From Akkermansiaceae bacterium (GTDB lineage: Bacteria; Verrucomicrobiota; Verrucomicrobiia; Verrucomicrobiales; Akkermansiaceae): a DNA stretch of 64,000 nucleotides. The translations under genes were made by a program, and so were the position numbers. Below are positions 1-64,000 of this stretch, in pieces (position 1 is the first letter of the stretch; each line of letters starts with the position of its first letter). The DNA is taken from the NCBI GenBank assembly GCA_026421245.1, contig JAPKDJ010000008.1:1-64000 (forward strand), in the 5' to 3' direction. Under the pieces are notes generated by a model. That model made no database searches, was not told the DNA's origin, and was given only the letters and a program-made list of their open reading frames with translations.

Positions 1-1
1 A

Positions 2-112
2 TTAAAAGCACTCGAAGTGTTTTTTGATCGAAATTTGGAAGAGTCTATCTTACAGCTTGACGAGGCCTCTAAAGGATTTTGGGTAAAGTTTTCTAAGCTT
101 TTTGGTAAGTAA
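2..112 (+). CDS. C-terminal end of an unidentified protein (5' partial)
   Basis: A reading frame enters from the left edge and runs 36 codons to a TAA at 110-112. The translated tail is mixed hydrophobic and charged (...EEASKGF-type composition ending in KLFGK), as expected for a real C-terminus. It converges with the HNH gene and overlaps its 3' end by 20 bp. The family cannot be recognised from this much sequence. Confidence 0.5.
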   Translation, partial: LKALEVFFDRNLEESILQLDEASKGFWVKFSKLFGK

Positions 113-524
113 ACCATGGGCCCTTTCTCAATTTTTCTGTCACCCCCCCCTCCGCTCCAAAAGCGGCCTTAAAGCCCGCATCGCTAAGAAGCCCATCAGC
201 GTTCCACCGTTTCGCTAAGTCGATTTGCCTTTGTCCGATCTTGGCACTCTTCCTTTGGTTCAAGGTCAGCGGCATCATCTCAAGGTTGTAAAGGGCGTTA
301 TCCAGTTCGGGACAAACAGATCTCGGTATGATGTGATCACCAGTAACAATCTCGCCGGCATATGGCCCCTTCGCGATAGTCGGTGCGTTGCCTTTTCTAA
401 GCTTAATCATACCGGCCTCATCTATGCATCCGAGGCGTTCTAGGATTAACCGATTACGGATGAGGGATGCACGTTGGACTGCGATTCTCTTAGGCTGAGA
501 TAGGCCGTCTTTTTTTCTCATCAT
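93..524 (-). CDS. HNH-endonuclease-like small protein
   Basis: 143 aa, starting at a double ATG. Residues 62-92 look like an HNH (beta-beta-alpha-metal) motif: DHIIP at 63-67, N77 and N80, then the NLEMMPL segment, N89 and K92. In the family the first His of such a motif is the general base and the Asn/His residues hold the metal. No other domain is visible, so the target is unknown. It has no partner gene, and its 3' end overlaps the convergent gene at the left edge. A run of eight C near 144-151 lies inside the coding region and is a place where a sequencing frameshift could hide. The HNH call rests on the motif only. Confidence 0.6.
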   Translation of the reverse strand: MMRKKDGLSQPKRIAVQRASLIRNRLILERLGCIDEAGMIKLRKGNAPTIAKGPYAGEIVTGDHIIPRSVCPELDNALYNLEMMPLTLNQRKSAKIGQRQIDLAKRWNADGLLSDAGFKAAFGAEGGVTEKLRKGPWFTYQKA

Positions 525-752
525 CTACAACAGGTTTCTTGTCGGATTCGCCAGGTTTACCTTGAGGTTACTTCTCCAAGTCCTGGATACCATTATCCTA
601 ATGGATGTCATTATTCCGCCGTCGTTGTTGTCACGTGGGAAACCATCATATGAATTCTAAGGCGATCATGATGACATGGAACCAGTGTTGTTAAAAAAAA
701 GATGGAATCATGGGCGGGAGTGAGTAAATTACAGGTTGAGATCTTAAAATTC

Positions 753-1742
753 ATGAATCCAGAAAACCATCCTCTTGCTGTCGACCGTCGTTCGTTTCTT
801 CGTCAATCCTCCGGAATTGCGGCAGGGTTGGGACTTGGAGCCTTGCCAATTATTGGGGAGGTGAAGGGGAAGAAAAAGCCGGAGTCGGAGACTTTGGTGA
901 AGATGTTTTATGATTCGTTGAACGAGGAGAAGCGGAAGGCAATTTGTTTTCCGTTTGATCACAAGCTGCGGCTCAAGGTGGACAACAATTGGTTGATCAC
1001 GAAGACGTTGGTGGAGGATTATTCCAAAGATCAGCAGGCCATGATCAAGGAGATCTTTATGGGGCTGCACAGTGAGGAGTATGCGGAGAAGGTTTATGAT
1101 CAGGTGGAGTGGGACAGTGGGCTGGATGGATTTGAAGGGGGGTCATCGGTGGCGATTTTTGGAAAGCCGGGGACTGGGAAGTTTGAGTTTGTGCTGACCG
1201 GGCGTCATTGCACGAGGCGCTGCGATGGAGACTCGGTGGAGGGGGCGGCCTTTGGAGGTCCGCTTTTTTACGGGCACGCGGTGGATAGCTTCAATGAAAA
1301 GCCCGATCATAAGGGGAACGCGTATTGGTATCAAGCGGTGCGGGCGAACGAGGTGTATCAAATGCTCGATGGGAAGCAGCGGAAGGCGGCGCTTTGCGGG
1401 AAGAGCCGGGGGGAGAAAGGGAATGCAACGATCAAGTTGACCGGAAAGAAAGTGGGACTCGATGGCATCCGCGTGGGCGACATGAGCGGTGACCAAAAGG
1501 GGCACGTTCGTAAAGTGCTGGGAGATTTGCTAGCCCCGTTTCGTGAGAAGGATTCCAAGGAGGCGCTCAAGCTGGTCGAGGCCGGCGGCTTGGACAACAT
1601 CCACATGGCCTTCTACAAGGAAGAGAACATCGGGAAGGATGAGATTTGGGACGTCTGGCAGTTGGAAGGGCCGAACATGGTGTGTTACTTCCGGGGCAAG
1701 CCGCACGTGCACGCATGGATGCACATCAGGAAGCCGGTTTAG
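753..1742 (+). CDS. Tat-exported DUF3500 family protein
   Basis: 329 aa from the ATG at 753. An upstream ATG at 702 is possible, but it would put 17 extra residues before the signal. The N-terminus carries a twin-arginine motif (RRSFLR at residues 12-17) and a hydrophobic alanine/glycine stretch. The rest matches DUF3500: a conserved F-VLTGRHCTRRCDGD segment near residue 160, the AAFGGPLFYGH segment and a C-terminal HVHAWMHIR. The function of the family is not established. The paired histidines suggest metal or redox chemistry, which is inference. It stands alone and is followed by the glucuronoyl-esterase-like gene on the same strand. Confidence 0.8.
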   Translation: MNPENHPLAVDRRSFLRQSSGIAAGLGLGALPIIGEVKGKKKPESETLVKMFYDSLNEEKRKAICFPFDHKLRLKVDNNWLITKTLVEDYSKDQQAMIKEIFMGLHSEEYAEKVYDQVEWDSGLDGFEGGSSVAIFGKPGTGKFEFVLTGRHCTRRCDGDSVEGAAFGGPLFYGHAVDSFNEKPDHKGNAYWYQAVRANEVYQMLDGKQRKAALCGKSRGEKGNATIKLTGKKVGLDGIRVGDMSGDQKGHVRKVLGDLLAPFREKDSKEALKLVEAGGLDNIHMAFYKEENIGKDEIWDVWQLEGPNMVCYFRGKPHVHAWMHIRKPV

Positions 1743-1950
1743 TCAGGAATTTCACGCGGGGCAGCGAAGGCGCTGAGATGAGGACGATTTCATGAACGGG
1801 ATCCGCCAGGAGATGGCGGGGATCTTGGCGCGCGCACTTGCCTTCTGGGCGGGAGGCTTGGGAGATGGGGGGAATGTTGAGTGGGAGAGAAGAGCGTTGG
1901 TTGAGGTTCCATGTTTGACGGATGGTGGTGGTGAGACCCATAATGGGGTT

Positions 1951-3183
1951 ATGAAGATCTATTGGATTTTAGGCTTGGTGTTGGGGACGATGGTGCTGGC
2001 GCGGCAAGCGAAGGAAGGGGACAAGGATGTCAATTATGATGAATCGAAGATCCCGGCGTATGACCTGCCGGAGTTGTTGGTGACGGTGGAGGGAAAGCGG
2101 ATCACGACGGCGGAGGAATGGCGGGAAGTACGGAGACCTCAGATAATGTCCTTGTTTAGCAATCTGATCTACGGGCGGGTACCGGAGTCGACGGCGTTGG
2201 AGGTGAGCTTTCGTGAAGTGAAGAAGGACGAAGGTTTTATGGGAGGGAAGGCGACGAGAAAAGATGTCGATATTCGTCTAAAGACGGAGCGGGGAGAGAA
2301 GACGATGCGGATCGTGGTGTATGTGCCGAACGGGGCAAAGAAACCAGTGCCGGCGATTCTGAAGCACAGTTTTAATAACACGCGCTCGAGTGATTTTGAC
2401 CGGGCTTTTCTCAAGAGGGACTGTTTGAAAAACGGGTGGCCCTTGGGGAAAATCCTTGATGCTGGATTCGCCTTTTGTGCGGTGTATCACGAAGATTTGG
2501 TGGAGCACAATGAGGTGGAATTTCGGAAGAGCATCCATGGGTTATTTTATCCGAAGGGGCAGAGTTTTCCGAAAGCCCACGAGTGGGGAGTGCTCGCAGC
2601 GTGTGCGTGGGGAGGAATGCGGGCCTTGGATTATTTGGAAACCGACGCGGATATTGATGCGAAACGCGTGGCGGTGATGGGACACTCGAAGATGGGGAAG
2701 ACGGCACTTTGGACGGCGGCACAGGATGAAAGGTTTGCGATGGCGATCTCGGCGCAATCCGGGTGTGCGGGGGCGGCCTTGTGGCGGCGAAAATCGGGCG
2801 AGACGTTGAAGAAGATGGTCACCCGGTTTCCGTATTGGCTGTGTCGCAATGCCCAGAAGTTTGTGGAGCAGGAAGACGATTTGCCGGTGGATCAGCACAT
2901 GTTGTTGGCGTGTATCGCACCTAGGCCGGTGTATGTGCACAGCGGGGTCGAGGACACCTGGGCGGATGGCCGCGGAGAGTATCTCTCGGCGTATCACGCG
3001 AGTGAAGTGTATCGCTTACTGGGAAAGAAGGGGCTGGAGTCGGAGGAATCACCTCCGGTGGGGAAGGCGATGATGGAGGGGGAAGTGGGATATCACATCC
3101 GGGAAGGAGGGCACTCGATTGAAGACTCGGATTGGGACCGCTTTATCGAATTTGCGTCCAAGCACTTGGGCGGGAAGAGGTGA
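1951..3183 (+). CDS. Secreted CE15 (glucuronoyl-esterase-like) alpha/beta hydrolase
   Basis: 410 aa. The start at 1951 is chosen because it opens with a signal peptide (MKIYWILGLVLG...); an ATG 159 bp upstream gives no signal. The nucleophile elbow G-H-S-K-M-G-K puts Ser246 as nucleophile. This is the bacterial version of the CE15 motif, with a conserved lysine after it. Glu334 (in GVEDTWAD) and His388 (in EGGHS) fit the acid and base. CE15 enzymes cleave ester bonds between 4-O-methyl-glucuronic acid and lignin alcohols or similar uronic esters. In this carbohydrate-active setting it would act on uronic-acid esters outside the cytoplasm. Confidence 0.82.
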   Translation: MKIYWILGLVLGTMVLARQAKEGDKDVNYDESKIPAYDLPELLVTVEGKRITTAEEWREVRRPQIMSLFSNLIYGRVPESTALEVSFREVKKDEGFMGGKATRKDVDIRLKTERGEKTMRIVVYVPNGAKKPVPAILKHSFNNTRSSDFDRAFLKRDCLKNGWPLGKILDAGFAFCAVYHEDLVEHNEVEFRKSIHGLFYPKGQSFPKAHEWGVLAACAWGGMRALDYLETDADIDAKRVAVMGHSKMGKTALWTAAQDERFAMAISAQSGCAGAALWRRKSGETLKKMVTRFPYWLCRNAQKFVEQEDDLPVDQHMLLACIAPRPVYVHSGVEDTWADGRGEYLSAYHASEVYRLLGKKGLESEESPPVGKAMMEGEVGYHIREGGHSIEDSDWDRFIEFASKHLGGKR

Positions 3184-3253
3184 GGAGTCTCACTCGGAGC
3201 AGCGGGGAAGAGACTTATTTATTCTGTTCTTCTTTTCCCTTTTGCTTCTTCAA

Positions 3254-3269
3254 CCCCTCTTTTGAGGGG
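3254..3269. terminator. Bidirectional terminator-like hairpin
   Basis: CCCCTC-TTTT-GAGGGG forms a perfect 6-bp stem between two convergent genes (ends at 3183 and 3299). A T-rich stretch follows on the + strand. Confidence 0.5.
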
Positions 3270-3298
3270 AGTTTATTCCCATCAAGTTGTGCGAATGT

Positions 3299-4747
3299 TT
3301 ACGGGCGATTGTGTTTGCGAAGACGAGAATTGTTTGTGAGGAGATCGACAAAGTCGGCGGGGTTCATGCCCGAAGTGGCGGGGCGCTTGCGGATGAGGTC
3401 GCGGTCGCTGAGGTTGTGGGGACTCAGGGGTTCTTTTTCACGACCGAGGGAGTCGAGGACGAGGCGTCCGAGCTGGCGTCCGATGGGTTGGGCGAGGAGG
3501 CCGGGAAGGTGAAGGTCGCCGTGCGGATTGGCTTTGCCTTTTTGGTGGGAACCAGCTTTGGCGCGCCAGGTGGTGTAGAACGGTTCGTTTGAAATGAGGG
3601 CGTGTTGATCGCAGATTTTTATTTCGGGATGGCGGGCGATGACCTCGAGGGCCCAGGGATTGATGAACTTTGCCATTGTTTTTTGGGCGCGTCCGGTTGC
3701 TCTGTCCGGCTCGGATGGAGTCGTAGGGGCGGGGTAACCGCGCGGGATGGGGGTGGTGGTGACGAAGATGAGTTTCGCTTTCGTTTTTTTCAACTCGGAG
3801 ATGACGACTCCGAGATCGGACTGGTATTTTTCTTTGGTGTTTTTGGAATCCCAGTGGCCGAAGTTGAATGAGATGACGTCCCAGCAATGCCTGGGTTGGT
3901 CGTAGGGGCCGAGCCATTGGACGATGTTTTGGATGCCTTTGGAAACCGGGCCGCAGTTGGTGGGCGGATGGTAAATGTTGAGTTTCCCTTTGAGAGCGGA
4001 TCGAAGGGCCTGGTCGTAGTTTCCGGAGATCGAGTCACCGATGAAGAGGAAGCGTCTGAGCTTGGAGTCATCTTGGACATTGGGGTCCTCCAACATGCGG
4101 AGGAAGACCTGGCGGGCGTGGAAGACGTCGCCTTTGATGTGACCGTGAACGAAGGCTTGTTGGACGAACGGTTTGATGTCTTTTTGACTGAGGAGACCAG
4201 TGAAACGGTGTTGTCCGTCGTGTCCCTGGGTGCCAATTTGGACCACTTTGTCGACGATTTGAACATCCATGAATCGTCCGTTTTCCTTGAGAAATTTTCC
4301 GGAGATCCAGGGTTCTTTTTCTGTGGGGAGATGGTCGGGGATAGGGCTGGTGTAGAACTTGCCGTCGAAGATGGGTTTGAAGTTTCCTTCGAGGTATTTT
4401 TTGACGGCATCGGCGTCTTGAAAGGTTCGTTTGATGTAGAGCTCCCGGGGTAGAGTGTAGGAGAATTTCTTGGAACCCATTTTGAACTCGATCTTGCGGG
4501 TTTCGAAGCCGCCCCGCTGAACACGGGTTTGAAGACCGACTTCGGCATTGGGGGTGAGTTGGACTTCGATGGCTCCGTCGGCGTTGTGAATGTAGAAGTT
4601 TTTCATCTCCTGATCGAGGGGCGTGATGAAGCCATTGGAGATAAAGTCGCCAGTTGGGGGGTCGGCGTATGAACGCTCGGGGACGACGGTGGAAAAATTG
4701 GCGCGGGCGAAGGTGGTGAGGAGGAGGCAGAAGAGAAAAGTTCTCAC
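3299..4747 (-). CDS. Secreted SGNH/GDSL-type hydrolase
   Basis: 482 aa with a signal peptide (MRTFLFCLLLTTFARA). The N-terminal 200 residues are of unknown type and the SGNH fold follows. Block I is FIGDSISGN with nucleophile Ser239. A block III-like SFNFGHWD lies near residue 310, and block V is D411-L-H413. Such enzymes usually remove acyl groups from sugars or lipids. The substrate cannot be told. It lies head-to-tail with the beta-lactamase-like gene upstream (4794-6053), 46 bp apart, so the two may be co-transcribed. Confidence 0.75.
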   Translation of the reverse strand: MRTFLFCLLLTTFARANFSTVVPERSYADPPTGDFISNGFITPLDQEMKNFYIHNADGAIEVQLTPNAEVGLQTRVQRGGFETRKIEFKMGSKKFSYTLPRELYIKRTFQDADAVKKYLEGNFKPIFDGKFYTSPIPDHLPTEKEPWISGKFLKENGRFMDVQIVDKVVQIGTQGHDGQHRFTGLLSQKDIKPFVQQAFVHGHIKGDVFHARQVFLRMLEDPNVQDDSKLRRFLFIGDSISGNYDQALRSALKGKLNIYHPPTNCGPVSKGIQNIVQWLGPYDQPRHCWDVISFNFGHWDSKNTKEKYQSDLGVVISELKKTKAKLIFVTTTPIPRGYPAPTTPSEPDRATGRAQKTMAKFINPWALEVIARHPEIKICDQHALISNEPFYTTWRAKAGSHQKGKANPHGDLHLPGLLAQPIGRQLGRLVLDSLGREKEPLSPHNLSDRDLIRKRPATSGMNPADFVDLLTNNSRLRKHNRP

Positions 4748-4793
4748 GAAGTGATCTTTGGTCGGTTCAGAGCGGGGAGACGAATTGTGGGGA

Positions 4794-6053
4794 TTAGTTT
4801 TTCAGGGCCTGGTAGACGATGGGTTTGACTGCTTGTTCGAGGTTCCAATTGTAGGGAAGGGTTTGCTCCATGGTCACAACAATGAGGTCATGTTTTGGAG
4901 AGATCCAGTAGTGAGTGGAGGCCATGCCGCCCCAGCCGTATTCGCCGATGACCGAATCGGGTGCCCAGCGTTTGTCGGATGCTGTTCGAACCGAAAACCC
5001 AAGTCCGAACCCGGTGCCGTGGCGTGTTTCTCCCAGAGAGATCGCGGGGATCTGATCCGGAAGCTGGTTGGTGGTCATGAGCTTGACTGTTTCTTTCTTG
5101 AGGTAGCGCTTGCCCTGGAAGGTGCCGCCGTTGGCGATCATTTGGAGGAAGCGCGCGTAGTCGTTGATGGTGGAAACGAGGCCGCCGCCACCGGATTGAT
5201 GGGCCGGTTGCTGAAGAAATTGCGAGTCTTTGCCTGGTTCGGTGGTGACGAGAAGGCCGTCTCTTCCTCCGAAGACGTCGGCAAGGCGGTGTGCTTTTTC
5301 AGCAGGAACGTGGAAGCCAGTATCGGGCATGCCGAGGGGAGTAAAGAAGCGGGATTGGAGGAAATTTTCGAAGGTTTTACCGGAAGCGACTTCGACCACG
5401 CGGGCCAAGATATCAGTATTAATACCGTATACCCATTGGGTCCCCGGTTGATAAAGGAGGGGAGCGTTGGCAATAGCTTGGGTCATCTCGGCGAGGCTTT
5501 TGTTACGGTTGAGAGGCTGGGCCTTTTTGTAGAAGGCATCGACCGGATGTCGTGACCAACCGTAGGAAAATCCGGCGGTGTGGCGGAGGAGATCGCGGAT
5601 GGTGGGTGCGGGCTTAGCGGGGACAGGATTGCCGTTTTTTTTCCAGACGGTGAGATTTTTGAATTCGGGAAGGTGTTTGGAAATGGGATCGTCGAGATCG
5701 AGTTTCCCTTCGTTGAAAAGCATCATGGCGGCGGCCGAAGTGATGCCTTTGGTCATGGAGTAGATACGAAAGAGGGTGTCTTTTTTAACGTTTTTTTTCT
5801 CGGTGCGATTAGCGAGGCCGAACTGCTTTTGGTAAACGATGTGGCCTTTGCGCAGGACAATGATGGATCCGCCGGCGAGGCGTTTTTTTTCGATCAAGTT
5901 TTCGACCGCAGGATCGATTCGGGCGAGAGTTTCCGACGACATTCCGACGTCTTCGGGCTTGCCGACCGGGAGAGGTTGGTGGGGGAGTTCCTTTGCGCAG
6001 AGCGGGAGGAGGAAAAAGAGGAGGAAGAGATTTGAGATTTGGAATTTGATCAC
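4794..6053 (-). CDS. Exported serine beta-lactamase-like esterase (class C/EstB fold)
   Basis: 419 aa with an N-terminal signal peptide. The SxxK motif is S99-M-T-K102, followed by a Y209-G-I-N motif (the YxN of the family), and the C-terminal HxG-type region lies in the GWGGMASTHYW segment. The domain is the Pfam beta-lactamase fold, used by class C beta-lactamases, carboxylesterases and D-aminopeptidases. Secreted members in this phylum are mostly annotated as esterases, so antibiotic resistance should not be inferred. The downstream neighbour on the same strand is an SGNH hydrolase. Confidence 0.82.
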   Translation of the reverse strand: MIKFQISNLFLLFFLLPLCAKELPHQPLPVGKPEDVGMSSETLARIDPAVENLIEKKRLAGGSIIVLRKGHIVYQKQFGLANRTEKKNVKKDTLFRIYSMTKGITSAAAMMLFNEGKLDLDDPISKHLPEFKNLTVWKKNGNPVPAKPAPTIRDLLRHTAGFSYGWSRHPVDAFYKKAQPLNRNKSLAEMTQAIANAPLLYQPGTQWVYGINTDILARVVEVASGKTFENFLQSRFFTPLGMPDTGFHVPAEKAHRLADVFGGRDGLLVTTEPGKDSQFLQQPAHQSGGGGLVSTINDYARFLQMIANGGTFQGKRYLKKETVKLMTTNQLPDQIPAISLGETRHGTGFGLGFSVRTASDKRWAPDSVIGEYGWGGMASTHYWISPKHDLIVVTMEQTLPYNWNLEQAVKPIVYQALKN

Positions 6054-6442
6054 GAATTTTGAGAAGTTGCCGCGCGACTATTGCTTTTTAGGAGTCACTC
6101 TTCAAGGCCATGCTTTTGGGCGAAGGCGGTTGAGGTAATTCGAAATTACGGCGTTCCTAGCTGGATCGAAATTCTCGAGCGGCGAGTGACCAATCGACGT
6201 CCTTAGGTTCGAGCGGGGTTTTGCGGATGAGGGGTGTTGAGGAAGGGGGAATTGGTCCGAGGGGAAATTTTGAGGAGGCGTTGTAGCGGAGGTTTGGGAA
6301 GAGGGTTACGGGTGAGGTTGACTTGCTTCGGAGCTGTGGACTTGCCCACGCTTGTGAAGCGGGGAATCCAGGACCAAGTGGGTTCACCCATTCAGGGCTT
6401 TGAGATTGTGATCGGACTAGGCGCTTGGAAAGCGCCGCTATG
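6054..6442. other. Gene-free interval with three clustered hairpins
   Basis: No convincing gene lies in this 389-bp stretch. Its right half holds three short inverted repeats: 6345-6364 (CCCACGCTT/AAGCGGGG, imperfect), 6379-6390 (TGGGT/ACCCA) and 6420-6436 (GGCGCTT-GGA-AAGCGCC, perfect 7 bp). They sit just downstream of nadE. None is followed by a clear T-tract, so they look more like a REP-type element than a simple terminator. Confidence 0.45.
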
Positions 6443-8386
6443 TTAGAGCTCGGCGAGTTCTTCGGCGAATCCGGCGGAGAGGACGGGGAAGCGGCACCAG
6501 GATTTGGGGTCAAGATTTTGGTCGTCGACGTGGAAGGCGACGGCGTAGCGTTCGCGTTTCCATTGGTTGCGGCACCAAAGTTTGTAGAATTTTTTGGTCC
6601 AGGCAGTGTGTTCTTCGAGAGAGTATTCTGGGTGGACGATTTGGATGACTTTGCGGGCATCAGCGGGGCCTTTTTTGTCGCGGATGGCGGCGCGTTCGAG
6701 GGTGTCAAGAACCTCGTAGGGCATGAGGTCGTCCTCGTCGGTTTGCTTCTCCTTTTGAGGGCGGAGTTCGGCGGTGGGATTTTGGACGTTGATGTGGGAA
6801 AGGGCGGGGATGGGGGGAGATTCGGGCAGGCCTTCGGTTTCCATCCAGCGGAGCCATTGGCGGAGATAGTGCTTGTCGATCCCGGCGATGGGGCTGAGGC
6901 CTCCGGAGGTGTCACCATCCATGGTGGCGTAGCCGACGGCCGCTTCGGAGCGGTTGCTGGTGGCGAGGAGAAGGGCGTTACGAATGTTAGCAAACATCCA
7001 GATGCCGGGGGCGCGAACGCGGGCCTGGATGTTTTGGCGGGTGATATCGTCTTTCTTCCAGGAGAGCTTTCGGCCGAGCACGGTTTCAATTGTATTTTCG
7101 TAGCGTTCGACGAGATCGTCGACTTCCCACTCGGCGTAGTCGCAGTTTAAGGCTTGGGCAACGCCGCGGGCGGCGTTGCGAGTGGTGTCGCCGGAGTTTT
7201 TAGTGCCTTGATAGGCGCAAAAGAGGAAGAGTTTCATCCAATCTGCAGTTCCCTCCGGGAGGTCGAGGTGGGGAAGTCTATTGCGGACCCCTTCCTCCCC
7301 GAGGTCGTGAAGAGCGAGGTCGAGCATGACCTTGACAAAGGTGGAGACGGCGGCGGAGTCGGCCCCGCCACTGAGGGAGACGACGAAGCCGCTGGACCAG
7401 GATTTGCGGAGGTAATCGAAGTAGGCGAGAGCCATGGCGCGGGTGAATTCTTCGTCCTTGGACATGGGTGGGACGGGTTCCTGACCGTCCCAGCGGGTGA
7501 CCTTTGGCCACTCGAAGGGGAGTTCGATTTCGGAGAGGCCCTGGACGTCGATTTGACGACTAACGGTGCGGGCCTGGTGGAGGCGGTTGCGTTCGATATC
7601 GACGGTTTTGTGGACGAGGGTGGTTTCGTGGAAAGAGAAGCGAGATCCTTCGGCGACGATTTTTCCGGCAGAGGCGATGAGTCCGCCGCCGTCGTAGATG
7701 GCGCGACCGGCTTCGTTGCCGAGAAGGTTGGCATAGACGTAGACGGCGCCGAAGGCGCGGGAGCCTTCGATGACGAATTGTTCGCGGACTTCTTGCTTGG
7801 CGAACGCGAAGTGGCTGGCGGAAGGGTTAAGGATGATATCGACTCCGCTGGCGGCGAAGAGGCGGCCGGGGCGGTCGGCGACCCAGGCGTCTTCACAGAC
7901 TTCGAGGCCGATACGGATGCCGCCGAGTTTGAAGATGGGATCGCCAATGGGGAGATGGAGGTCACCGAATTTGTCATCGACGATGACGCCTTCGGGCCAG
8001 GCGTGGAACCAGCGGGGTTCGTAGTGGAGGCCGTCTCCGGCGAGGTTTTTCTTGGCGACGAGGCCTTTAATTTCGCCGTCGATGAGAAGGGCGACGGCAT
8101 TGTAGACGGCATTTTTGACCCAAACGGGCAGGCCGACCGCGACGACCATGCCCTGGGTTTCGGGGGCGATTTGGACGAGGCTGGCCCAGGCTCGTTCGGC
8201 GGTTTCGTGAGAGAGGAACTGGTCCTCACAGCCGTAGCCGGTGATGGCGAGCTCGGGGAGACAGAGGACGGAGACGTGGGCGTCGCGGGCGTCAGAGATG
8301 CTTTGAAGGATGCGGCGACGGTTGCCGGACCAGTCGAGGGGGATTTGGTTGAGGCAGCCTGCGCCTACACGGATGGTGTCAGCCAT
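6443..8386 (-). CDS. nadE: Glutamine-hydrolysing NAD+ synthetase
   Basis: 647 aa, the length expected for the two-domain enzyme. Residues 1-290 are a nitrilase-type glutaminase with the Glu-Lys-Cys triad: E45 (LPELAITGY), K113 and C164 (LEVCEDAW). Residues 310-647 are the ATP-dependent synthetase with the P-loop S-G-G-A-D-S at 339-344. It converts deamido-NAD, ATP and glutamine to NAD+ in the cytoplasm, the last step of the pathway that nadB (12995-14611) begins. The + strand downstream is hairpin-rich. A 454-codon open frame on the opposite strand is only its antisense shadow. Confidence 0.97.
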   Translation of the reverse strand: MADTIRVGAGCLNQIPLDWSGNRRRILQSISDARDAHVSVLCLPELAITGYGCEDQFLSHETAERAWASLVQIAPETQGMVVAVGLPVWVKNAVYNAVALLIDGEIKGLVAKKNLAGDGLHYEPRWFHAWPEGVIVDDKFGDLHLPIGDPIFKLGGIRIGLEVCEDAWVADRPGRLFAASGVDIILNPSASHFAFAKQEVREQFVIEGSRAFGAVYVYANLLGNEAGRAIYDGGGLIASAGKIVAEGSRFSFHETTLVHKTVDIERNRLHQARTVSRQIDVQGLSEIELPFEWPKVTRWDGQEPVPPMSKDEEFTRAMALAYFDYLRKSWSSGFVVSLSGGADSAAVSTFVKVMLDLALHDLGEEGVRNRLPHLDLPEGTADWMKLFLFCAYQGTKNSGDTTRNAARGVAQALNCDYAEWEVDDLVERYENTIETVLGRKLSWKKDDITRQNIQARVRAPGIWMFANIRNALLLATSNRSEAAVGYATMDGDTSGGLSPIAGIDKHYLRQWLRWMETEGLPESPPIPALSHINVQNPTAELRPQKEKQTDEDDLMPYEVLDTLERAAIRDKKGPADARKVIQIVHPEYSLEEHTAWTKKFYKLWCRNQWKRERYAVAFHVDDQNLDPKSWCRFPVLSAGFAEELAEL

Positions 8387-8578
8387 GGCGTCACTCTAAG
8401 CGAGATGTGGAAGAAAGGGAAGGCGGAGTCAATCGCGGGGCCTGTGCTTTCGGTAGTTTCATCGGACTTCTCTTTTCTTCCGGCTTCTTTTCGGAAAAGT
8501 TTCCATTTGTTTTTGTAATCTCCGACGGTTTATGCGTCTTGTGGTCAAGATCGCCCAATAGAAAACGGCGCTTGAAAT

Positions 8579-8596
8579 TTAGTTGCGTGCAATTAA
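8579..8596. promoter_or_regulatory. Palindromic operator candidate at the catabolic operon start
   Basis: The sequence TTAGTTGC-GT-GCAATTAA is an 18-bp inverted repeat with one mismatch. It ends one base before the ATG at 8598. LacI-family proteins bind palindromes of this size, and a LacI regulator is encoded in the same operon (9553-10557). Binding here would repress the whole operon. Binding itself is inference. Confidence 0.5.
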
Positions 8597-8597
8597 T

Positions 8598-9560
8598 ATG
8601 GCAAGCGTGAGCATCCTCTCCAGAATTGAAAAACGAACTCCGGGCCGGAAGCCGGAGGGGATGGCGGCCTGCCTACTTCCATATGAGGAAGGCGGCGAGA
8701 TCGCACGCGAAGCTTTTCAAGGGGCAGTCGCCCGAACGGAGGAAGCTGGTCTGAAGTGTGCCGTCAATATGGATACCGGTTATGCTGATTATTTGACTGA
8801 TAGAGAACGCGCAGACGTCCTGAACTGGACGCGTGAAGCCTTGGGCGAAGGGAAGCCTTTTGTAGCGGGAGTTTTTGTTGAAAATTTGGAAGGTGATCTT
8901 CTGGACCTCTATCGCCGTGGTGCGGATGCCATTGCCGAAGTCGGGGGAACTCCGATTGTCTTTCAGGCCACTCGTTTTCATGATTGGCCGGCTGAAAAAA
9001 TCGTGGAGCTCTATCAGCAGATCTGCGAGCCCTACGAATCTGTTCTGGGATTCGAACTGGGGAAAATGTTTGCCCCCAATGGCATGATTTATTCCGAGGA
9101 GATCATTCGAGGACTGATGGGGATTCCCTCCTTAAAGGGGCTCAAGCATTCGTCGCTTAGCCGGGGAGAAGAGCTCAAGAGGTTGGCTTTGCGGGATGAA
9201 GTCCGCCCTGATTTTAGAATCTATACGGGGAATGACCTCGGCATCGATATGATTGAGTATGGTTCGGACTATCTCCTTGGGCTCGCCGCCTTTTGCCCGG
9301 AAAAATTTGCCGAACGGGACCGCTTTTGGGCCGAAGGAAACGAAAATTACTTTGAGTTGAATGATGCCCTCCAATATCTGGGAAACCTAGCCTTCCGCGA
9401 TGACGTTCCAGCCTACAAGCACAGTTGCGCCGTTTTCCAGCATCTGATCGGGCGGATACCCTCAAGCGAACCACATCCCAGTTGTCCGCGCCGTCCTGAC
9501 TGGGAAAGGGAAATCATGAGTGATTGTGCGAAACGTTTGGGTTACCTTAGGAATGTCTAA
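8598..9560 (+). CDS. Dihydrodipicolinate synthase/N-acetylneuraminate lyase family aldolase
   Basis: 320 aa, a class I aldolase TIM barrel of the DapA superfamily. Lys183 (GLKHSS) is the likely Schiff-base lysine, and the YTGND segment near residue 215 matches the later barrel strands. The start at 8598 is used because an upstream TTG frame would begin inside the palindrome. It is the first gene of a tight four-gene operon with a LacI regulator, a TIM-barrel isomerase and a Gfo/Idh/MocA oxidoreductase. That setting argues for cleavage of a 2-keto-3-deoxy sugar acid or similar catabolic intermediate, not for lysine synthesis. Confidence 0.8.
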   Translation: MASVSILSRIEKRTPGRKPEGMAACLLPYEEGGEIAREAFQGAVARTEEAGLKCAVNMDTGYADYLTDRERADVLNWTREALGEGKPFVAGVFVENLEGDLLDLYRRGADAIAEVGGTPIVFQATRFHDWPAEKIVELYQQICEPYESVLGFELGKMFAPNGMIYSEEIIRGLMGIPSLKGLKHSSLSRGEELKRLALRDEVRPDFRIYTGNDLGIDMIEYGSDYLLGLAAFCPEKFAERDRFWAEGNENYFELNDALQYLGNLAFRDDVPAYKHSCAVFQHLIGRIPSSEPHPSCPRRPDWEREIMSDCAKRLGYLRNV

Positions 9561-10557
9561 AAACTCGCAGAAAGTGACGATGGCGAAAATCGCCGAACTT
9601 GCCGGGGTTTCCAAAGCCACGGTTTCCCGAGCCCTTGGAGGCTCATCATTGATCGGGGACGATGTCAGGGCACATGTCGGAAAGGTGGCCGATGAGTTGG
9701 GATATGTTCGACGAACCCAAAAGGGGCACGCCGAGCGGTCGATCCTCACCGTTAAGGTGATTTTACCGGCAAGCGACCAGCGAAGCACCCAGCTTTTTTA
9801 CAGCTTCATAAATCTCGCCGATGGGTTAAGGGAGGGATTGTTGCCTTCGGGGGCGAATATCATCGTCGAGACCTATCACGATGATTACCGGCCCTTTCCT
9901 CATAAGAAAGGAGGGGAAGTGAATGCCTTCGTTTTCGCCTTTCACCGGCCATCAACCGAAGTGATTAATGAGATCAAGGCTCGAGGAGCGGTTTGCGTTG
10001 TTCTGAATCGAATCGTCCGGGGTGTTCGCCAGGTGGTCAGTGACCACTGCGATGCTCTTCGCCAGATCGCAGCCCATCTTGCGGAGCGTGGCGTGACCGG
10101 AAAGTGTTGTTTTGTAAGTTACAGCGGGATCGAGGATGTCTCGCGTTCCCGAGTGCAAGGTTTCAGCGAAGGGTGCGCGGAACATCAAATTGAGTTTGAT
10201 CCGGACATCGACTGTTGGACGGCGGTGACTCCCCACGACATCACGCGCGACGAAGTGAAGGCTTGGTACGACCGGGGGGTGAGAACCTTTGTGGGGGTGA
10301 ACGATGTGGCGGGGATTATTTTGATGCAACAACTCCGAAGCCTCCGTTTGGAAATTCCAAAAGACGTGCGAGTGACAGGCTGCGACCGAGGCCCAGTTCA
10401 TGAGATTACCCATCCACGGCTTACCACCGTTGATCTCTCCATTCATAATCTTGCGAAAGAAGTTGGTCGATCACTGCAAGCCGAGATTGTCGAAAAACGG
10501 TCGACTCGAAACGCCCTTCTAATCAAGGGAGACCTTCTTGTGGGAGGAACTACCTAA
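9553..10557 (+). CDS. LacI-family transcriptional regulator
   Basis: 334 aa. The ATG at 9553 overlaps the end of the aldolase gene (ATGTCTAA), which supports this start over an in-frame ATT/ATG upstream. The helix-turn-helix with hinge is at residues 9-60 (AKIAELAGVSKATVSRAL), followed by a periplasmic-binding-protein-like sugar sensor (about 65-330). It sits inside the operon it probably controls, so its own level would rise on induction. A matching palindrome lies at 8579-8596. The effector is unknown but is expected to be the pathway substrate or an intermediate. Confidence 0.9.
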   Translation: MSKNSQKVTMAKIAELAGVSKATVSRALGGSSLIGDDVRAHVGKVADELGYVRRTQKGHAERSILTVKVILPASDQRSTQLFYSFINLADGLREGLLPSGANIIVETYHDDYRPFPHKKGGEVNAFVFAFHRPSTEVINEIKARGAVCVVLNRIVRGVRQVVSDHCDALRQIAAHLAERGVTGKCCFVSYSGIEDVSRSRVQGFSEGCAEHQIEFDPDIDCWTAVTPHDITRDEVKAWYDRGVRTFVGVNDVAGIILMQQLRSLRLEIPKDVRVTGCDRGPVHEITHPRLTTVDLSIHNLAKEVGRSLQAEIVEKRSTRNALLIKGDLLVGGTT

Positions 10558-10562
10558 CAATA

Positions 10563-11384
10563 ATGAGCTACCAAGATCTGGCCGTCCATACCTTCACTAC
10601 CAAACCTTGGTCCATTGACGAATGCATCGAAGGCTATGCCCGGCGTGGGATCGGAGGCATTTCTATCTGGCGGGAAACAGTGGAGGGGGAAGATCTTTGT
10701 TCCGTCGCCAGACAGGTGAAGGATGCCGGGATCAAAGGAATCTCCCTGGTTCGCGGCGGATTCTTTACCGGAAAGACCGAGAAGGAACGCTTCGATGCCC
10801 TAGAGGAGAACCGGCAGGCCATCCGGGAGGCCGAGATTCTGGACCTGCCTTCTCTTGTTTTGGTTTGTGGGGCTACGGTGGGGCAAACGCCACGTGAAAA
10901 CTATGAGCAGATTCGCGACGGAATTGGGGCCCTTGCCGACGAGGCCCGGAATCATGGTGTGCGACTCTTGGTCGAGCCGCTGCATCCCATCTATGCCGGT
11001 GATCGTTCCGGGATCTCCTCACTCAAAGTCGCCAATGATCTCTGCGAGGAGTTGAATCATGAAAATGTCGGGATTGCGCTCGACGTCTATCATGTGTGGT
11101 GGGAGATGGATCTCGGCGAACAGATCGAACGTTGCGCCGACGGGGGGTGGCTTGATGCCTACCATATTTGCGACTTCAAGCCGGACCAAAGCGATATTCT
11201 CCTTGATCGGGGAATCATGGGGGAAGGGTGTGTCGACCTCGTTGGAATCGACCGTATGATGGGAGAGGCTGGCTTTGATGGCCTCCGCGAAGTCGAAATT
11301 TTTTCCTCAAAGTGGTGGGAAAGAGATCAAGGGGAGTTCCTTGATGAAATTCTTTCCTCCTTCGACCAAATTTACCGAGACTAA
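10563..11384 (+). CDS. Sugar phosphate isomerase/epimerase (xylose-isomerase-like TIM barrel)
   Basis: 273 aa, AP-endonuclease-2/xylose-isomerase-like barrel. The metal ligands expected in this family can be placed: Glu in LLVEPLHP, Asp in ALDVYHVW, His in DAYHICDFK and Glu in REVEIFSSKWW. Family members interconvert ketoses or 3-keto sugars and their epimers using a divalent metal. It is five bases after the LacI gene and shares one base with the next gene (TAATG), so translation is probably coupled. Confidence 0.85.
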   Translation: MSYQDLAVHTFTTKPWSIDECIEGYARRGIGGISIWRETVEGEDLCSVARQVKDAGIKGISLVRGGFFTGKTEKERFDALEENRQAIREAEILDLPSLVLVCGATVGQTPRENYEQIRDGIGALADEARNHGVRLLVEPLHPIYAGDRSGISSLKVANDLCEELNHENVGIALDVYHVWWEMDLGEQIERCADGGWLDAYHICDFKPDQSDILLDRGIMGEGCVDLVGIDRMMGEAGFDGLREVEIFSSKWWERDQGEFLDEILSSFDQIYRD

Positions 11385-12532
11385 TGAGCACAGAAAATAC
11401 CGAGAGAATCGGCATCATCATGAATGGCGTCACCGGACGCATGGGAACCAATCAGCATCTTGTTCGATCTATTCTTGCGATTCGGGAGCAAGGAGGAGTC
11501 CGTCTCGAAGACGGCACTTGTTTGATGCCTGATCCGATCCTCACGGGACGCAACGAAGAAAAATTGAAGAAGCTCGCGGAGCAGTATGGAGTCGAGAATT
11601 ACTCGATCGATTTGGATGCGGTGTTGGACGATGACTCTTATTCCGTGTTTTTCGATGCATCGGGAACCCCTTATCGGGTTGGTTTTTTGGAGCGTGCCAT
11701 TGCGGCAGGAAAGCACATCTATTGTGAGAAGCCGACGGCTGTTGATCCGGTGGAAGCGTATCGCATTGCTGATGTCGCGGAGGCAGCGGGAGTGAAGAAT
11801 GGCACGGTTCAGGACAAGCTTTGGCTTCCGGGCATTCAGGCATTCTTAAAGTTACGAGACGAAGGTTTTTTTGGGGAGATTCTTTCCGTGCGGGGAGAGT
11901 TTGGCTACTGGGTTTTTTCCGGTCACGACGAGAATCAATCTGCCCAGCGCCCAAGTTGGAATTACCGGGAAGAGGATGGGGGCGGGATCATCATCGATAT
12001 GCACTGCCATTGGAGATATATCATCGACAACCTCTTTGGGGAGATTACCGAAGTTTTTACTCATGCCGCGACCCATCTTCCTGAGAGGGTGGGTGAGGAT
12101 GGAGAGCCCTATGCCTGCACCGCAGATGATTCGGCCTACGCCTTGTTCAAAACCAAGACCGGAGTTATTTGTCAGTTTAACTCGTCATGGGATGTGCGGG
12201 TTCGTCGCGATGATCTGTTGACGATGCAAGTTGATGGCACGAAAGGGAGTGCCATTGTCGGGCTCAGAAAGTGCTGGGCCCAGAGTTCAGAAAAGACCCC
12301 TCGGCCCGTCTGGAATCCGGATGTCGACAGCCCCATCGATTATTACGCGAATTGGGAAGTTATAGATCCCGGACCTTACGAAAATGCCTTTAAAACCCAG
12401 TGGGAGATCTTCCTCAAACACTTGGCAAGTGATGAATCATTTCCCTGGTCTCTTCGTGAAGGAGCAAAGGGAGTCGAATTGGCGGCGAAGTCCTGGGAGA
12501 GCCATCACACGGGTTCGTGGATAAAAGTTTAA
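11384..12532 (+). CDS. Gfo/Idh/MocA family oxidoreductase
   Basis: 382 aa. The Rossmann nucleotide-binding region is at the N-terminus (IGIIMNGVTGRMG, residues 9-21), with the family's E-K-P motif (CEKPTAVDP) near residue 117 supplying the catalytic lysine. A C-terminal alpha/beta domain follows. Such enzymes oxidise or reduce a sugar hydroxyl with NAD(P). Paired with the isomerase upstream, it could make or reverse a 3-keto sugar before the aldolase step; the order is inference. Its ATG overlaps the isomerase stop, and it is the last gene of the operon. Confidence 0.88.
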   Translation: MSTENTERIGIIMNGVTGRMGTNQHLVRSILAIREQGGVRLEDGTCLMPDPILTGRNEEKLKKLAEQYGVENYSIDLDAVLDDDSYSVFFDASGTPYRVGFLERAIAAGKHIYCEKPTAVDPVEAYRIADVAEAAGVKNGTVQDKLWLPGIQAFLKLRDEGFFGEILSVRGEFGYWVFSGHDENQSAQRPSWNYREEDGGGIIIDMHCHWRYIIDNLFGEITEVFTHAATHLPERVGEDGEPYACTADDSAYALFKTKTGVICQFNSSWDVRVRRDDLLTMQVDGTKGSAIVGLRKCWAQSSEKTPRPVWNPDVDSPIDYYANWEVIDPGPYENAFKTQWEIFLKHLASDESFPWSLREGAKGVELAAKSWESHHTGSWIKV

Positions 12533-12601
12533 GAAGTTTTCTTTTCGAACTTGCGTGAGCCCCTTGGAATTGAAGAAGCTTTGGGGAGCACACATTCATT
12601 C

Positions 12602-12898
12602 ATGGAAACCGTCCTTCACCTGCCCGACACCGAGAAAGCCTCTTCAATCAAACAAGTTGTCTCCGCGCTACAAGATGCTGATCTTGAGGCGCAACACGAC
12701 AAGAAGGATTGGGGGGACTGGATTAATCTCCCCCCTAATAAAACGGTGATCAGCATTGCTTCCGAGCGAGGAATGGCTCGTTCTGCAACGGTGGAGTATG
12801 CGGAAGGTGAAGATGACCATCTTGAGATTCCCATCATCACGGCTTTTCGTGATCTGGGTTGGTATGGAACTGACGAAGACGGGGAATACCAACTTTAG
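12602..12898 (+). CDS. Small conserved-looking hypothetical protein
   Basis: 98 aa from the ATG at 12602; a TTG 51 bp upstream is less likely. It is acidic, with no signal peptide or membrane segment. The core VISIASERGMARSATVEY followed by an acidic loop and DLGWYGTDEDG looks structured. The family is not recognised. It follows the sugar operon by 69 bp and converges with nadB. Confidence 0.55.
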   Translation: METVLHLPDTEKASSIKQVVSALQDADLEAQHDKKDWGDWINLPPNKTVISIASERGMARSATVEYAEGEDDHLEIPIITAFRDLGWYGTDEDGEYQL

Positions 12899-12994
12899 AT
12901 GACGGTCGCCGAAGTAGACCCCTGATGCTCTCGCCGACATCTCGAAGATCGAGAAGATGGGCCGAATTGGGAAAAAGGGGAAGACCGCCCGTTG

Positions 12995-14611
12995 CTAGAA
13001 GCGACGTAGCACAGTGTCCTGGTCAAACCGTTCTTCCCGGCCGGGATAGTCGAGGGTATGATGTGATCCTCGTGACTCTTTCCGCAGAAGCGCCGAGTCA
13101 ACGATGAGTGACGCTGTTGCAACCAGGTTGCGAAGCTCGAGAATGTCGGGAGTTAAGGTGTATCCCCAGTAGAATTCTTTCACCTCGCGGCTAAGGTTCT
13201 TGAGGCGATATCCGGCCCGGCGGAGGCGGTTGTCGGTGCGGACGATGGAGACATAATCCTGCAAAGTACGTCGTAGTTCATCCCATGCGTGGTAGATGTT
13301 CACGAGTTCGTCCGGGGGAGCGGCATTGCCACTTTCCCATTTGGGAATTTCCGGAGACGAGGGGACTTCCTTTCCCGGAGGATAGAGTCTCATGATCTCG
13401 GCGAGAGCCCGGCGAGCCATCACGTTCCCTTCCAACAGACTGTTTGAGGCGAGGCGATTGGCGCCGTGAAGCCCGGTGCAGGCGACTTCTCCCACGGCAT
13501 AAAGTCCACGAATGGTGGATTTTCCGTGGAGGTCGGTCACCACACCACCACATTGATAATGGGCGGCTGGGACCACCGGGATGGGCTTTTCAAGCGCGTT
13601 GTGGCCGTAACCAAGTAGGGTCTCGTGAATGAAGGGGAAACGCTCGGTGAAAGTTTCTCCAAGCGGGGAGACATCGAGGAAGACACAAGGAGCGCCGGTG
13701 CGCTTGATTTCGGTATCAATGGCCCTGGCCACAATATCCCGGGGAGCAAGAGAACCCCGCGGATCGTGATCATTGACGAACTGGTGTCCCTCACCATTGA
13801 TTAAAACCGCTCCTTCTCCCCGAACTGCTTCGGAAACGAGGAAGGATCGTGCTTCCGGCCCGGTCGCAGCTGGGTTGTAGAAACAAGTGGGGTGGAATTG
13901 AATGAACTCCATGTTGGCAATGGAGGCTCCGGCCCGCCAGGACATGGCCAAACCATCTCCCGTCGCCGAGTCCGGATTGGTGGTGTAGAGGTAGGTTTTT
14001 CCGCAGCCGCCTGTCGCGAGGATGACTCTGGGAGATTCCATGACCCTGACCTCCCCGGTTTTTGTTTCGAGGACATAGGCCCCGAGAATACGGTCATCGG
14101 TCACAGATCCCAACTTGCCGGTGGTGATGAGGTCGATGGCGTAGTGGTCTTCGAGAAGGGTGATGTTTTTTGTCTGCTTGGCGGTCTCCACGAGAGAGGT
14201 CGCGATTTCGCGCCCGGTGGTGTCTTTGGCGTGAAGGACACGTCGCTCCGAGTGACCTCCTTCTTTTCCCAGGGAGTAACGTTCGGGATCATCGTTGTCC
14301 TTGTCGAAGTCGGTGCCCCAAGTGACGAGTTCATCGATGGTTTCGGCGCCTTCATCAATGATGACGCGAACGACTTCTTCGTTACAGAGTCCAGCCCCGG
14401 CATCGAGGGTGTCGGAGACATGCTTTTCGCAGGTGTCGTCAGGATCCCGAAGCCCGTGCGGCAGGACGGCCGAGATCCCTCCCTGGGCCCATGCGGTATT
14501 GGATTCGAGTAGTTTTCCCTTGGTGATGACGGTCACGCTGCCGTGTTCAGCAGCTTTGATGGCGAAAGAGAGTCCGGCCACACCAGAGCCGATCACGAGA
14601 AAGTCAGACAT
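12995..14611 (-). CDS. nadB: L-aspartate oxidase
   Basis: 538 aa from the ATG at 14611; the longer version begins with a TTG and is unlikely. The FAD-binding dinucleotide fold is at the very start (DFLVIGSGVAGLSFA). The substrate-domain signatures of the succinate dehydrogenase/aspartate oxidase family follow: TAWAQGGISA, HSERRVLHAKDTTG and the LHGANRLASNSLLEG segment. It oxidises L-aspartate to iminoaspartate, the first step of de novo NAD synthesis, reducing oxygen or fumarate. nadA and nadC are not in the window. nadE (6443-8386) supplies the last step. Confidence 0.96.
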   Translation of the reverse strand: MSDFLVIGSGVAGLSFAIKAAEHGSVTVITKGKLLESNTAWAQGGISAVLPHGLRDPDDTCEKHVSDTLDAGAGLCNEEVVRVIIDEGAETIDELVTWGTDFDKDNDDPERYSLGKEGGHSERRVLHAKDTTGREIATSLVETAKQTKNITLLEDHYAIDLITTGKLGSVTDDRILGAYVLETKTGEVRVMESPRVILATGGCGKTYLYTTNPDSATGDGLAMSWRAGASIANMEFIQFHPTCFYNPAATGPEARSFLVSEAVRGEGAVLINGEGHQFVNDHDPRGSLAPRDIVARAIDTEIKRTGAPCVFLDVSPLGETFTERFPFIHETLLGYGHNALEKPIPVVPAAHYQCGGVVTDLHGKSTIRGLYAVGEVACTGLHGANRLASNSLLEGNVMARRALAEIMRLYPPGKEVPSSPEIPKWESGNAAPPDELVNIYHAWDELRRTLQDYVSIVRTDNRLRRAGYRLKNLSREVKEFYWGYTLTPDILELRNLVATASLIVDSALLRKESRGSHHTLDYPGREERFDQDTVLRRF

Positions 14612-15179
14612 TGAAAGCACGAGGATCGGTTTGAAACTGTTGTTTGGCAATGCGTTTTCTTTTCAACTAGCGGGACGTCCTGTAAGCCCCTAAAAAATAC
14701 AGAACCTGAAGGAAGATTGTTTGAGCCAATCATATGCAGACCAGGATTCTCCTGCAGATATGCTGAGCTTGATGTTGATTCGTTCGGGCAATGAAAAAGA
14801 TTTCTATTTCTGCATTGGCGCTTTTCAGCAGAACATCGCTACCGCTTGACACGTCCGGGAACCTTAATCTTGGTTCCCTCTTGAGGCTTAAGGAGTTTGA
14901 CCTGGCCAACCGGACGAGCTGTTAGGGGACGGGCCCTAACAACGACGACCGGAGTGTTCTTTCTCTGGGTGAAATTACCGTTCCGGGGGGATCAGTTCCC
15001 GAGCCTTCTTCCTCAGCTCTCGCGTTGCGGAGACTAGGGTTCGGTCTCCGCCGGCGGAGGGAGGGATGGGTCATCAGGTTTTCAGGCGAACGGATGTTTC
15101 TAGTCGCCTTTTTTTTGCCGCATTTTTCGGTGGCCTCCGGAAAGTGATTTACATGATTGAAAAATTCTCAGGAGAGACT
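14612..15179. other. Hairpin-rich gene-free interval, possible structured RNA or decayed gene
   Basis: No intact gene is visible. Between 14852 and 15051 there are five strong inverted repeats. GGGAACC/GGTTCCC is at 14857-14863 and 14872-14878, enclosed by CGTCC/GGACG (14852, 14912). GTTAGGG/CCCTAAC is at 14921-14927 and 14934-14940. GGGGA/TTCCC is at 14987-15000, and GCGGAGAC/GTCTCCGC is at 15027-15034 and 15044-15051. Two remnants overlap it. A + frame from 14791 starts like a signal peptide (MKKISISALALF) but stops at 14926. A start-less minus frame (14839-14991) ends in a lysine-rich, protein-like tail (KLLKPQEGTKIKVPG). Confidence 0.45.
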
Positions 15180-15914
15180 ATGACTCGAGCTCAAGCTATG
15201 AAGTTTTCAATTCTATCGAATCTCGTCGTTTTCTCCGGATTGGTTGCGGTTTCCGCAGGCAGTGAAACCGAATACCGGATCATGCTCGGAAGCTCCGAGA
15301 CAAGCTCGGTGGAGGCTGTTGTCTCTCAGGTGCCGGCCTGACCGATGTGACCGGGCGAAGGCGGCACCGTGAGTGGCGCAGCAGAGAAAAACCGATTCGT
15401 GGTCAGTGGTCGCTGGATCCCTGAGAAAAGTGATGCTGGTCAGGCCTTTTTGAGTTTCAAGTATTGGGCAACCGATGATCTGGGACTTGGCTTCGATTAT
15501 CGGCCCTTGGTTGATCACCTCAGCGTGACGGCCACCTATCGGCTCGTCGGAGAAGATCCAGGTGGCTGGAGACCAGCGGTGATTTTGGGAACGAGCGTCG
15601 ATGATTTTTCGGATGGAAGTGATCAAGTGGAATCACGGTCTTACTTCGCGACGGTGAGCAAGGCCCTTCCGGAATTTAAGGTTGGAGGGGTCACACCGGC
15701 TCCCTATGTCGGGGCGGTTTGGATCGATAAACTGAATGAGTTTCGCCCCTTGGCAGGACTTAACCTTTCCCACAAGGAAGCATCGCTGATGATTCAGTAT
15801 AGCGGAACCGACACGCATCTGACCTTGTCCCGTCGGATCAATGATAATCTCTCGGTGAGTGCGATTTACTGGGGAATGAAATACCCGGGATTGGGAATGC
15901 GATTGAGTTTTTAA
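15180..15914 (+). pseudogene. Broken exported (outer-membrane-type) protein gene
   Basis: The first part encodes a signal peptide (MKFSILSNLVVFSGLVAVSAG), and a beta-rich region ends in LGMRLSF, with the C-terminal Phe typical of outer-membrane barrels. The two parts are in the same frame but are separated by two TGA codons at 15339 and 15348. In the neighbouring frame the few codons between read G-L-T-D-V-T-G, so two compensating single-base shifts explain the break better than recoding. A GTG at 15369 could restart a 181-codon piece without a signal peptide. Function unknown. Confidence 0.55.
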
Positions 15915-15988
15915 AGGGGCGGTCCGTGGAGAAGCCATTTTTAAAATGAGCATTCCTCTTGAGCCAAACTTCGTGCAATGATTCTTTG

Positions 15989-16336
15989 ATGATACGACGA
16001 GAAATCATTCAAAGGGCCATTTGCGTTCCTCTTGCGGTCGCTGTGACTTCCTGTGCCACGGTGGCTGATCTGGCGCTTCGATCGCGGTATCTGATTTGGA
16101 CCGATCAAATTCTTCGCCAGTTGATACCCTTCTTCCCTTTTCCGCAACAGTATGCGGGAGTGGGACAGTTGAGCCTTTCCAATCTAGTTTTTTTAATGGC
16201 CCCTGATTTGGACAAGGTTCGCATTGGGTTGAGGGCCAATGTCTCGGCATCTTCCGTTCTGGGTGAAATGACTGGAATTCCGGCACTTGGTCGTGTTGCA
16301 GGGAAAAGCACTTCAGGGACCTGTCAGGTCGCTTGA
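15989..16336 (+). CDS. Putative lipoprotein resembling a truncated DUF1439 (YceB-like) protein
   Basis: 115 aa from the ATG at 15989. The N-terminus ends in a lipobox (AVAVTSC), so it would be lipidated at Cys. The region QYAGVGQLSLSNLVFLMAPD resembles the DUF1439 lipoprotein core, but the family is normally longer and this reading frame ends abruptly just before the next gene. It may therefore be a C-terminally truncated copy. The threonine aldolase gene starts 26 bp later. Confidence 0.5.
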   Translation: MIRREIIQRAICVPLAVAVTSCATVADLALRSRYLIWTDQILRQLIPFFPFPQQYAGVGQLSLSNLVFLMAPDLDKVRIGLRANVSASSVLGEMTGIPALGRVAGKSTSGTCQVA

Positions 16337-16362
16337 GGCCTTCATTTATCCGATCTAAAACG

Positions 16363-17370
16363 ATGATTGATCTTAGAAGTGACACGGTCACGAAGCCGAC
16401 GTCTGCGATGCGTGAGGCAATGTTTCAGGCCGAGGTGGGGGATGATGTTTTTGGGGACGATCCCACGGTCGCTCGGCTCGAGGAGCTGGCTGCCGGGATG
16501 TTGGGGAAGGAAGCTGGGATGTTTGTTCCCAGTGGAACCCAAAGTAATCTATGTGCCCTTCTGACTCATTGCGGAAGAGGGGATGAGTATATTGTGGGGC
16601 AGACTGCGCATACCTATCTCTTTGAAGGAGGAGGAGCTGCCGTTTTTGGAGGCATTCAACCCCAGCCAATGGAGCAAGAAGCGGATGGGACGCTATTGCT
16701 CGAAAAGGCTGCCGAACTCGTGAAGCCGGATGACTATCACTACGCCCGGACCCGGCTACTTTGTCTTGAGAACACGACCTGGGGGAAGGTCTTGCCAGCG
16801 GCCTATCTTGATCAGGTCGGAAGTTTCGCGGAATCCAACGCACTGTCGCTTCACTTGGATGGTGCGCGAATCTTTAATGCAGCAGTTGCTTCCGGGGAAT
16901 GTGTGTCGAAGCTGGCAGATCCCTTTGATTCAGTTTCGGTGTGCCTCTCGAAGGGACTGGGTGCTCCGGTCGGTTCGGTCTTGGTAGCTTCGAAAGCGTT
17001 TGTTAAGGAAGCGAAGCACTGGCGGAAGATGTCGGGAGGGGGAATGCGTCAATCGGGAATCCTGGCGGCAGCGGGAATAGACGCTCTGAAAAACCACGTG
17101 ACCCGCCTGGCTGATGACCATGAAAACGCCCGGAGGTTGGCTGAAGGACTTGCGGAAATTTCCGGAGTTCATGTTGATCCCGTGCAAACGAATATGGTCT
17201 TTTATCAAACGACTCATGGTGATCCTGCAGTGGTGGCAGAGCAGCTTCGGGCAGTGGGGGTTCTGATCGGCGGATATATGGGCGGGAAGGTCCGCCTTGT
17301 GACCCATCTTGGAGTGACCGCTGGTGATATTGAGAAAGTGCTCCGTGTCTTTCGATCCGTTTTCGATTAG
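16363..17370 (+). CDS. ltaE: Low-specificity L-threonine aldolase
   Basis: 335 aa starting MIDLRSDTVTKPT, the standard opening of the family; an upstream in-frame start adds nothing recognisable. It is a PLP fold-type I enzyme, with Lys197 in SVCLSKGLGAPVG as the cofactor lysine and LHLDGARIFNA as the cofactor Asp region. It cleaves L-threonine or L-allo-threonine to glycine and acetaldehyde in the cytoplasm. The length is normal. The gene has no obvious functional partner nearby. Confidence 0.93.
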   Translation: MIDLRSDTVTKPTSAMREAMFQAEVGDDVFGDDPTVARLEELAAGMLGKEAGMFVPSGTQSNLCALLTHCGRGDEYIVGQTAHTYLFEGGGAAVFGGIQPQPMEQEADGTLLLEKAAELVKPDDYHYARTRLLCLENTTWGKVLPAAYLDQVGSFAESNALSLHLDGARIFNAAVASGECVSKLADPFDSVSVCLSKGLGAPVGSVLVASKAFVKEAKHWRKMSGGGMRQSGILAAAGIDALKNHVTRLADDHENARRLAEGLAEISGVHVDPVQTNMVFYQTTHGDPAVVAEQLRAVGVLIGGYMGGKVRLVTHLGVTAGDIEKVLRVFRSVFD

Positions 17371-17399
17371 AATACCAAACAGTTTCACCCCATGGCCCC

Positions 17400-18629
17400 A
17401 TGAAGAATCAATTGAAGTTCTTGAGCCTGTTTTTTTCCTTGGCGACCCTCTGGTCCTCCTCCCAGGCCGCGGAGCAAAAGAAACCGGTGAAGGTTTTCAT
17501 TCTCGCCGGGCAATCGAATATGCAGGGCAAGGCCGCGGCCTATACCTTGGATGCAGTTTTAAATGATCCGGAGCGCGCAAAGCCATTTGAGCATCTCAAA
17601 AAGGATGGGAAGTGGACGAGTAGGAACGATGTCCGGGTCACCTTTCTTGATAATCCTGGACGCGGTGGATTTTCAACTTTTGGACCATTGACGGTAGGGT
17701 ATGGATCGGGAAAGACGATTCGAAATGAAAGCGGCAAAAAGATTCCTCATCCGGGCATTGGGCATGTATTAGGAGACCACTTTGACGAGTAGGTTATACT
17801 GATCAAGGCGGCATGGGGTGGGCGTGCGGTAAAATATTCCTTCAGACCACCAAGTGCGATGCCGGATGATGAGGTCATTCAAGATTAGGTCGCCGCCATC
17901 AATTCCAAGCGCGATAAAGCGATTCGGAAAGCCGGGGAGAACCCGAATCCCAAGAGAAAGGCCAAGCCAATACCGCCAGTGAGAACCTTCGAGGATCACA
18001 AGGGTAAATACGGAACGGATTATCGAAAGGTCCTGTCCGAGACACGCAAGGTCTTGGGCGATTTATCGAAGTATATTCCTGAATACGATTCCGAACAGGG
18101 TTATGAAATCGCGGGATTTATTTGGTTTCAGGGGTGGAACGACGGTGTGGGGCAGGGAAATCCGGACTACACGGAGCAAATGGCCCACTTTATTCGCGAT
18201 GTAAGAAGGGTCTTGAAAGTGCCGGGAATGCCCTTCGTGATCGGAGAACTGGGAACCGATGGAGTTGAAGCGGGCGGGTGGATTGAGACTTTTCGCAAGC
18301 AGCAGGTAGAGATCGCGGCCAAAGAGGAGTTTCAAGGGAATGTGCTCCTCGCCGGGACCGCCCAATATTGGCCGGCAAGTCAAAAGATAATGGAGGGGAA
18401 ATGGGAGGTTTTTCGGGCCGCCGCCAAAGTGAACTCGGACAAAGCCAAGGATGATACCTCGCGGCTGGATCCGGGCGAGTATTACAGGATCAACTGGGAG
18501 GAAAAGTATCAGAAGGAACTCTCGTTCACTTCCGACAAACGTTACCACTATCTGGGTTCGGCAGCGTGCTATTACCAGATGGGAGAATCGATGGGAAAGG
18601 CGATGGTAGGGGTGGTGAAAGGGAAGTGA
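17400..18629 (+). pseudogene. Sialate-O-acetylesterase-like gene broken by two amber codons
   Basis: The frame is open over 410 codons except for TAG at 17790-17792 and 17886-17888. It starts with a signal peptide and a block I motif (FILAGQSNMQG). After the stops it resumes with AAWGGRAV, then GFIWFQGWNDG and FVIGELGTDG, all matching the second half of the intact esterase at 22363-24348. Alignment by eye places the first TAG where the paralogue has a proline after DYFEE. Two TAGs with no recoding signal point to a decaying gene. The piece after the second TAG could only be made by re-initiation and lacks the nucleophile. Confidence 0.75.
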
Positions 18630-18722
18630 AAAGATCTTCCTTTAGGGTCGAACTTCCGGCCGTTTGATTAGGTGTTTTGGAAGGATGAAATCGAGGTCAA
18701 TCTGTGAAAAAGGTTGGACCTT

Positions 18723-19004
18723 TCATCGAATGTGGATCGGGCGCGAGATCATTTTTGGCGTGAATGAGAGGATACGACCCGCTTCAGTCTGGGAGATGGG
18801 CCCTTCCGAAACGTAGTGTTTCAGAGAGGGGAAAGTCCGGGGTTTCGTTTTAACGTAATGCACCACGATTTTTTGGAGGCGGTCATAGGCGAGGGAGGTA
18901 TCGTCTCGATCTCGCCAACATAGGAGCAGCGGATATGGGGGGCAGTTGTGCGGTTTTTTAAAAGCTCTAAAAAGTCGGTTGACACCTACAAGTCCGATGC
19001 GTTG
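18723..19004 (-). pseudogene. Start-less reading frame, probable gene remnant
   Basis: A 93-codon open frame on the minus strand has no ATG near its beginning. It still reads like protein: LLLCWRDRDDTSLAYDRL in the middle and SFTPKMISRPIHIR at the end. It occupies most of the 385-bp gap before the CIA30-fasciclin gene and overlaps that gene's upstream region. The family is not recognised. It could be the C-terminal remnant of a transferred gene. Confidence 0.35.
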
Positions 19005-19014
19005 TTAGCGCGTA

Positions 19015-20721
19015 ATGAAAAAGTCATCTCAAATTCCAACTTTGGCTGCGGCCTGTTTTTCTGTTTTCCATCTTTCGGCTTCAGCCGCGGAGGATTCAAT
19101 TTATGAGTTCGACCGTGAAGAGGTCAAGGCGGCGGGATGGCGTGTCGTAGACGACGGTGTGATGGGAGGGCGGTCGAAGGGGAATTTGCAGATCTCGGAT
19201 GAAGGAGTTCTCACTTTCGAAGGAACTCTCTCTTTGGAGAACAACGGCGGATTTTCTTCGTTGAGGACCGATTCGCTCAAAAAGGATCTTAGCGGTGCCA
19301 AGGGATTGGTTGCCCGGGTGAAAGGGGACGGCCGGACTTACCAGCTTCGAATTGGAACTGACGCCCGCTTTCGGGGAATGGAAGTCTCCTTCATGGCAGA
19401 GCTGGTCACTGAGAAAGACAAGTGGACCGAGGTCAAGGTTCCCTTTGAGAAACTCAGCGGAAGCTTCCGTGGGATGAAACTGAAGGATGAGGCGTTTGAC
19501 CCGGCGAAGGTCAGTCGTATCGGGCTTCTACTTGGCGATAAGAAAACTGGGCCTTTTAAGCTCCAGGTCGACTGGATCCGCGCTTATGGAGTCGCTTCCG
19601 GAGCCTCGGATGTTGTGGCCACCGCCCTTGCAGACGGACGCTTCGGGACTCTCGCCACAGCCCTGACTGAGGCCAAGTTGGTGGAGGTTCTTCAGGGAGA
19701 GGGACCTTTCACAGTTTTTGCGCCGACAGACAAGGCCTTTTCAGCACTTCCAAAAGGAACGGTTGAAAGTTTGTTGAAGCCGGAAAATCAGGATCAGTTG
19801 CAGGCGATCCTGAAATACCACGTCCTTGCGGGTAAAGTGGAACTTGCAGGTGCTCTTGCTGCCAAGGAGGCAAAGACGGTCCAGGGGGAGTTAGTCAAAA
19901 TTGGCTTCTCGGAGGGAAAGGTGCGAGTGAATGAAGCTGCGATTATTGAGGCGGATGTCTTGTGCTCGAACGGGGTGATTCACGTCATCGATTCCGTGAT
20001 CCTTCCTCCGAAACCAGCCAACGATATTGCAAGTGTCGCCAAGCGGGCTGGATCTTTTAAGACGCTGCTCGCTGCGATCAATGCAACAGGTCTCGATGAT
20101 GTCCTTTCCGGTAACGGCCCGCTGACTGTTTTTGCTCCGACGGATGACGCCTTTAAGGCGCTCCCTAAAGGAACGGTTGAGGATCTCTTAAAGCCTGAAA
20201 ATCAAGAGAAACTCCGGGATATTCTGGCCCTCCACGCGGTGTCGGGAAAGATCTCGGCTGGCGATGCTCTCAATGCCAAAAGTGCCAAGGCACTGAACGG
20301 AGGTTCCTTGGAGTTCACAATTGAGGGGGGCATGTTTCGAGTGAACGGAGTGACGATCTTGAAGACTGATATTGAGTGTGACAACGGAGTGATCCACGTC
20401 ATCGATGCGGTGCTTCTTCCGTCAAAGCCTAAAGCGAAGAAGCAATCGGCCGGGGCAACGGCATCGAGCCCCGTGGAGTTGATTGAGTCGGCAATTGATC
20501 GTGGGGTTTCGATTTTCAACAGCGGTGATCATGGGCAGTGTGCCGAGATCTACCGTGCTTGCATGGTCTCGTTGTCCGAGAACGATCAATTGGATCCCAA
20601 AGTTGGCAAAGTCGTTCGGATGCTGGTCGAACGGACCAATAAGGTTGAGAGTGATACCGAAAGAGCCTGGTTGCTTCGGGGAGGGCTTGATCAACTCTAC
20701 GCGCTCCTCGCGAAAAATTAA
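19015..20721 (+). CDS. Exported CIA30 plus double fasciclin (FAS1) domain protein
   Basis: 568 aa with a signal peptide ending near residue 25 (ASA-AE). Residues 27-190 match a CIA30-type beta-sandwich: VVDDGVMGGRSKG, then LRTDSLKKDLSGAKGLVARVKGDGR. Two FAS1 domains follow (about 200-330 and 345-472), each with the TVFAPTD motif and an NGVIHVIDAV/SVILP closing strand. A 95-residue C-terminal tail has no known domain. FAS1 domains mediate adhesion or carbohydrate contact outside the cell. The CIA30 fold in exported bacterial proteins is of unclear role, perhaps carbohydrate binding. A strong terminator follows at 20761. Confidence 0.85.
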   Translation: MKKSSQIPTLAAACFSVFHLSASAAEDSIYEFDREEVKAAGWRVVDDGVMGGRSKGNLQISDEGVLTFEGTLSLENNGGFSSLRTDSLKKDLSGAKGLVARVKGDGRTYQLRIGTDARFRGMEVSFMAELVTEKDKWTEVKVPFEKLSGSFRGMKLKDEAFDPAKVSRIGLLLGDKKTGPFKLQVDWIRAYGVASGASDVVATALADGRFGTLATALTEAKLVEVLQGEGPFTVFAPTDKAFSALPKGTVESLLKPENQDQLQAILKYHVLAGKVELAGALAAKEAKTVQGELVKIGFSEGKVRVNEAAIIEADVLCSNGVIHVIDSVILPPKPANDIASVAKRAGSFKTLLAAINATGLDDVLSGNGPLTVFAPTDDAFKALPKGTVEDLLKPENQEKLRDILALHAVSGKISAGDALNAKSAKALNGGSLEFTIEGGMFRVNGVTILKTDIECDNGVIHVIDAVLLPSKPKAKKQSAGATASSPVELIESAIDRGVSIFNSGDHGQCAEIYRACMVSLSENDQLDPKVGKVVRMLVERTNKVESDTERAWLLRGGLDQLYALLAKN

Positions 20722-20760
20722 CGAAGCCTGCCGAGGGCTTGGATCCCACTCCAAGAAAGA

Positions 20761-20787
20761 AAGCATCCGGGTTTTTACCGGATGCTT
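20761..20787. terminator. Strong terminator between convergent genes
   Basis: AAGCATCCGG and CCGGATGCTT form a 10-bp perfect stem with a short T-rich loop, followed by TTTG on the + strand and preceded by A-rich sequence that gives a T-run on the minus strand. It lies between the CIA30-fasciclin gene and the sulfatase and can serve both. Confidence 0.85.
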
Positions 20788-20835
20788 TTGTGTGTTGAGA
20801 GGGGCTGCTTGGCCGGAAAGAAGTAGGAGATACGC

Positions 20836-22275
20836 TTAATACTTCAGCCCGAGGTCGTTACTGCGAATTTCGGCGAGCTTGCCTCGCATCTTTTTTCGGA
20901 AGCGGGTGAGGGTTTCGGCATGGTTGGGATCTTTGGCGAGATTGGTGTATTGGAGGGGATCTTTCTTCATGTCGAAGAGTTCCTCCCCCTTGCTGCCACT
21001 CTTGCCATATTGAATGTAGGCCCAGTCGTGCTCGCGAAGGAGGAATCCTTTGCCGTTGACGCTGAAGGCTGCGTCGCGGACTTGGTACTCCGAATTGTCA
21101 AAGACCGGTGAGATGTTTTTTCCCTGCAAGCGGGAGGGAACCTCAAGTCCACACATGCTTGAAAGGGTGGGGTAGAGGTCGAGCAGTTCGACCAGTGATT
21201 GGCAAACGGCGGGCTTCTTACCTGGAACGCGAATGATGAGGGGGATGGCAGCAGATTCGTCATGCAAACTGACCTTGGCCCAAAAGTCGTGTTCGCCGAG
21301 GTGGTAGCCGTGGTCACTCGTGAAAATGACAATGGTGTTGTCATCAAGGCCGGCTTTGGTGAGGGCATCAAGCACTTGTCCCACCATGCGGTCCATGTAG
21401 ACGACCGAGGCATAGTAGCCGCCGACGGCTTTCTTCTGACGGCGAACATCCATCTTCATGTTCTTACTCGTCTTGTAGTTGATACCCATCTTGGGAATGT
21501 CTTCCCAATCACCCTTCACCTTTTCGGGCAGTTCCATTTTTTCGTAGGGGAGGAAGTCCTTGTAGTCTTTGCGGGGAGCGACGAAGGGGACGTGGGGGCG
21601 GACGAATCCCACCCCTAGAAAGAAAGGTTTTTCAGTGTCTTTGTGCTTCTCAATGAGTTCCACAGCTTTGGCGGCGGTCCTGCCGTCCGAGTGGACGAGG
21701 TCGTCTCCGTCGGCTTCGACAACAACGAAGGTGTTTCCTCCAACGGGTCCGGGCTTCTTGCCATCGGGATTGTTTTCGAGGGTTTCGCCATCGCCAGGAG
21801 CACGCCATTCAGGGCCTTGGGAATTAAAGCGCTCGGTCCAGGAGATGGGATCATCAGCACCATCGGTTCCTTTCTCAATTCCAATGGGAACACCCATGTG
21901 GAAGATTTTAGAAACGCGGGCAGTGTGATATCCTGAATTTTTAAAGTGCTGGGCCCAGGTTGCGCGGTCACCGATGGCCGGCCGGGGAGATCCGTAACCG
22001 AGCATTTTGATGGCATGGGGATAGTAGCCGCTCATGAAAGAGGCCCGTGAAGGCCCGCAGTAGGTTCCCTGACAGTAGGCGTTGGTGAAACGCGTCCCCT
22101 GGGTCGCGAGACGGTCGATGTTCGGCGTTTTGCAGACTTCATTGCCATAACATGAGAGAGCGGTCGCGGTCAGATCATCGGAGATGATGAAGAGGACGTT
22201 CATCTTTTCTTTTGCCGTGCCGAGACACGTGAGCAGCAGGGCGATGACTGGTATGAGAGACCTCGATGATTTCAT
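20836..22275 (-). CDS. Secreted type I sulfatase (iduronate-2-sulfatase-like)
   Basis: 479 aa with a signal peptide. The formylglycine motif is C73-G-P-S-R, with the upstream metal ligands in LFIISDDLTATALSCYG. VRPHVPFVAP near residue 225 and TSDHGYHLGEHDFWAK near 325 are typical of the iduronate-2-sulfatase-like group. Cys73 must be oxidised to formylglycine by a separate enzyme not seen here. It would remove sulfate from algal or animal polysaccharides outside the cytoplasm. Its neighbours include a tandem carbohydrate esterase on the other strand. Confidence 0.92.
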   Translation of the reverse strand: MKSSRSLIPVIALLLTCLGTAKEKMNVLFIISDDLTATALSCYGNEVCKTPNIDRLATQGTRFTNAYCQGTYCGPSRASFMSGYYPHAIKMLGYGSPRPAIGDRATWAQHFKNSGYHTARVSKIFHMGVPIGIEKGTDGADDPISWTERFNSQGPEWRAPGDGETLENNPDGKKPGPVGGNTFVVVEADGDDLVHSDGRTAAKAVELIEKHKDTEKPFFLGVGFVRPHVPFVAPRKDYKDFLPYEKMELPEKVKGDWEDIPKMGINYKTSKNMKMDVRRQKKAVGGYYASVVYMDRMVGQVLDALTKAGLDDNTIVIFTSDHGYHLGEHDFWAKVSLHDESAAIPLIIRVPGKKPAVCQSLVELLDLYPTLSSMCGLEVPSRLQGKNISPVFDNSEYQVRDAAFSVNGKGFLLREHDWAYIQYGKSGSKGEELFDMKKDPLQYTNLAKDPNHAETLTRFRKKMRGKLAEIRSNDLGLKY

Positions 22276-22362
22276 GAAGGCGAGCCATAGCAGTGGAGGG
22301 GGAATTTGCCGAGGAAGTTGATTTGATTTTGGAAGATTTTTTTGTGAATGTGACGCCTGCTT

Positions 22363-24348
22363 ATGAGAGGTCCTACTTCATTTTTCTTTGCCTTCGTTCT
22401 TTTGTTCCCCGGCCCGCTTGTTGCGGTACCGCTTTTAAAAATGACCTCGCCAACGGACTATCAGGTGGTTCAGAGGGACTCCAAGGAAAGCGGGAGAGTC
22501 AAAGTGGAGGGTGAATTACCAAAGGCCGCAGCTGAGACTGGGACTGTCGAAGCCAGATTAGGGGGTAGGAGTTGGCAGGAGGTGGGCAAAGTGGCGGCAG
22601 GAGGCACTCAATTTGAGGGATGGCTGACGGCCCCGGCTGGGGGCTGGGGAAAGCTTGAGGCGCGGGTTCTTTCCGGTGAGAAGATTCTGGCTCAGGGGGG
22701 CGTCGAACATGTGGGGGTTGGGGAGGTTTTTGTGATTGCGGGACAATCGAACTCGGCCAACCACGGTGAAGAGCGGCAGAAGGTGACGAGCGGGATGGTA
22801 TCAACTTTTGATGGAAAGGCATGGCGGATTGCCGACGATCCCCAGCCCGGTGCGAGTGGTGGGGGAGGGAGCTTTATTCCATCTTTTGCCGATGAGATCG
22901 CGAAGCAGTTCAAAGTGACGGTGGGAATTGTTTCCACCGGGGTGGGAGCCACCAGCGTGCGGGAGTGGCTTCCGAAAGGTGAGACGTTTCCTAATCCCCC
23001 GACGATTTTAAATAAGGTGGCGAAGCTCCCGGGCGGACGTTGGGAGAGCAAGGGAGGGACTTATGCTAATTTCGTGGCACGAATGAAATCGCTTGATAGG
23101 AATGGCTTTCGCGCTGTGCTTTGGCATCAGGGGGAATCGGATGCGAATCAAAGGGATTCCTCACGCACCCTGCCGGGGGAGCTTTATCAGGAATACCTGA
23201 GTAAGATCATCAAGGCTTCGCAGGTTGAGATTGGCTGGAAGGTTCCTTGGTTTGTTGCGCAGGTAAGTTACCACACTTCCGATGACCCGGGGTCGCCGGA
23301 AATTCGGGCTGCGCAGAAGGCAGTTTGGGAAGCAGGAACTGCCCAACAAGGTCCTGATTCAGATGCCTTGACTGGAGCCAACCGGGACAATGGCGGCAAA
23401 GGTGTCCATTTCAGTGGTCCGGGATTACGGGCGCATGGTTTGGCTTGGTCGGAGAAGGTTTTGCCTTGGTTGACGGCACAGGTTGGCAAGAAGAAGACAA
23501 AGGTTTTCATCCTTGCCGGGCAGTCAAATATGGAAGGTCAGGGCGTGGTTTCGATGGATCACGAAGAGCACTACAACGGAGGAAAGGGGAACTTGGTTTG
23601 GTCGATGGAACATTCGAAGAGCCGGGGGAAAATGAAGCATCTTCGTGATGAAAAGAGGAAGTGGGTGAAGCGTGATGATGTTGAGATTTGTTTTGAAGCA
23701 AAGGAGAAGAAGCGTCGTGGCCCCTTGACAGTTGGTTACACCGGCTACGGAGGAAGCAGTCATATCGGCCCGGAGCTTCAATTTGGTCATGTTATCGGGG
23801 ATTACTTTGAAGAGCCGGTCCTGCTGATTAAAACCGCATGGGGAGGGAAGAGTCTGCAAAAGGATTTCCGGCCTCCGGGTTCGGGTGGTGAGACCGGTGA
23901 GTATTACCTAAAGATGATCGAGGAGGTTCGAGATGCCCTCTCAGGCTTCGAAGCGGGAGCGTTTGAAATCGTGGGGTTTGTCTGGATGCAGGGCTGGAAT
24001 GACATGGTTTCTCAGGAAGCCACGGCCGAGTATGAGGCAAATCTGGTGAACTTTGTGAAAGATGTCAGGACCGAGTTTTCATCGCCCGGCCTTCCGTTCG
24101 TGATTGGTGAACTGGGGAATGGAGGACCTGCTCCGGAGGGATCTGGAATGTCGAAATTTCGCGAAGCCCAGATGAGGGCAGTGGAGAAAATCGAACGTGC
24201 GGAATTTGTAGGAACCCAGGAATTCTCCCGGCCCAAGGAACTCTCGCCTAACACCGGCCATGGGCACCATTGGTTTGGGAATGCCGAGAGCTATTTCCTC
24301 GTTGGTGATGCACTCGGGCGTAGGATGATCAAGATGTTTGGAGAGTAG
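22363..24348 (+). CDS. Secreted tandem sialate-O-acetylesterase-like (SGNH, DUF303) protein
   Basis: 661 aa with a signal peptide and two complete esterase units in one chain. The first has a short beta domain (30-115), then FVIAGQSNSANHG with Ser129 and LWHQGESDANQ near residue 254. The second starts near 380 with FILAGQSNMEGQG (Ser388), then AAWGGKS-like TAWGGKS, FVWMQGWNDM and FVIGELGNGG. Both nucleophiles are present, so both units may be active. Family members remove acetyl groups from sugars. The second unit is closely similar to the broken gene at 17400-18629. Confidence 0.88.
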   Translation: MRGPTSFFFAFVLLFPGPLVAVPLLKMTSPTDYQVVQRDSKESGRVKVEGELPKAAAETGTVEARLGGRSWQEVGKVAAGGTQFEGWLTAPAGGWGKLEARVLSGEKILAQGGVEHVGVGEVFVIAGQSNSANHGEERQKVTSGMVSTFDGKAWRIADDPQPGASGGGGSFIPSFADEIAKQFKVTVGIVSTGVGATSVREWLPKGETFPNPPTILNKVAKLPGGRWESKGGTYANFVARMKSLDRNGFRAVLWHQGESDANQRDSSRTLPGELYQEYLSKIIKASQVEIGWKVPWFVAQVSYHTSDDPGSPEIRAAQKAVWEAGTAQQGPDSDALTGANRDNGGKGVHFSGPGLRAHGLAWSEKVLPWLTAQVGKKKTKVFILAGQSNMEGQGVVSMDHEEHYNGGKGNLVWSMEHSKSRGKMKHLRDEKRKWVKRDDVEICFEAKEKKRRGPLTVGYTGYGGSSHIGPELQFGHVIGDYFEEPVLLIKTAWGGKSLQKDFRPPGSGGETGEYYLKMIEEVRDALSGFEAGAFEIVGFVWMQGWNDMVSQEATAEYEANLVNFVKDVRTEFSSPGLPFVIGELGNGGPAPEGSGMSKFREAQMRAVEKIERAEFVGTQEFSRPKELSPNTGHGHHWFGNAESYFLVGDALGRRMIKMFGE

Positions 24349-24391
24349 AGTTTGCCTTGCTCACCGGACTGAAGTGTCGATTGTCTTTGTC

Positions 24392-25084
24392 ATGAAGCCT
24401 TACCTGAAGCTGGCAGAGTCAACGATGCCCGATGGCACGATCTATTCGCTCCACGAGCATGATGGTAAGATTTACCTCAAGTATAATGGTTTCGAACTCA
24501 TGAGCACGGCGCTCACGTTCTCCGAGCAGATGCTGGCGGATGTGGGGTGTCAGGCCCTCACGGAGGGAAAAGGGTCGCGGCCGGCTCATCCAAGAGTGCT
24601 GATCGGTGGATTGGGACTGGGCTTCACTTTGAAACGAACCCTGGAATTGGTCGGGAATCCGGCAACGGTGGCTGTCGCAGAGCTGATGTCCCCTTTGATC
24701 GAATGGAACCGGACATTTCTGGTCGAACACAACGGACCGCTTTTGGAAGATCCGCGAACGGCGATTATTCAGGGTGATCTTTTCAACATCGTGTCGGATG
24801 CCAAGCCGGGGTCCTACGATTCGTTGCTTCTCGATATTGATAATACTCCCGACGACTTGATCACTTCGGGGAATGCCCGCCTTTATTCTCCCGGATTTTT
24901 CGATAAGCTTAGGAATGTCATTACGGCCGAAGGCAGCATTGCCTACTGGTTGTCGGAGCCAGCTCCCAAGTTCAAAAAGAGTCTCATCAAAGCGGGCTTT
25001 CAGGTGGAGGAATTTGCCTCCAAGCCTCACGAAAAGTCCAAGCGCTCACGCCATTGTATTTTGCTGGCAAGACGCCGCCGCTGA
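24392..25084 (+). CDS. Spermidine-synthase-like SAM-fold protein
   Basis: 230 aa from the ATG at 24392. A short beta N-terminus is followed by a Rossmann methyltransferase-like core: RVLIGGLGLGFTLKRTLE as the nucleotide-binding loop, VAELMSPLIEW as the acidic strand end, and DSLLLDIDNTPD where spermidine synthases carry their catalytic Asp. It lacks a clear polyamine gate region and may have another acceptor. Many bacteria carry such orphan spermine/spermidine-synthase-domain proteins of unknown substrate. It lies 44 bp after the tandem esterase. Confidence 0.75.
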   Translation: MKPYLKLAESTMPDGTIYSLHEHDGKIYLKYNGFELMSTALTFSEQMLADVGCQALTEGKGSRPAHPRVLIGGLGLGFTLKRTLELVGNPATVAVAELMSPLIEWNRTFLVEHNGPLLEDPRTAIIQGDLFNIVSDAKPGSYDSLLLDIDNTPDDLITSGNARLYSPGFFDKLRNVITAEGSIAYWLSEPAPKFKKSLIKAGFQVEEFASKPHEKSKRSRHCILLARRRR

Positions 25085-25128
25085 GAGCGGGGAATAAACT
25101 CTACGATTCAATCTCTATTCTAATACCC

Positions 25129-26106
25129 ATGCTCAACTGGAACACGATTATTAAGTTTGCCGCCGAAGGGAACCCCGAGCCGGATCGCGAGGTTCACAGG
25201 TCCGAGGAGGAATGGCGCGCCCAGCTCACCGAGGAGCAATTCCATGTGACCCGCCAACATGGAACGGAGCGGCCGTTTAGTTCCGGGATGTGCGAACTCT
25301 TCGAACCCGGGAAGTATGCCTGCGTGTGTTGCGACACCCTCCTTTTTGGGGCGGGCGAAAAGTTCGACAGCGGGACCGGGTGGCCTTCTTTTACCCAGCC
25401 GGCAAGAGTAAACGCCATTTCCTACCGTCAGGATGACTCACTTTCTTCCTCGAGGGTCGAGACGCTTTGTAACACTTGTGACGCGCATCTCGGGCATGTC
25501 TTTCCCGATGGTCCTGAACCCAGTGGATTGCGCTACTGCATGAATGCGGTCGCGTTGAAAAAAGTGGAGGAGGAAGATGCGATCGCGACCTTTGGAGGTG
25601 GTTGCTACTGGTGCACCGAGGCCATGTTTCAAAACCTCAAAGGAGTCATTGCCATTGAGAGCGGTTTTAGCGATGGAGAGCTTATCGATCCGAGCTATCA
25701 AGAGGTTTGCACCGGAGAAACCGGCCATGCCGAGGTCATCCAAGTGTCCTATGATCCGGAGGTGATTTCCTACGAGGAGCTAATGCGCGTTCACATGGGC
25801 ACCCACGATCCTACCACGCTGAACGCTCAGGGAGCTGATGTCGGCACCCAGTATCGTAGCATGATTCTTTACCGGACTGACGAGGAGTGCCGGATTGCCG
25901 AGGAGGTGCTCGAAGAGCTTTCCGATGCTTTCGATTCCGAGATCGTGACCGATTTAAAACGGTTTGAGATTTTTTACCCGGCCCCTGTGGATCATCACAA
26001 TTACTACAATGACAATTCGGAGCAAGGTTACTGCCAGGCCGTAATCTCTCCGAAGCTTGTTAAGTTCCGTAAAACCTTCCAGCACCTCCTCACGTCCTGT
26101 GATTGA
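25129..26106 (+). CDS. msrBA: Bifunctional methionine sulfoxide reductase, MsrB-MsrA order
   Basis: 325 aa; the ATG at 25129 is preferred to an earlier frame overlapping the previous gene. The MsrB domain is residues 18-145. It has two zinc CxxC pairs (CVCC, CNTC), SGTGWPSF and the catalytic Cys in RYCMN. MsrA is residues 150-320 with the catalytic GGGCYWCTEA and resolving region near NYYNDNSEQGYC. The two parts reduce R- and S-methionine sulfoxide using thioredoxin. There is no signal peptide, so it is cytoplasmic. Both active sites use Cys, not Sec. Confidence 0.96.
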   Translation: MLNWNTIIKFAAEGNPEPDREVHRSEEEWRAQLTEEQFHVTRQHGTERPFSSGMCELFEPGKYACVCCDTLLFGAGEKFDSGTGWPSFTQPARVNAISYRQDDSLSSSRVETLCNTCDAHLGHVFPDGPEPSGLRYCMNAVALKKVEEEDAIATFGGGCYWCTEAMFQNLKGVIAIESGFSDGELIDPSYQEVCTGETGHAEVIQVSYDPEVISYEELMRVHMGTHDPTTLNAQGADVGTQYRSMILYRTDEECRIAEEVLEELSDAFDSEIVTDLKRFEIFYPAPVDHHNYYNDNSEQGYCQAVISPKLVKFRKTFQHLLTSCD

Positions 26107-26228
26107 AAAATTTGACCTCATCATTCTGGGACGACGACGATTGGCCATGCCCTCTTTTCGCATCCCGAGGTGGCCTCGGTGGGCTATACCGAAGATGATT
26201 TAAAGGCTACCGGAATGGAGTTCGTTGA
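26099..26228 (+). pseudogene. Remnant of a flavoprotein disulfide reductase
   Basis: Two short pieces of one family lie next to each other. A GTG at 26099, overlapping the msrBA stop, opens an N-terminus (IEKFDLIILG) like the FAD-binding start of pyridine nucleotide-disulfide reductases. At 26150-26228, in another frame, comes the dimerisation-domain signature LFSHPEVASVGYTEDDLKATG. About 300 codons that should lie between are missing, so this is a deletion fossil. Its end runs in frame into the DUF167 gene. Confidence 0.6.
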
Positions 26229-26448
26229 GCTATCAGCCTGGATCATTCCTAACGCCTCTCGCGATGAAATCGCGGGGTGGGATGATGGATCCTTGAAGGT
26301 GAAGACTTCCGCTCCTCTGGAGCCAGAAAAGGCAAACAAAGCAGTTTGCCTGATCTTGTCGAAACACTTGGGACCTACAAACCGGTCGATTGCAGTGGCG
26401 CAAGGGAAAGCCAGTCAAAGCAAGCGGCCTCTCCAGGTGGCTTCTTGA
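26215..26448 (+). CDS. DUF167 (YggU) family protein
   Basis: 77 aa from the ATG at 26215. The core WIIPNASRDEIAGWDDG and the KANKAVCLILSKHL helix are typical of DUF167, a small cytoplasmic fold of unknown function. The frame is open further upstream, to a GTG at 26170, but those residues belong to the disulfide-reductase fossil. So either the gene restarts here or a chimeric N-terminus is made. The spacing before the ATG shows no strong ribosome binding site. Confidence 0.72.
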   Translation: MEFVELSAWIIPNASRDEIAGWDDGSLKVKTSAPLEPEKANKAVCLILSKHLGPTNRSIAVAQGKASQSKRPLQVAS

Positions 26449-26509
26449 TTGGGATGTTCATAGGATGTGAAATGATTTTTTTGCCCCAAGTATTTGTGCG
26501 CCGTTGTGT

Positions 26510-27250
26510 TTAAGGGATTTTGAGTTCTGTGAGTTGGCGGGCCGCGGTGCCGGCAAAGTCACGGTTGGCTGCGGGGGAAGCCGGGGAGGGGTGAAGGATT
26601 TTTCCGAGCTCGTGGGTGTCGTTTTTAACGTTGGCCAGTTGCTTTTCGGCGAAGGCGCCGATGCCGATGAGTGTATCGGGTTGGAGGGTTTCGACGATGC
26701 GAGTGAGGTGCTTAAGGCAGGCCTTTTCAACTGGATCCATGGATTCGCGCGGGAGCTTGTCGGGGGTGAGATTTGCGCCGGTGTCCTTCATCCAAACGAG
26801 AGGGCAGAAATTGGTAACGAAGTGGTCCTCGAAGAAGTGATCGGCTGAGTCAAAGAGCTTGGCGAAGAGCCCCCAGAGGCGGCGGCCGGAGACCTCGGAG
26901 CGTTCACAAGCGAATCCGGTGATCGGGCGCTTAGGGTGTTCTGGATCGGGTTTTTCGACCGGACCGGAGATGCCCATCCAGTCGCGAACATGGGGGATTT
27001 CGCCGAAAGGAACTCCGGTTTGGGCCATGCCATAGGGACCGGGGTTCATTCCGAGAAAGAGGGCTTTTTTTTCTCCGCTTCCGAAGCGGGTGAGGTACTC
27101 GCAGTGCCGATCCCAAGCGTATTCGAGCGGGTTATAGGTGAAGGCGACGGGATCGGGAAAGGTGAGTCCGCGGAGTTCCCTGCGGAGGTCATCGGCAGCG
27201 GCAATCAGGGGGTGTTTGCTCACGAGGTTGCTACTTGGAGTTTGGACCAT
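26510..27250 (-). CDS. SMUG1-like uracil-DNA glycosylase
   Basis: 246 aa from ATG at 27250; a GTG at 27223 would give the GTGA overlap with the upstream gene and may be the true start. Motif 1 is LFLGMNPGPYGMAQTGVPFG (about 64-83) and motif 2 is HPSPASPAANRD near the C-terminus; both are diagnostic of the single-strand-selective SMUG1 branch. It removes uracil and oxidised pyrimidines such as hydroxymethyluracil from DNA. It is downstream of two small conserved genes on the same strand and probably shares their transcript. Confidence 0.92.
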   Translation of the reverse strand: MVQTPSSNLVSKHPLIAAADDLRRELRGLTFPDPVAFTYNPLEYAWDRHCEYLTRFGSGEKKALFLGMNPGPYGMAQTGVPFGEIPHVRDWMGISGPVEKPDPEHPKRPITGFACERSEVSGRRLWGLFAKLFDSADHFFEDHFVTNFCPLVWMKDTGANLTPDKLPRESMDPVEKACLKHLTRIVETLQPDTLIGIGAFAEKQLANVKNDTHELGKILHPSPASPAANRDFAGTAARQLTELKIP

Positions 27251-27606
27251 TGACCGATGGAGGCATCTTCTTCCTGTTCCTTGCAGTCGACCAGAATGAC
27301 GAGGTTGTCACGAACTTCATAGATCGCGTCTTGTTGGCATTGGCGGCCCAGTGCGATGGCTTCGGAGCGCGAGCATGCGATGCCAACGCCGGCTTCAGCA
27401 TGGTCTTCACATTGACCGGTCACGGGAAAGTTGCCCCAACCGGAAGAGGAGATTTTTTCGAGAAGGATCCCGTTCATTTTCTGATTCTCTTCGTCGCTCG
27501 CGATGCTGCCGAAGGGATTGTGAGCGGTGACGATGTAAAATATTTCGGGCAGCGACTGGTCGCCCAAGACGGTGGCGAATTGAGTCTGGGTGTATTCTTC
27601 CTTCAT
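27220..27606 (-). CDS. DUF3293 family protein
   Basis: 128 aa from the ATG at 27606, which overlaps the upstream DUF2237 gene by four bases (ATGA). Recognisable DUF3293 features are IFYIVTAHNPFGS near the N-terminus, a central glycine/tryptophan turn, and an acidic GIACSRSEAIALGRQ segment. The family is of unknown function. It is the middle gene of a three-gene minus-strand set with DUF2237 and the SMUG1-like glycosylase. A longer N-terminal reading frame is the shadow of the upstream gene. Confidence 0.8.
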   Translation of the reverse strand: MKEEYTQTQFATVLGDQSLPEIFYIVTAHNPFGSIASDEENQKMNGILLEKISSSGWGNFPVTGQCEDHAEAGVGIACSRSEAIALGRQCQQDAIYEVRDNLVILVDCKEQEEDASIGQWSKLQVATS

Positions 27607-27965
27607 GAGACCGAGTGCTTCTTGAGATCCTCGAGGTCCACGAATTCGAGTGAGACGACCGAGGTGGCATTGAGATCGACTTTGGGAGCACAGCCGTGGT
27701 CGAAGGCCTCCTTCCAACGGAGGACGCAGAGGCACCAGTGGTCGCCGGGCTTGAGTCCCGGGAAGGAGAACTCCGGACGTGGAGTGATGAGGTCGTTTCC
27801 TTGTTTCTTGCTGAAAACCAAAAATTCTTCAGTGAGAACGACGCAGACGCAATGCAGCCCGCGGTCGCCGGCTCCGGTCCGGCAGCAGCCATCGCGAAAG
27901 AACCCGGTCATAGGGTTGGTGGAACAAGTGGCTAGTTCTTCGCCAAGGACGTTGAGATTCGACAT
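27603..27965 (-). CDS. DUF2237 family protein
   Basis: 120 aa. The whole length matches DUF2237: NVLGEELATCSTNPMTGFFR at the start, the GCCRTG and GLHCVC cysteine segments, RPEFSFPGLKPGDHWCLC, and a C-terminal LEFVDLEDLKKH. Conserved cysteines and histidine suggest metal binding, but the function is not known. It is the first gene of the minus-strand set and overlaps the DUF3293 gene by four bases. Confidence 0.88.
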   Translation of the reverse strand: MSNLNVLGEELATCSTNPMTGFFRDGCCRTGAGDRGLHCVCVVLTEEFLVFSKKQGNDLITPRPEFSFPGLKPGDHWCLCVLRWKEAFDHGCAPKVDLNATSVVSLEFVDLEDLKKHSVS

Positions 27966-28056
27966 GGAATGACCTTGGTCGGGGTTGGGGAAACTGGCAA
28001 GCCGGAGAGGAGAAATTAGGGCTGTCGTGTCGAATGAATCGCGATAGATTTAAGGG

Positions 28057-29223
28057 ATGAAATTTTTTCCTAAGACGATTCTCGCCGGAATTGGTTCGAT
28101 GGTGATCCAACTGGTCTATTCCGATGAGACGGTGGTGAAGGAGATCTTACCGTCTGAGGTCGAGTCAGCCTGGCAGAGGATTGCGTGGAAAACGGATCTT
28201 TGGGAGGCTCGCGAAGAAGCGGCTCGGACTGGCAAACCGATCTATCTCTGGGAGATGGACGGGCATCCGCTCGGCTGTGTCTGAAACAATGGAGTGGCCG
28301 ACAGGTTGTTGGTCTTTGCGAATGACGAGGTGCAGAAGCTTCTCAAGGAGGAGTTTGTCGCAGTCGCGGCGGATGATTGGTATCAACGACGCAGGAAGGA
28401 CAAGGTTGGAGAGTTCTTTTGGAAGGTGGCAAGCCAGGGGCCGCGTGATCCCAATGCGACCCAGCAAGGGCATTATGTTTTTACGGCGAAAGGAAAGTTG
28501 CTTGGATTTAATAATAATCGGGGCCCTGAGAAGCGATTAGCGATGATGAAGGGCGCCCTCAAGAAGTGGAAAGAGTTGTCTGAGATAGAGAAGAAGGTAG
28601 AGGTTCCGAAGCTTGGAAAGAGTGACCAGCGCTACCATCACGAACTTCCAGAAGGAGGGCAGATTGTGAAGGTCTTTACCCGTTGTCTTGAGGAACGCGA
28701 AGGCCGGTTGCAAAAACTTGCCGGGGATAAAGTTGGAAATCAATCGGCGGTTGATCACCTTTGGTTTCAGAAAGCCGAAGTGGAAGAGTTGGGCAAGTTG
28801 ATTGCTGATGGGGGTGGTGAGATTCCAGAGTGGCTTTCGCTGAGGATCGCCAAGTTTCATCTCCGGGATAACACTCGGGGTGAGCCACGGGATTGGAAAA
28901 AAGAGGAGATTAAAGAATGGTCCTTGAAGGTGGATGAGAAGGGGGAACTGAGCGGTAAGTTTCTCATCGACTCGGCTGACGGAAAATTAGGATTTCAGGG
29001 GGAGATTCAAGGAGCTTTGGCGATAGGGACGAGTCGTTTGACGAGATTTAATCTGCTGGTGACCGGCAAACACTGGGGCAGTGGAACCTATACCGGTGGC
29101 GCAAGATCTGGGAAGACTCCACTGGGGCAGGTGTTCCAGTTGAGCGATGGGAAAGAAGCTCGCGATCGCATTCCGCCGCAGGGAATTCGATGGGCTCCGG
29201 GGTATTGGTCTCCGGAAAAATAA
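28057..29223 (+). CDS. Candidate selenoprotein with thioredoxin-like region (TGA read as Sec)
   Basis: 388 aa if the TGA at 28282-28284 is read as selenocysteine. The ATG at 28057 has an AAGGG site upstream and opens a signal peptide. Around the TGA the protein reads GKPIYLWEMDGHPLGCV-U-NNGVADR, followed by an EVQKLLKEEFVAVAADD-type helix and strand, as in thioredoxin-like proteins just after the active site. The frame stays open on both sides with no other defect. A hairpin at 28296-28314 (GGCCGACA-GGT-TGTTGGTC, 8 bp with two wobbles) begins 11 nt after the TGA and has a GGU loop 19 nt from it. The C-terminal 200 residues are of unknown type. If not recoded, this is a split pseudogene. Confidence 0.72.
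28296..28314 (+). promoter_or_regulatory. Candidate bacterial SECIS hairpin 1
   Basis: The stem is GGCCGACA with TGTTGGTC, and the apical loop is GGT. Bacterial SECIS elements lie just 3' of the TGA inside the coding region and need one or more G at the start of the loop for SelB. The position and loop fit; the stem sequence alone does not prove function. Confidence 0.6.
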
Positions 29224-29227
29224 GGAG

Positions 29228-29520
29228 CGCGGCGTTCGTTGACGAGAATGAGATCTCCTTGGTGGTGATCCATGAATTGGTTCATGGCGCGGAGTCGAAT
29301 TCATCGTAGAGGCCGATGAAATTTTGGGTGACGAACCAAGGGAAGTGGGGCTTGTCGAGGCCCACGGCCTGAGAGTGTCTGCCGTAGGGCGCGATCTAGT
29401 CGTTCAAATCATCAACCGTGATGAAGATGACATTGGATTGGGTGGCGTCGCCTGTGCCTGATGGATATCAGGGTAGCTAGGAGCGGGAGGAGGGCCTTTT
29501 TTAAGGGCCATCTTTTGGGA
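29228..29520 (-). pseudogene. Sulfatase gene remnant
   Basis: On the minus strand a sulfatase N-terminus can be read: SNVIFITVDDLND, then TAG where a Trp is usual, then IAPYGRHSQAVG. A signal-peptide-like stretch lies just upstream in a shifted frame. Only a few codons later comes a piece from further down the protein (KPHFPWFVTQNFIGLYDEF), and then a tail resembling a sulfatase C-terminus (MNQFMDHHQGD). Frameshift, amber codon and large deletions show a dead gene. Confidence 0.65.
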
Positions 29521-29561
29521 GAGAGGGGAAGACGGGGGGGCTTCGGGGAAGGAATAGAAAT

Positions 29562-29587
29562 GAGCGCCTAGATGACGTTAGGCGCTC
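29562..29587 (-). terminator. Terminator of the ABC-F gene
   Basis: GAGCGCCTA and TAGGCGCTC form a 9-bp perfect stem with an 8-base loop. On the minus strand it is followed by ATTTCTATT, and it lies 20 bp after the stop of the ABC-F gene. Confidence 0.75.
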
Positions 29588-29606
29588 TATGGTAGGGTGT
29601 CACGAC

Positions 29607-31586
29607 TTATGGAGCGAGCTCGGTTTCCAGCTTTTCGATCTGGGCACTGAGGTCTTCCCACCTGGAGAAGGTGGTTTCGAGTTTTTTGGAAAGCTTCTCG
29701 TAGGCGTTGGTGGTTTCGCGGAGCTTTTCGGAATCGGAGGAGACTTCGGGCGATTCGAGATGGTCGGTCAGCACCGCTTGGGCGGCTTCGAGTTCGGCGA
29801 TGGTGGTTTCGACTTTCTCGAATTCCGACTGCATAGGCTTTAGGCTTTTATTGCGCTTCTCGCGGTTTGCGGCGTCGCGTTTACGGCGTTCCTTTGCGTT
29901 GAGTTGCGGGCCTTTCTTCTGGGGGGCTTTGGGTGAAGAGGAGGATTTACTTGGAGCTTGGAAAGAAGTGCCTCTTTCCTCTTCTTCAACCTTGTCGAGG
30001 TAGTAGGTGAGGTTGCCGGCGAACATGCGGGGGTCTTCGTTGGGGCGGAATTCCATCGTTTTTTGGACGATGGGGTCGAGGAAGTTCCGGTTGTGAGAAA
30101 CGATGAGGAGGGTGCCGGGGTAGTCGATGAGGGCTTTCTGCAAGATGTCCTGCGATTGCATGTCGAGGTGGTTGGTGGGCTCGTCAAGGATGAGGAAGTT
30201 AGCAGGGAGGACGAGCATGCGGACGAGGGCGACGCGGGATCGTTCACCACCGCTGAGGACGCCGACTTTCTTGAAGACGTCGTCTCCTTTGAAGAGGAAG
30301 CAGCCGAGGACATCGCGCGCGGTCATTTTGGAGCCGCGCGTTTGGATTTGCTCGACGGTTTCGATCACGGTGAGATCAGGGTCGAGTTCGTCGGCGTGGT
30401 TTTGGTTGAAGAAGGAGGGGAGGGATTTGGGCCCGAGTTCGTGGTCGCCGGTGGAGGGGGCTTCTTCGCCGGTGACCATGCGGCAGAAGGTTGATTTTCC
30501 TGCGCCGTTGGGGCCGACAATGGCGATCTTTTCGCCGCGAGTGACTTCGAGGTCGAGTTCCTTAAAAACGATGAGGTCACCGTATTGTTGGGCGGCTTTT
30601 TCGAGCTTCGCAACGAGGTGGGTCGAGGCGGGGGGATTTGGGAATCGGAAGGACATCACCGCGTCCTGGGAGTCGATCTGGATGCGCTCGACTTTGGCGA
30701 GTTGCTTGATGCGCGACTGGACTTGCGAGGCTTTGTTGGCCTGGGCGCGGAAGCGGTTGATGAACTGCTCGGTTTTGGCGATCTCGCGGTCTTGGTTGAC
30801 TTTTTGTTTTCGGAGATTGTCCTGACGTTCCTTGAGCTGGGTTTCGTAGGAGGAGTAGTTGCCGGTGAATTCCTCGGCACGGCCGTGGTGGAAGGCGATG
30901 GTACGGGTGGTGAGGCCGTCCATCATGGAGCGGTCGTGGGAGATGAGGACGATAGCGCCTTTGTAGCTGTGGAGATAGTTCTCCATGAAGCGTTGGGCGT
31001 TGATGTCGAGGTGGTTGGTGGGCTCGTCGAGGAGGAGGATTTCGGGCTCGGCAAGAAAAAGCTTGGCCATTGCGATGCGCATTTGCCAGCCGCCGGAGAA
31101 TTCGCCGCAGTCGCGTTCAAGGTCTTTTGGCTTGAAACCGAGTCCGCTGAGGACGGCCTGGATCTTCGGGCGCATGCGGGCAGGGTCGTGTCCGTCGAGG
31201 CGGAGTTCGAGTTCCCCGATTTTGTTGAGGAGATCGGAGAAGGGGGAGGAGCGGGGATCGAGATTCTCGAGTTCGGCTGAGAAACGGTCGATTTCATCCT
31301 GGATCGCCTTGGTTTCGGCGAAAGCGGATTCGACTTCGTCGTAGAGGGTGATGTCCTTGATGTGGATGCCTTCTTGCGGGAGGTAGCCAATGCGGTGGTG
31401 CTTGGGCTTGTTGATTTCGCCGCCGTTTTGTTGGAGGACGCCGCCGAGGCACTTCATGAGGGTGGACTTGCCGGCGCCGTTGTGCCCGGCGAAGGCGATG
31501 CGTTCTTTGTCCCCGATGGAGAAGGTGAGATCTTTGAAGATGACACGAGGTCCAAATTCAACGCGGAGGTTTTTGACGGCGAGCAC
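29607..31586 (-). CDS. ABC-F family ATPase (Uup/EttA-like)
   Basis: 659 aa from a GTG start. There are two ABC ATPase domains with no membrane segments. Walker A 1 is GHNGAGKST (34-42) and Walker A 2 is GPNGAGKST (about 357-365). Signatures FSGGWQMR and LSGGERSR, and two LLLDEPTNHLD/LILDEPTNHLD Walker B motifs, are present. A charged linker lies between the domains, and a C-terminal coiled coil (about 560-655) resembles Uup, where it binds DNA or ribosomes. ABC-F proteins act on stalled or assembling ribosomes. No antibiotic link is visible in the context. Confidence 0.93.
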   Translation of the reverse strand: MLAVKNLRVEFGPRVIFKDLTFSIGDKERIAFAGHNGAGKSTLMKCLGGVLQQNGGEINKPKHHRIGYLPQEGIHIKDITLYDEVESAFAETKAIQDEIDRFSAELENLDPRSSPFSDLLNKIGELELRLDGHDPARMRPKIQAVLSGLGFKPKDLERDCGEFSGGWQMRIAMAKLFLAEPEILLLDEPTNHLDINAQRFMENYLHSYKGAIVLISHDRSMMDGLTTRTIAFHHGRAEEFTGNYSSYETQLKERQDNLRKQKVNQDREIAKTEQFINRFRAQANKASQVQSRIKQLAKVERIQIDSQDAVMSFRFPNPPASTHLVAKLEKAAQQYGDLIVFKELDLEVTRGEKIAIVGPNGAGKSTFCRMVTGEEAPSTGDHELGPKSLPSFFNQNHADELDPDLTVIETVEQIQTRGSKMTARDVLGCFLFKGDDVFKKVGVLSGGERSRVALVRMLVLPANFLILDEPTNHLDMQSQDILQKALIDYPGTLLIVSHNRNFLDPIVQKTMEFRPNEDPRMFAGNLTYYLDKVEEEERGTSFQAPSKSSSSPKAPQKKGPQLNAKERRKRDAANREKRNKSLKPMQSEFEKVETTIAELEAAQAVLTDHLESPEVSSDSEKLRETTNAYEKLSKKLETTFSRWEDLSAQIEKLETELAP

Positions 31587-31813
31587 GCGGGAGGGTTAGT
31601 CTAGTGTTGTGAAAATGAGAAGGAAAAGGAACGATGATCGGATGTCTGACTGGTGTATTTAGACTTTCGAAGATTAAGCTGCCGGGGAGGAGGGCCTCAT
31701 TTTTTGTTGCCGTGAAGGACGACAGAGCAAGCAATTGTTATTTAAATAAAGTTGACGCATTGAGAGCTCTGAAAGAGATGCGCTAGCGTTATGGGGAAAA
31801 ACTTCTAGCTGCG

Positions 31814-32434
31814 ATGGCTCCGATTTCTTCGTCTTTTTGGGCGACGGGCGTTGGCAGTGAAGCGGACTTCAACGGTATCAATACTCTCAATGGTGGAAAC
31901 AACGGCGCTTCGCTGACCGTTTCAGATGGACTTACTACTGCAACTACCGCTCCTGCTGGTCAAGTCGGAATTATTGATTCAGGCGGGGGAAACAAATGAG
32001 GTGCGGTGAATCACAGTCCTAATTCTCAGATCATTTCACTTCCTGCGGGAGCGGTGGCTGGCGTGGACACGTTTAGAGCAACGTTTCGAGTGTATGTTCC
32101 AACAGGGTCGACCTTAACAGGAACTGACCGTGTGACCCTGATTGTTCGCCGAAACGACAACAATGCAGGAGATTCAAACAATCCCAATATTTGGAACACG
32201 CTGACCCCGGACAGGTGGGAGACAATGACAGTGAGCGGAACGATTCCCGCGACTCAAACTAACGGAGCCGCTGTGACAGGAATGATGTCGATCATTAGTT
32301 TCTATGATCGCGCCGATTTTCACGGTGCAATTCAGAATGTCGAAGCCTTAGAAGGAACTGCAGCGTATATTGATGACTGGCAGATGACGATGAGGACATC
32401 TGCTGTATTACTTTGGCAACTACGTTGTTTCTGA
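31814..32434 (+). pseudogene. Remnant of an exported beta-sandwich protein
   Basis: The frame reads like an extracellular carbohydrate-binding-type region (FRATFRVYVPTGSTLTG, AAYIDDWQM at the end). It is interrupted by TGA at 31997-31999, where the context GGGNK-[stop]-GAVNH suggests a Trp codon changed to a stop. It has no proper start; the nearest upstream frame ends in TAG. No SECIS-like hairpin follows. The stretch 31587-31813 before it holds nothing recognisable. Confidence 0.5.
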
Positions 32435-32679
32435 ACGACGGGAATGGCCGCTTTTCAGCGAGGGACTTACCAAGTCTGGCTCAAATATCTCCGGTGATGG
32501 CGATCGCTCTGAAGGACCTAAATGGCGCCGGGCGAGTGGATCTTGCCCTTGGCCAGAGGAGAGTGGGTTCTACCAGCGGGAAGATCTTCGCCAATTGTTG
32601 GCGGATGATTTTGATGGAGATGGGCAAGTGGATTTGATGACGATTAACAACTCGGCGAGGCCGCGAGTGTTTTTTTAAG
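32413..32679 (+). pseudogene. VCBS/FG-GAP repeat remnant
   Basis: Two FG-GAP-like calcium-loop motifs are visible in different frames: LKDLNGAGRVDLALGQ near 32510-32557 and FDGDGQVDLMTIN near 32608-32646. The second ends at a TAA that overlaps the stop of the convergent WD40 gene. This is the C-terminal tail of a decayed VCBS-repeat protein. Confidence 0.5.
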
Positions 32680-33754
32680 AGATTTGATAAATCACGACGC
32701 GGCCCCATTCCTTTTTTTCGTCGGGTTCGCCTTGGTTGGCTCCACCGCCGAGGTAGAGGAGTTTGCCGTCGGGAGTGAAGGCGGAGGTGGAGATGCGGAA
32801 GCCGACGTTCTGGTGGTGGAGGCGGGAGCCGGATTCGTGGTCGAAGAGGGCGGCGTTCCAGTCGCCTTTAAAAATGCGACCAGCCATGAGGAAGAATTTT
32901 CCACCGGGATGGAAGGCGAGAGTTTCCATGAGGCCTTCTCCGATTTCACTTTTGACGGCTTCACCGGATTTTTTGACGCCGTCGTGCCAGGTGAATTTTT
33001 GCCAGAGTTGCTTGCCGTTGCCGGCGGCAGGGTCGGTGGTGCTGCCCATTCCGGCGAGGTAGAGGGATTGGTCATCGGGCGCGAAGTGGAGGGCGAAGAC
33101 GCCGCCGGTGTAGTAGTGTCCTTTGATGATTCCCCAGCCGGTGAAGTCGGGTGTTTTGATGCGGGCGATTTCTTTCCCTCCTTGTTCGAGATCCCAGAGG
33201 ATGACTTCGCCCATGAGATTTCCTGCGGCGAGGAGCTTACCGTTGTTTGAAAAGGCGACGGATTGGACGGGCGGGGTGTGTGGGAAGGAATGGAGGAGGT
33301 CGCCGGTGGCGATGTCGAAGACTTTGACCGAGGGCTCGGTTTCGGGGGCGGGTTCGTATTTGTAGCCGCCGGAGAGATACTGGCCGGTGGTGGTGGCGAC
33401 TTTGGTGCCGTCGGGTGAGATCCGGCTTTGCCAGGACCAGAAGTTATGAGCTTTGACGGACTTGGTTTCCTTTTTTTCCTCTTTTCCTTTTGGATTAATC
33501 CACTTGAGGTTTCCATCGTAGCCCGCCGAGACGAGGGTTTTTTGGGAAGAGGACCAGTTGATCCCGGAGGCGAAGTTATCGTGTCGGGCAATCTCCTCGT
33601 AGGGTTTCGAGAGGAGTTTTGAAACGGTGGAGATCTGGTAAATCCCGCCGTCGAGGCAGGAGGCATAAAGTTGGTTGTTGTGACCGAGGGTGAGGTCAAG
33701 GACGTGCGAGGGGAGCTTGATCTCCTTGCCTTTTTTGAGGGTCGGAGAGTTCAT
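32675..33754 (-). CDS. WD40-repeat beta-propeller protein
   Basis: 359 aa with no signal peptide. Repeats of the WD40 type are visible: SAGYDGNLKWINP (near 80), PSVKVFDIATGDLLHSF (about 145), VQSVAFSNNGKLLAAGNLMGEVILWDLE (about 165, in pieces) and a late SAFTPDGKLLYLGGG. It is the last gene of a three-gene operon and overlaps the DUF1501 gene by four bases (ATGA). In Planctomycetota and Verrucomicrobiota, WD40 proteins often accompany PSCyt1/DUF1549 and DUF1501 proteins; the joint function is not settled. Confidence 0.85.
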   Translation of the reverse strand: MNSPTLKKGKEIKLPSHVLDLTLGHNNQLYASCLDGGIYQISTVSKLLSKPYEEIARHDNFASGINWSSSQKTLVSAGYDGNLKWINPKGKEEKKETKSVKAHNFWSWQSRISPDGTKVATTTGQYLSGGYKYEPAPETEPSVKVFDIATGDLLHSFPHTPPVQSVAFSNNGKLLAAGNLMGEVILWDLEQGGKEIARIKTPDFTGWGIIKGHYYTGGVFALHFAPDDQSLYLAGMGSTTDPAAGNGKQLWQKFTWHDGVKKSGEAVKSEIGEGLMETLAFHPGGKFFLMAGRIFKGDWNAALFDHESGSRLHHQNVGFRISTSAFTPDGKLLYLGGGANQGEPDEKKEWGRVVIYQIS

Positions 33755-35073
33755 GAGAGGATTTGTTTAATGGCGGCGGCTTTGTTTTCGACGTGGTGGA
33801 AAGTGGGGAACCCATCGAGCTGGAATTCGGCATGAGGGTCGATGCCGAGGGCGGAGAAGATGGTGGCAAAGAGGTTTTCCTCGTTAAAGGGATCTTCGAT
33901 AACTTCGGCTCCGTATTTGTCGGTGGCTCCGACGAGGGCGCCGCCTTGCACGCCGCCTCCGGCCATCGCGAGTGACCAGGCGTTGGGATAGTGGTCGCGG
34001 CCGCGTGCTTGGTTGATCCAGGGGGAACGGCCGAACTCGCCCATCGCGACGACGAGGGTGTCCTCAAGCATGCCCCGGTCTTCGAGGTCTTTGGTGAGTT
34101 GGAAGATGATGTTGTCGAGGTCGGGGACGACCATCTGGTAGATCTCGTGGTTGAAGACGTGGCTGTCCCACGGCATGCCATTGGCGACCATGACGAAGGG
34201 AGCACCTTCCTCGACAAGGGTGCGGGCGAGGAGGGCGTGCTGGCCGAAAGCGCCGGGGCCGTAGCGCTCGCGGTCGGCTTGCGGGATGCGCTCGAGGTCG
34301 AAAAGGTGGGAGCAGCTCATGAGGCCATTGACGCGTTCAAAGGTGGCGTTCCACGAACCGGCGGCGGCGGATTTGCGATCGTTCTCGTACTTTTTGCTGA
34401 AGAACTTGCGGAGGGCTTCGCGGGCCTCGTGATCGTCTTCGGTGATGGAGTCGAGTTTGTGGGCGTCGGGAATTTGAAATTCGCCGCCGACGCGGACGGG
34501 GGAGTATTCGGCACCAAGCCATCCGGCCCAGTTGCCTGCTTTGAAGCCTTTGAATTCGTTTCCTTCGGGACAGGGGTCGAGGAGGATGAAGTTGGGAATT
34601 TTGGATTCGAGCTGCCCGAGTTGCTGGGCGAGGACGGAGCCGATGGTTGGTCGGGTGAAAGGAGGGCGAGGGGCGTGGCCGCGCTGAAGGAGGTTGATTC
34701 CCTGGGTGTGTTCCTTGGCCTTCGTCTTCATCGAACGGATGATGGCGAGTTTGTCGGCGATGGAGGCGCACTTGGGGAGAAGCTCGGAAAAGTGAGTTCC
34801 GGGGACCTTGGTGGGGATGCTTTTGAAGGGACCACCGGTGATGGTCCCGGGTTTGGGATCCCAGGTTTCGAACTGGCTGGGCCCACCGCAGAGCCAGAGA
34901 AGAATGCAGTGCTTCTGTTTCTTCTTGGCGATTTCGGCGAAGGCGGGAGCTCCAAAGAGTCCGGCCCAACTCATGGTGGAGACGGCTCCGGCGGAGAGGC
35001 CTTGGAGGAATTTGCGGCGATGCAGGTTGTGGTCCGGTGAGCCACAGTTTGGAGCTGGAGATGATTTAGCCAT
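33751..35073 (-). CDS. Tat-exported DUF1501 protein
   Basis: 440 aa with a twin-arginine signal (HRRKFLQGLSAGAVSTMSWAG, residues 18-38, in pieces). The DUF1501 core follows: CILLWLCGGPSQFETWDPKP, PNFILLDP, LVEEGAPFVMV and VVAMGEFGRSPWINQARGRDH. The fold is related to alkaline phosphatase/sulfatase-like proteins, but the biochemical role is unknown. It is the middle gene of the operon: its ATG shares a base with the PSCyt1 gene stop (TAATG), and its end overlaps the WD40 gene. Confidence 0.92.
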   Translation of the reverse strand: MAKSSPAPNCGSPDHNLHRRKFLQGLSAGAVSTMSWAGLFGAPAFAEIAKKKQKHCILLWLCGGPSQFETWDPKPGTITGGPFKSIPTKVPGTHFSELLPKCASIADKLAIIRSMKTKAKEHTQGINLLQRGHAPRPPFTRPTIGSVLAQQLGQLESKIPNFILLDPCPEGNEFKGFKAGNWAGWLGAEYSPVRVGGEFQIPDAHKLDSITEDDHEAREALRKFFSKKYENDRKSAAAGSWNATFERVNGLMSCSHLFDLERIPQADRERYGPGAFGQHALLARTLVEEGAPFVMVANGMPWDSHVFNHEIYQMVVPDLDNIIFQLTKDLEDRGMLEDTLVVAMGEFGRSPWINQARGRDHYPNAWSLAMAGGGVQGGALVGATDKYGAEVIEDPFNEENLFATIFSALGIDPHAEFQLDGFPTFHHVENKAAAIKQILS

Positions 35074-36989
35074 TAGTGGTTAAGTCGAAATTCGGCACCG
35101 GTGATGAGAGCCCAGCAGAATTGTTCGATGGAGGTGTGGTCTTTGGCTTTCACGAAGGACAGGGACCGTTCTTTTTCAAGGTTGTCGGGTTCGCGGGAGA
35201 GAATGTTTTGAAAGGTTTCGCGGACGAGTGTTTGCGGGTCCTCGATTTCCTTGAGTTTGTCGAGGAGAGGGGAATCGGCAATGAGTTGGTTAAAGAATTT
35301 CCCGTTGGTGAGGGACATGGTTTGTTGAACCGAGGGGGAGAAGTTTTCAGCAAAGAGGGCGGGAAAAATTTTCGCGAATCGGTTGCGAAAATCCATGTCG
35401 TTTGGTGCGTCGTAACCGAGAGTGATGCGAACAGAGCGGGCGAGAGCTTCGGCGGAAAGGGGCTTGTCGAGGGATCGCGCGAAGAAAGAGTCGAGAGGAG
35501 GATTGGAAGCGGAGGGGGCCGGCCGGGAATCGAGTTGGTAGGCTTGGGATTTGGCGAGGACGCGGATGAGTCGACGGAGGTTGTGGCCGCTGTTGGCGAA
35601 GTCGCGGGTGAGCCATGCGAGGAGTTCGGGATGGCTGGTGGGGTGGGACGAGTCCATGAGATCGACGGGGTGGACGAGGCCGCGCCCGAAGAGGAGGGCC
35701 CAGATGCGATTGACAATGGCGCTGGAGAAGTCGGGATTGTCGGAGGTGATGGCTTTGGCGAATTCCTCGCGCCGGGAGAACTTGGGAACGGGAAGGGCGG
35801 GGAGATCTTTTTTGAGCTTCTCGTTCTTCTTGAGTTTCTTGAACCACTGTTCGGGAGGGGCGACGCGATAGAAACCGGGCGAGTCCTTGATGCGTTTTCC
35901 GTCGGGTTCGGAGATGATCTTGTTGGAGTAGAGAATGAGCTGGGATTGATCGGTTTTCCCTTCGAGGTTGGCGAATTGATCGTAGCCACCGTGGGCGCGT
36001 TCGGCAACGCGGGGGCCTTCGGGGGTTTTGATGTTGAGGCTGCGGTTGAAGAAGGCGACGAGGCCCCAGTAGTGGCGCTGCTCGATTTCGGGAGCAACGG
36101 GGTGGTCGTGGCACTGGGCGCACTGGACTTGTTTGCCAAGAAGGGTGCGGGAAGTGCGCGTGGCCATTTCCTTGTGGTCATCGCGCTGGTCGTAGAGGAA
36201 CCAGGAGGCGCCATTTTCGATCTCTTGGGTGGGGCGGGCGATGAGGAGGTCCCGTCCAACCTGATCCCAGGGGCGGTTGGTTTCGAAGGTCCAGCGGAGG
36301 TAGTTGAGCCAGGCCTTTCGTTCGCCGCGGTTACGCTTTCGGGTTTCAGCGCGGTCGAGGAAGATGACGTTGAAAGTCTGGGTGAGATGTTCGGCGTGTT
36401 GTTTGGTTTCGGTGAGGCGGTCGATGAGGGCGTTTCTTTTGTGAGGATTTGGGTCTTTGAGGAAGGATTGAGCCTCTTCGGTTTTGGGAATGCGGCCGAG
36501 GAGGTCGAGGTGGATTCGGCGGACGAAGGTGGCGTCGTTTGAGAGCTGAGCCGGCGTGATTTTTTCCTCCTGCCATTTTTCGGAGACTAGGGAATTAATG
36601 ACGCTGGTAGGATCTTCGGCAGGATCGGGAAGGATGAGCTCTACCGGCGGAGTGATTTTGAGATGGGTGATCCAGTTTTCGATGGCCTCGATTTCAGCGG
36701 GAGCGAGTTGCTTTTTGGGTGGCATGTGCGGGTCGGAATCGACCTGGATCACTTGAGCGAGGGGGCTCTTTTCTACATCGCCGGGGATCAGGGAAGTCTC
36801 TGTTTCTCCCCCTTCGATGGCAGATTCCACGGTGCGGAGGTCTAGGCCGCCCTTCTGTTTCACTCCGCCATGGCACTTGGTGCAGTTGTCGATGATGACG
36901 GGATGGATTTGCCCGGACAGGGGCGGGCAGACACCGAAGCAAAATGCGAGGATAGTTCGGATTAGTGGCGGTAGCTGGCAGGAGTTCAC
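35073..36989 (-). CDS. PSCyt1 / DUF1549 / DUF1553 haem-binding exported protein
   Basis: 638 aa if it starts at GTG 36989, which gives a signal peptide (LIRTILAFCFGVCPPLSGQ). The open frame extends 105 codons further upstream, but that part is not exported-protein-like. A planctomycete-type cytochrome c motif NCTKCHGG comes first (about residue 35), with the distal Met in HMPPKKQL. DUF1549 (about 150-350) and DUF1553 (about 400-620, with WLTRDFANSGHNLRRLIR and SAEALARSVR) follow. It heads the operon with DUF1501 and WD40 genes. Such operons are numerous in these phyla and are linked, by context only, to polysaccharide use. Confidence 0.87.
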   Translation of the reverse strand: MNSCQLPPLIRTILAFCFGVCPPLSGQIHPVIIDNCTKCHGGVKQKGGLDLRTVESAIEGGETETSLIPGDVEKSPLAQVIQVDSDPHMPPKKQLAPAEIEAIENWITHLKITPPVELILPDPAEDPTSVINSLVSEKWQEEKITPAQLSNDATFVRRIHLDLLGRIPKTEEAQSFLKDPNPHKRNALIDRLTETKQHAEHLTQTFNVIFLDRAETRKRNRGERKAWLNYLRWTFETNRPWDQVGRDLLIARPTQEIENGASWFLYDQRDDHKEMATRTSRTLLGKQVQCAQCHDHPVAPEIEQRHYWGLVAFFNRSLNIKTPEGPRVAERAHGGYDQFANLEGKTDQSQLILYSNKIISEPDGKRIKDSPGFYRVAPPEQWFKKLKKNEKLKKDLPALPVPKFSRREEFAKAITSDNPDFSSAIVNRIWALLFGRGLVHPVDLMDSSHPTSHPELLAWLTRDFANSGHNLRRLIRVLAKSQAYQLDSRPAPSASNPPLDSFFARSLDKPLSAEALARSVRITLGYDAPNDMDFRNRFAKIFPALFAENFSPSVQQTMSLTNGKFFNQLIADSPLLDKLKEIEDPQTLVRETFQNILSREPDNLEKERSLSFVKAKDHTSIEQFCWALITGAEFRLNH

Positions 36990-37440
36990 TGATGTTTTTC
37001 TGATACGTTCTTCATAAGGGGAAGCTTTCTGAATGAGATGCAGATTAGAAGTTGCAGGTTCCGATATTCTATAAATCGGAATTCCTTGAAATATGGCAAG
37101 TTCCAGTAATTCATCCGCCCCCGAAAGCCAAGTGGAGAGTTCGCAGGGCCTTTTTTCTTCCGAATACACAATGATCTTCTTGTCGAGAGGCTTTCTTCGG
37201 ATCACCTCGATCTTGTTCCATTTTTTTTGAATCCCGACCCAAAATCTCGAATGGCGATTTCGTTGCGGTGAATGGTGACCTTGAAGGTGAAGATTTGAAG
37301 CCAAGCATTACGATTGTTATGAACGCAATAGGATGCGCTCTACGAACCGACACTATTGGATCGTAGGACTTGCATTCCCTGAAAACTCACGCTAAAAAAT
37401 TCTCCTTTGAAGTCCTCGAATCACTTACAAACCTGCTACC
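36990..37440. other. Gap without a confident gene
   Basis: The minus frame of the PSCyt1 gene stays open to 37304 but has no good start or signal. On the + strand a protein-like stretch (NGDFVAVNGDLEGEDLKPS) covers 37250-37316, where a 43-bp segment is repeated at 50516. The promoter of the Mrp operon must lie in the last part of this gap. Confidence 0.35.
37274..37316 (+). repeat. Short dispersed repeat B, copy 1
   Basis: It matches 50516-50558 at 37 of 43 positions by eye, with only two differences in the first 32 bases. Both copies can be read as G-D-L-(E/K)-G-E-D-L-K-P-S, which suggests fragments of related genes. Confidence 0.6.
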
Positions 37441-37983
37441 TTGGCGGCTGAGAGTAAAAAAGAACCCAAACATGTTCTTGGTTATCGACTGCTGATATTC
37501 GGCGCGTTGATGATTGTGTGGTCCGTGTTCTCTGGCATTTTTGATTGGTTTCACCCTGGCTTGGGTGTGATCTCTTGCGGATTTGTTGCGTGGTTGTCAG
37601 GAGATTTGATATTTGAGGATCGGACGATCGCAATTTCTTCGCGATTCGGGCAATTTTTCCGCATGTCGGGATATATCGTTTGGCTGATGTGGCAGGTGGT
37701 GCTCTCAAATCTTCATTTGTTAAAATTGGCCTTTCAGGGGCCGAAGGCGCTTTCACCCCAGATTATCCGCTACGAGACGAATTTGAAATCCGACTTCGAA
37801 AAATTTCTGCTCGCAAACTCGATCACACTGACACCGGGAACGATCACGATGAAGATTCTCGGGAATACCTACTACATCCACGCGGTATCTGATTTTACGG
37901 CAAAGGGCCTCGATGGTGAAATGGAGCGTCGTATTTCAGCAATTTTTAATCCGCAGACAAAGGGAGGGGAATCCAATGGTTGA
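37441..37983 (+). CDS. mrpE: Mrp-type Na+/H+ antiporter subunit E
   Basis: 180 aa from a TTG start; no better start is in frame. Two membrane segments near the N-terminus (about 18-55) are followed by the soluble MnhE domain with ITLTPGTITMKILGNTYYIH, the family signature. MrpE is a small subunit needed for assembly of the hetero-oligomeric antiporter in the cytoplasmic membrane. It is the first gene of a ten-gene operon in which most neighbours overlap. Confidence 0.9.
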   Translation: MAAESKKEPKHVLGYRLLIFGALMIVWSVFSGIFDWFHPGLGVISCGFVAWLSGDLIFEDRTIAISSRFGQFFRMSGYIVWLMWQVVLSNLHLLKLAFQGPKALSPQIIRYETNLKSDFEKFLLANSITLTPGTITMKILGNTYYIHAVSDFTAKGLDGEMERRISAIFNPQTKGGESNG

Positions 37984-38290
37984 TTTCTTTAATAATACGT
38001 TTTCCCAAATCGTTGGGGTGGTTCTTTTCCTAATGATGCTGCCAGCGTTGTGGCGAGTTTGGATTGGGCCGACTGCGATCGACCGGATTCTCGGGGTAAA
38101 CGTGATTGGGACTAAGACGGCGGTGCTTCTCGTGATCATTGGATCGATTTTCGAGCAGGTTGAAATGTTTGTCGATTTTGCATTGGCCTATGCCCTGTTG
38201 AACTTTATTGGATCGCTTGCGGCGTCTCGGTTTCTTCACAAAATGCCCGCGTCAGCCGGCCAAACTGAACCCGGGGAGGAACTTAAATAG
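37976..38290 (+). CDS. mrpF: Mrp-type antiporter subunit F
   Basis: 104 aa. The ATG at 37976 follows a GGGAGGGG ribosome binding site and overlaps the mrpE stop. Three membrane segments span residues 10-90, with the RVWIGPTAIDRILGVNVIGTK-type loop (in pieces) that marks MnhF. It is a small structural subunit of the Mrp complex. Confidence 0.9.
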   Translation: MVDFFNNTFSQIVGVVLFLMMLPALWRVWIGPTAIDRILGVNVIGTKTAVLLVIIGSIFEQVEMFVDFALAYALLNFIGSLAASRFLHKMPASAGQTEPGEELK

Positions 38291-38292
38291 TC

Positions 38293-38679
38293 ATGGAGAA
38301 CGCGATCGTCATCATCAGTATGGCCCTGATTTGCGTCGGGATGCTTTTCTTCCTCGGAGCCGCCGTGGGAATTCAACGTTTCCCTGATTTCTACACTCGG
38401 ATGCACGCTGCTGGTAAGGGTGATACACTTTCAAGTCTTCTGGTGATTCTCGGTTTTTCTATTTTTCAGATCTACGATCTAGAGTTTTCAAAAGACTGGT
38501 TTTCCCATAACGGGGTAACGCTGTTGGTCATTCTTAAGCTACTCGCCATTTGTGTCTTCATCATGATGACCAGCCCAACATCGACACATGCATTGATGGA
38601 TGCCGGTTGGGAAGACGGGATTGAGCCAAAGTTGAAGAAAGATAAGCCGAACAACGCGTTGAAGGAGGACCGAAAATGA
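38293..38679 (+). CDS. mrpG: Mrp-type antiporter subunit G
   Basis: 128 aa with three membrane segments. The MnhG signature FLGAAVGIQRFPDFYTRMHA is at 20-39, followed by KGDTLSSLLVILG. The C-terminal 25 residues are a charged cytoplasmic tail. Its last four bases overlap the next gene (ATGA). Confidence 0.92.
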   Translation: MENAIVIISMALICVGMLFFLGAAVGIQRFPDFYTRMHAAGKGDTLSSLLVILGFSIFQIYDLEFSKDWFSHNGVTLLVILKLLAICVFIMMTSPTSTHALMDAGWEDGIEPKLKKDKPNNALKEDRK

Positions 38680-38921
38680 TTCCGATTTTTGATTATATCC
38701 TTCTGATTTTCCTGATCGTCGCTGCAGTGATTTCGCTGAAAGTGAAAGATTTGTTGAGCGCCTCAATGGTGTTTGGAATTTACAGTTTTCTGATCTGTCT
38801 CTTGTGGGCAGAAATGGGCGCCGTTGATGTGGCTTTCACTGAGGCTGCGGTTGGCGCTGGCGTGAGCGCGGTTTTCCTGATTGCGACGGTTTACAATACG
38901 AAACGGAGGTCGTCGGATTGA
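38676..38921 (+). CDS. DUF4040/MbhD-like subunit (split MrpA C-terminal domain)
   Basis: 81 aa with three membrane segments; LLSASMVFGIYSFL and DVAFTEAAVGAGVSAVFLIA match the DUF4040/MbhD family. In standard Mrp systems this domain is fused to the C-terminus of the large MrpA subunit. Here it is a free-standing subunit, as in the membrane modules of archaeal Mbh hydrogenases. It overlaps mrpG by four bases and is followed by the MrpB-like gene. Confidence 0.85.
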   Translation: MIPIFDYILLIFLIVAAVISLKVKDLLSASMVFGIYSFLICLLWAEMGAVDVAFTEAAVGAGVSAVFLIATVYNTKRRSSD

Positions 38922-38925
38922 TTTT

Positions 38926-39726
38926 ATGAAGTGGATTGCCCTCATCGCCGTGACGCTCACGGGTTCATTGTTACTTGTCGGAGTTGGAGACTTTCCGGAA
39001 TGGGGAGACGCACATTCAGCTGCCAATGAAGGCCCAAAACTGGAGAGCGGCGAACAAATCGCAACCGCGGTCTCCCAAAGCTTTTTGACGGACACGGACG
39101 AACTCACTCAGGTTCCGAATGTTGTGACTGCGGTTCTCGCGGATTACAGGGGATACGACACGATGTTTGAAACCGTTGTTATTTTTGCGGCAGGGCTGGC
39201 CATTTTTGCGATCTTGCGAGTGTTTGGGGGTGATGAGGTCAAACCGATGCGAGCGCCGGAAGACGATACCTTTTGCGAAGGCGATCATTCACGGATCATC
39301 ATTGGGACGACCTGCAAACTGTTGATCCCAATCATTCAGCTCTTCGCACTCTATGTGATTGCTCATGGACACCACAGTCCGGGCGGCGGCTTTCAGGGTG
39401 GGGTGATAATGGGTGCGAGTTTTATCCTGCTTGCGATTGCGCGCGATTTGAAGTCCGCCCTGGATTGGTTCTCCGAGAAAACTTTCATGAGGCTTGCGAG
39501 CGTTGGTATCTTGATCTATGCCGGATTTGGAGTGCTTTGCCAGTTTTTCGAACGGAACTTCCTCGACTATGGGGCACTGAAAACCGTCATGTTTTCCAGC
39601 GAACAAATGGCTCGTTCATATGCAATGCTGGGCGTCGAAATTGGTGTCGCGTTCACAGTGACAGCGATCATGTTCGCGATATACGCAAACCTCTCTTCTC
39701 GGGGTGAACTCAAACAGGGCCTCTAA
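38926..39726 (+). CDS. mrpB: MbhE-like plus MrpB (MnhB) fusion subunit
   Basis: 266 aa from the ATG at 38926, five bases after the DUF4040 stop. The first 120 residues hold a membrane segment and the NVVTAVLADYRGYDTMFETVVIF region of MbhE-type proteins (in pieces). The MnhB domain follows (about 135-260) with HGHHSPGGGFQGGVIMGASF. MrpB normally lacks the first part, which usually belongs to MrpA. So this operon has cut MrpA differently from the classical Bacillus arrangement. Confidence 0.87.
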   Translation: MKWIALIAVTLTGSLLLVGVGDFPEWGDAHSAANEGPKLESGEQIATAVSQSFLTDTDELTQVPNVVTAVLADYRGYDTMFETVVIFAAGLAIFAILRVFGGDEVKPMRAPEDDTFCEGDHSRIIIGTTCKLLIPIIQLFALYVIAHGHHSPGGGFQGGVIMGASFILLAIARDLKSALDWFSEKTFMRLASVGILIYAGFGVLCQFFERNFLDYGALKTVMFSSEQMARSYAMLGVEIGVAFTVTAIMFAIYANLSSRGELKQGL

Positions 39727-39732
39727 TAGATC

Positions 39733-40218
39733 ATGCGCGAATTCCTCGAACAGAGCATCCAGCCCTACTTCAATTATTGGGTCTACGTGATCCTAATGAT
39801 GATCGGTTTGTGGGCGACGATTGCAAAAAATAACCTCATCAAAAAGTTGATCGGGATGTCCATCTTCCAGACGGCGATCATTCTTTTTTATGTGTCGGTC
39901 GGAGTGAAAAAAGATTCGAAAATCCCGATTATTCCCCATCAGGTGGAAGAACATCATGCAGCTGAAGATGGCAATCATGCGGGCGGACACGGTGAACATG
40001 GGGCAAAAAGGGTGACTGAGAAGCACGTCATCGAACCGGATAAATTCGCCAACCCACTTCCGCACGTTCTCATGCTGACAGCCATTGTGGTTGGGGTCTC
40101 AACCCTAGGTGTTGCCCTGGCCGTGGTTCAAATGCTTTTCAAAGAATTCGGAACGCTCGAAGAAGACGAGATTCTCGCGCAAATCAAAACCGCTGACTCA
40201 GCCTCCTTAGATGTCTGA
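39733..40218 (+). CDS. mrpC: Mrp-type antiporter subunit C (NuoK-like)
   Basis: 161 aa with three membrane segments and the NuoK-like pattern (NLIKKLIGMSIFQTAIILFY). A histidine- and acid-rich insert (about 76-98: HHAAED...HAGGHGEHG) lies between the second and third segments and is not part of the usual family length. It could bind metal or buffer protons; that is inference. The ribosome binding region and ATG follow the mrpB stop closely, and the gene overlaps the next one by eight bases. Confidence 0.88.
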   Translation: MREFLEQSIQPYFNYWVYVILMMIGLWATIAKNNLIKKLIGMSIFQTAIILFYVSVGVKKDSKIPIIPHQVEEHHAAEDGNHAGGHGEHGAKRVTEKHVIEPDKFANPLPHVLMLTAIVVGVSTLGVALAVVQMLFKEFGTLEEDEILAQIKTADSASLDV

Positions 40219-41812
40219 TCAATTGCCCATCATCATTGTATTAGCCCCGCTTTTTGGTGCATTGATCATCGGGCTGGTTGGTTCGCGAGATCATCGCGTC
40301 TGCGTTCCGGTTGTCTTGGTCGCATTGCTCACCTCGTTGATTGCCGTCATTGGTACGCTGACTCAGGTTCTGGAAACGGGGCCGGTTGATTATTTCGTCG
40401 GTGGCTGGGAACCGGGGAAAATGGCTCCGGGTGTCCACGGTCCGGTCGAAATTGCCAAAGGATTCGGAATCCAACTCCGAGTCGACACGCTCAACGGATT
40501 TCTTTTGCTGGCCATCGCGATCGTCTCGATTTTCGTCTCGATCTTTTCGATTCGTCGCGCCAATCAGGAAGCGGCTTCAAAAACACCTCAGTTTTATACG
40601 CTCTATCTCTTGCTTTGCGTTGGTCTGTTCGGAATGACGATCACAGGGGATGCGTTCAACCTGTTCGTTCTTGTCGAAGTCACTTCACTGACCAGTTACG
40701 CGTTGATTGCCATGGGCCGCAACCGGCGCGGAACGATGGCCGCGTTCAACTACATCCTCATGGGAACGGTGGGAGCTTCGTTTTATCTTCTCGGTGTCGG
40801 TTATTTGTATCTCAAAACGGGATCGCTCAACATGGAACACATCCAGGAAGTGCTGAGCGCGAATGATTTCGAGATCGGCCGTTCCAAGCCGGTCATGGTC
40901 GCTTTCGTCCTCATCATGGTTGGAATCTGGATTAAGATGGCTTTTTTCCCGCTCTACGGCTGGCTTCCGAATGCCTACAGCTACTGCCCTTCAACAAGCA
41001 GCTGCCTTCTGGCACCGCTGATGACGAAGATTTCCGTCTACATCATGATTCGGGTGATGCTGTCGGTTTTTGGATGGGAATGGATTTTCATCGAATACGC
41101 CGGATGGAGTGATGCCGTCGTCATTTTAGCGGTCATTGCAATTCTCGCTGGATCTACACTGGCGTTGGCTCAGCGTGAGTTGAAGAAGATGCTCTGCTAC
41201 CTCATTGTCGCCGAAGTCGGTTACATGGTCGGCGGGGCATGGCTGGGCGATCCCGAGCGTTGGGGGATGTCCGGTGCGGTTTATCACATTTTGGCCGATG
41301 CCTTCATGACCCTTTGCCTGTTCCTCTGCGCTGGAATTTTTGCGAAGAAAGCAAATGCGACCCGAATCGAAGACCTCTCGGGAATGTTCAAAAAAATGCC
41401 GCTGACAATGACTGGATTTGTTGTGGGGGCGCTCGCCATGATCGGGATTCCACCGACCTGCGGATTTTTTAGTAAATTCTATCTCATCCGCGGCGGCATC
41501 GAAGGCGGTCACTGGGAATTCGTCATTGCGTTGATCATCTCCAGCCTGGTGAACGTGGTGTTGTTTTTTCGGATTTTTGAAATCGCATTTTTCGGAGCCA
41601 AACCGGCTGAAGGTCATGATCACGCTCACCATCATGATGAAGACGATCATTCATCGAACAACCAGGATCCGATCGATGAACCAACTCTATTGGAACGCGA
41701 AGCGCCGCTACGCTCGCTGATTCCGCTTTTCGGCACGGCCGCGATCATCATTTTATTGGGTGTGTATAACGGACAAATCGTTGAATGGATCCGACTCACC
41801 ATCAAGCCATGA
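40211..41812 (+). CDS. mrpD: Antiporter-like proton-channel subunit, first MrpD/NuoN-type copy
   Basis: 533 aa with about 14 membrane segments. The helix-5 glutamate is in NLFVLVEVTSL, the helix-7 lysine is in IWIKMAFFPLYGWLPNAYSY, and the helix-8 lysine is in APLMTKISVYIM. Histidine-rich cytoplasmic text (HDHAHHHDEDDH) lies near the C-terminus. It is homologous to complex I antiporter-like subunits and should carry cations or protons. It overlaps mrpC by eight bases and the next gene by four. Confidence 0.9.
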   Translation: MSDQLPIIIVLAPLFGALIIGLVGSRDHRVCVPVVLVALLTSLIAVIGTLTQVLETGPVDYFVGGWEPGKMAPGVHGPVEIAKGFGIQLRVDTLNGFLLLAIAIVSIFVSIFSIRRANQEAASKTPQFYTLYLLLCVGLFGMTITGDAFNLFVLVEVTSLTSYALIAMGRNRRGTMAAFNYILMGTVGASFYLLGVGYLYLKTGSLNMEHIQEVLSANDFEIGRSKPVMVAFVLIMVGIWIKMAFFPLYGWLPNAYSYCPSTSSCLLAPLMTKISVYIMIRVMLSVFGWEWIFIEYAGWSDAVVILAVIAILAGSTLALAQRELKKMLCYLIVAEVGYMVGGAWLGDPERWGMSGAVYHILADAFMTLCLFLCAGIFAKKANATRIEDLSGMFKKMPLTMTGFVVGALAMIGIPPTCGFFSKFYLIRGGIEGGHWEFVIALIISSLVNVVLFFRIFEIAFFGAKPAEGHDHAHHHDEDDHSSNNQDPIDEPTLLEREAPLRSLIPLFGTAAIIILLGVYNGQIVEWIRLTIKP

Positions 41813-43365
41813 CAGTTGAAACCAGCATGCTCCCAGTCTGGGCCTGTCTCGCTTCACTGCTGGCAGTTCCTGGGATTTTGATCTTCCGCAAAGAGCCCTT
41901 CATGCGAGAAGCGATCACGTTTATCGCTGGTTTTGTGAAGCTCGGCTTTGTGTTGGCGATCTATTTCAAGTTTCTGAAGAACGGAACTCACGTGGAATAC
42001 ACCTTCGTTCAGAAAATCGGTGAAGGCATCAATATTCCGATTCTGTTCCATGTCGATGAATTGGGAATGCTCTTTGCGTTCGTTGCGTCGAGCTTGTGGA
42101 TTCTCACTTCGCTATACGCGGTCGGTTACATGCGCGGCTTGAAAGAGCATTCGCAGACGCGGTTTTTCGTGTTTTTTGCCATCTCATTGTCCGCAACATT
42201 GGGCGTCGCTTTTGCCGGTAATTTACTGACTCTCTATCTTTTCTACGAGCTGCTCTCGCTCGCAACCTGGCCGCTGGTGGCTCATCATCAGGACAAAGAA
42301 GCACGCGGCGGCGGACGGACTTATCTCACTTACCTTGTCGGAACTTCTGTGGGATTCGCGTTGCCAGCTTTGATTTTTGTCGCCGTGAAAACTGGTGGTG
42401 ATCTCAGTTTCGCAGGCGAAGCCATCCTCGCCGGCCAGGACATGGGCTACTGGCCGATGCTGATTTTGCTACTCGCTCTCTGTTTTGGATTTTCCAAGGC
42501 GGGCATGATGCCGTTTCACTCCTGGTTGCCGGGTGCCATGGTCGCTCCGACGCCCGTGTCAGCTTTGCTTCACGCCGTTGCCGTTGTGAAAGTCGGTGTT
42601 TTCTGCATTTTACGAGTTGTGACCGGCGTTTTCGGAATCGATTTCCTGAAAAAAGCAGGCGGCGATACTCCGGCTCTGTTTCAAAATCCGGCCGAAATCC
42701 TTGCTTGGATTGCTGCGTTCACAGTGATCACCTCTTCACTGATTGCCCTTTCGCAGGACAATTTGAAACGCCTTCTCGCGTTTTCCACCATCGGTCAGCT
42801 TTCCTACATTATTTTGGGAGCAGCTCTGCTGAGCACGCTTTCAATTCAGGGCGCAGCGATGCACATTGCGGCTCATGCGGTGGGTAAAATCACCTTGTTC
42901 TTCTGCGCCGGAGCGATTTTTGTCGCCACTGGAAAGAAATACATTTCTCAGATCTCAGGCCTTGGAAAACGGATGCCGTTCACGATGGGAGCTTTCTTTA
43001 TTGGATCGCTTGGAGTCATCGGGTTACCGCCGACTGCCGGTTTGATTTCAAAATTCCACCTCGTGATGGGAGCAGGAGCTTCTCCGCATCCGAGTCACAT
43101 CGCTCTGATCGTTGTTTTCCTCATCAGCACGCTTCTAAACGCCGCGTATTTTCTCCCGGTGGTCTATCAGGCATTTTTCCCCTCCAGCGATTCTACGAGT
43201 GAATACGCGAAAGACGAATTTTCCTGGGCGAACATTAAGGAAGCCCCGCTGGCTTGCGTGCTTCCATTGTGTCTCACCGCATTGATCTCTATCCTTTTAT
43301 TCTTCAAAGGAGGATTCATCGCTGACCTAGCCCGCACTTTTGCTAAAAATGTAACCGGAGACTGA
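41809..43365 (+). CDS. Antiporter-like proton-channel subunit, second copy
   Basis: 518 aa from the ATG at 41809, giving an ATGA overlap with the previous gene. About 14 membrane segments. It has the strongest match to the proton-conducting transporter signature: FYELLSLATWPLVAHHQ, FGFSKAGMMPFHSWLPGAM and APTPVSALLHAVAVVKVG, with Glu and Lys residues in place. Which of the three copies corresponds to MrpA and which to MrpD cannot be settled by eye. Confidence 0.9.
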   Translation: MTVETSMLPVWACLASLLAVPGILIFRKEPFMREAITFIAGFVKLGFVLAIYFKFLKNGTHVEYTFVQKIGEGINIPILFHVDELGMLFAFVASSLWILTSLYAVGYMRGLKEHSQTRFFVFFAISLSATLGVAFAGNLLTLYLFYELLSLATWPLVAHHQDKEARGGGRTYLTYLVGTSVGFALPALIFVAVKTGGDLSFAGEAILAGQDMGYWPMLILLLALCFGFSKAGMMPFHSWLPGAMVAPTPVSALLHAVAVVKVGVFCILRVVTGVFGIDFLKKAGGDTPALFQNPAEILAWIAAFTVITSSLIALSQDNLKRLLAFSTIGQLSYIILGAALLSTLSIQGAAMHIAAHAVGKITLFFCAGAIFVATGKKYISQISGLGKRMPFTMGAFFIGSLGVIGLPPTAGLISKFHLVMGAGASPHPSHIALIVVFLISTLLNAAYFLPVVYQAFFPSSDSTSEYAKDEFSWANIKEAPLACVLPLCLTALISILLFFKGGFIADLARTFAKNVTGD

Positions 43366-43381
43366 CGGAATTTATTTTGAT

Positions 43382-43720
43382 ATGGAAAACGGAGACGACA
43401 AAGGCCCCCGCGAATTCGACTGGTTTGATCGACCCAAGTCGCGCAAGCTGCTGTGGCGAATTTTAATCGCGGCCTGCCTCATTAGTTTTCTGGTCGAAAT
43501 CCCGGTGTTGATCAGCCACGACCGTCACGCAGCGGCCCCCATCGATTTTGGAAAATTCAACATCCCCGGATTCTACGCAGTGCTTGGATTTGTGGCCTGC
43601 ACCCTCATGATTTTGGTGGCAAAGGGGCTCGGAATTTTCCTGAAGCGTAAGGAAAATTACTACGGCGAGCCTGAGGAAGAAACTTTACCGGAGGATATTG
43701 ATGACGACGTTCTTCTCTGA
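43382..43720 (+). CDS. Small two-helix membrane protein of the Mrp operon
   Basis: 112 aa with two predicted membrane helices (about 25-45 and 65-85) and acidic ends (EEETLPEDIDDD). The family is not recognised. It lies between the second and third antiporter-like genes and overlaps the third by 20 bp, so it is very likely an accessory subunit or assembly factor of this complex. Confidence 0.75.
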   Translation: MENGDDKGPREFDWFDRPKSRKLLWRILIAACLISFLVEIPVLISHDRHAAAPIDFGKFNIPGFYAVLGFVACTLMILVAKGLGIFLKRKENYYGEPEEETLPEDIDDDVLL

Positions 43721-45566
43721 TTTTCCACCCGCCTTTGTCCTCATTCTCGGGGCAATTTTGGTTCCGTTTCTGCCGAAGAAAATTCGCAGTTACTACGTAA
43801 TTGCTCTGCCGGCGTTGGCATTTGTGAATGTGTATTTTTTGCAACTCGACGGCAATACGAAGTGGAACCTCGATGCCTTTTTATGGCTCACCAACGGCGA
43901 GGCGCTTGAATTGCTCCGGACGGAATCGCCCGGCGCGGAAAATCCGGAAGCAGGCTACAAGCTGGCCAAGGCATTTGGTTACATTTTCTGTCTCAATGCA
44001 GTGATCGCTTTTATCTTCGCATTTTATGTGAAGAAGAGCACACAGCACGTTGCGGCACTGATTTACATCGGCGGCGCGCTCGGCGTTGCTTTCGCCGGAG
44101 ATCTCCTCACGCTCTACGTTTTCTGGGAGTTGATGGCGGTCAGTTCAACCTTCGTGATTCTAGCGAGAAATACCGAAAAAGCGAAACGATCGGCTTTCCG
44201 TTACACCATGATTCACCTGTTTGGCGGATTGCTCCTCCTTGCCGGTATTGTTCTGACAATTCAGTCGCGTGGCTCGATTCAGTTCGATGGATTTGATTTC
44301 GCCACCGAACAAAGCGCAGGGACCTGGCTGATTTTGCTTGGGATTTTGGTCAATGCGGCAGTTCCTCCGTTCGCGGCTTGGCTTCCGGATTCGTATCCAG
44401 AGGCAAGTGTCACGGGAGGTCTCATTCTTAGTGCCTACACTACAAAAACGGCGGTTTATACTCTGTTGCAGGGTTACGCTGGTTGGGAACCTCTCATTTG
44501 GATCGGCTGCATCATGTCCGTCTACGGCATTATCTATGCGCTGTTGGAAAACGACATGCGACGGATTCTCGCATACTCGATTATCAACCAGGTGGGATTC
44601 ATGGTTTGTGCGGCGGGTATTGGGTCGCCCGATGCCATCAGCGGAGCGACGGCGCACGCCTTCTGCCACATTATTTATAAATCGCTTCTCTGGATGGCAG
44701 CTGGTGCCGTGTTGTATCGCGTGGGTAAGAGCAAATGCACCGAGCTCGGCGGGCTTTATAAAACGATGCCGCTGACGCTGATTTTCGGAACGATTGGAGC
44801 CCTTGCGATTTCTGCGGTGCCGGGAACCAGCGGTTTCACTTCCAAGACAATTATCATTCACGCAGCGGAGCACGAAGCGGCGCACGGTCACGCATCGCTC
44901 TGGTGGGCGTGGTTGATTCTCGAAGCTGCCTCAGCCGGTGTATTCCTTCACGCCGGGATTAAATTTCCTTACTTTGTTTTCTTCAACAAAGACCAAGGAT
45001 TGCGTCCGAAAGAAGCTCCTGGGACCATGCTTACGGCGATGGCGATTTTGTCATTCCTCTGCATTTACCTCGGTGTAAATCCGCAGCCGCTCTACGATAT
45101 TTTACCGTTTGAGGTGAATTACAACGCCTACACTGCTGGTCATGTCATCACTCAGATTCAGCTGCTAATGCTCTCGGCGCTGGTGTTCTTTCTCTTCTTA
45201 CCAATGTTGAAACGGACCTCAACGATCTCTCTCGATTTCGACTGGTTCTATCGCAAAGGGGCTCCGTTGTTTTACAAAGTAACCGATAAATCGCTCAACA
45301 GTGTGAACGCAGCGACTCGAAAAGGAATTGTCGACGGGCTCATCCCACGACTCAGTAGCTTTTTTGCCAGCGCTCCGTCAAGAATCCTCAGTTGGCTCGC
45401 GACACCCGTTTGGCTGGCACAGGGGCTAAATTCCGCTGAGCGTGAAAAACGTCGTGAGCAGCTTTTTGAACGCGGTCAGAGCGGAGCGTTTCCGATTGGT
45501 ATTACCGCGATTCTCGCGGTGGTTTTGCTGGGCGTTCTGTATGTGTTCAGCTGGTTTACGAGGTGA
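43701..45566 (+). CDS. Antiporter-like proton-channel subunit, third copy with altered helix 7
   Basis: 621 aa from the ATG at 43701, six bases after a GGAGG site. About 15 membrane segments plus a C-terminal extension (about 500-600) that ends in a further helix. Helix 5 keeps Glu (YVFWELMAVSS) and helix 8 keeps Lys (AYTTKTAVYTLL). The helix-7 position that is Lys in the other copies appears as Asn in LGILVNAAVPPFAAWLPD. It closes the operon. A weak hairpin (GCCG-CAAGA-CGGC) with T-rich sequence follows at 45572-45595. Confidence 0.88.
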   Translation: MTTFFSDFPPAFVLILGAILVPFLPKKIRSYYVIALPALAFVNVYFLQLDGNTKWNLDAFLWLTNGEALELLRTESPGAENPEAGYKLAKAFGYIFCLNAVIAFIFAFYVKKSTQHVAALIYIGGALGVAFAGDLLTLYVFWELMAVSSTFVILARNTEKAKRSAFRYTMIHLFGGLLLLAGIVLTIQSRGSIQFDGFDFATEQSAGTWLILLGILVNAAVPPFAAWLPDSYPEASVTGGLILSAYTTKTAVYTLLQGYAGWEPLIWIGCIMSVYGIIYALLENDMRRILAYSIINQVGFMVCAAGIGSPDAISGATAHAFCHIIYKSLLWMAAGAVLYRVGKSKCTELGGLYKTMPLTLIFGTIGALAISAVPGTSGFTSKTIIIHAAEHEAAHGHASLWWAWLILEAASAGVFLHAGIKFPYFVFFNKDQGLRPKEAPGTMLTAMAILSFLCIYLGVNPQPLYDILPFEVNYNAYTAGHVITQIQLLMLSALVFFLFLPMLKRTSTISLDFDWFYRKGAPLFYKVTDKSLNSVNAATRKGIVDGLIPRLSSFFASAPSRILSWLATPVWLAQGLNSAEREKRREQLFERGQSGAFPIGITAILAVVLLGVLYVFSWFTR

Positions 45567-45954
45567 TTGGCCGCAAGACGGCTCTCTTTCTTTGGATTAC
45601 GACGTCACTCAATTTTGTTGAGCCACCATTGCTCCTTGATCAGTTTGAGAATTTTGCGCGGAATTAGTTGGGGAATCCACAGCCAGCTGAAATCCCTGAT
45701 CCGACTGATGATGTAGCAGATCGGCTGATTTTCGATTTAAATTCGGGCATGTGAAAAATCCGAAAATTCTTTGGATGACAGATTCGTTCGGAACATTTTC
45801 TCAAGAGCGCGAAGGTTCGTTGTGTGAAAGAGTCGCAATTTCGTGATATTCGAAACTCGTAATCAGCATGTTGTGCAACTTCAACTTCACTCAGGAAAGC
45901 ACTGCGGCTTCTGGGCGCGATGGATGTTTGGCGTGCGCGAGAAAATCGACCAAA
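45567..45954. other. Gap with a short start-less remnant
   Basis: On the minus strand, 45605-45736 is an open frame of 43 codons without a start that reads like a membrane-adjacent C-terminus (ICYIISRIRDFSWLWIPQ, then IKEQWWLNKIE). It may be a gene remnant. Nothing else is recognisable before the first repeat A copy. Confidence 0.3.
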
Positions 45955-46031
45955 CTGCTAGAATTTTTCTTATTGGGTGGACTGCTGGAAGGCGTCGCCG
46001 AAGGGATCGGAGGGGGGGTGAAAGGGGGGAG
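45955..46031 (+). repeat. Dispersed repeat A, copy 1
   Basis: The core is CTGCTA-GAATTTTTC, then TTGGGTGGACTGCTGGA, GGCGTCGCCGAAGGGATCGG and a G-rich end. It lies nine bases past the 3' end of the DUF1501 gene. Copies 2-4 are at 47456, 49599 and 50451, all in the same orientation. Confidence 0.75.
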
Positions 46032-46039
46032 TAAATTGA

Positions 46040-47413
46040 TTACCCGACCAGCTCGCGGATCGGCTTGATACCCGGATCGACGAGGAAGTTCGGGCGGCCG
46101 CTCGCGTCTTCCACCGTGGCGGTCGCGAGGTCGATGCCGAGATTGTGATAGAGCGTTGCAATCACTTCCTGGAACTTCACGGGCCGTTCGGCGGGTTCGT
46201 TGCCATGGCGATCGGTGGCACCGATGATTTGGCCGGTGTTCATTCCGCCGCCGGCCACGAAGGCAAAGTTCGCCTTCGGCCAGTGATCGCGGCTGTTGTT
46301 CTTGTTGATCTTCGGGGTCCGCCCGAACTCGCCCCACATCACGATTGAGACATCGTCCAGCATTCCTCGCTCGTGCAGGTCGGTGATGAGCGCGCTCAAG
46401 CCCTGATCGAGGAGCGGGAACTCCTCGCGGGAGCGCGGGAAGTTCATGCCGTCGCCGCCGTGCCAGTCCCAGCGGCTGTAGTTGAGAGAGACGACGCGGG
46501 CGCCGGCTTCGATGAGGCGCCGCGCCACGAGAAAGTTTCGAATCATCTTCGGCGCGCCATCGCGTTGATAGGCCGGATTGTTGAGTCCATAGCGTTCTGC
46601 AACCGCGGAGCGTTCATTCGAAATGTCGAGAGCCTTGGCGAGCTTGCCGTCCGAGAGAATTTCGAGAGCCTGCTGGTTGTAGGCATCGAGGCCTTCCATC
46701 TGTCCGGTGGTGTCGATCTCGCTGCGCAGGCCATCGATGGAAGAACGAAGCGCTTCGCGATCCAGGAGGCGGTCGAGTGTCATGCCGTTCAGGGTCATGC
46801 TCTTGGCGCGGGAATTGGGATCTTTGTCGACGAGGCCCATCGGGGCATGGGTGTTGCCGACGAAACCGCCCGTTCCGGCTTCTCCCCAAGTGCGATTGCC
46901 GGTCGGATACATCAGGGAAAGGTTGGCGGGCACCCCGGGTGTCTTGGCCCCCTGCAGCTTTGAGACATGAGCCCCGAAATTAGGCCACCCGCCGACCGGG
47001 GCCCGATCTCGCCGCTTGTGGCCGGTCATGCATTGGTAGCAATCGTGTGCGCCATCGGAGTCCGCGAGGGAGCGAATGATTGCGAATTTGTCGGCCATCT
47101 TCGCGAGGCGCGGGAAGAGTTCACAGATTTCGATTCCGGGGACATTGGTGCCGATCGGCCGGAACTCGCCGCGGATCTCGGCGGGTGCGTCGGGCTTGAG
47201 GTCGAACATGTCGAGATGCGACGGTCCGCCCGGAAGGTAGATGTTGATGACTGCCTTGTGCGAGGAGCCCGTCCCGGCCCGCGCTTCCATCCCTAGAAGC
47301 TGTCCCAACGACAATCCCCCTGCAGCCATTCCGCCGACCTTGAGAAAGTCGCGTCGCGAGTATCCGTCGCAGTGGCTGCGGGTCGGGTCGCGTTTTCCAA
47401 ACAGGTCAAGCAT
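46040..47413 (-). CDS. Tat-exported DUF1501 protein, repeat-flanked
   Basis: 457 aa with a twin-arginine signal (SRRDFLKVGG, residues 19-28). DUF1501 core motifs: INIYLPGGPSHLDMFDLKPD, IIRSLADSDGAHDCYQCMTG, RWDWHGGD and IVMWGEFGRTPKINKNNSRD. It differs from the DUF1501 protein at 33751 and belongs to the longer subgroup with a PANLSLMYP insert. Its usual PSCyt1/DUF1549 partner is absent. It sits alone between two copies of repeat A, and its base composition looks more GC-rich than the Mrp operon next door, so a separate arrival is possible. Confidence 0.93.
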   Translation of the reverse strand: MLDLFGKRDPTRSHCDGYSRRDFLKVGGMAAGGLSLGQLLGMEARAGTGSSHKAVINIYLPGGPSHLDMFDLKPDAPAEIRGEFRPIGTNVPGIEICELFPRLAKMADKFAIIRSLADSDGAHDCYQCMTGHKRRDRAPVGGWPNFGAHVSKLQGAKTPGVPANLSLMYPTGNRTWGEAGTGGFVGNTHAPMGLVDKDPNSRAKSMTLNGMTLDRLLDREALRSSIDGLRSEIDTTGQMEGLDAYNQQALEILSDGKLAKALDISNERSAVAERYGLNNPAYQRDGAPKMIRNFLVARRLIEAGARVVSLNYSRWDWHGGDGMNFPRSREEFPLLDQGLSALITDLHERGMLDDVSIVMWGEFGRTPKINKNNSRDHWPKANFAFVAGGGMNTGQIIGATDRHGNEPAERPVKFQEVIATLYHNLGIDLATATVEDASGRPNFLVDPGIKPIRELVG

Positions 47414-47455
47414 AAGGAGTATATCGCGGAAGGAAGGGGTGGTCTTTCAATTGAC

Positions 47456-47510
47456 TGCTAGGAATTTTCTTTTTGGGTGGACTGCTGGAAGCCGTCCTGC
47501 GGCGGCGAGT
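47456..47510 (+). repeat. Dispersed repeat A, copy 2
   Basis: CTGCTAGGAATTTTC, then TTTTTGGGTGGACTGCTGGA and a diverged CCGTCCTGCGGCGGCGAG end. It lies between the divergent starts of the DUF1501 gene (47413) and the deiodinase-like gene (47618), so it may carry or disturb their promoters. Confidence 0.75.
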
Positions 47511-47617
47511 TGATCGCTGGATTTCGGTGCAACTTCGAAACGCTCAGCCGGTTGAATCCTCGCCGCCCGGATTCATGTGTGGAGTTTGGGGGCGCCATCG
47601 GTTATCAACAAAAGATC

Positions 47618-49585
47618 ATGCTCGCGCTGCAAATACGACGAACCTTGCCTCTCGCTGCCATTTGGGGCCTTCTATGCCTCCCCCAAGTCGGAGCCCAGAA
47701 ATCTTCCGTTCAGGAAAATGAGGCCACGACTGTCGGAGGCGTGACGCCCGAAGCGATTCTTAAACGCCTGGGCGCTCGGCTAGAGCACGGAGTTTCCGTC
47801 GCTCAATTGAGTAACTACGCCCGCCACTTTACCGGAGTTGATGGCGATGCAGATGGGCGTCATTCCAAGGTGGAGTATATCGAGAACGGCAACTACCTGA
47901 CGCCACAGGCGCGGCGTGGGATATTCAACGCTGCCGATAGTGACCAGGACGGATTTGTGACGAAGGCGGAGTATATCCTGAATCGAATCATCACGGATGA
48001 GGCCAAGGCTATCGTCCAGGCCATGGATGACGACGGGGACGGCTTGGTACAGCGCGTGGAGTTCGTGAAGCATGCCAAGGCGAAACTGTCGGACGAGAAA
48101 CTCAGCGGGGCAGTCTTCGCTGCCTTGGACACCGATGGGGACGGAGCGCTCCGAGTTCCGGAATACCTTCGGATCTGGGGGCAATGGGCACGCACCGGTC
48201 GCAAGAGTCCCGCGCAACGACTGAGCAAGGCCTCTGGAGATCCGGGCGCGGCCACCAAGGAACAACCGGGGCGGACGCGGCCTGGTGGGGCGCGTGGTCG
48301 AGAGGGCGGTGGGCCTCCTCCAGGACGTCCCGGTGGTGGATTTGGACCATTCAGTGGAAACAGCGATCCGGTCCGTCTCAACCAAGCGGGATTGAAGATT
48401 GGCTCACCCTTGCCCGAGGTCACGATCGTTGACGCCGAGGGCAAAAAGTTTGAAACGGCCAGTCTCAAGGGCGCTTATTCGGTCTTGGTATTTGGTTGCC
48501 TGACCTGACCGCCCTTCCTGAAGAGTGTCTCCGGTCTGGAGACCATCTATCGTGACTACGCTCCTAAAGGTGTGCGGTTCTTCTTCGTCTACAAGACGCT
48601 GGCTCATCCCGAAAGCGACGGCTACCTCAATCCCCTGACCCTGGAAGAAAGGCTCCTGCATGTTCGGGAGGCTCAGCGGACCTTCAAGGGGGTAAGCATG
48701 CCCTGGCTTTGCGACAACATGTCGAACGAGTTGAAGAAGGCCCTAGGCGGATTGAATAATCCGGAGTTCCTCTTTGATCCCCAGGGAAAGATCGTCAGCT
48801 TGCGGGACTGGAGTTCTCCCAAGGATCTCCGGGCTGATTTGGTGAGGTTCGTTGGGGCGGTGACCACTCCCACTCGGGTCGAAGACTTGAATCTTGAGTT
48901 TGAAAAATCACCTCCTGTTGCTCCTCGGGGAGTGGTGCCGCGGATTAAGGTCCCTGCTGCCCTGGAGCCGGTCAAGGTGACCCCGAAAGAGAGCGGGGGA
49001 AGCCCCTACTATGCAAAGTTACGTGCTGAGGGGGACGATGAGCTCCTGAAGACCGGAGAGGGAACACTCTATCTCGGGCTCCACTTGGATCGCCTCTACA
49101 ATGTGCATTGGAATAATCTGGTCGCACCGATCGAATACGAACTCAGCGCGGCAGAGGGTACGATCATCTCTCCAAGGACCGGAAAGGGACCCAAGGTGGA
49201 GGCTGCCACAGATATCGATCCCCGCGAATTTTTGGTGAGCGTGCGGGGTGGCGAAGCGGCGAACCCATTACGCCTGATTGTGCGTTACTATGCCAGCAAC
49301 GATGAGGAGGGCTGGTGTAAATTAGTGACCCAGTCCTATGGAATCCACCTTGAACGGGATCGGGATGCTCGGGCCGTGCGAGCGCGCGAGTGGAGCGGGC
49401 CTCCGGGAGGGTTTTCGGTGGAGCGGTTGTTCCGCTTCGACAAGGATGGTGACGGCAAGGTCAGCAAGGAGGAGTTGCCCGAGTTTCTCCGCGGACGCAT
49501 TCTTGAGAGAATGGATGCCAACCAGGACGGCGTCATTGAGAAGAAGGAAGCCGAACGGATTTTTGGAGCTCCCGACGAGAATTGA
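47618..49585 (+). CDS. Deiodinase-like selenoprotein with EF-hands (TGA read as Sec)
   Basis: 655 aa if the TGA at 48506-48508 is selenocysteine. The ATG at 47618 opens a signal peptide (RRTLPLAAIWGLLCLPQVGA). Four EF-hand loops follow (DGDADG, DSDQDG, DDDGDG, DTDGDG), then a Pro/Gly-rich linker. The redox domain reads VLVFGCLT-U-PPFLKSV; iodothyronine deiodinases have FGSCT-U-PPF at their active site. After it come FFFVYKTLAHPESDG and WLCDNMSNELK, as in that family, and two more EF-hands (DKDGDG, DANQDG) at the C-terminus. A perfect hairpin with a GGUCU loop lies 24 nt after the TGA. It is probably an exported thiol/selenol redox enzyme; real deiodination is not implied. Confidence 0.85.
48527..48543 (+). 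promoter_or_regulatory. Candidate bacterial SECIS hairpin 2
   Basis: GTCTCC-GGTCT-GGAGAC is a perfect 6-bp stem. Its five-base loop GGUCU is the loop sequence known from the Escherichia coli formate dehydrogenase SECIS. The loop begins 24 nt after the TGA, inside the usual window. Confidence 0.8.
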
Positions 49586-49598
49586 TCGCAGACTTGAA

Positions 49599-49680
49599 CT
49601 ACTAGGAATTTGATATTTGGGTGGATTGCTTGAGGGCGTCGGCTAAGGGATCGGCGAGGGGGAAAAAGAAGAAAGGGGGC
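49599..49680 (+). repeat. Dispersed repeat A, copy 3
   Basis: CTACTAGGAATTTGATA, then TTTGGGTGGATTGCTTGA, GGGCGTCGGCTAAGGGATCGG and a G-rich end. It begins 13 bp after the stop of the deiodinase-like gene. Confidence 0.75.
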
Positions 49681-49787
49681 ACAAGACGGCGGGCCTGCTC
49701 AACAAGCGATAGCTCTCATGCTCCGCTACCACTCCGATGAGAAGGTATCTTTGGGGTTAGCCTAATTGTAAGCAATGTTCCAAATGG

Positions 49788-50396
49788 CTACTTGAACGCA
49801 AAGGGAGCTTCGAGCGTCAAATCCAGCGGAAACTCTTTGCGGATTTGGAAGGATGAACTTGGGGGAGCGGGGGCGTCGGCTGGAACTAAGACCGACGGGT
49901 TACGACCATACAGTGCGAAGAACTTGGTCCGCACCCGCAGCTTGATCTTGCCATTGCCGTAAGTCAAAATTTCAACACCCTTCTTGAACGACGAGGTTGG
50001 CGTCTGTGGCCGAACCTCCCAGCCCAGGAGTTTCAGACCCGGCGTGGGAAGGCGGTCTAAGGCGACGTGCCAGAATTTCTTTTTAAGTGTCTTTAACGGC
50101 GTCTTGGCAGTCAGTTCACCATGAAACGTTAATGACACCCACCAGCCTGGTTGCTGGAAAGTGAACTTCGTTATGCGTCCGAGGGCACTATCCGCATGGG
50201 TGACAGTAAACCCGCCTTTGTTGATCACCTTGTCTAGCACAAGCCCCTTCCCGCCGAGTTGGTCAAGCCACTTAGCGGAGGTGGTCTTCGCAACTCGGCT
50301 AGTTGACTTCTTGTCCGTCTCGCCCGCAGGCGCTGTCAGACACGTTGCTAAGAGCAAAGCACCGCCAATAGTGAAAATCGAGAGTCTCATGGTCAT
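49788..50396 (-). CDS. Exported hypothetical protein, repeat-flanked
   Basis: 202 aa with a signal peptide (MRLSIFTIGGALLLATCLTAPAG). The mature part is basic and beta-rich (FQQPGWWVSLTFHGELTAKT near residue 82, YGNGKIKLRVRTKFF near 147). No family is recognised. It is the only gene between repeat A copies 3 and 4. Confidence 0.65.
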   Translation of the reverse strand: MTMRLSIFTIGGALLLATCLTAPAGETDKKSTSRVAKTTSAKWLDQLGGKGLVLDKVINKGGFTVTHADSALGRITKFTFQQPGWWVSLTFHGELTAKTPLKTLKKKFWHVALDRLPTPGLKLLGWEVRPQTPTSSFKKGVEILTYGNGKIKLRVRTKFFALYGRNPSVLVPADAPAPPSSSFQIRKEFPLDLTLEAPFAFK

Positions 50397-50450
50397 TTTT
50401 CTGAATAAGGATTGAGATTTGGATTCAGCTGTCCGGAAAGACAGCGATTA

Positions 50451-50516
50451 CTGCTAGGAAATTACTTTTTGGGTGGACCGCTTGAGGGCGCCGATCCGAG
50501 GGGAGAAAGGGGGGTG
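50451..50516 (+). repeat. Dispersed repeat A, copy 4
   Basis: CTGCTAGGAAATTAC, then TTTTTGGGTGGACCGCTTGA, GGGCGCCGATCCGAGGGGAG and AAAGGGGGG. It is followed directly by copy 2 of repeat B. Confidence 0.75.
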
Positions 50517-50558
50517 GTGACCTTAAAGGCGAAGATTTGAAGCCAAGTGTTAAAATTG
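50516..50558 (+). repeat. Short dispersed repeat B, copy 2
   Basis: It matches 37274-37316 (37 of 43 bases by eye). It begins where repeat A copy 4 ends. Confidence 0.6.
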
Positions 50559-50574
50559 AGGACTCCCACAAGCG

Positions 50575-50610
50575 TAAAAAGGACCGCCGGGTCGGGGACC
50601 GGGCGGTCTT
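50575..50610 (-). terminator. Terminator of the cyclophilin gene
   Basis: On the minus strand GACCGCC pairs with GGCGGTC (50602-50608 and 50582-50588), followed by CTTTTTAC. It lies 22 bp after the cyclophilin stop. Confidence 0.75.
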
Positions 50611-50631
50611 GGTGAAATGGTGGCGACTGGA

Positions 50632-51120
50632 TTAGATCGACCAATCGGTGATGCGGTCTTCGTGGGCTTTGAAGAGTTCGTCGGTGGTGCCGTGGATCAC
50701 GATCTCCTTAATGAGGTCTCCGCCTTTGATTGAGTCGATAACATCCTGCCCTTCAGTGGTTTCGCCAAAGACGGTGTGTTTGCCATCGAGGTGTGGGGTG
50801 GGGCAGTGAGTGATGAAGAATTGAGAACCATTGGTATTGGGTCCGGCGTTGGCCATGGAGAGGATGCCGGGCTTGTCGTGGCGGCGGTGGGGTTTGCACT
50901 CGCATTCGAACTTATAGCCGGGGTTTCCGGTGCCGGTGCCGAGGGGGCAGCCGCCTTGGACCATGAAGTTGGGGATAACACGGTGGAAGCTCAACCCATC
51001 GTAGAACCCGCGCGAGGCGAGGTGAAGGAAGGAGCAGACGGTGACGGGTGCGTCATCGGGAAAGAGGGTGAGGTTGATGTCGCCCTTGTTGGTCTGGATG
51101 GTGATTTTAATGTCGTCCAT
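50632..51120 (-). CDS. Cyclophilin-type peptidyl-prolyl cis-trans isomerase
   Basis: 162 aa, a single cyclophilin domain of standard length without signal peptide. Active-site segments: [15 protein letters not shown] (FHRVI with the catalytic Arg), [20 protein letters not shown] and [15 protein letters not shown]. It speeds proline isomerisation during protein folding in the cytoplasm. It is downstream of the polyprenyl synthase gene on the same strand (52 bp gap) and is followed by a good terminator. Confidence 0.95.
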
Positions 51121-51172
51121 GAGGGCGACAACTTAACGCGAATTCTTCCAGTGAAAAGTCCCTTATCAGCTC

Positions 51173-52174
51173 TTATCGGCAGCCTTTTAAGAGTTGGTCC
51201 ACGAAGAGGGTGATATTATGCATCGCGGTCGTGAATTCTGAGGCGTTGAGAAGTTTCAGGGTTTCACGGGCTTCGGCCACGAATTGGGCCGCAGTATCAA
51301 TGGAATCTGACATGGCGCCTTCGTATTCGGCGATGCCGACGAGGACAGATAGGTCGAGCGGTTGTTGCTCGATGATGCGCTTGGAGAGTTGCTCCTTTTG
51401 CTTTGGGTTGGCTTGTTCGAGGAGGTTGAGGATAGGTAGGGTGAGCTTCCCTTTCTCAAGGTCGGTGCCGAGGGTTTTCCCGATTTGGTCTTCGGAGCCG
51501 ATGAGGTCGACCACGTCGTCGTAGATTTGATAGGCGGTGCCGAGCTTCATTCCGTAGTCGAACATGGCATCGCTGATCCTTTTTGAGGTGCCCGAGATTG
51601 TGGCGGCAAGTTGACAGGCTGCTGCGAAGAGCGCGCCGGTCTTCATCTCGATCATTTTGAAATACTCGTTCTTGGTGAGAGTGAGGTCGAAACGACGCTG
51701 GGTCTGGAGAATTTCTCCCTGGCAAACTTCACGGGAGGCCAGACTGATGGAACGGCTTAGGGCAAGATTGTTGAAGTCGGCGGAAAGTTTGAGGGCGTGG
51801 GAGAAGAGGGCGTCGCCAAGGAGGACGGCGATGCCATTGCCCCACTTGGCGTTGGCGGTGGGGACTTTTCGGCGGGATGAGGCACCATCGATGATATCAT
51901 CGTGAACCAAAGTGGCCATGTGGATGAGTTCGAGGATGACGCCGAGATTGACGTGGTGGTCATTCAGTTCTCCGGTGGCTCCGCCGGTCAGGATGGCGAG
52001 GGCGGGGCGAATGCGCTTGCCGTTGGTTTCGCAAATATACTCCATGTAGGGTTCCACACCGGGGTCGAATTCGCGAACCTGTTCGCTGATGCAGGCCTCG
52101 ACCTTTGCGATATGAGGACGAATGAGGTCGAAAGGGAACAGTTCCGGATTGACGGTTTCGCGTTTGGTGATCAT
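51173..52174 (-). CDS. Polyprenyl diphosphate synthase
   Basis: 333 aa from the ATG at 52174; a TTG 39 bp upstream is unlikely. The two aspartate-rich motifs are D92-D-I-I-D (LVHDDIIDGASSRR) and D219-D-V-V-D. It is a trans-isoprenyl synthase of the octaprenyl/heptaprenyl group that makes the side chain of quinones from farnesyl diphosphate and IPP. The chain length is not predictable by eye. ispD at 57985 supplies an earlier step of the same isoprenoid supply. Confidence 0.93.
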   Translation of the reverse strand: MITKRETVNPELFPFDLIRPHIAKVEACISEQVREFDPGVEPYMEYICETNGKRIRPALAILTGGATGELNDHHVNLGVILELIHMATLVHDDIIDGASSRRKVPTANAKWGNGIAVLLGDALFSHALKLSADFNNLALSRSISLASREVCQGEILQTQRRFDLTLTKNEYFKMIEMKTGALFAAACQLAATISGTSKRISDAMFDYGMKLGTAYQIYDDVVDLIGSEDQIGKTLGTDLEKGKLTLPILNLLEQANPKQKEQLSKRIIEQQPLDLSVLVGIAEYEGAMSDSIDTAAQFVAEARETLKLLNASEFTTAMHNITLFVDQLLKGCR

Positions 52175-52289
52175 CGTTACTTCTGAATTTTCACTAATTA
52201 CTGAAAATAGCAACTGTTATGAATAAAAAACCTTTTTTGACAGAGGTAAACCATTGCGGAGCAGGGGCGTGGTCGTCATTGGAATCAAT

Positions 52290-52778
52290 ATGAATCGTGA
52301 AAAACGTTTCGTTGTCGGAGGACTACTTCTGATTGGGGGTATTGCGATTGCCTTGAAATCTGGAGGGAAACCCGATTCGTCCCAGTTTCCGGGAGTGCTG
52401 CGGGTTGTGCGTGATGGCACCCGCCCCCAGCCTAGGAAGGTGGAGACGAAGGGAGCGGTTTCGATACGAGCCCTGGATGACGCCCTGTTTCACAATGGGG
52501 TCCTCCTTCACAAGGCCAAGGAATACGATGGTCCCACCAGCCACAAGAAGCTCGCCAGTTTCCCAAAAAGTCATCCTGAAAAGGGGCCGATCCGCTTGCA
52601 ATGGCACGGAGAGCCCATTCACTTCAGGAAGATTTGGATCCGGGAAGTCATAAATCACGACTTGGATTCAAACCGGAACTATGAAATTGAAAACAATTCA
52701 GGCCGACTGGCGCGCTTCCATGTTGAATCCGCCCGACGAAAAGTAACCTCCTGTTGCGAAAATGTCTCTCTTTTGTAA
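52290..52778 (+). CDS. Membrane-anchored fragment of a DUF1080 protein
   Basis: 162 aa from the ATG at 52290, starting with a membrane anchor (FVVGGLLLIGGIAIAL). The segment IRLQWHGEPIHFRKIWIREV is the closing signature of DUF1080 (3-keto-disaccharide hydrolase-like) domains. The first two thirds of that domain are missing, and after the signature the frame runs on into unrelated sequence. It is therefore probably a truncated, non-functional copy. Confidence 0.5.
   Translation: MNREKRFVVGGLLLIGGIAIALKSGGKPDSSQFPGVLRVVRDGTRPQPRKVETKGAVSIRALDDALFHNGVLLHKAKEYDGPTSHKKLASFPKSHPEKGPIRLQWHGEPIHFRKIWIREVINHDLDSNRNYEIENNSGRLARFHVESARRKVTSCCENVSLL
52677..52697 (+). repeat. 21-bp direct repeat of the next gene's start
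   Basis: Identical to 52817-52837 over 21 bases (AACT plus the first 17 bases of the gene at 52821). The copy includes the ATG and encodes MKLKTI before running into a short frame that ends after 22 codons. Confidence 0.8.
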
Positions 52779-52820
52779 TTCACGTCCCGCGATCTGCTGA
52801 TTAAAAACCAACTCGTAACT

Positions 52821-55040
52821 ATGAAATTGAAAACAATCCTCCTCCCTATGCTTGCGGGGGGATCGCTTATCCTTCCGATCTGGGGGGAACCGGCTGCCCA
52901 GCTGATTCAGGCCGAGACAAAAGAAGCTCCCTCGGCTGGAGCTGAACTGACTGTTGTTCCTGATTTTGAGGTCAATACGATGGCCAAAAAATTGGGCTTT
53001 GCTGCTCACGTTCCGAAAAACACCGAAGGATATTTTTCCATCATCGGAGGTTACGACATGTATGAGCGCTTTTTGAAGACCAAACTCGGTGAGCTCGTTG
53101 TCGAGATGATTGCCGGACAAGGTGCTGACTTGAAAGAGATGGAGGAGGACGAAGATGCCGCCATTGTGAAAGCCATCTTTGGAGAGGAGATCTTTGCGGT
53201 CTTTGGTGATGGTTCGGCAGCCCAGGGAATTCACCTTAATGCCATCGGCAAATCGTCCAATTACCACCAAATGAAAATGTTGGTGAAAATGGCGGAAATG
53301 GCAATTACCGGTGAAGGTGATTCCGAGGGGGCGCAAGGCCTTGCGTTTGGGATGATGTTTGGGGCCTTACTTGGCGACCCCGAGGCCGGAATTGCGATTC
53401 TCGAGAAAGCTGAAATGCCTCCTCTGACCTTGGGCTTTAAAGTCACTGATGCGAGCATGCGTGAACAACTTTCCGAGACCATCATTGGCGGGCTGTTTTC
53501 GCTCATCGATCTCGATGAGGATGCTCCTTTTGATGAAATCGAAGTCGAGAAGGATGGCGTTGCGCTTGCCGGGATCAAGATTGTGGGCAAAAAACTCGCG
53601 GCATTGGCAGATGAGGATACGCGACAGGAAATGACCGAGGTTTTTGGCTCCCGGGCTTCTGTTGATCGTGTTTTGAAGGCTGTTGAGGGTAAAAACCTCA
53701 ACATCGCCTCCGGAGTGAAGGGGGACTACGTCTTCATTTATTTGGGTGGTTCCCTTGATGATCTTAAGATCGTCAACAAACCCTCGGAGTCTCTTCTCGC
53801 CAAAGGCGGGATGGATTTCCTTAAGAACTACGTCGACAAGGACATTCGGCTCCTGATCTTTGGTGAGGAAGAAGCCCTCGACCAAATGTCCAGCGCCAAC
53901 GAGATGATCGCTTCGATGGCCAACGGACTGAAATCCGGCCTTTCTGAAGCGGCGGCTTTTGGCGATACCCGCGACATTCAGGCATTGCTTGGCCACGTGG
54001 CTCAGGTGGAAGGTGCCCTCTTCGAGATGATGGACTATGATCGCCTCGGAACGGTTGGTTTCCTCGAGGAAGGCTTCAAGCTCGAAAGCCATGGGGGTAC
54101 GAATCTTTCGATGCTCGACACCACCAATCCTCACGCCTTCGCTGGTTTGGGAGACATGAAGGACATCCTTTACTTTAGCAATACGCGCACGAACCCTGAG
54201 TTTACGAGCAAAATGCATGACATGCTGGATTCCCTCGGTGAAGCAGCTTACCTCATGGCCAGCCGCGTGGCAGATATGGACATCGATGATGGCTACTTCC
54301 GTGAATTCAAGGAGGGCTTCCAGATGTTCGACCAAATGGCTGCGGGAGACCTTAAGGAAATTTGGGGTGCTCTATCCACTGATTGGGCCCAGGGAACGGG
54401 AGATGAAGGCGCGATGATTATCGACACAAAAGGCACCATGCCAAAGGTTCCCGAAGTGCCGGGTGCCATCATCGAGAATGGAAAAATCCCACGCATCGCT
54501 TACGTTACGCCGGTTATCGACCGGACCAAGATGACGAAAGCATGGACCCGTATCGAAAAGGCAATTACCAACATTCTGAAGACGGTCAAAGAGATGGAGG
54601 GACCAGAAATTCCCATGCAGGAGATTGATGACAACACGAAAGATGGCATCACCTACTACAGCACGGCGATTCAGTTCTCTACCAAGGACGCCCGTCCCGT
54701 GGTGGGAATGACCGATGATCGCTTCTTCTTCTCGACTTCGCAGAAATTTATCGCCGAGTTGAACGCCAAGATCGATGCCGGAAATGCTCCTGCTCGCAGC
54801 GGAAGCTACACCAGAGTGAATTTTGCAGCCGCCCGCGGACTTGCTGACGACTGGGTGAAATTGCTTCAGGACAATGCTGACGAGATCTTCGAGAACGATT
54901 TCCAGAAGGATGACTTCAACGAGAATCTTCCCATGGTCAAGAAGTTCATTGAGGCCTCCGGAGAGCTTGAGGAATTGACCTCACACACCCGCAGGGAGGG
55001 TGACGAGACCCGGGGGTCTGTGCACTTCAAGATGAAGTAA
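52821..55040 (+). CDS. Large exported protein of unknown family
   Basis: 739 aa with a signal peptide (MKLKTILLPMLAGGSLILPIWG). The mature protein is acidic and looks globular. It has no obvious repeats and no cysteine pairs that would mark a redox site. Visible features include MAKKLGFAAHVPKNTEGYFS near residue 55 and SLLAKGGMDFLKNYVDKD near 330. I do not recognise the family. A strong terminator follows, so it is probably a single-gene unit, and its clean codon pattern suggests a well-expressed gene. Confidence 0.75.
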   Translation: MKLKTILLPMLAGGSLILPIWGEPAAQLIQAETKEAPSAGAELTVVPDFEVNTMAKKLGFAAHVPKNTEGYFSIIGGYDMYERFLKTKLGELVVEMIAGQGADLKEMEEDEDAAIVKAIFGEEIFAVFGDGSAAQGIHLNAIGKSSNYHQMKMLVKMAEMAITGEGDSEGAQGLAFGMMFGALLGDPEAGIAILEKAEMPPLTLGFKVTDASMREQLSETIIGGLFSLIDLDEDAPFDEIEVEKDGVALAGIKIVGKKLAALADEDTRQEMTEVFGSRASVDRVLKAVEGKNLNIASGVKGDYVFIYLGGSLDDLKIVNKPSESLLAKGGMDFLKNYVDKDIRLLIFGEEEALDQMSSANEMIASMANGLKSGLSEAAAFGDTRDIQALLGHVAQVEGALFEMMDYDRLGTVGFLEEGFKLESHGGTNLSMLDTTNPHAFAGLGDMKDILYFSNTRTNPEFTSKMHDMLDSLGEAAYLMASRVADMDIDDGYFREFKEGFQMFDQMAAGDLKEIWGALSTDWAQGTGDEGAMIIDTKGTMPKVPEVPGAIIENGKIPRIAYVTPVIDRTKMTKAWTRIEKAITNILKTVKEMEGPEIPMQEIDDNTKDGITYYSTAIQFSTKDARPVVGMTDDRFFFSTSQKFIAELNAKIDAGNAPARSGSYTRVNFAAARGLADDWVKLLQDNADEIFENDFQKDDFNENLPMVKKFIEASGELEELTSHTRREGDETRGSVHFKMK

Positions 55041-55068
55041 ACTCACTCGGAAGCGACATTTCAAAGAG

Positions 55069-55099
55069 CCTCATCGGTCAATCTGATGAGGTTTTTTTT
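55069..55099 (+). terminator. Strong rho-independent terminator
   Basis: CCTCATC pairs with GATGAGG across a 9-base loop, followed by eight T. It ends the 52821-55040 gene. Confidence 0.92.
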
Positions 55100-55174
55100 C
55101 TGATTATATCGGGGTTTCGCCTATGAAATCTGCTCGCCAGCACGTTTTAGCTCGGGTAGGTTTAACACAAGAAA

Positions 55175-56251
55175 ATGAGCGAAATCTATGTGACCGAAAC
55201 TGATGATGCCAAATTGGCTGTCACTTCGCAGGCCGTCAAAATGGCGGTTGAGCAGCAGCGGCGCAAGGAGAGTATCCAGTCTGCGGTCACGGCCCTTCTG
55301 GCATTTGGAGTGGTGGTCGCCATTTTGGCCCTCATTGCGCTCATTCCCCTGAGTAAGGAGATTCCCCAAATCATCACTTATCAGGCTCCAGTGGAGGAAG
55401 AGGAGCCTCCGATTAAAATGAAGGAGCTCACGAATAATGCCCAGCCCAAGCCGCCCGGTGCCAGTTCTTCGATGGCGAAGGTGATCGCGGCCCAGGCAAC
55501 CAGTCCGGTTGCGGTTCCGATTCCCGATACGCCCGTGCCCGACGGCTTGTTCGGTATGGAAGAGGATTTTGGTCCCGGTTTTGGAACCGGCGAAGGCGAA
55601 GGAGATGGAGGAGGTGGAGCCACCTTTTTTGGAAGTCGCCGCCGTGGTAGGAATGTTGTTTTCTGTGTCGATTTTTCGCTGTCCATGGAGTCGGACTCCG
55701 AGGGAGGCGGAGGGACCCGGATTCAAGCGCTTAAGAAAGAATTGGAGCGATCGATCAATGTTCTCCCCGCGAGTATGCAGGTATCAGTGATCTTTTTCTC
55801 GACCTCCGGTTGGACCATCGACACCAAGGGGCCAGATCAATACCAGAAAGGCTGGAAAGGGAACGGCAAAGTTCCGGCGGTTCCGTGGTATCCCGCCAGC
55901 AAGCGACTCAAAGGAGTGGTGATTGATGCAATCAAGTCGATGCCGGCAAAGGGCGGAACGAATTGGTATCCTCCGCTTAAGATGGCTTTTTCAATGACTC
56001 CCCGTCCGAACATCGTCTATCTGCTTTCTGATGGTGAGCCGACCGATGCGGAGTATGTATTGACTGAGATGGACGAGATTAATCCGGAGGGTGTTCCTAT
56101 TGACACCATCGCGTTTGAGTTACCCGGCAGCCCCGCGGCTCAGTTGATGATGATTGCCGAGGAGACCGGAGGAAAGTTCGCCATGATCTACAAAGGGAAG
56201 CGTCTTGTTGGAAGCAGTGCCGAAGAGATGACCGATTCGGAATACGATTGA
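55175..56251 (+). CDS. Membrane-anchored von Willebrand factor A domain protein
   Basis: 358 aa. A short cytoplasmic N-terminus precedes one membrane helix (about 37-59), then a Pro/Glu-rich linker resembling TonB (PVEEEEPPIKM), a Gly-rich hinge and a vWA domain (160-355). The metal site is D166-F-S168-L-S170, with a Thr/Gly segment GGTNWYPPL and LSDGEPTD. It would bind a partner protein outside the inner membrane. It shares one base with the following HAD gene (TGATG), so the two are translationally coupled. Confidence 0.87.
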   Translation: MSEIYVTETDDAKLAVTSQAVKMAVEQQRRKESIQSAVTALLAFGVVVAILALIALIPLSKEIPQIITYQAPVEEEEPPIKMKELTNNAQPKPPGASSSMAKVIAAQATSPVAVPIPDTPVPDGLFGMEEDFGPGFGTGEGEGDGGGGATFFGSRRRGRNVVFCVDFSLSMESDSEGGGGTRIQALKKELERSINVLPASMQVSVIFFSTSGWTIDTKGPDQYQKGWKGNGKVPAVPWYPASKRLKGVVIDAIKSMPAKGGTNWYPPLKMAFSMTPRPNIVYLLSDGEPTDAEYVLTEMDEINPEGVPIDTIAFELPGSPAAQLMMIAEETGGKFAMIYKGKRLVGSSAEEMTDSEYD

Positions 56252-56892
56252 TGAAGGCCATCATTTTCGACATCGACGGGACCCTGACTGAGACCAATGC
56301 CATCGATTCAGAGTGTTTTGTCCAGACGGTTAGCGAGGTTCTCGGAGTCAAAGACTTCGACACTGATTGGAGTAATTATCAATTTGTGACCGACAGCGGG
56401 GTTGCTCAGGAGATTTCCCAGCGTTACTGCGATCGGCCAATGAGCGGAAGTCTGATGAAGGCGTTTGATGCCCGTCTTTTTGACCTGCTCAGAGCACAGC
56501 CGGATTCAGTATTTCGGGAGGTCCCGGGGGCCAGGAATTTTATTGAAAAGCTTAAGGCATCACCTGATTTTGCGGTGGCTTTTGCGACGGGCGCCCACCG
56601 GATTTCGGCATTGCATAAGTTGCAGACTGCAGGTTTCGACATCGAGGGGATCCCACTCGCCAGCTCCTCGGATGCGGTGGTTCGGGAGCATATCATGTTA
56701 CGTGCGCTTGATTTAGTGGCGCAGCAACAGCGGACTGTTTTTGAGGAGGTGATCTACTTTGGTGATGCTTCGTGGGATGTTGAAGCCACGACGAATCTCG
56801 GGTGGCGTCTTGTTGGAATTGGTCCGGGCATCGAGACAGAACGGGTGTTTCTTGATTATGCCGACCAAGATTCCATTTTTGAGATTCTCTGA
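56251..56892 (+). CDS. HAD-family hydrolase
   Basis: 213 aa from the ATG at 56251. Motif I is D7-I-D9-G-T (nucleophile and acid), with motif II in AVAFATGAHR and motif IV in IYFGDASWDVEAT. The helical cap between residues 16 and 95 is of the phosphoglycolate-phosphatase type. The substrate is unknown. The gene overlaps the vWA gene. Confidence 0.87.
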   Translation: MKAIIFDIDGTLTETNAIDSECFVQTVSEVLGVKDFDTDWSNYQFVTDSGVAQEISQRYCDRPMSGSLMKAFDARLFDLLRAQPDSVFREVPGARNFIEKLKASPDFAVAFATGAHRISALHKLQTAGFDIEGIPLASSSDAVVREHIMLRALDLVAQQQRTVFEEVIYFGDASWDVEATTNLGWRLVGIGPGIETERVFLDYADQDSIFEIL

Positions 56893-56971
56893 AGAGAGAT
56901 TTTTCCGAGTGGGATTGATAAATATCATTTCGCGAGTGAATAAGAATTCAAGCTCTTGCGTTTCACTCCCT

Positions 56972-57282
56972 GTGCGCGTTTCCATCCTTCTTGGAGTGCT
57001 CCCTTTGGTAGTCTCGCGAGCTGTCCGAACTCGAGGACCGTGGATGCCGAGTTTCGCGGGCATCAGGACGATGCCGTTCTTGAGTTTTCCTTGCCTGGAG
57101 GGGGAACCTACCTGGAAAATGGAGAGATTACCTTCTCCAACTTTACCTTGAATTACGAATTGGAAGTGAAACTCGGTGGGTCGGCATCCTTTTACGCCGG
57201 AGCCGGTATCGAGTATGTCAGCATCGATGATCAAAGGAAACCGCGTCCGGAATTTGTTCCGAGCGGGGTTTTGAAATTTTGA
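56972..57282 (+). pseudogene. Frameshifted outer-membrane-protein remnant
   Basis: From GTG at 56972 a signal peptide reads VRVSILLGVLPLVVSRA in one frame. From about 57040 another frame gives VDAEFRGHQDDAVLEFSLPGG and a beta-rich tail ending in PSGVLKF with a terminal Phe. The two halves do not join in frame and the whole is short, so this looks like the ends of a barrel protein left after deletion. A TTG start at 56956 would make the second frame without a signal. Confidence 0.45.
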
Positions 57283-57292
57283 AAGGGAGGGA

Positions 57293-57703
57293 TTATCCTC
57301 GAAAAAGTTGCACGGTCACTTTTTCCTCAATGGGAACTTCGAGTGTTTCGGCGAGGCCTTCCAGATCGCCGAGGAGAGCCGTCTTGCCGTTTTCGAAAAG
57401 GCCATCGTCCATCGTACGCACGAGATCGGCGGCTGAATTGATGTCATCATAAACTTCATCGGCGTCGTGAAAGTCATCGGTTGAAATCACCTTCAAGACA
57501 GCTTTGTCTTCTTTGGTGAAGCCTGCGGCATGGGCTTCTTCCTCGGAGAGGTCGCTGTCAGGACAGAAGAGGTAGGGGAGGATATTGATTCCTTCGGCCT
57601 TCAGAAGGTTGGCCAGATCTTCATAGACTTCAGCTAATTCTTCAAAGTAACCTTCGAGATCTTCGATTTCGGGATCGCAAATAACGGTAATACCGGTGGA
57701 CAT
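57293..57703 (-). CDS. Acidic hypothetical protein
   Basis: 136 aa, very acidic, with no signal or membrane segment. The N-terminus VICDPEIEDLEGYFEELAEV looks like a helix-rich cytoplasmic domain. No family is recognised. It is alone on the minus strand. The 281-bp stretch between it and ispD holds nothing recognisable. Confidence 0.65.
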   Translation of the reverse strand: MSTGITVICDPEIEDLEGYFEELAEVYEDLANLLKAEGINILPYLFCPDSDLSEEEAHAAGFTKEDKAVLKVISTDDFHDADEVYDDINSAADLVRTMDDGLFENGKTALLGDLEGLAETLEVPIEEKVTVQLFRG

Positions 57704-57984
57704 GGGGGAACGCTAGAATCGGATTTCACGAGGAAAAAGAAATTATTGCAGAAATATTTTCACGAGGACCGGTTGGGAGAGGGGAGGTTCCGGTCTGAGG
57801 TGCCGAGAAATGTCGCTGAGGATGCGTCCCTTTTTCACGAATGGTAAGCCCCTAGACTTGCAAGCCAACCGCGTCCTCTTTCATCGCATCGTTTTCTCGT
57901 CCTCAATCAGCTTCATGCACGAGGGTGACTTTTTTCTCTAATCCCCGTCCTTGGCCTCTTACAAAAAAGACGAATCTTTGCCGC

Positions 57985-58632
57985 CTAGAGCCCCCCGAGC
58001 GTATCCAGATCGGCCTGAACGGTGATCTTGGGGTTGGGGTGTGGATTTTCGACGAGAGTGGTGTCTTGACCGAGAAGTTGCAGGGCTGAGACCTCGTCGG
58101 TGATTTGGGCGTCGCCGGAGATCACGTTCTGGTAGGCGCGGAGGATGAGTTCTTTGAGAAAAATTTGGGGAGTCTCCATGATCCAAAGGTCTTCGCGGGA
58201 GACGGATTCGGTGGTGACCCCTTTCGGAGTGGCACGTTTGAGAGTTTCGGTGACGCGTCGGGCGAGACTGGCGGCTCCGGATTCTTCCGCAGTGGCGAAT
58301 GTATTGAGGATGGAGTCGGGCGAGATGAGAGGGCGGGCGCCGTCATGAATGGCGACAAACGTGATGTCGTCATTTAAGGCGGCGAGACCGGCGGCGACCG
58401 AGTCAGGGCGTTCTGCACCGCCGTCGACGCGGGAGACTTTGGCGCCGAGGTCGGAGAGCCAGGCGAAACGTTCCGGCGGGGTCACGACGATGACCTGTGA
58501 GATTTCGGGGAGGGCCGAGAATGCCCGGACGCTGTGCCAAAGGACCTGTTTGCCGTCGATAGGGGCGGCAAGCTTGTCGAAGCCCATCCGTCGGCTGGAG
58601 CCTGAAGCTACAATGATCGCGCCGTAAGCCAT
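57985..58632 (-). CDS. ispD: 2-C-methyl-D-erythritol 4-phosphate cytidylyltransferase
   Basis: 215 aa, normal length. The CTP-binding loop VASGSSRRMGFDKL is at 9-22, with the AIHDGARPLISPD segment near 102 and ETPQIFLKELILRAY near 155. It makes CDP-methylerythritol in the MEP isoprenoid pathway. It starts three bases after the yqeY stop, so the two are co-transcribed. Confidence 0.95.
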   Translation of the reverse strand: MAYGAIIVASGSSRRMGFDKLAAPIDGKQVLWHSVRAFSALPEISQVIVVTPPERFAWLSDLGAKVSRVDGGAERPDSVAAGLAALNDDITFVAIHDGARPLISPDSILNTFATAEESGAASLARRVTETLKRATPKGVTTESVSREDLWIMETPQIFLKELILRAYQNVISGDAQITDEVSALQLLGQDTTLVENPHPNPKITVQADLDTLGGL

Positions 58633-58635
58633 TTT

Positions 58636-59091
58636 TCAGCTCAGGTGCTTCATGACCTCTTGCGAGAGGGTCTTGCCATCGGCGCGACCGGCGATCTTGG
58701 CCTGGACGATACCCATGACTTTGCCCATGTCGGCACGGGTGGTGGCTCCGGTCTCAGCAACTGCATCTGCGACAATGGCGGAGATGTCTTCAGCGCTCAT
58801 GGCCGCGGGGAGGTATTTTTCGAGGACGACGATCTCGACCTTTTCATTTTCGGCGAGCTCGGGGCGGGCCGCTTTTTCAAACTGCTCGATGGAGTCCTGC
58901 CGCTGCTTGATCTGCTTGCGAACGATGGCGAGGGCATCGGCGGCGGAGATCACGTTGTCCTTATTTCCTGACTCGATGGCGGCGTTCGTGAGGGCGGTTT
59001 TGAGAGCGCGGAGGGTGGTGAGAGCCACGGTGTCCTTGGCTTTCATCGCGGTCTTGAGGTCGTCCATTATGGTTTCGGCAAAAGTGCTCAT
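58636..59091 (-). CDS. yqeY: GatB/YqeY domain protein
   Basis: 151 aa from the ATG at 59091; an upstream in-frame extension is not conserved-looking. The helical YqeY fold spans the whole chain (MKAKDTVALTTLRALKTAL, EKYLPAAMSAEDI, MGKVMGIVQAKIAGRADGK). It resembles the tail domain of GatB that contacts tRNA in the amidotransferase, but the role of the stand-alone protein is uncertain. It is the first gene of the pair with ispD. Confidence 0.92.
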   Translation of the reverse strand: MSTFAETIMDDLKTAMKAKDTVALTTLRALKTALTNAAIESGNKDNVISAADALAIVRKQIKQRQDSIEQFEKAARPELAENEKVEIVVLEKYLPAAMSAEDISAIVADAVAETGATTRADMGKVMGIVQAKIAGRADGKTLSQEVMKHLS

Positions 59092-59170
59092 GTGGAAGGT
59101 TGTGAAGGGATTTTCCGCTCCGTGCAAGCACGGGTCTTGCGGGAGGGGAGGATTGTGATACCGATGAGGT

Positions 59171-59674
59171 GTGAAAAAGAAGGGCATCGGAGGGTATCTC
59201 TATCTCGCGTTTATCGGTTTGGCTCTGGCGATTATGGGAGGGCTGTTTGTGGCGATCTTATGGCGGGGCTACACTCGGGCGAAGGAGACCCGGGAGTGGT
59301 CGAAAGTGCCGGCGGTGATTGTGGTATCGCAAGTGGGGGAGCGTCAGCTTGGGAGGGAGGTTCCCAAGGAATATACCCATGAACTGGTTTATGAATATCG
59401 GGTCGATGGTGAATTTTACCGGTCGGAACGATTGAAACGCCGGAAAAATCCCTACCTTAAAGAGAAGGCAAAAGTGGCTCCGGAAGTGGCACGCTTTCCG
59501 GTGGGGAGGAAAGTGGAGGCTTTTGTGAATCCGAATGATCCGAAGGAGGCCGTGGTGGAACACGAGACGAAAGCGCCGGGGTATTCGATCTGGTTTCCGG
59601 GATTGTTTCTAGTGGGTGGCCTTGGAGTTTTTTTACGGGCTGTTTCGAAATTGTTTGGAAAAGCGAGAGATTGA
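59171..59674 (+). CDS. DUF3592 membrane protein
   Basis: 167 aa from a GTG start. Two membrane helices (about 9-31 and 143-160) flank a soluble domain with ELVYEYRVDGEFYRSERL and VGRKVEAFVNPNDPKEAVVE, which is the DUF3592 pattern. The function is unknown. It lies divergent from yqeY and 34 bp before the next gene. Confidence 0.82.
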   Translation: MKKKGIGGYLYLAFIGLALAIMGGLFVAILWRGYTRAKETREWSKVPAVIVVSQVGERQLGREVPKEYTHELVYEYRVDGEFYRSERLKRRKNPYLKEKAKVAPEVARFPVGRKVEAFVNPNDPKEAVVEHETKAPGYSIWFPGLFLVGGLGVFLRAVSKLFGKARD

Positions 59675-59708
59675 AAGTTTTTTTAAACAGAGAGAGTAGG
59701 TTTCCCTA

Positions 59709-60422
59709 GTGAATTTTATAATCTTGCCGGTCTTATTGACCATCGGGATCCTTTTTGGTCAGGCAGGGGCTGATGAGTCTAAACCTTCCGCCCATCAACT
59801 GTCTGATTGGAAATTTGGCGACACGTTGTTTGGGGAACATGTGACTCTTGGTGCCTTGGAAGGCAAGGTGGTCGTGCTGGAGTATTGGGACGTCAAATCT
59901 GAGTCTTGTCTCAAATCAATTTCCCAGCTTGCGACCATCGATAAAAAGCTTCGGAGTAAAGGGGTACGGGTGATTGGTGCCGAGGCGTATCGTTCAGGTA
60001 AAGAGCAGATTGCCGAGGTGGTGAAGTCACAGAAAGTGGGTTTTAGTATCACCGACGGCGTGAAGGGGCCGCTTTCGATCTCTGGTCTCCCCCATGCCGT
60101 GGTCTTTGGTGCCAATGGGAGGGTGCTTTTTAGTGGACATCCCAATGATAAGGCCTTTGAAGCGACGGTCCGGAATGCTCTTGCCGGAGTCAAGAAGGTT
60201 GAGCGGATCGTGGCGAAAGCGGCGAGTTCTCTTTTGGTGGCCGAGCGAACGTGGACGAATCGAGAAGGTAAAACTCTCGTGGCATCCGTGAATCGCATTG
60301 AGGGAGAGAGAGTTATCTTCAAATTCAAGGATGGGAGCGAAGTTCCTTATTTACTAAGCAAGCTGTCTGATGATGATCAAAAGGTGATCAAGGATAGTAT
60401 GGGAATTGGGATGAAGAAGTGA
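59709..60422 (+). CDS. Exported thioredoxin-like and SHD1-like domain protein
   Basis: 237 aa from a GTG start with a signal peptide. Residues 35-150 look like a TlpA/AhpC-type thioredoxin fold (KVVVLEYWDVKSESCLKSI). Only one cysteine is left at the active site, so it would not work as a disulfide reductase in the usual way. Residues 178-232 match an SHD1-type domain (RTWTNREGKTLVASV, then PYLLSKLSDDDQKVI), often fused to exported proteins in Planctomycetota and Verrucomicrobiota. Confidence 0.77.
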   Translation: MNFIILPVLLTIGILFGQAGADESKPSAHQLSDWKFGDTLFGEHVTLGALEGKVVVLEYWDVKSESCLKSISQLATIDKKLRSKGVRVIGAEAYRSGKEQIAEVVKSQKVGFSITDGVKGPLSISGLPHAVVFGANGRVLFSGHPNDKAFEATVRNALAGVKKVERIVAKAASSLLVAERTWTNREGKTLVASVNRIEGERVIFKFKDGSEVPYLLSKLSDDDQKVIKDSMGIGMKK

Positions 60423-60489
60423 CCTTGATTATATATTTCATAATATATCTTACTTGCCTATCCCCTGTCTTTCTGTGCATCTTGGGAGC

Positions 60490-61686
60490 GTGCGAATTTT
60501 ATATGTAGTTTTTGCCGCTTGTCTTCCGCTTAAAGCGCTGACGATCAAAATTGACTATCGGTTTGATTCCAAGGGTTTTTTCAATGACCCGCAAGCGAAG
60601 ACTGCTCTCGAAGCCGCCGCCGCAAGGTGGAGCAGGGTGATCGACCAAAGTCTCCTGCCGGTAAATCTGAAAGACGAAGAACAAAAGGATTGCCGTTTTA
60701 AACTGATTCATCCTTCGACCGGTGAAATATATGAAGTTAGTGCTGCTGCCAGCGAAGCTACGGACTTTTTGTTGAGATACGGGCAACCTCCTGCTGATGA
60801 ATACCTGGGTGGTTATACGCTGGAAGAAGACGAGTGGGTTCTATTTGTTGGGGCGAGACCTCTTGCCTCGGCCGCCCGAGCCGGTCCGCTCGCCAGCGGG
60901 ATCAACACGGTCGAGACCTTCGATGATCCAAAGAGCTTTCTCAACAGAGGTTTCAATGTTGGTAGGAGCTCTCTGACCGTATTGGGGGGGGCAATCTCCT
61001 TTTGTATAGATGATAGTTGGAATTTTGATCTTTCCAATCCAGGGGGATTGGATTTCTACTCCATCGCGATACACGAAATCGGGCATTGTCTGGGCTTCAG
61101 TGCGAATCTATCCGACGAATGGAAAGGCCTGGTTAAATCAACCCGGTATATTGGACCGAAAGCTCTGGCAGCCTACGAAGCAGATACTGGGGAAGCGGTA
61201 ACTTTCTTGGAGTTGGTATCGTCCAGCGACAATCACTGGCGGAACAATATTTATCAGTCGAAGATCTTTCCTCTCGGATCACCTGATTATCGAGGAACTG
61301 TTGGGAGGGGATCTTTGCAGGATCTTTTGATGGATCCTTCGCTCGGTTTCACGTCAGATCTGAGATCTGAGATCACGAATGTTGATGTGGCTGCGATTCA
61401 GGATATTGGCTGGAGTGTGATTACGAAAGATCCGCCTCCTCTTGTCGTTCCGCTTGGTGTTTCTCGTAAGGATGATGGTAGTTTGATATTAGGGATTCCT
61501 TCGGAGAAGGGCGCCCTCTACACGATTCAGACTTCGACCGATGGAACCAATTGGGAGGATGTCATTCCTTCGATCGCTGGAACCGGCAAGGATTTGTCTT
61601 GGAAGGACGGAGAGGAGGGGTTCTACGACCCTAATGCTCCTGCAGCAGAATTGAGCGCGAAGTTCTATCGGGTTCGCAAGAAATAA
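60490..61686 (+). CDS. Secreted zinc-metalloprotease-like protein
   Basis: 398 aa from GTG 60490, which gives a signal peptide (RILYVVFAACLPLKA); a TTG 36 bp earlier is the alternative. The zinc motif HEIGHCLGF lies near residue 196. The third ligand position of a metzincin (HExxHxxGxxH) is Ala here, so the subfamily and activity are uncertain. The C-terminal 80 residues form a beta domain (YTIQTSTDGTNWEDV) of the type that sorts or anchors exported proteins in this phylum. No partner gene is seen. Confidence 0.72.
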   Translation: MRILYVVFAACLPLKALTIKIDYRFDSKGFFNDPQAKTALEAAAARWSRVIDQSLLPVNLKDEEQKDCRFKLIHPSTGEIYEVSAAASEATDFLLRYGQPPADEYLGGYTLEEDEWVLFVGARPLASAARAGPLASGINTVETFDDPKSFLNRGFNVGRSSLTVLGGAISFCIDDSWNFDLSNPGGLDFYSIAIHEIGHCLGFSANLSDEWKGLVKSTRYIGPKALAAYEADTGEAVTFLELVSSSDNHWRNNIYQSKIFPLGSPDYRGTVGRGSLQDLLMDPSLGFTSDLRSEITNVDVAAIQDIGWSVITKDPPPLVVPLGVSRKDDGSLILGIPSEKGALYTIQTSTDGTNWEDVIPSIAGTGKDLSWKDGEEGFYDPNAPAAELSAKFYRVRKK

Positions 61687-61842
61687 CCGTTTTTGGCGGG
61701 TTGGCGATCTGGCGGACATTGAAATTAGGCCAGAGGTCGGGGCCGTGAAAGTTTGGGGAGCTTCAAAATCATTTTGAGTAGGTTCCGGACTTGCCAAGGT
61801 TGATCGTCTGTCAAAGACTCCGCTTGCTTTCAGGAATGAGAG

Positions 61843-61925
61843 GCCTCCGTGGCGGAATTGGTAGACGCTGTGGATTTAAAATCCATTGATCCTAGATCGT
61901 GCGGGTTCGATTCCCGCCGGAGGTA
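61843..61925 (+). tRNA. tRNA-Leu (anticodon TAA)
   Basis: An 83-nt cloverleaf with a long variable arm. The acceptor stem is GCCTCCG with CGGAGGT, the D-arm is GGCGGAATTGGTAGACGC, and the anticodon stem GTGGA/TCCAT encloses TTTAAAA with anticodon TAA. The T-arm is GCGGG-TTCGATT-CCCGC. CCA is not encoded. The lipoprotein gene begins 30 bp later. Confidence 0.97.
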
Positions 61926-61955
61926 CTTCCTTCTTTCCTAGCATTTGTTTTCTTG

Positions 61956-63218
61956 ATGCTGGATGTGTTTTTATCGATTGGCCCAGGCCGCGGGATTCGC
62001 TTTAATAGCGGGGTGTTACGTTTTCTCCTTTTTCTCCCCTTCGTCATTGTCCTGTCCGGGTGCACGAGCAGTTCGGGCTACCGGCAATCGCCGGAGGCGA
62101 CTCTTGAGAAGCTGTCGCCGGAAGTGTCGTTGGCCCATGTGGAGATTGATGACCAGGGGGAGCTGATTAGCTTCGAACAGTTGCAGAGGGTGACGGCTAA
62201 GATTAAGGCGGAGTCAACTGAGCCGCTCTTGTTGTTGGTTTATATCCACGGGTGGAATCGGAATGCCTCCAGGAACTGGATTTCGGGCGGCGGGGATTTG
62301 ATTCGTTTTCGCAAGATGCTCGGTGAACTGGGCGAGGCCCGTGGGAAAAAGACGATGGGGGTTTTTGTGAGCTGGAGGGGGAGGTCGTTGTCGACTTTTC
62401 CGATTGGGGTCGATTACTTTCACCGTCATACGGCCGCGCGGAGAGTGGGGGGCGTTGCGGGTACTGAGGTGTTGCATGAGATCGGAGCGGCGGCGCGCGG
62501 AGCAAATGCAAAGAACCGTATTGTGATGTTAGGACATTCATTGGGAGGAGTGATTTTAGAAAGTGCGATGGCAGAGTCGATGGCGGCGAAGGTCTCAATG
62601 GAGACTGCAAGAGGACGGGAATTGAAGCGGAAGGACTTTCCGGCGGATCTCTGTGTCACAATCAATTCGGCGGAAACGGCCATCTACGCGCGTCAGCTTT
62701 TGGCGACCTTTAAAAACAGGGGAATCAGAGAAGTGGAAGGAGGTCCGCTTTTGGTAGCGCTGACGAGCCGGAAAGATGTGGTGACGAGTTTTCTTTCGCC
62801 TCTCGGAAATATTGTGGGCCGGTGGGTTCCCGGCCTGAATTTCTTCAATACGGGTGTGGCAGGGATGTATCGCAGGGATCCTGAGAACGATAAACTACGA
62901 GGAACCCAGGCGGCGGCTCATCGTTCAACAGTGGGCCATTTCAAGCCGCTGTTTAGCCACCGCTATGAAAAGGTGGATGACAGATCCCTAAGCCTTGCCG
63001 AGATCGTGCGCTTGAATGGGAGCGCACGACGAGGGGACGGTTTTTTGGTGCACGGGGAGAGGCAAAGTTATCTGTTCTCGCGACCTGAGAATCCGTTTTA
63101 CAATGATACAGCTTATTGGATTGTGCCGATTCCGGAGTCATTCATCAAAGGGCACGAGGACCATTGGAATCACAGTTTCATCGGGTTGATGACAGCGATG
63201 ATGTCGTTGACGAAGTGA
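61956..63218 (+). CDS. Lipoprotein alpha/beta-hydrolase
   Basis: 420 aa from the ATG at 61956; a GTG at 62013 would give a shorter, more usual lipoprotein signal. The lipobox is IVLSGC. The hydrolase fold shows an oxyanion loop VYIHGWNRNA and the nucleophile elbow MLGHSLGG, with a C-terminal HxxxxxHSF region for the catalytic His. The layout resembles DUF900/YheT-type esterase-like lipoproteins. The substrate is unknown. A longer frame that starts inside the tRNA was not accepted. Confidence 0.82.
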   Translation: MLDVFLSIGPGRGIRFNSGVLRFLLFLPFVIVLSGCTSSSGYRQSPEATLEKLSPEVSLAHVEIDDQGELISFEQLQRVTAKIKAESTEPLLLLVYIHGWNRNASRNWISGGGDLIRFRKMLGELGEARGKKTMGVFVSWRGRSLSTFPIGVDYFHRHTAARRVGGVAGTEVLHEIGAAARGANAKNRIVMLGHSLGGVILESAMAESMAAKVSMETARGRELKRKDFPADLCVTINSAETAIYARQLLATFKNRGIREVEGGPLLVALTSRKDVVTSFLSPLGNIVGRWVPGLNFFNTGVAGMYRRDPENDKLRGTQAAAHRSTVGHFKPLFSHRYEKVDDRSLSLAEIVRLNGSARRGDGFLVHGERQSYLFSRPENPFYNDTAYWIVPIPESFIKGHEDHWNHSFIGLMTAMMSLTK

Positions 63219-63242
63219 GACTGCGGACTGTAGTTTGGAGAT

Positions 63243-64000
63243 TTACTTCCGCAGCCCGAGGATGCCTTCGATATCGAGTTTCTTGAGTTGCTCGTCAGAG
63301 AAAGTTTCGCGAATTCTTTTTTGAACTGCTTTGTTACGGAGGAGGGCGGCGTAGTTTCCTTGGTCGTAGGTTTCCTGGACCTCGGGATTGACCGGGAGGG
63401 CATCGTAGATGACCTCCCCGTCCTGCTGGTCGGTGATTTGGGAGTATTTCTCCTTATTCTCCTGGACGATGGCAAGCTTGGCGGCATTGCTTTCAGCGGT
63501 GTTATTTAAGAAGTCGATTTTCTGGTGCCACTGACCGAGCTGGCTCTCGTCGACCCACTTCTTGAGCTTGGCAAACGTGGGTTCCTTGCTGGAGGTGTCG
63601 ATCTTTCCGCTGACGTAGTTTTTGAGGCGCTCGAGTTCGGACATGGTGCCGGCATAGCGGACTCCGGTGAGCATGAAGTAGGCGTAGCCTACGCCAAGAA
63701 TCAGGCCGAAGGCTCCCCCCGGCATCCCAAAACCGCCGGTGCGGGTCTGGCTCCCGTCGCCGCTTTTACCTGACAGGAAGCCGAGGATCTTTCGGGTGAC
63801 GATGATGGTCAGAACGAAAGTGGTGATACCGATGACGGTGGACATCCAGGGTTCGGGTTGGGCGACGACTTTCTTGGCGATGGCGAAGCCGTTATTGTAA
63901 GCCCAGAGTCCGGTAAGGGAACCGAGGGCGAGGGCGATGAGATTAAAGAAGAACTTTACGAAATTCTTGAGAATCCCAAGGACAGTAAAGAGGGCAAGAA
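63243..64000 (-). CDS. Membrane protein, N-terminus outside the window
   Basis: The frame is open across the right edge, so the gene is 5' partial. The ATG at 63845 is internal, because the preceding 51 codons also encode membrane protein (FVKFFFNLIALALGSLTGLW). At least three helices (two before and around residue 20 of the visible part, one near 45 of the ATG-started frame) precede a soluble charged C-terminal region. The topology resembles CvpA-like proteins, but no signature proves it. Confidence 0.65.
   Translation of the reverse strand, partial: LALFTVLGILKNFVKFFFNLIALALGSLTGLWAYNNGFAIAKKVVAQPEPWMSTVIGITTFVLTIIVTRKILGFLSGKSGDGSQTRTGGFGMPGGAFGLILGVGYAYFMLTGVRYAGTMSELERLKNYVSGKIDTSSKEPTFAKLKKWVDESQLGQWHQKIDFLNNTAESNAAKLAIVQENKEKYSQITDQQDGEVIYDALPVNPEVQETYDQGNYAALLRNKAVQKRIRETFSDEQLKKLDIEGILGLRK

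Follow-up and report, generated by a model that had tools for sequence, protein, structure and literature searches.

Selenoproteins resembling the iodothyronine deiodinases were reported in bacteria in 2005 and 2008 (PMC1088965, PMC2398784). Their sequences have been known since 2005, and in the parts of the literature examined no function has been shown for them. A survey of 2021 (PMC9402790) depicts, from GOS metagenomes, a deiodinase-like selenoprotein fused with an EF-hand domain (Pfam13499; Figure 2B of that survey), and also a Prx-like selenoprotein fused with a DsbC domain, Pfam11412 (Figure 2D). The proton relay of the deiodinases (Dio) is described as Ser-Thr-Tyr-Glu-His-His (PMC11592359), and the proximal Cys of DIO1, at position −2, has been shown to bond with the active-site residue (PMC9141512).

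We have analyzed a 64,000-nucleotide stretch of DNA (the window) containing a gene that almost certainly encodes a real, exported, selenium-containing redox protein of a Verrucomicrobia bacterium. With the bacterial deiodinase-like family (PMC1088965, PMC2398784; NCBIfam NF038285) it has in common a likeness to Pfam00837 and a bacterial SECIS element, but it scores 69.9 bits against the NF038285 cut-off of 250, and the family is listed as UxxC in PMC13188914 whereas the window protein has CxxU. With DIO1-3 (PF00837) it shares the place of the Sec, the T-U-PPF sequence, the later Tyr and His and a proximal Cys, yet this Cys is at −3 instead of −2, and the Glu and second His are absent. DIO1-3 are membrane anchored, whereas the window protein is predicted to be exported and is fused to EF-hands. 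As in the N-terminal domain of DsbD (PF11412), a beta domain of the family bears two Cys on a hairpin close to its C-terminus; here, however, it is fused to its possible partner, the similarity is weak and in the window copy one of the two Cys is Ser. The Prx-like fusion of the 2021 survey also joins a Sec-containing thioredoxin-like fold to PF11412, but it is U/CxxC and Prx-like, not deiodinase-like, with no EF-hands stated. The GOS fusion shares the Sec deiodinase-like domain and the EF-hand, and an extra conserved Cys is noted there, but in that part of the survey no host, domain order or DsbD-N-like domain is named. The present family adds to it the genomes, the SECIS, the Cys and Asp forms and an N-terminal EF-hand quartet. 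In the open-licence papers searched we found no deiodinase-like protein with both EF-hands and a DsbD-N-like domain, and no report of an in-cis reductase-partner architecture for such proteins. Given the reports of 2005, 2008 and 2021, the news is therefore the anatomy and not the existence of the deiodinase-like/EF-hand kind, of which ocean DNA had given a glimpse in 2021.

The gene, its in-frame TGA and the EF-hands

The features of the locus are as follows.

47486..49596, + strand: putatively transferred block, 91.8% identical to a stretch of genome G250, another genus of the same family
47618..49585, + strand: selenoprotein gene, 655 amino acids with the TGA at 48506 read as Sec
47618..47695, + strand: predicted signal peptide MLALQIRRTLPLAAIWGLLCLPQVGA, judged by eye
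47840..47875, + strand: EF-hand loop 1, DGDADGRHSKVE, residue 75
47936..47971, + strand: EF-hand loop 2, DSDQDGFVTKAE, residue 107
48026..48061, + strand: EF-hand loop 3, DDDGDGLVQRVE, residue 137
48128..48163, + strand: EF-hand loop 4, DTDGDGALRVPE, residue 171
48389..48856, + strand: deiodinase-like thioredoxin-fold domain
48497..48508, + strand: CxxU active-site motif Cys294-Leu-Thr-Sec297, Cys at −3 in 29/29 rows of alignment A1
48506..48508, + strand: Sec codon TGA, residue 297
48527..48543, + strand: bacterial SECIS hairpin, 6-bp stem, loop GGUCU at 48533-48537
48956..49369, + strand: DsbD-N-like beta domain, residues ~447-584
49295-49297, + strand: Ser560, Cys in at least 90% of rows
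49316-49318, + strand: Cys567, second position of the Cys pair
49439..49474, + strand: EF-hand loop 5, DKDGDGKVSKEE, residue 608
49514..49549, + strand: EF-hand loop 6, DANQDGVIEKKE, residue 633

The first-pass annotation had noted a TGA at 48506 within CLT-U-PPF, in a frame intact on either side, and both points stand. The frame 47618-49585 has a single internal TGA, at residue 297 of 655 in the sequence GCLT-U297-PPF, and is open on both sides of it; an ordinary ORF caller splits the gene into two. We rejected genetic code 4, where TGA is not a stop: of the 29 other long ORFs in the window, 8 end in TGA, and so does the selenoprotein gene itself. On comparing the gene with its 90% relative from Roseibacillus (L051) we obtained dN/dS = 0.29 before the TGA and 0.263 after it (own script), so that selection on the downstream half resembles that on the upstream half. 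The host assembly holds no further Sec-domain copy at E ≤ 0.001.

From the N- to the C-terminus the protein comprises a hydrophobic leader (many relatives also begin with one), four EF-hand loops, a linker rich in Gly, Pro and Arg, the thioredoxin-fold domain, the beta domain and two further EF-hand loops. The six loops are canonical 12-residue loops (Pfam EF-hand_1, 63.7 bits versus a cut-off of 25.4), confirming the earlier description of four EF-hands before and two after the Sec domain. That description had called the fusion unusual. The fusion is present, but another deiodinase-like/EF-hand fusion had been published in 2021 (PMC9402790). Using a strict pattern in 34 proteins, two loops were found after the Sec domain in 25, one in 4 and none in 5; L021 is the window protein, L022/L051 is one locus counted twice, and one no-loop protein holds unknown bases. 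Four loops before the Sec domain occur only in the window protein and L022/L051, with one loop in L055. By these counts, the C-terminal pair is what most proteins of the sample share, and the four N-terminal loops are an elaboration of the window's lineage.

SECIS, selenocysteine machinery and relatives

The hairpin GTCTCC-GGTCT-GGAGAC has a perfect stem. It had been placed 24 nt past the TGA; the hairpin is there, and 24 nt is the distance to the start of the loop, but the stem starts at 18 nt. The rules for bacterial SECIS elements as given in PMC13188914 are a loop of 3-9 nt, a stem of 4-16 bp, an early G, a distance of 16-37 nt and MFE ≤ −7.5, and the window hairpin lies within all of them (5 nt, 6 bp, GG, 24 nt, MFE −11.8 to −13.6). 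We compared 30 aligned TGA-form sequences, chosen for having the TGA and including the window. The loop is [AG]GU[CU]U (GGUCU, AGUCU or AGUUU) in 30/30, so that all obey the loop rule, and 23/30 obey the energy rule of −7.5 kcal/mol in a 39-nt window. Within the hairpin Ser is encoded by TCC in 18/18 rows and Gly by GGT in 21/21 rows that have those residues, and most of the surrounding codons vary. The fold energy of the window hairpin is no better than chance (z = −0.20 over 61 nt and −1.32 over 39 nt); being ordinary for the composition of this stretch, it was rejected as evidence of a SECIS. The signal above chance is the conservation.

Covariation in the hairpin is slight. The pair formed by the third positions of the Val and Glu codons is C-G in 22 of the 30 sequences, U-A in 4 and U-G in 4. 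Just 1 of the 6 pairs has changes on both sides, a number reached in 360 of 500 shuffles, and the covariation score is 0.180 in the true register versus 0.202 when the structure is slid by +1. A C.A mismatch is present in the stem in 12/30 sequences. The verified Cys forms at the Sec site (L048-L050, L058-L061 and L073) are without the hairpin. An Rfam scan of 48450-48650 gave four sub-threshold matches and no SECIS family.

The host assembly (4.32 Mb in 192 contigs, 93.5% complete) contains selA (479 bits), selB (299.5 bits), selD (387.8 bits) and tRNA-Sec (55 bits; called tRNA-SeC(tca) by ARAGORN). The genome check proposed in the first-pass annotation therefore found the machinery present in full. 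The host selD (L010) is itself a selenoprotein gene, with SSCGG-TGA-ASKLG, and this in-frame TGA indicates that the Sec trait is in use. A second check, of homologues at the TGA site, gave TGA or Cys in the relatives with the exception of one eight-member branch that has Asp. Sequence comparison shows that this TGA is read as Sec; the host possesses the complete machinery, and a bacterial SECIS follows a short way downstream.

The host and Roseibacillus sp. ANT-131 (G250) are of one family, which places the host in the Verrucomicrobiales. In 386 genomes drawn from this order there are 34 close matches (E < 1e-20), and 27 of them (in 27 genomes, the window included) have exactly one TGA. Seven have none, G115:C18, G112:C21 and G154:C5 among them; the four that were read are three Cys forms and one frame-broken copy (G101). 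There are also at least 15 weaker one-TGA matches (E 1e-10 to 1e-6), and the counts given here cover the close ones. A selA match (E ≤ 1e-3) is present in 27/27 one-TGA genomes compared with 120/386 overall, an association with a hypergeometric probability of 2e-15 when kinship is ignored. In G199 and G124 selA is represented by fragments that lie under the cut-off. The three Cys forms read come from G071, which has a selA match, and from G210 and G287, which do not belong to the selA-positive set. In the genomes of L051, L052/L054, L055 and L056, selA exceeds the cut-off in three of the four. It was not found over the cut-off in the genome of L055 (G730), a Sec form; this genome has a tRNA-Sec (67.4 bits), so that the binned assembly may just lack its selA.

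A phylum-wide draw gave matches (E ≤ 1e-20) in 10/387 genomes, all but the window's own being of the Cys or Asp form. G731 is a record of the Pirellulaceae, which belong to the Planctomycetota. In that phylum 8/392 genomes match: three have close Sec forms (G731 included), one has a Cys form and four have weaker matches with one TGA, three of which read GAIT-, GSFT- and GSYT-U-PPF. The close Sec form is thus in both groups, but these draws turned it up rarely beyond the order of the window.

Several relatives depart from the common form. In L062-L069, all from one genus and with frames of 734-848 amino acids, DLTD or similar replaces CLTU/CLTC and the C-terminal Cys pair is lacking; this is apparently a non-redox branch of the family. 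The locus L024/L053 has TGC at the Sec site and a frame break just after it, and its SECIS hairpin is intact. Either Sec was replaced by Cys recently and the SECIS is a remnant, or the assembly is wrong in a run of C. In view of the TGC together with the break it was rejected as a clean Cys form and kept out of alignments and counts. In L054 (4594-7170) a single frame joins an upstream PQQ-type beta-propeller to the Sec domain, and the same genome (G729) has L052 as a second copy.

The block 47486..49596 is the only match between the 64-kb window and a 19-kb stretch of G250, and the SelA proteins of the two hosts are 65% identical. Recent horizontal transfer is therefore the simplest reading, and we consider it probable that the gene was transferred between genera recently. 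No match to the gene was found in plasmid and phage collections. A dispersed repeat with the core CTAGGAATTTTCTTTTTGGGTGGACTGCTGGA occurs in the window at 45960 (with 2-3 mismatches), 47454-47496, 49598-49640 and 50454-50485 on the + strand, delimiting three successive single-gene blocks that include the selenoprotein gene. At ≤2 mismatches the genome has 45 copies, compared with 2 for a reversed-pattern control; they frequently occur in twos or threes on a contig, spaced ~1-5 kb apart and for the most part sharing one orientation. The transferred block sits between two copies, the left of which is cut short at the block start as judged by eye; the G250 stretch contains none. An integron attC reading of the flanking repeats was rejected, there being no attC-like ends by eye. 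The adjoining block, delimited by its own repeats, encodes a DUF1501 protein with a TAT-type signal (46040-47413, − strand; over the NCBIfam cut-off and just under that of Pfam). PSD1/PSCyt and DUF1501 genes adjoin L051, other genes adjoin L052, L055 and L056, and no shared gene neighbor was found across the loci scanned.

The deiodinase-like domain and the C-terminal beta domain

The protein alignments A1, A3 and A4 have 29 rows. L051 and L022 are one locus, which was entered a single time in A1-A4. L038 (with unknown bases) and L040, L042 and L044, near-duplicates of retained rows, were kept in the DNA alignment A2 only. Searching all PDB sequences with the 29-sequence family profile gave just three matches at E ≤ 0.01, to Dio3 (2.1e-7), Dio2 (5.3e-4) and ResA (1.6e-3). 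This supports the kinship implied by the earlier observation that the TGA is at the same place as the Sec of the iodothyronine deiodinases. With a single sequence, phmmer put ResA first (1.6e-5) and Dio3 next (2.4e-5). The Pfam families AhpC-TSA (27.8 versus a cut-off of 26) and Redoxin (27.5 versus 26.6) are both passed. T4_deiodinase (PF00837) is below its cut-off of 27, with 22.2 bits, or 21.2 for the whole protein, and is matched at E ≤ 5 by 25/29 members. An AlphaFold2 model (pLDDT 89.9) superimposes on the core of mouse Dio2 with 2.2 Å over 178 columns and TM = 0.75 by target length, at Foldseek rank 25. By Foldseek E-value chains of DipZ and ResA stand above Dio2, ResA over ~152 columns.

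At the positions of the Dio proton relay (PMC11592359) the family has Cys-Thr-Tyr-Leu-His, with the second His absent. Three of the six residues are kept, and Thr, Tyr and His are invariant in 29/29 rows. The statement that the downstream half retains the later motifs of the deiodinases is thus correct for Thr, Tyr and His, but not for Ser, Glu and the second His. The alignment with Dio covers the Tyr, the His-Pro and the stretch that follows, and from His-Pro to the next helix there are fewer residues than in Dio. As only three of the six relay residues remain, thyronine deiodination is not implied. The Cys of CxxU occupies the place of the relay Ser, and is invariant both in the 29 rows and in L058-L061 and L071-L073. 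By analogy, Cys294 at −3 would be the obvious counterpart of the proximal Cys that in DIO1 bonds with the active-site residue (PMC9141512). Neither the CxxU pair nor the DsbD-N-like domain was in the first-pass annotation.

The conserved beta domain that follows has the motifs HWNNL and DPREFL and, near its end in most members, two Cys separated by six residues. In DsbD a Cys pair sits on a hairpin of the N-terminal domain. Pfam DsbD_N (PF11412) matches 12/29 of the domain sequences at E ≤ 5, the best at 1.6e-4, and a Pfam search with the window's own C-terminal domain gave no match. A model of the isolated domain has pLDDT 94.4, and its top three Foldseek matches are the N-domain of Escherichia coli DsbD, weakly (E 0.009, TM 0.39-0.48, rmsd 6-9 Å); NEAT (E 0.010) and adaptin-ear domains score almost as well. 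A search of PDB sequences with the domain profile did not find DsbD. From sequence and model, what the domain most resembles, weakly, is the N-terminal domain of DsbD. Two Cys are present in its last 45 residues in 34/36 Sec/Cys forms and in 0/8 Asp forms; since the Asp forms are one clade, their joint loss of Cys counts as a single event. The two exceptions are the window protein, which has one Cys (Ser560, Cys567), and L047, which has none. Our inference is that this domain serves the Sec site as its electron partner or docking face. For the window copy such a relay would be incomplete at best, which is the main weakness of the electron-partner reading there.

A proposed mechanism and its alternatives

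We consider that this is a genuine exported Sec protein with Sec297-Cys294 chemistry, a DsbD-N-like relay and extracytoplasmic Ca2+-binding EF-hands, with a probability of about 0.7. After export, Sec297 would act as the nucleophile of the deiodinase/peroxiredoxin-like thioredoxin-fold domain. Cys294 would resolve the oxidized selenium by forming a selenenyl-sulfide, the part played from −2 by the proximal Cys in DIO1. The DsbD-N-like domain, with its Cys pair on a beta-hairpin in the model, would dock on the Sec site and pass electrons to it. As one Cys of the pair is Ser in the window copy, the relay there would be one-Cys or would use an outside reductant. Outside the cytoplasm, Ca2+ bound to the EF-hands would serve folding, docking or retention at the surface. 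A disulfide, a peroxide or a similar oxidized compound is the more likely substrate, rather than a thyronine.

The protein might instead be a selenoprotein of the general TlpA/ResA or AhpC-TSA kind, its likeness to deiodinases being convergent around T-U-PPF. AhpC-TSA and Redoxin pass their Pfam cut-offs where T4_deiodinase does not, and ResA is above Dio2 by Foldseek E-value and first by single-sequence phmmer. Yet with the family profile Dio3 is ahead of ResA by nearly four orders of magnitude, the Tyr, His-Pro and following stretch align with Dio, and 25/29 members match PF00837 (E ≤ 5), so we regard this reading as fairly unlikely. We think it quite unlikely that the protein is a self-contained, calcium-gated selenium electron relay outside the cytoplasm, in which the DsbD-N-like domain would feed the CxxU Sec center in cis, Ca2+ would set the docking, and the reaction would be reductive dehalogenation or peroxide reduction.

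A true reductive dehalogenase or deiodinase of halogenated aromatics, using Sec as the animal deiodinases do, would be in keeping with Dio3 and Dio2 as the best solved relatives by profile and with the invariant Thr, Tyr and His of the relay (29/29). However, relative to the Dio relay (PMC11592359) Ser has become Cys, Glu has become Leu and the second His is missing, and the segment from His-Pro to the next helix is shorter, making this very unlikely. The last alternative is that the TGA is a stop, giving two ORFs or a decayed gene with the downstream half expressed from an internal start or untranslated. The mechanical ORF list does give 47477-48508 and 48572-49585, and TGA is an ordinary stop in the window. 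But the TGA is kept in 27/34 close matches, synonymous sites after it are frozen, dN/dS is similar on its two sides, the Cys forms L058 and L073 keep one continuous frame, and a split would cut the active site. We find this extremely unlikely.

An exported, Ca-stabilized Sec oxidoreductase is what we take the protein most likely to be, as judged from its sequence. With a candidate built-in reductant, a resolving Cys that never varies and members that naturally carry Sec, Cys or Asp, the family provides a concrete way to test its role. The same family offers a route to how the chemistry of the animal deiodinases began.
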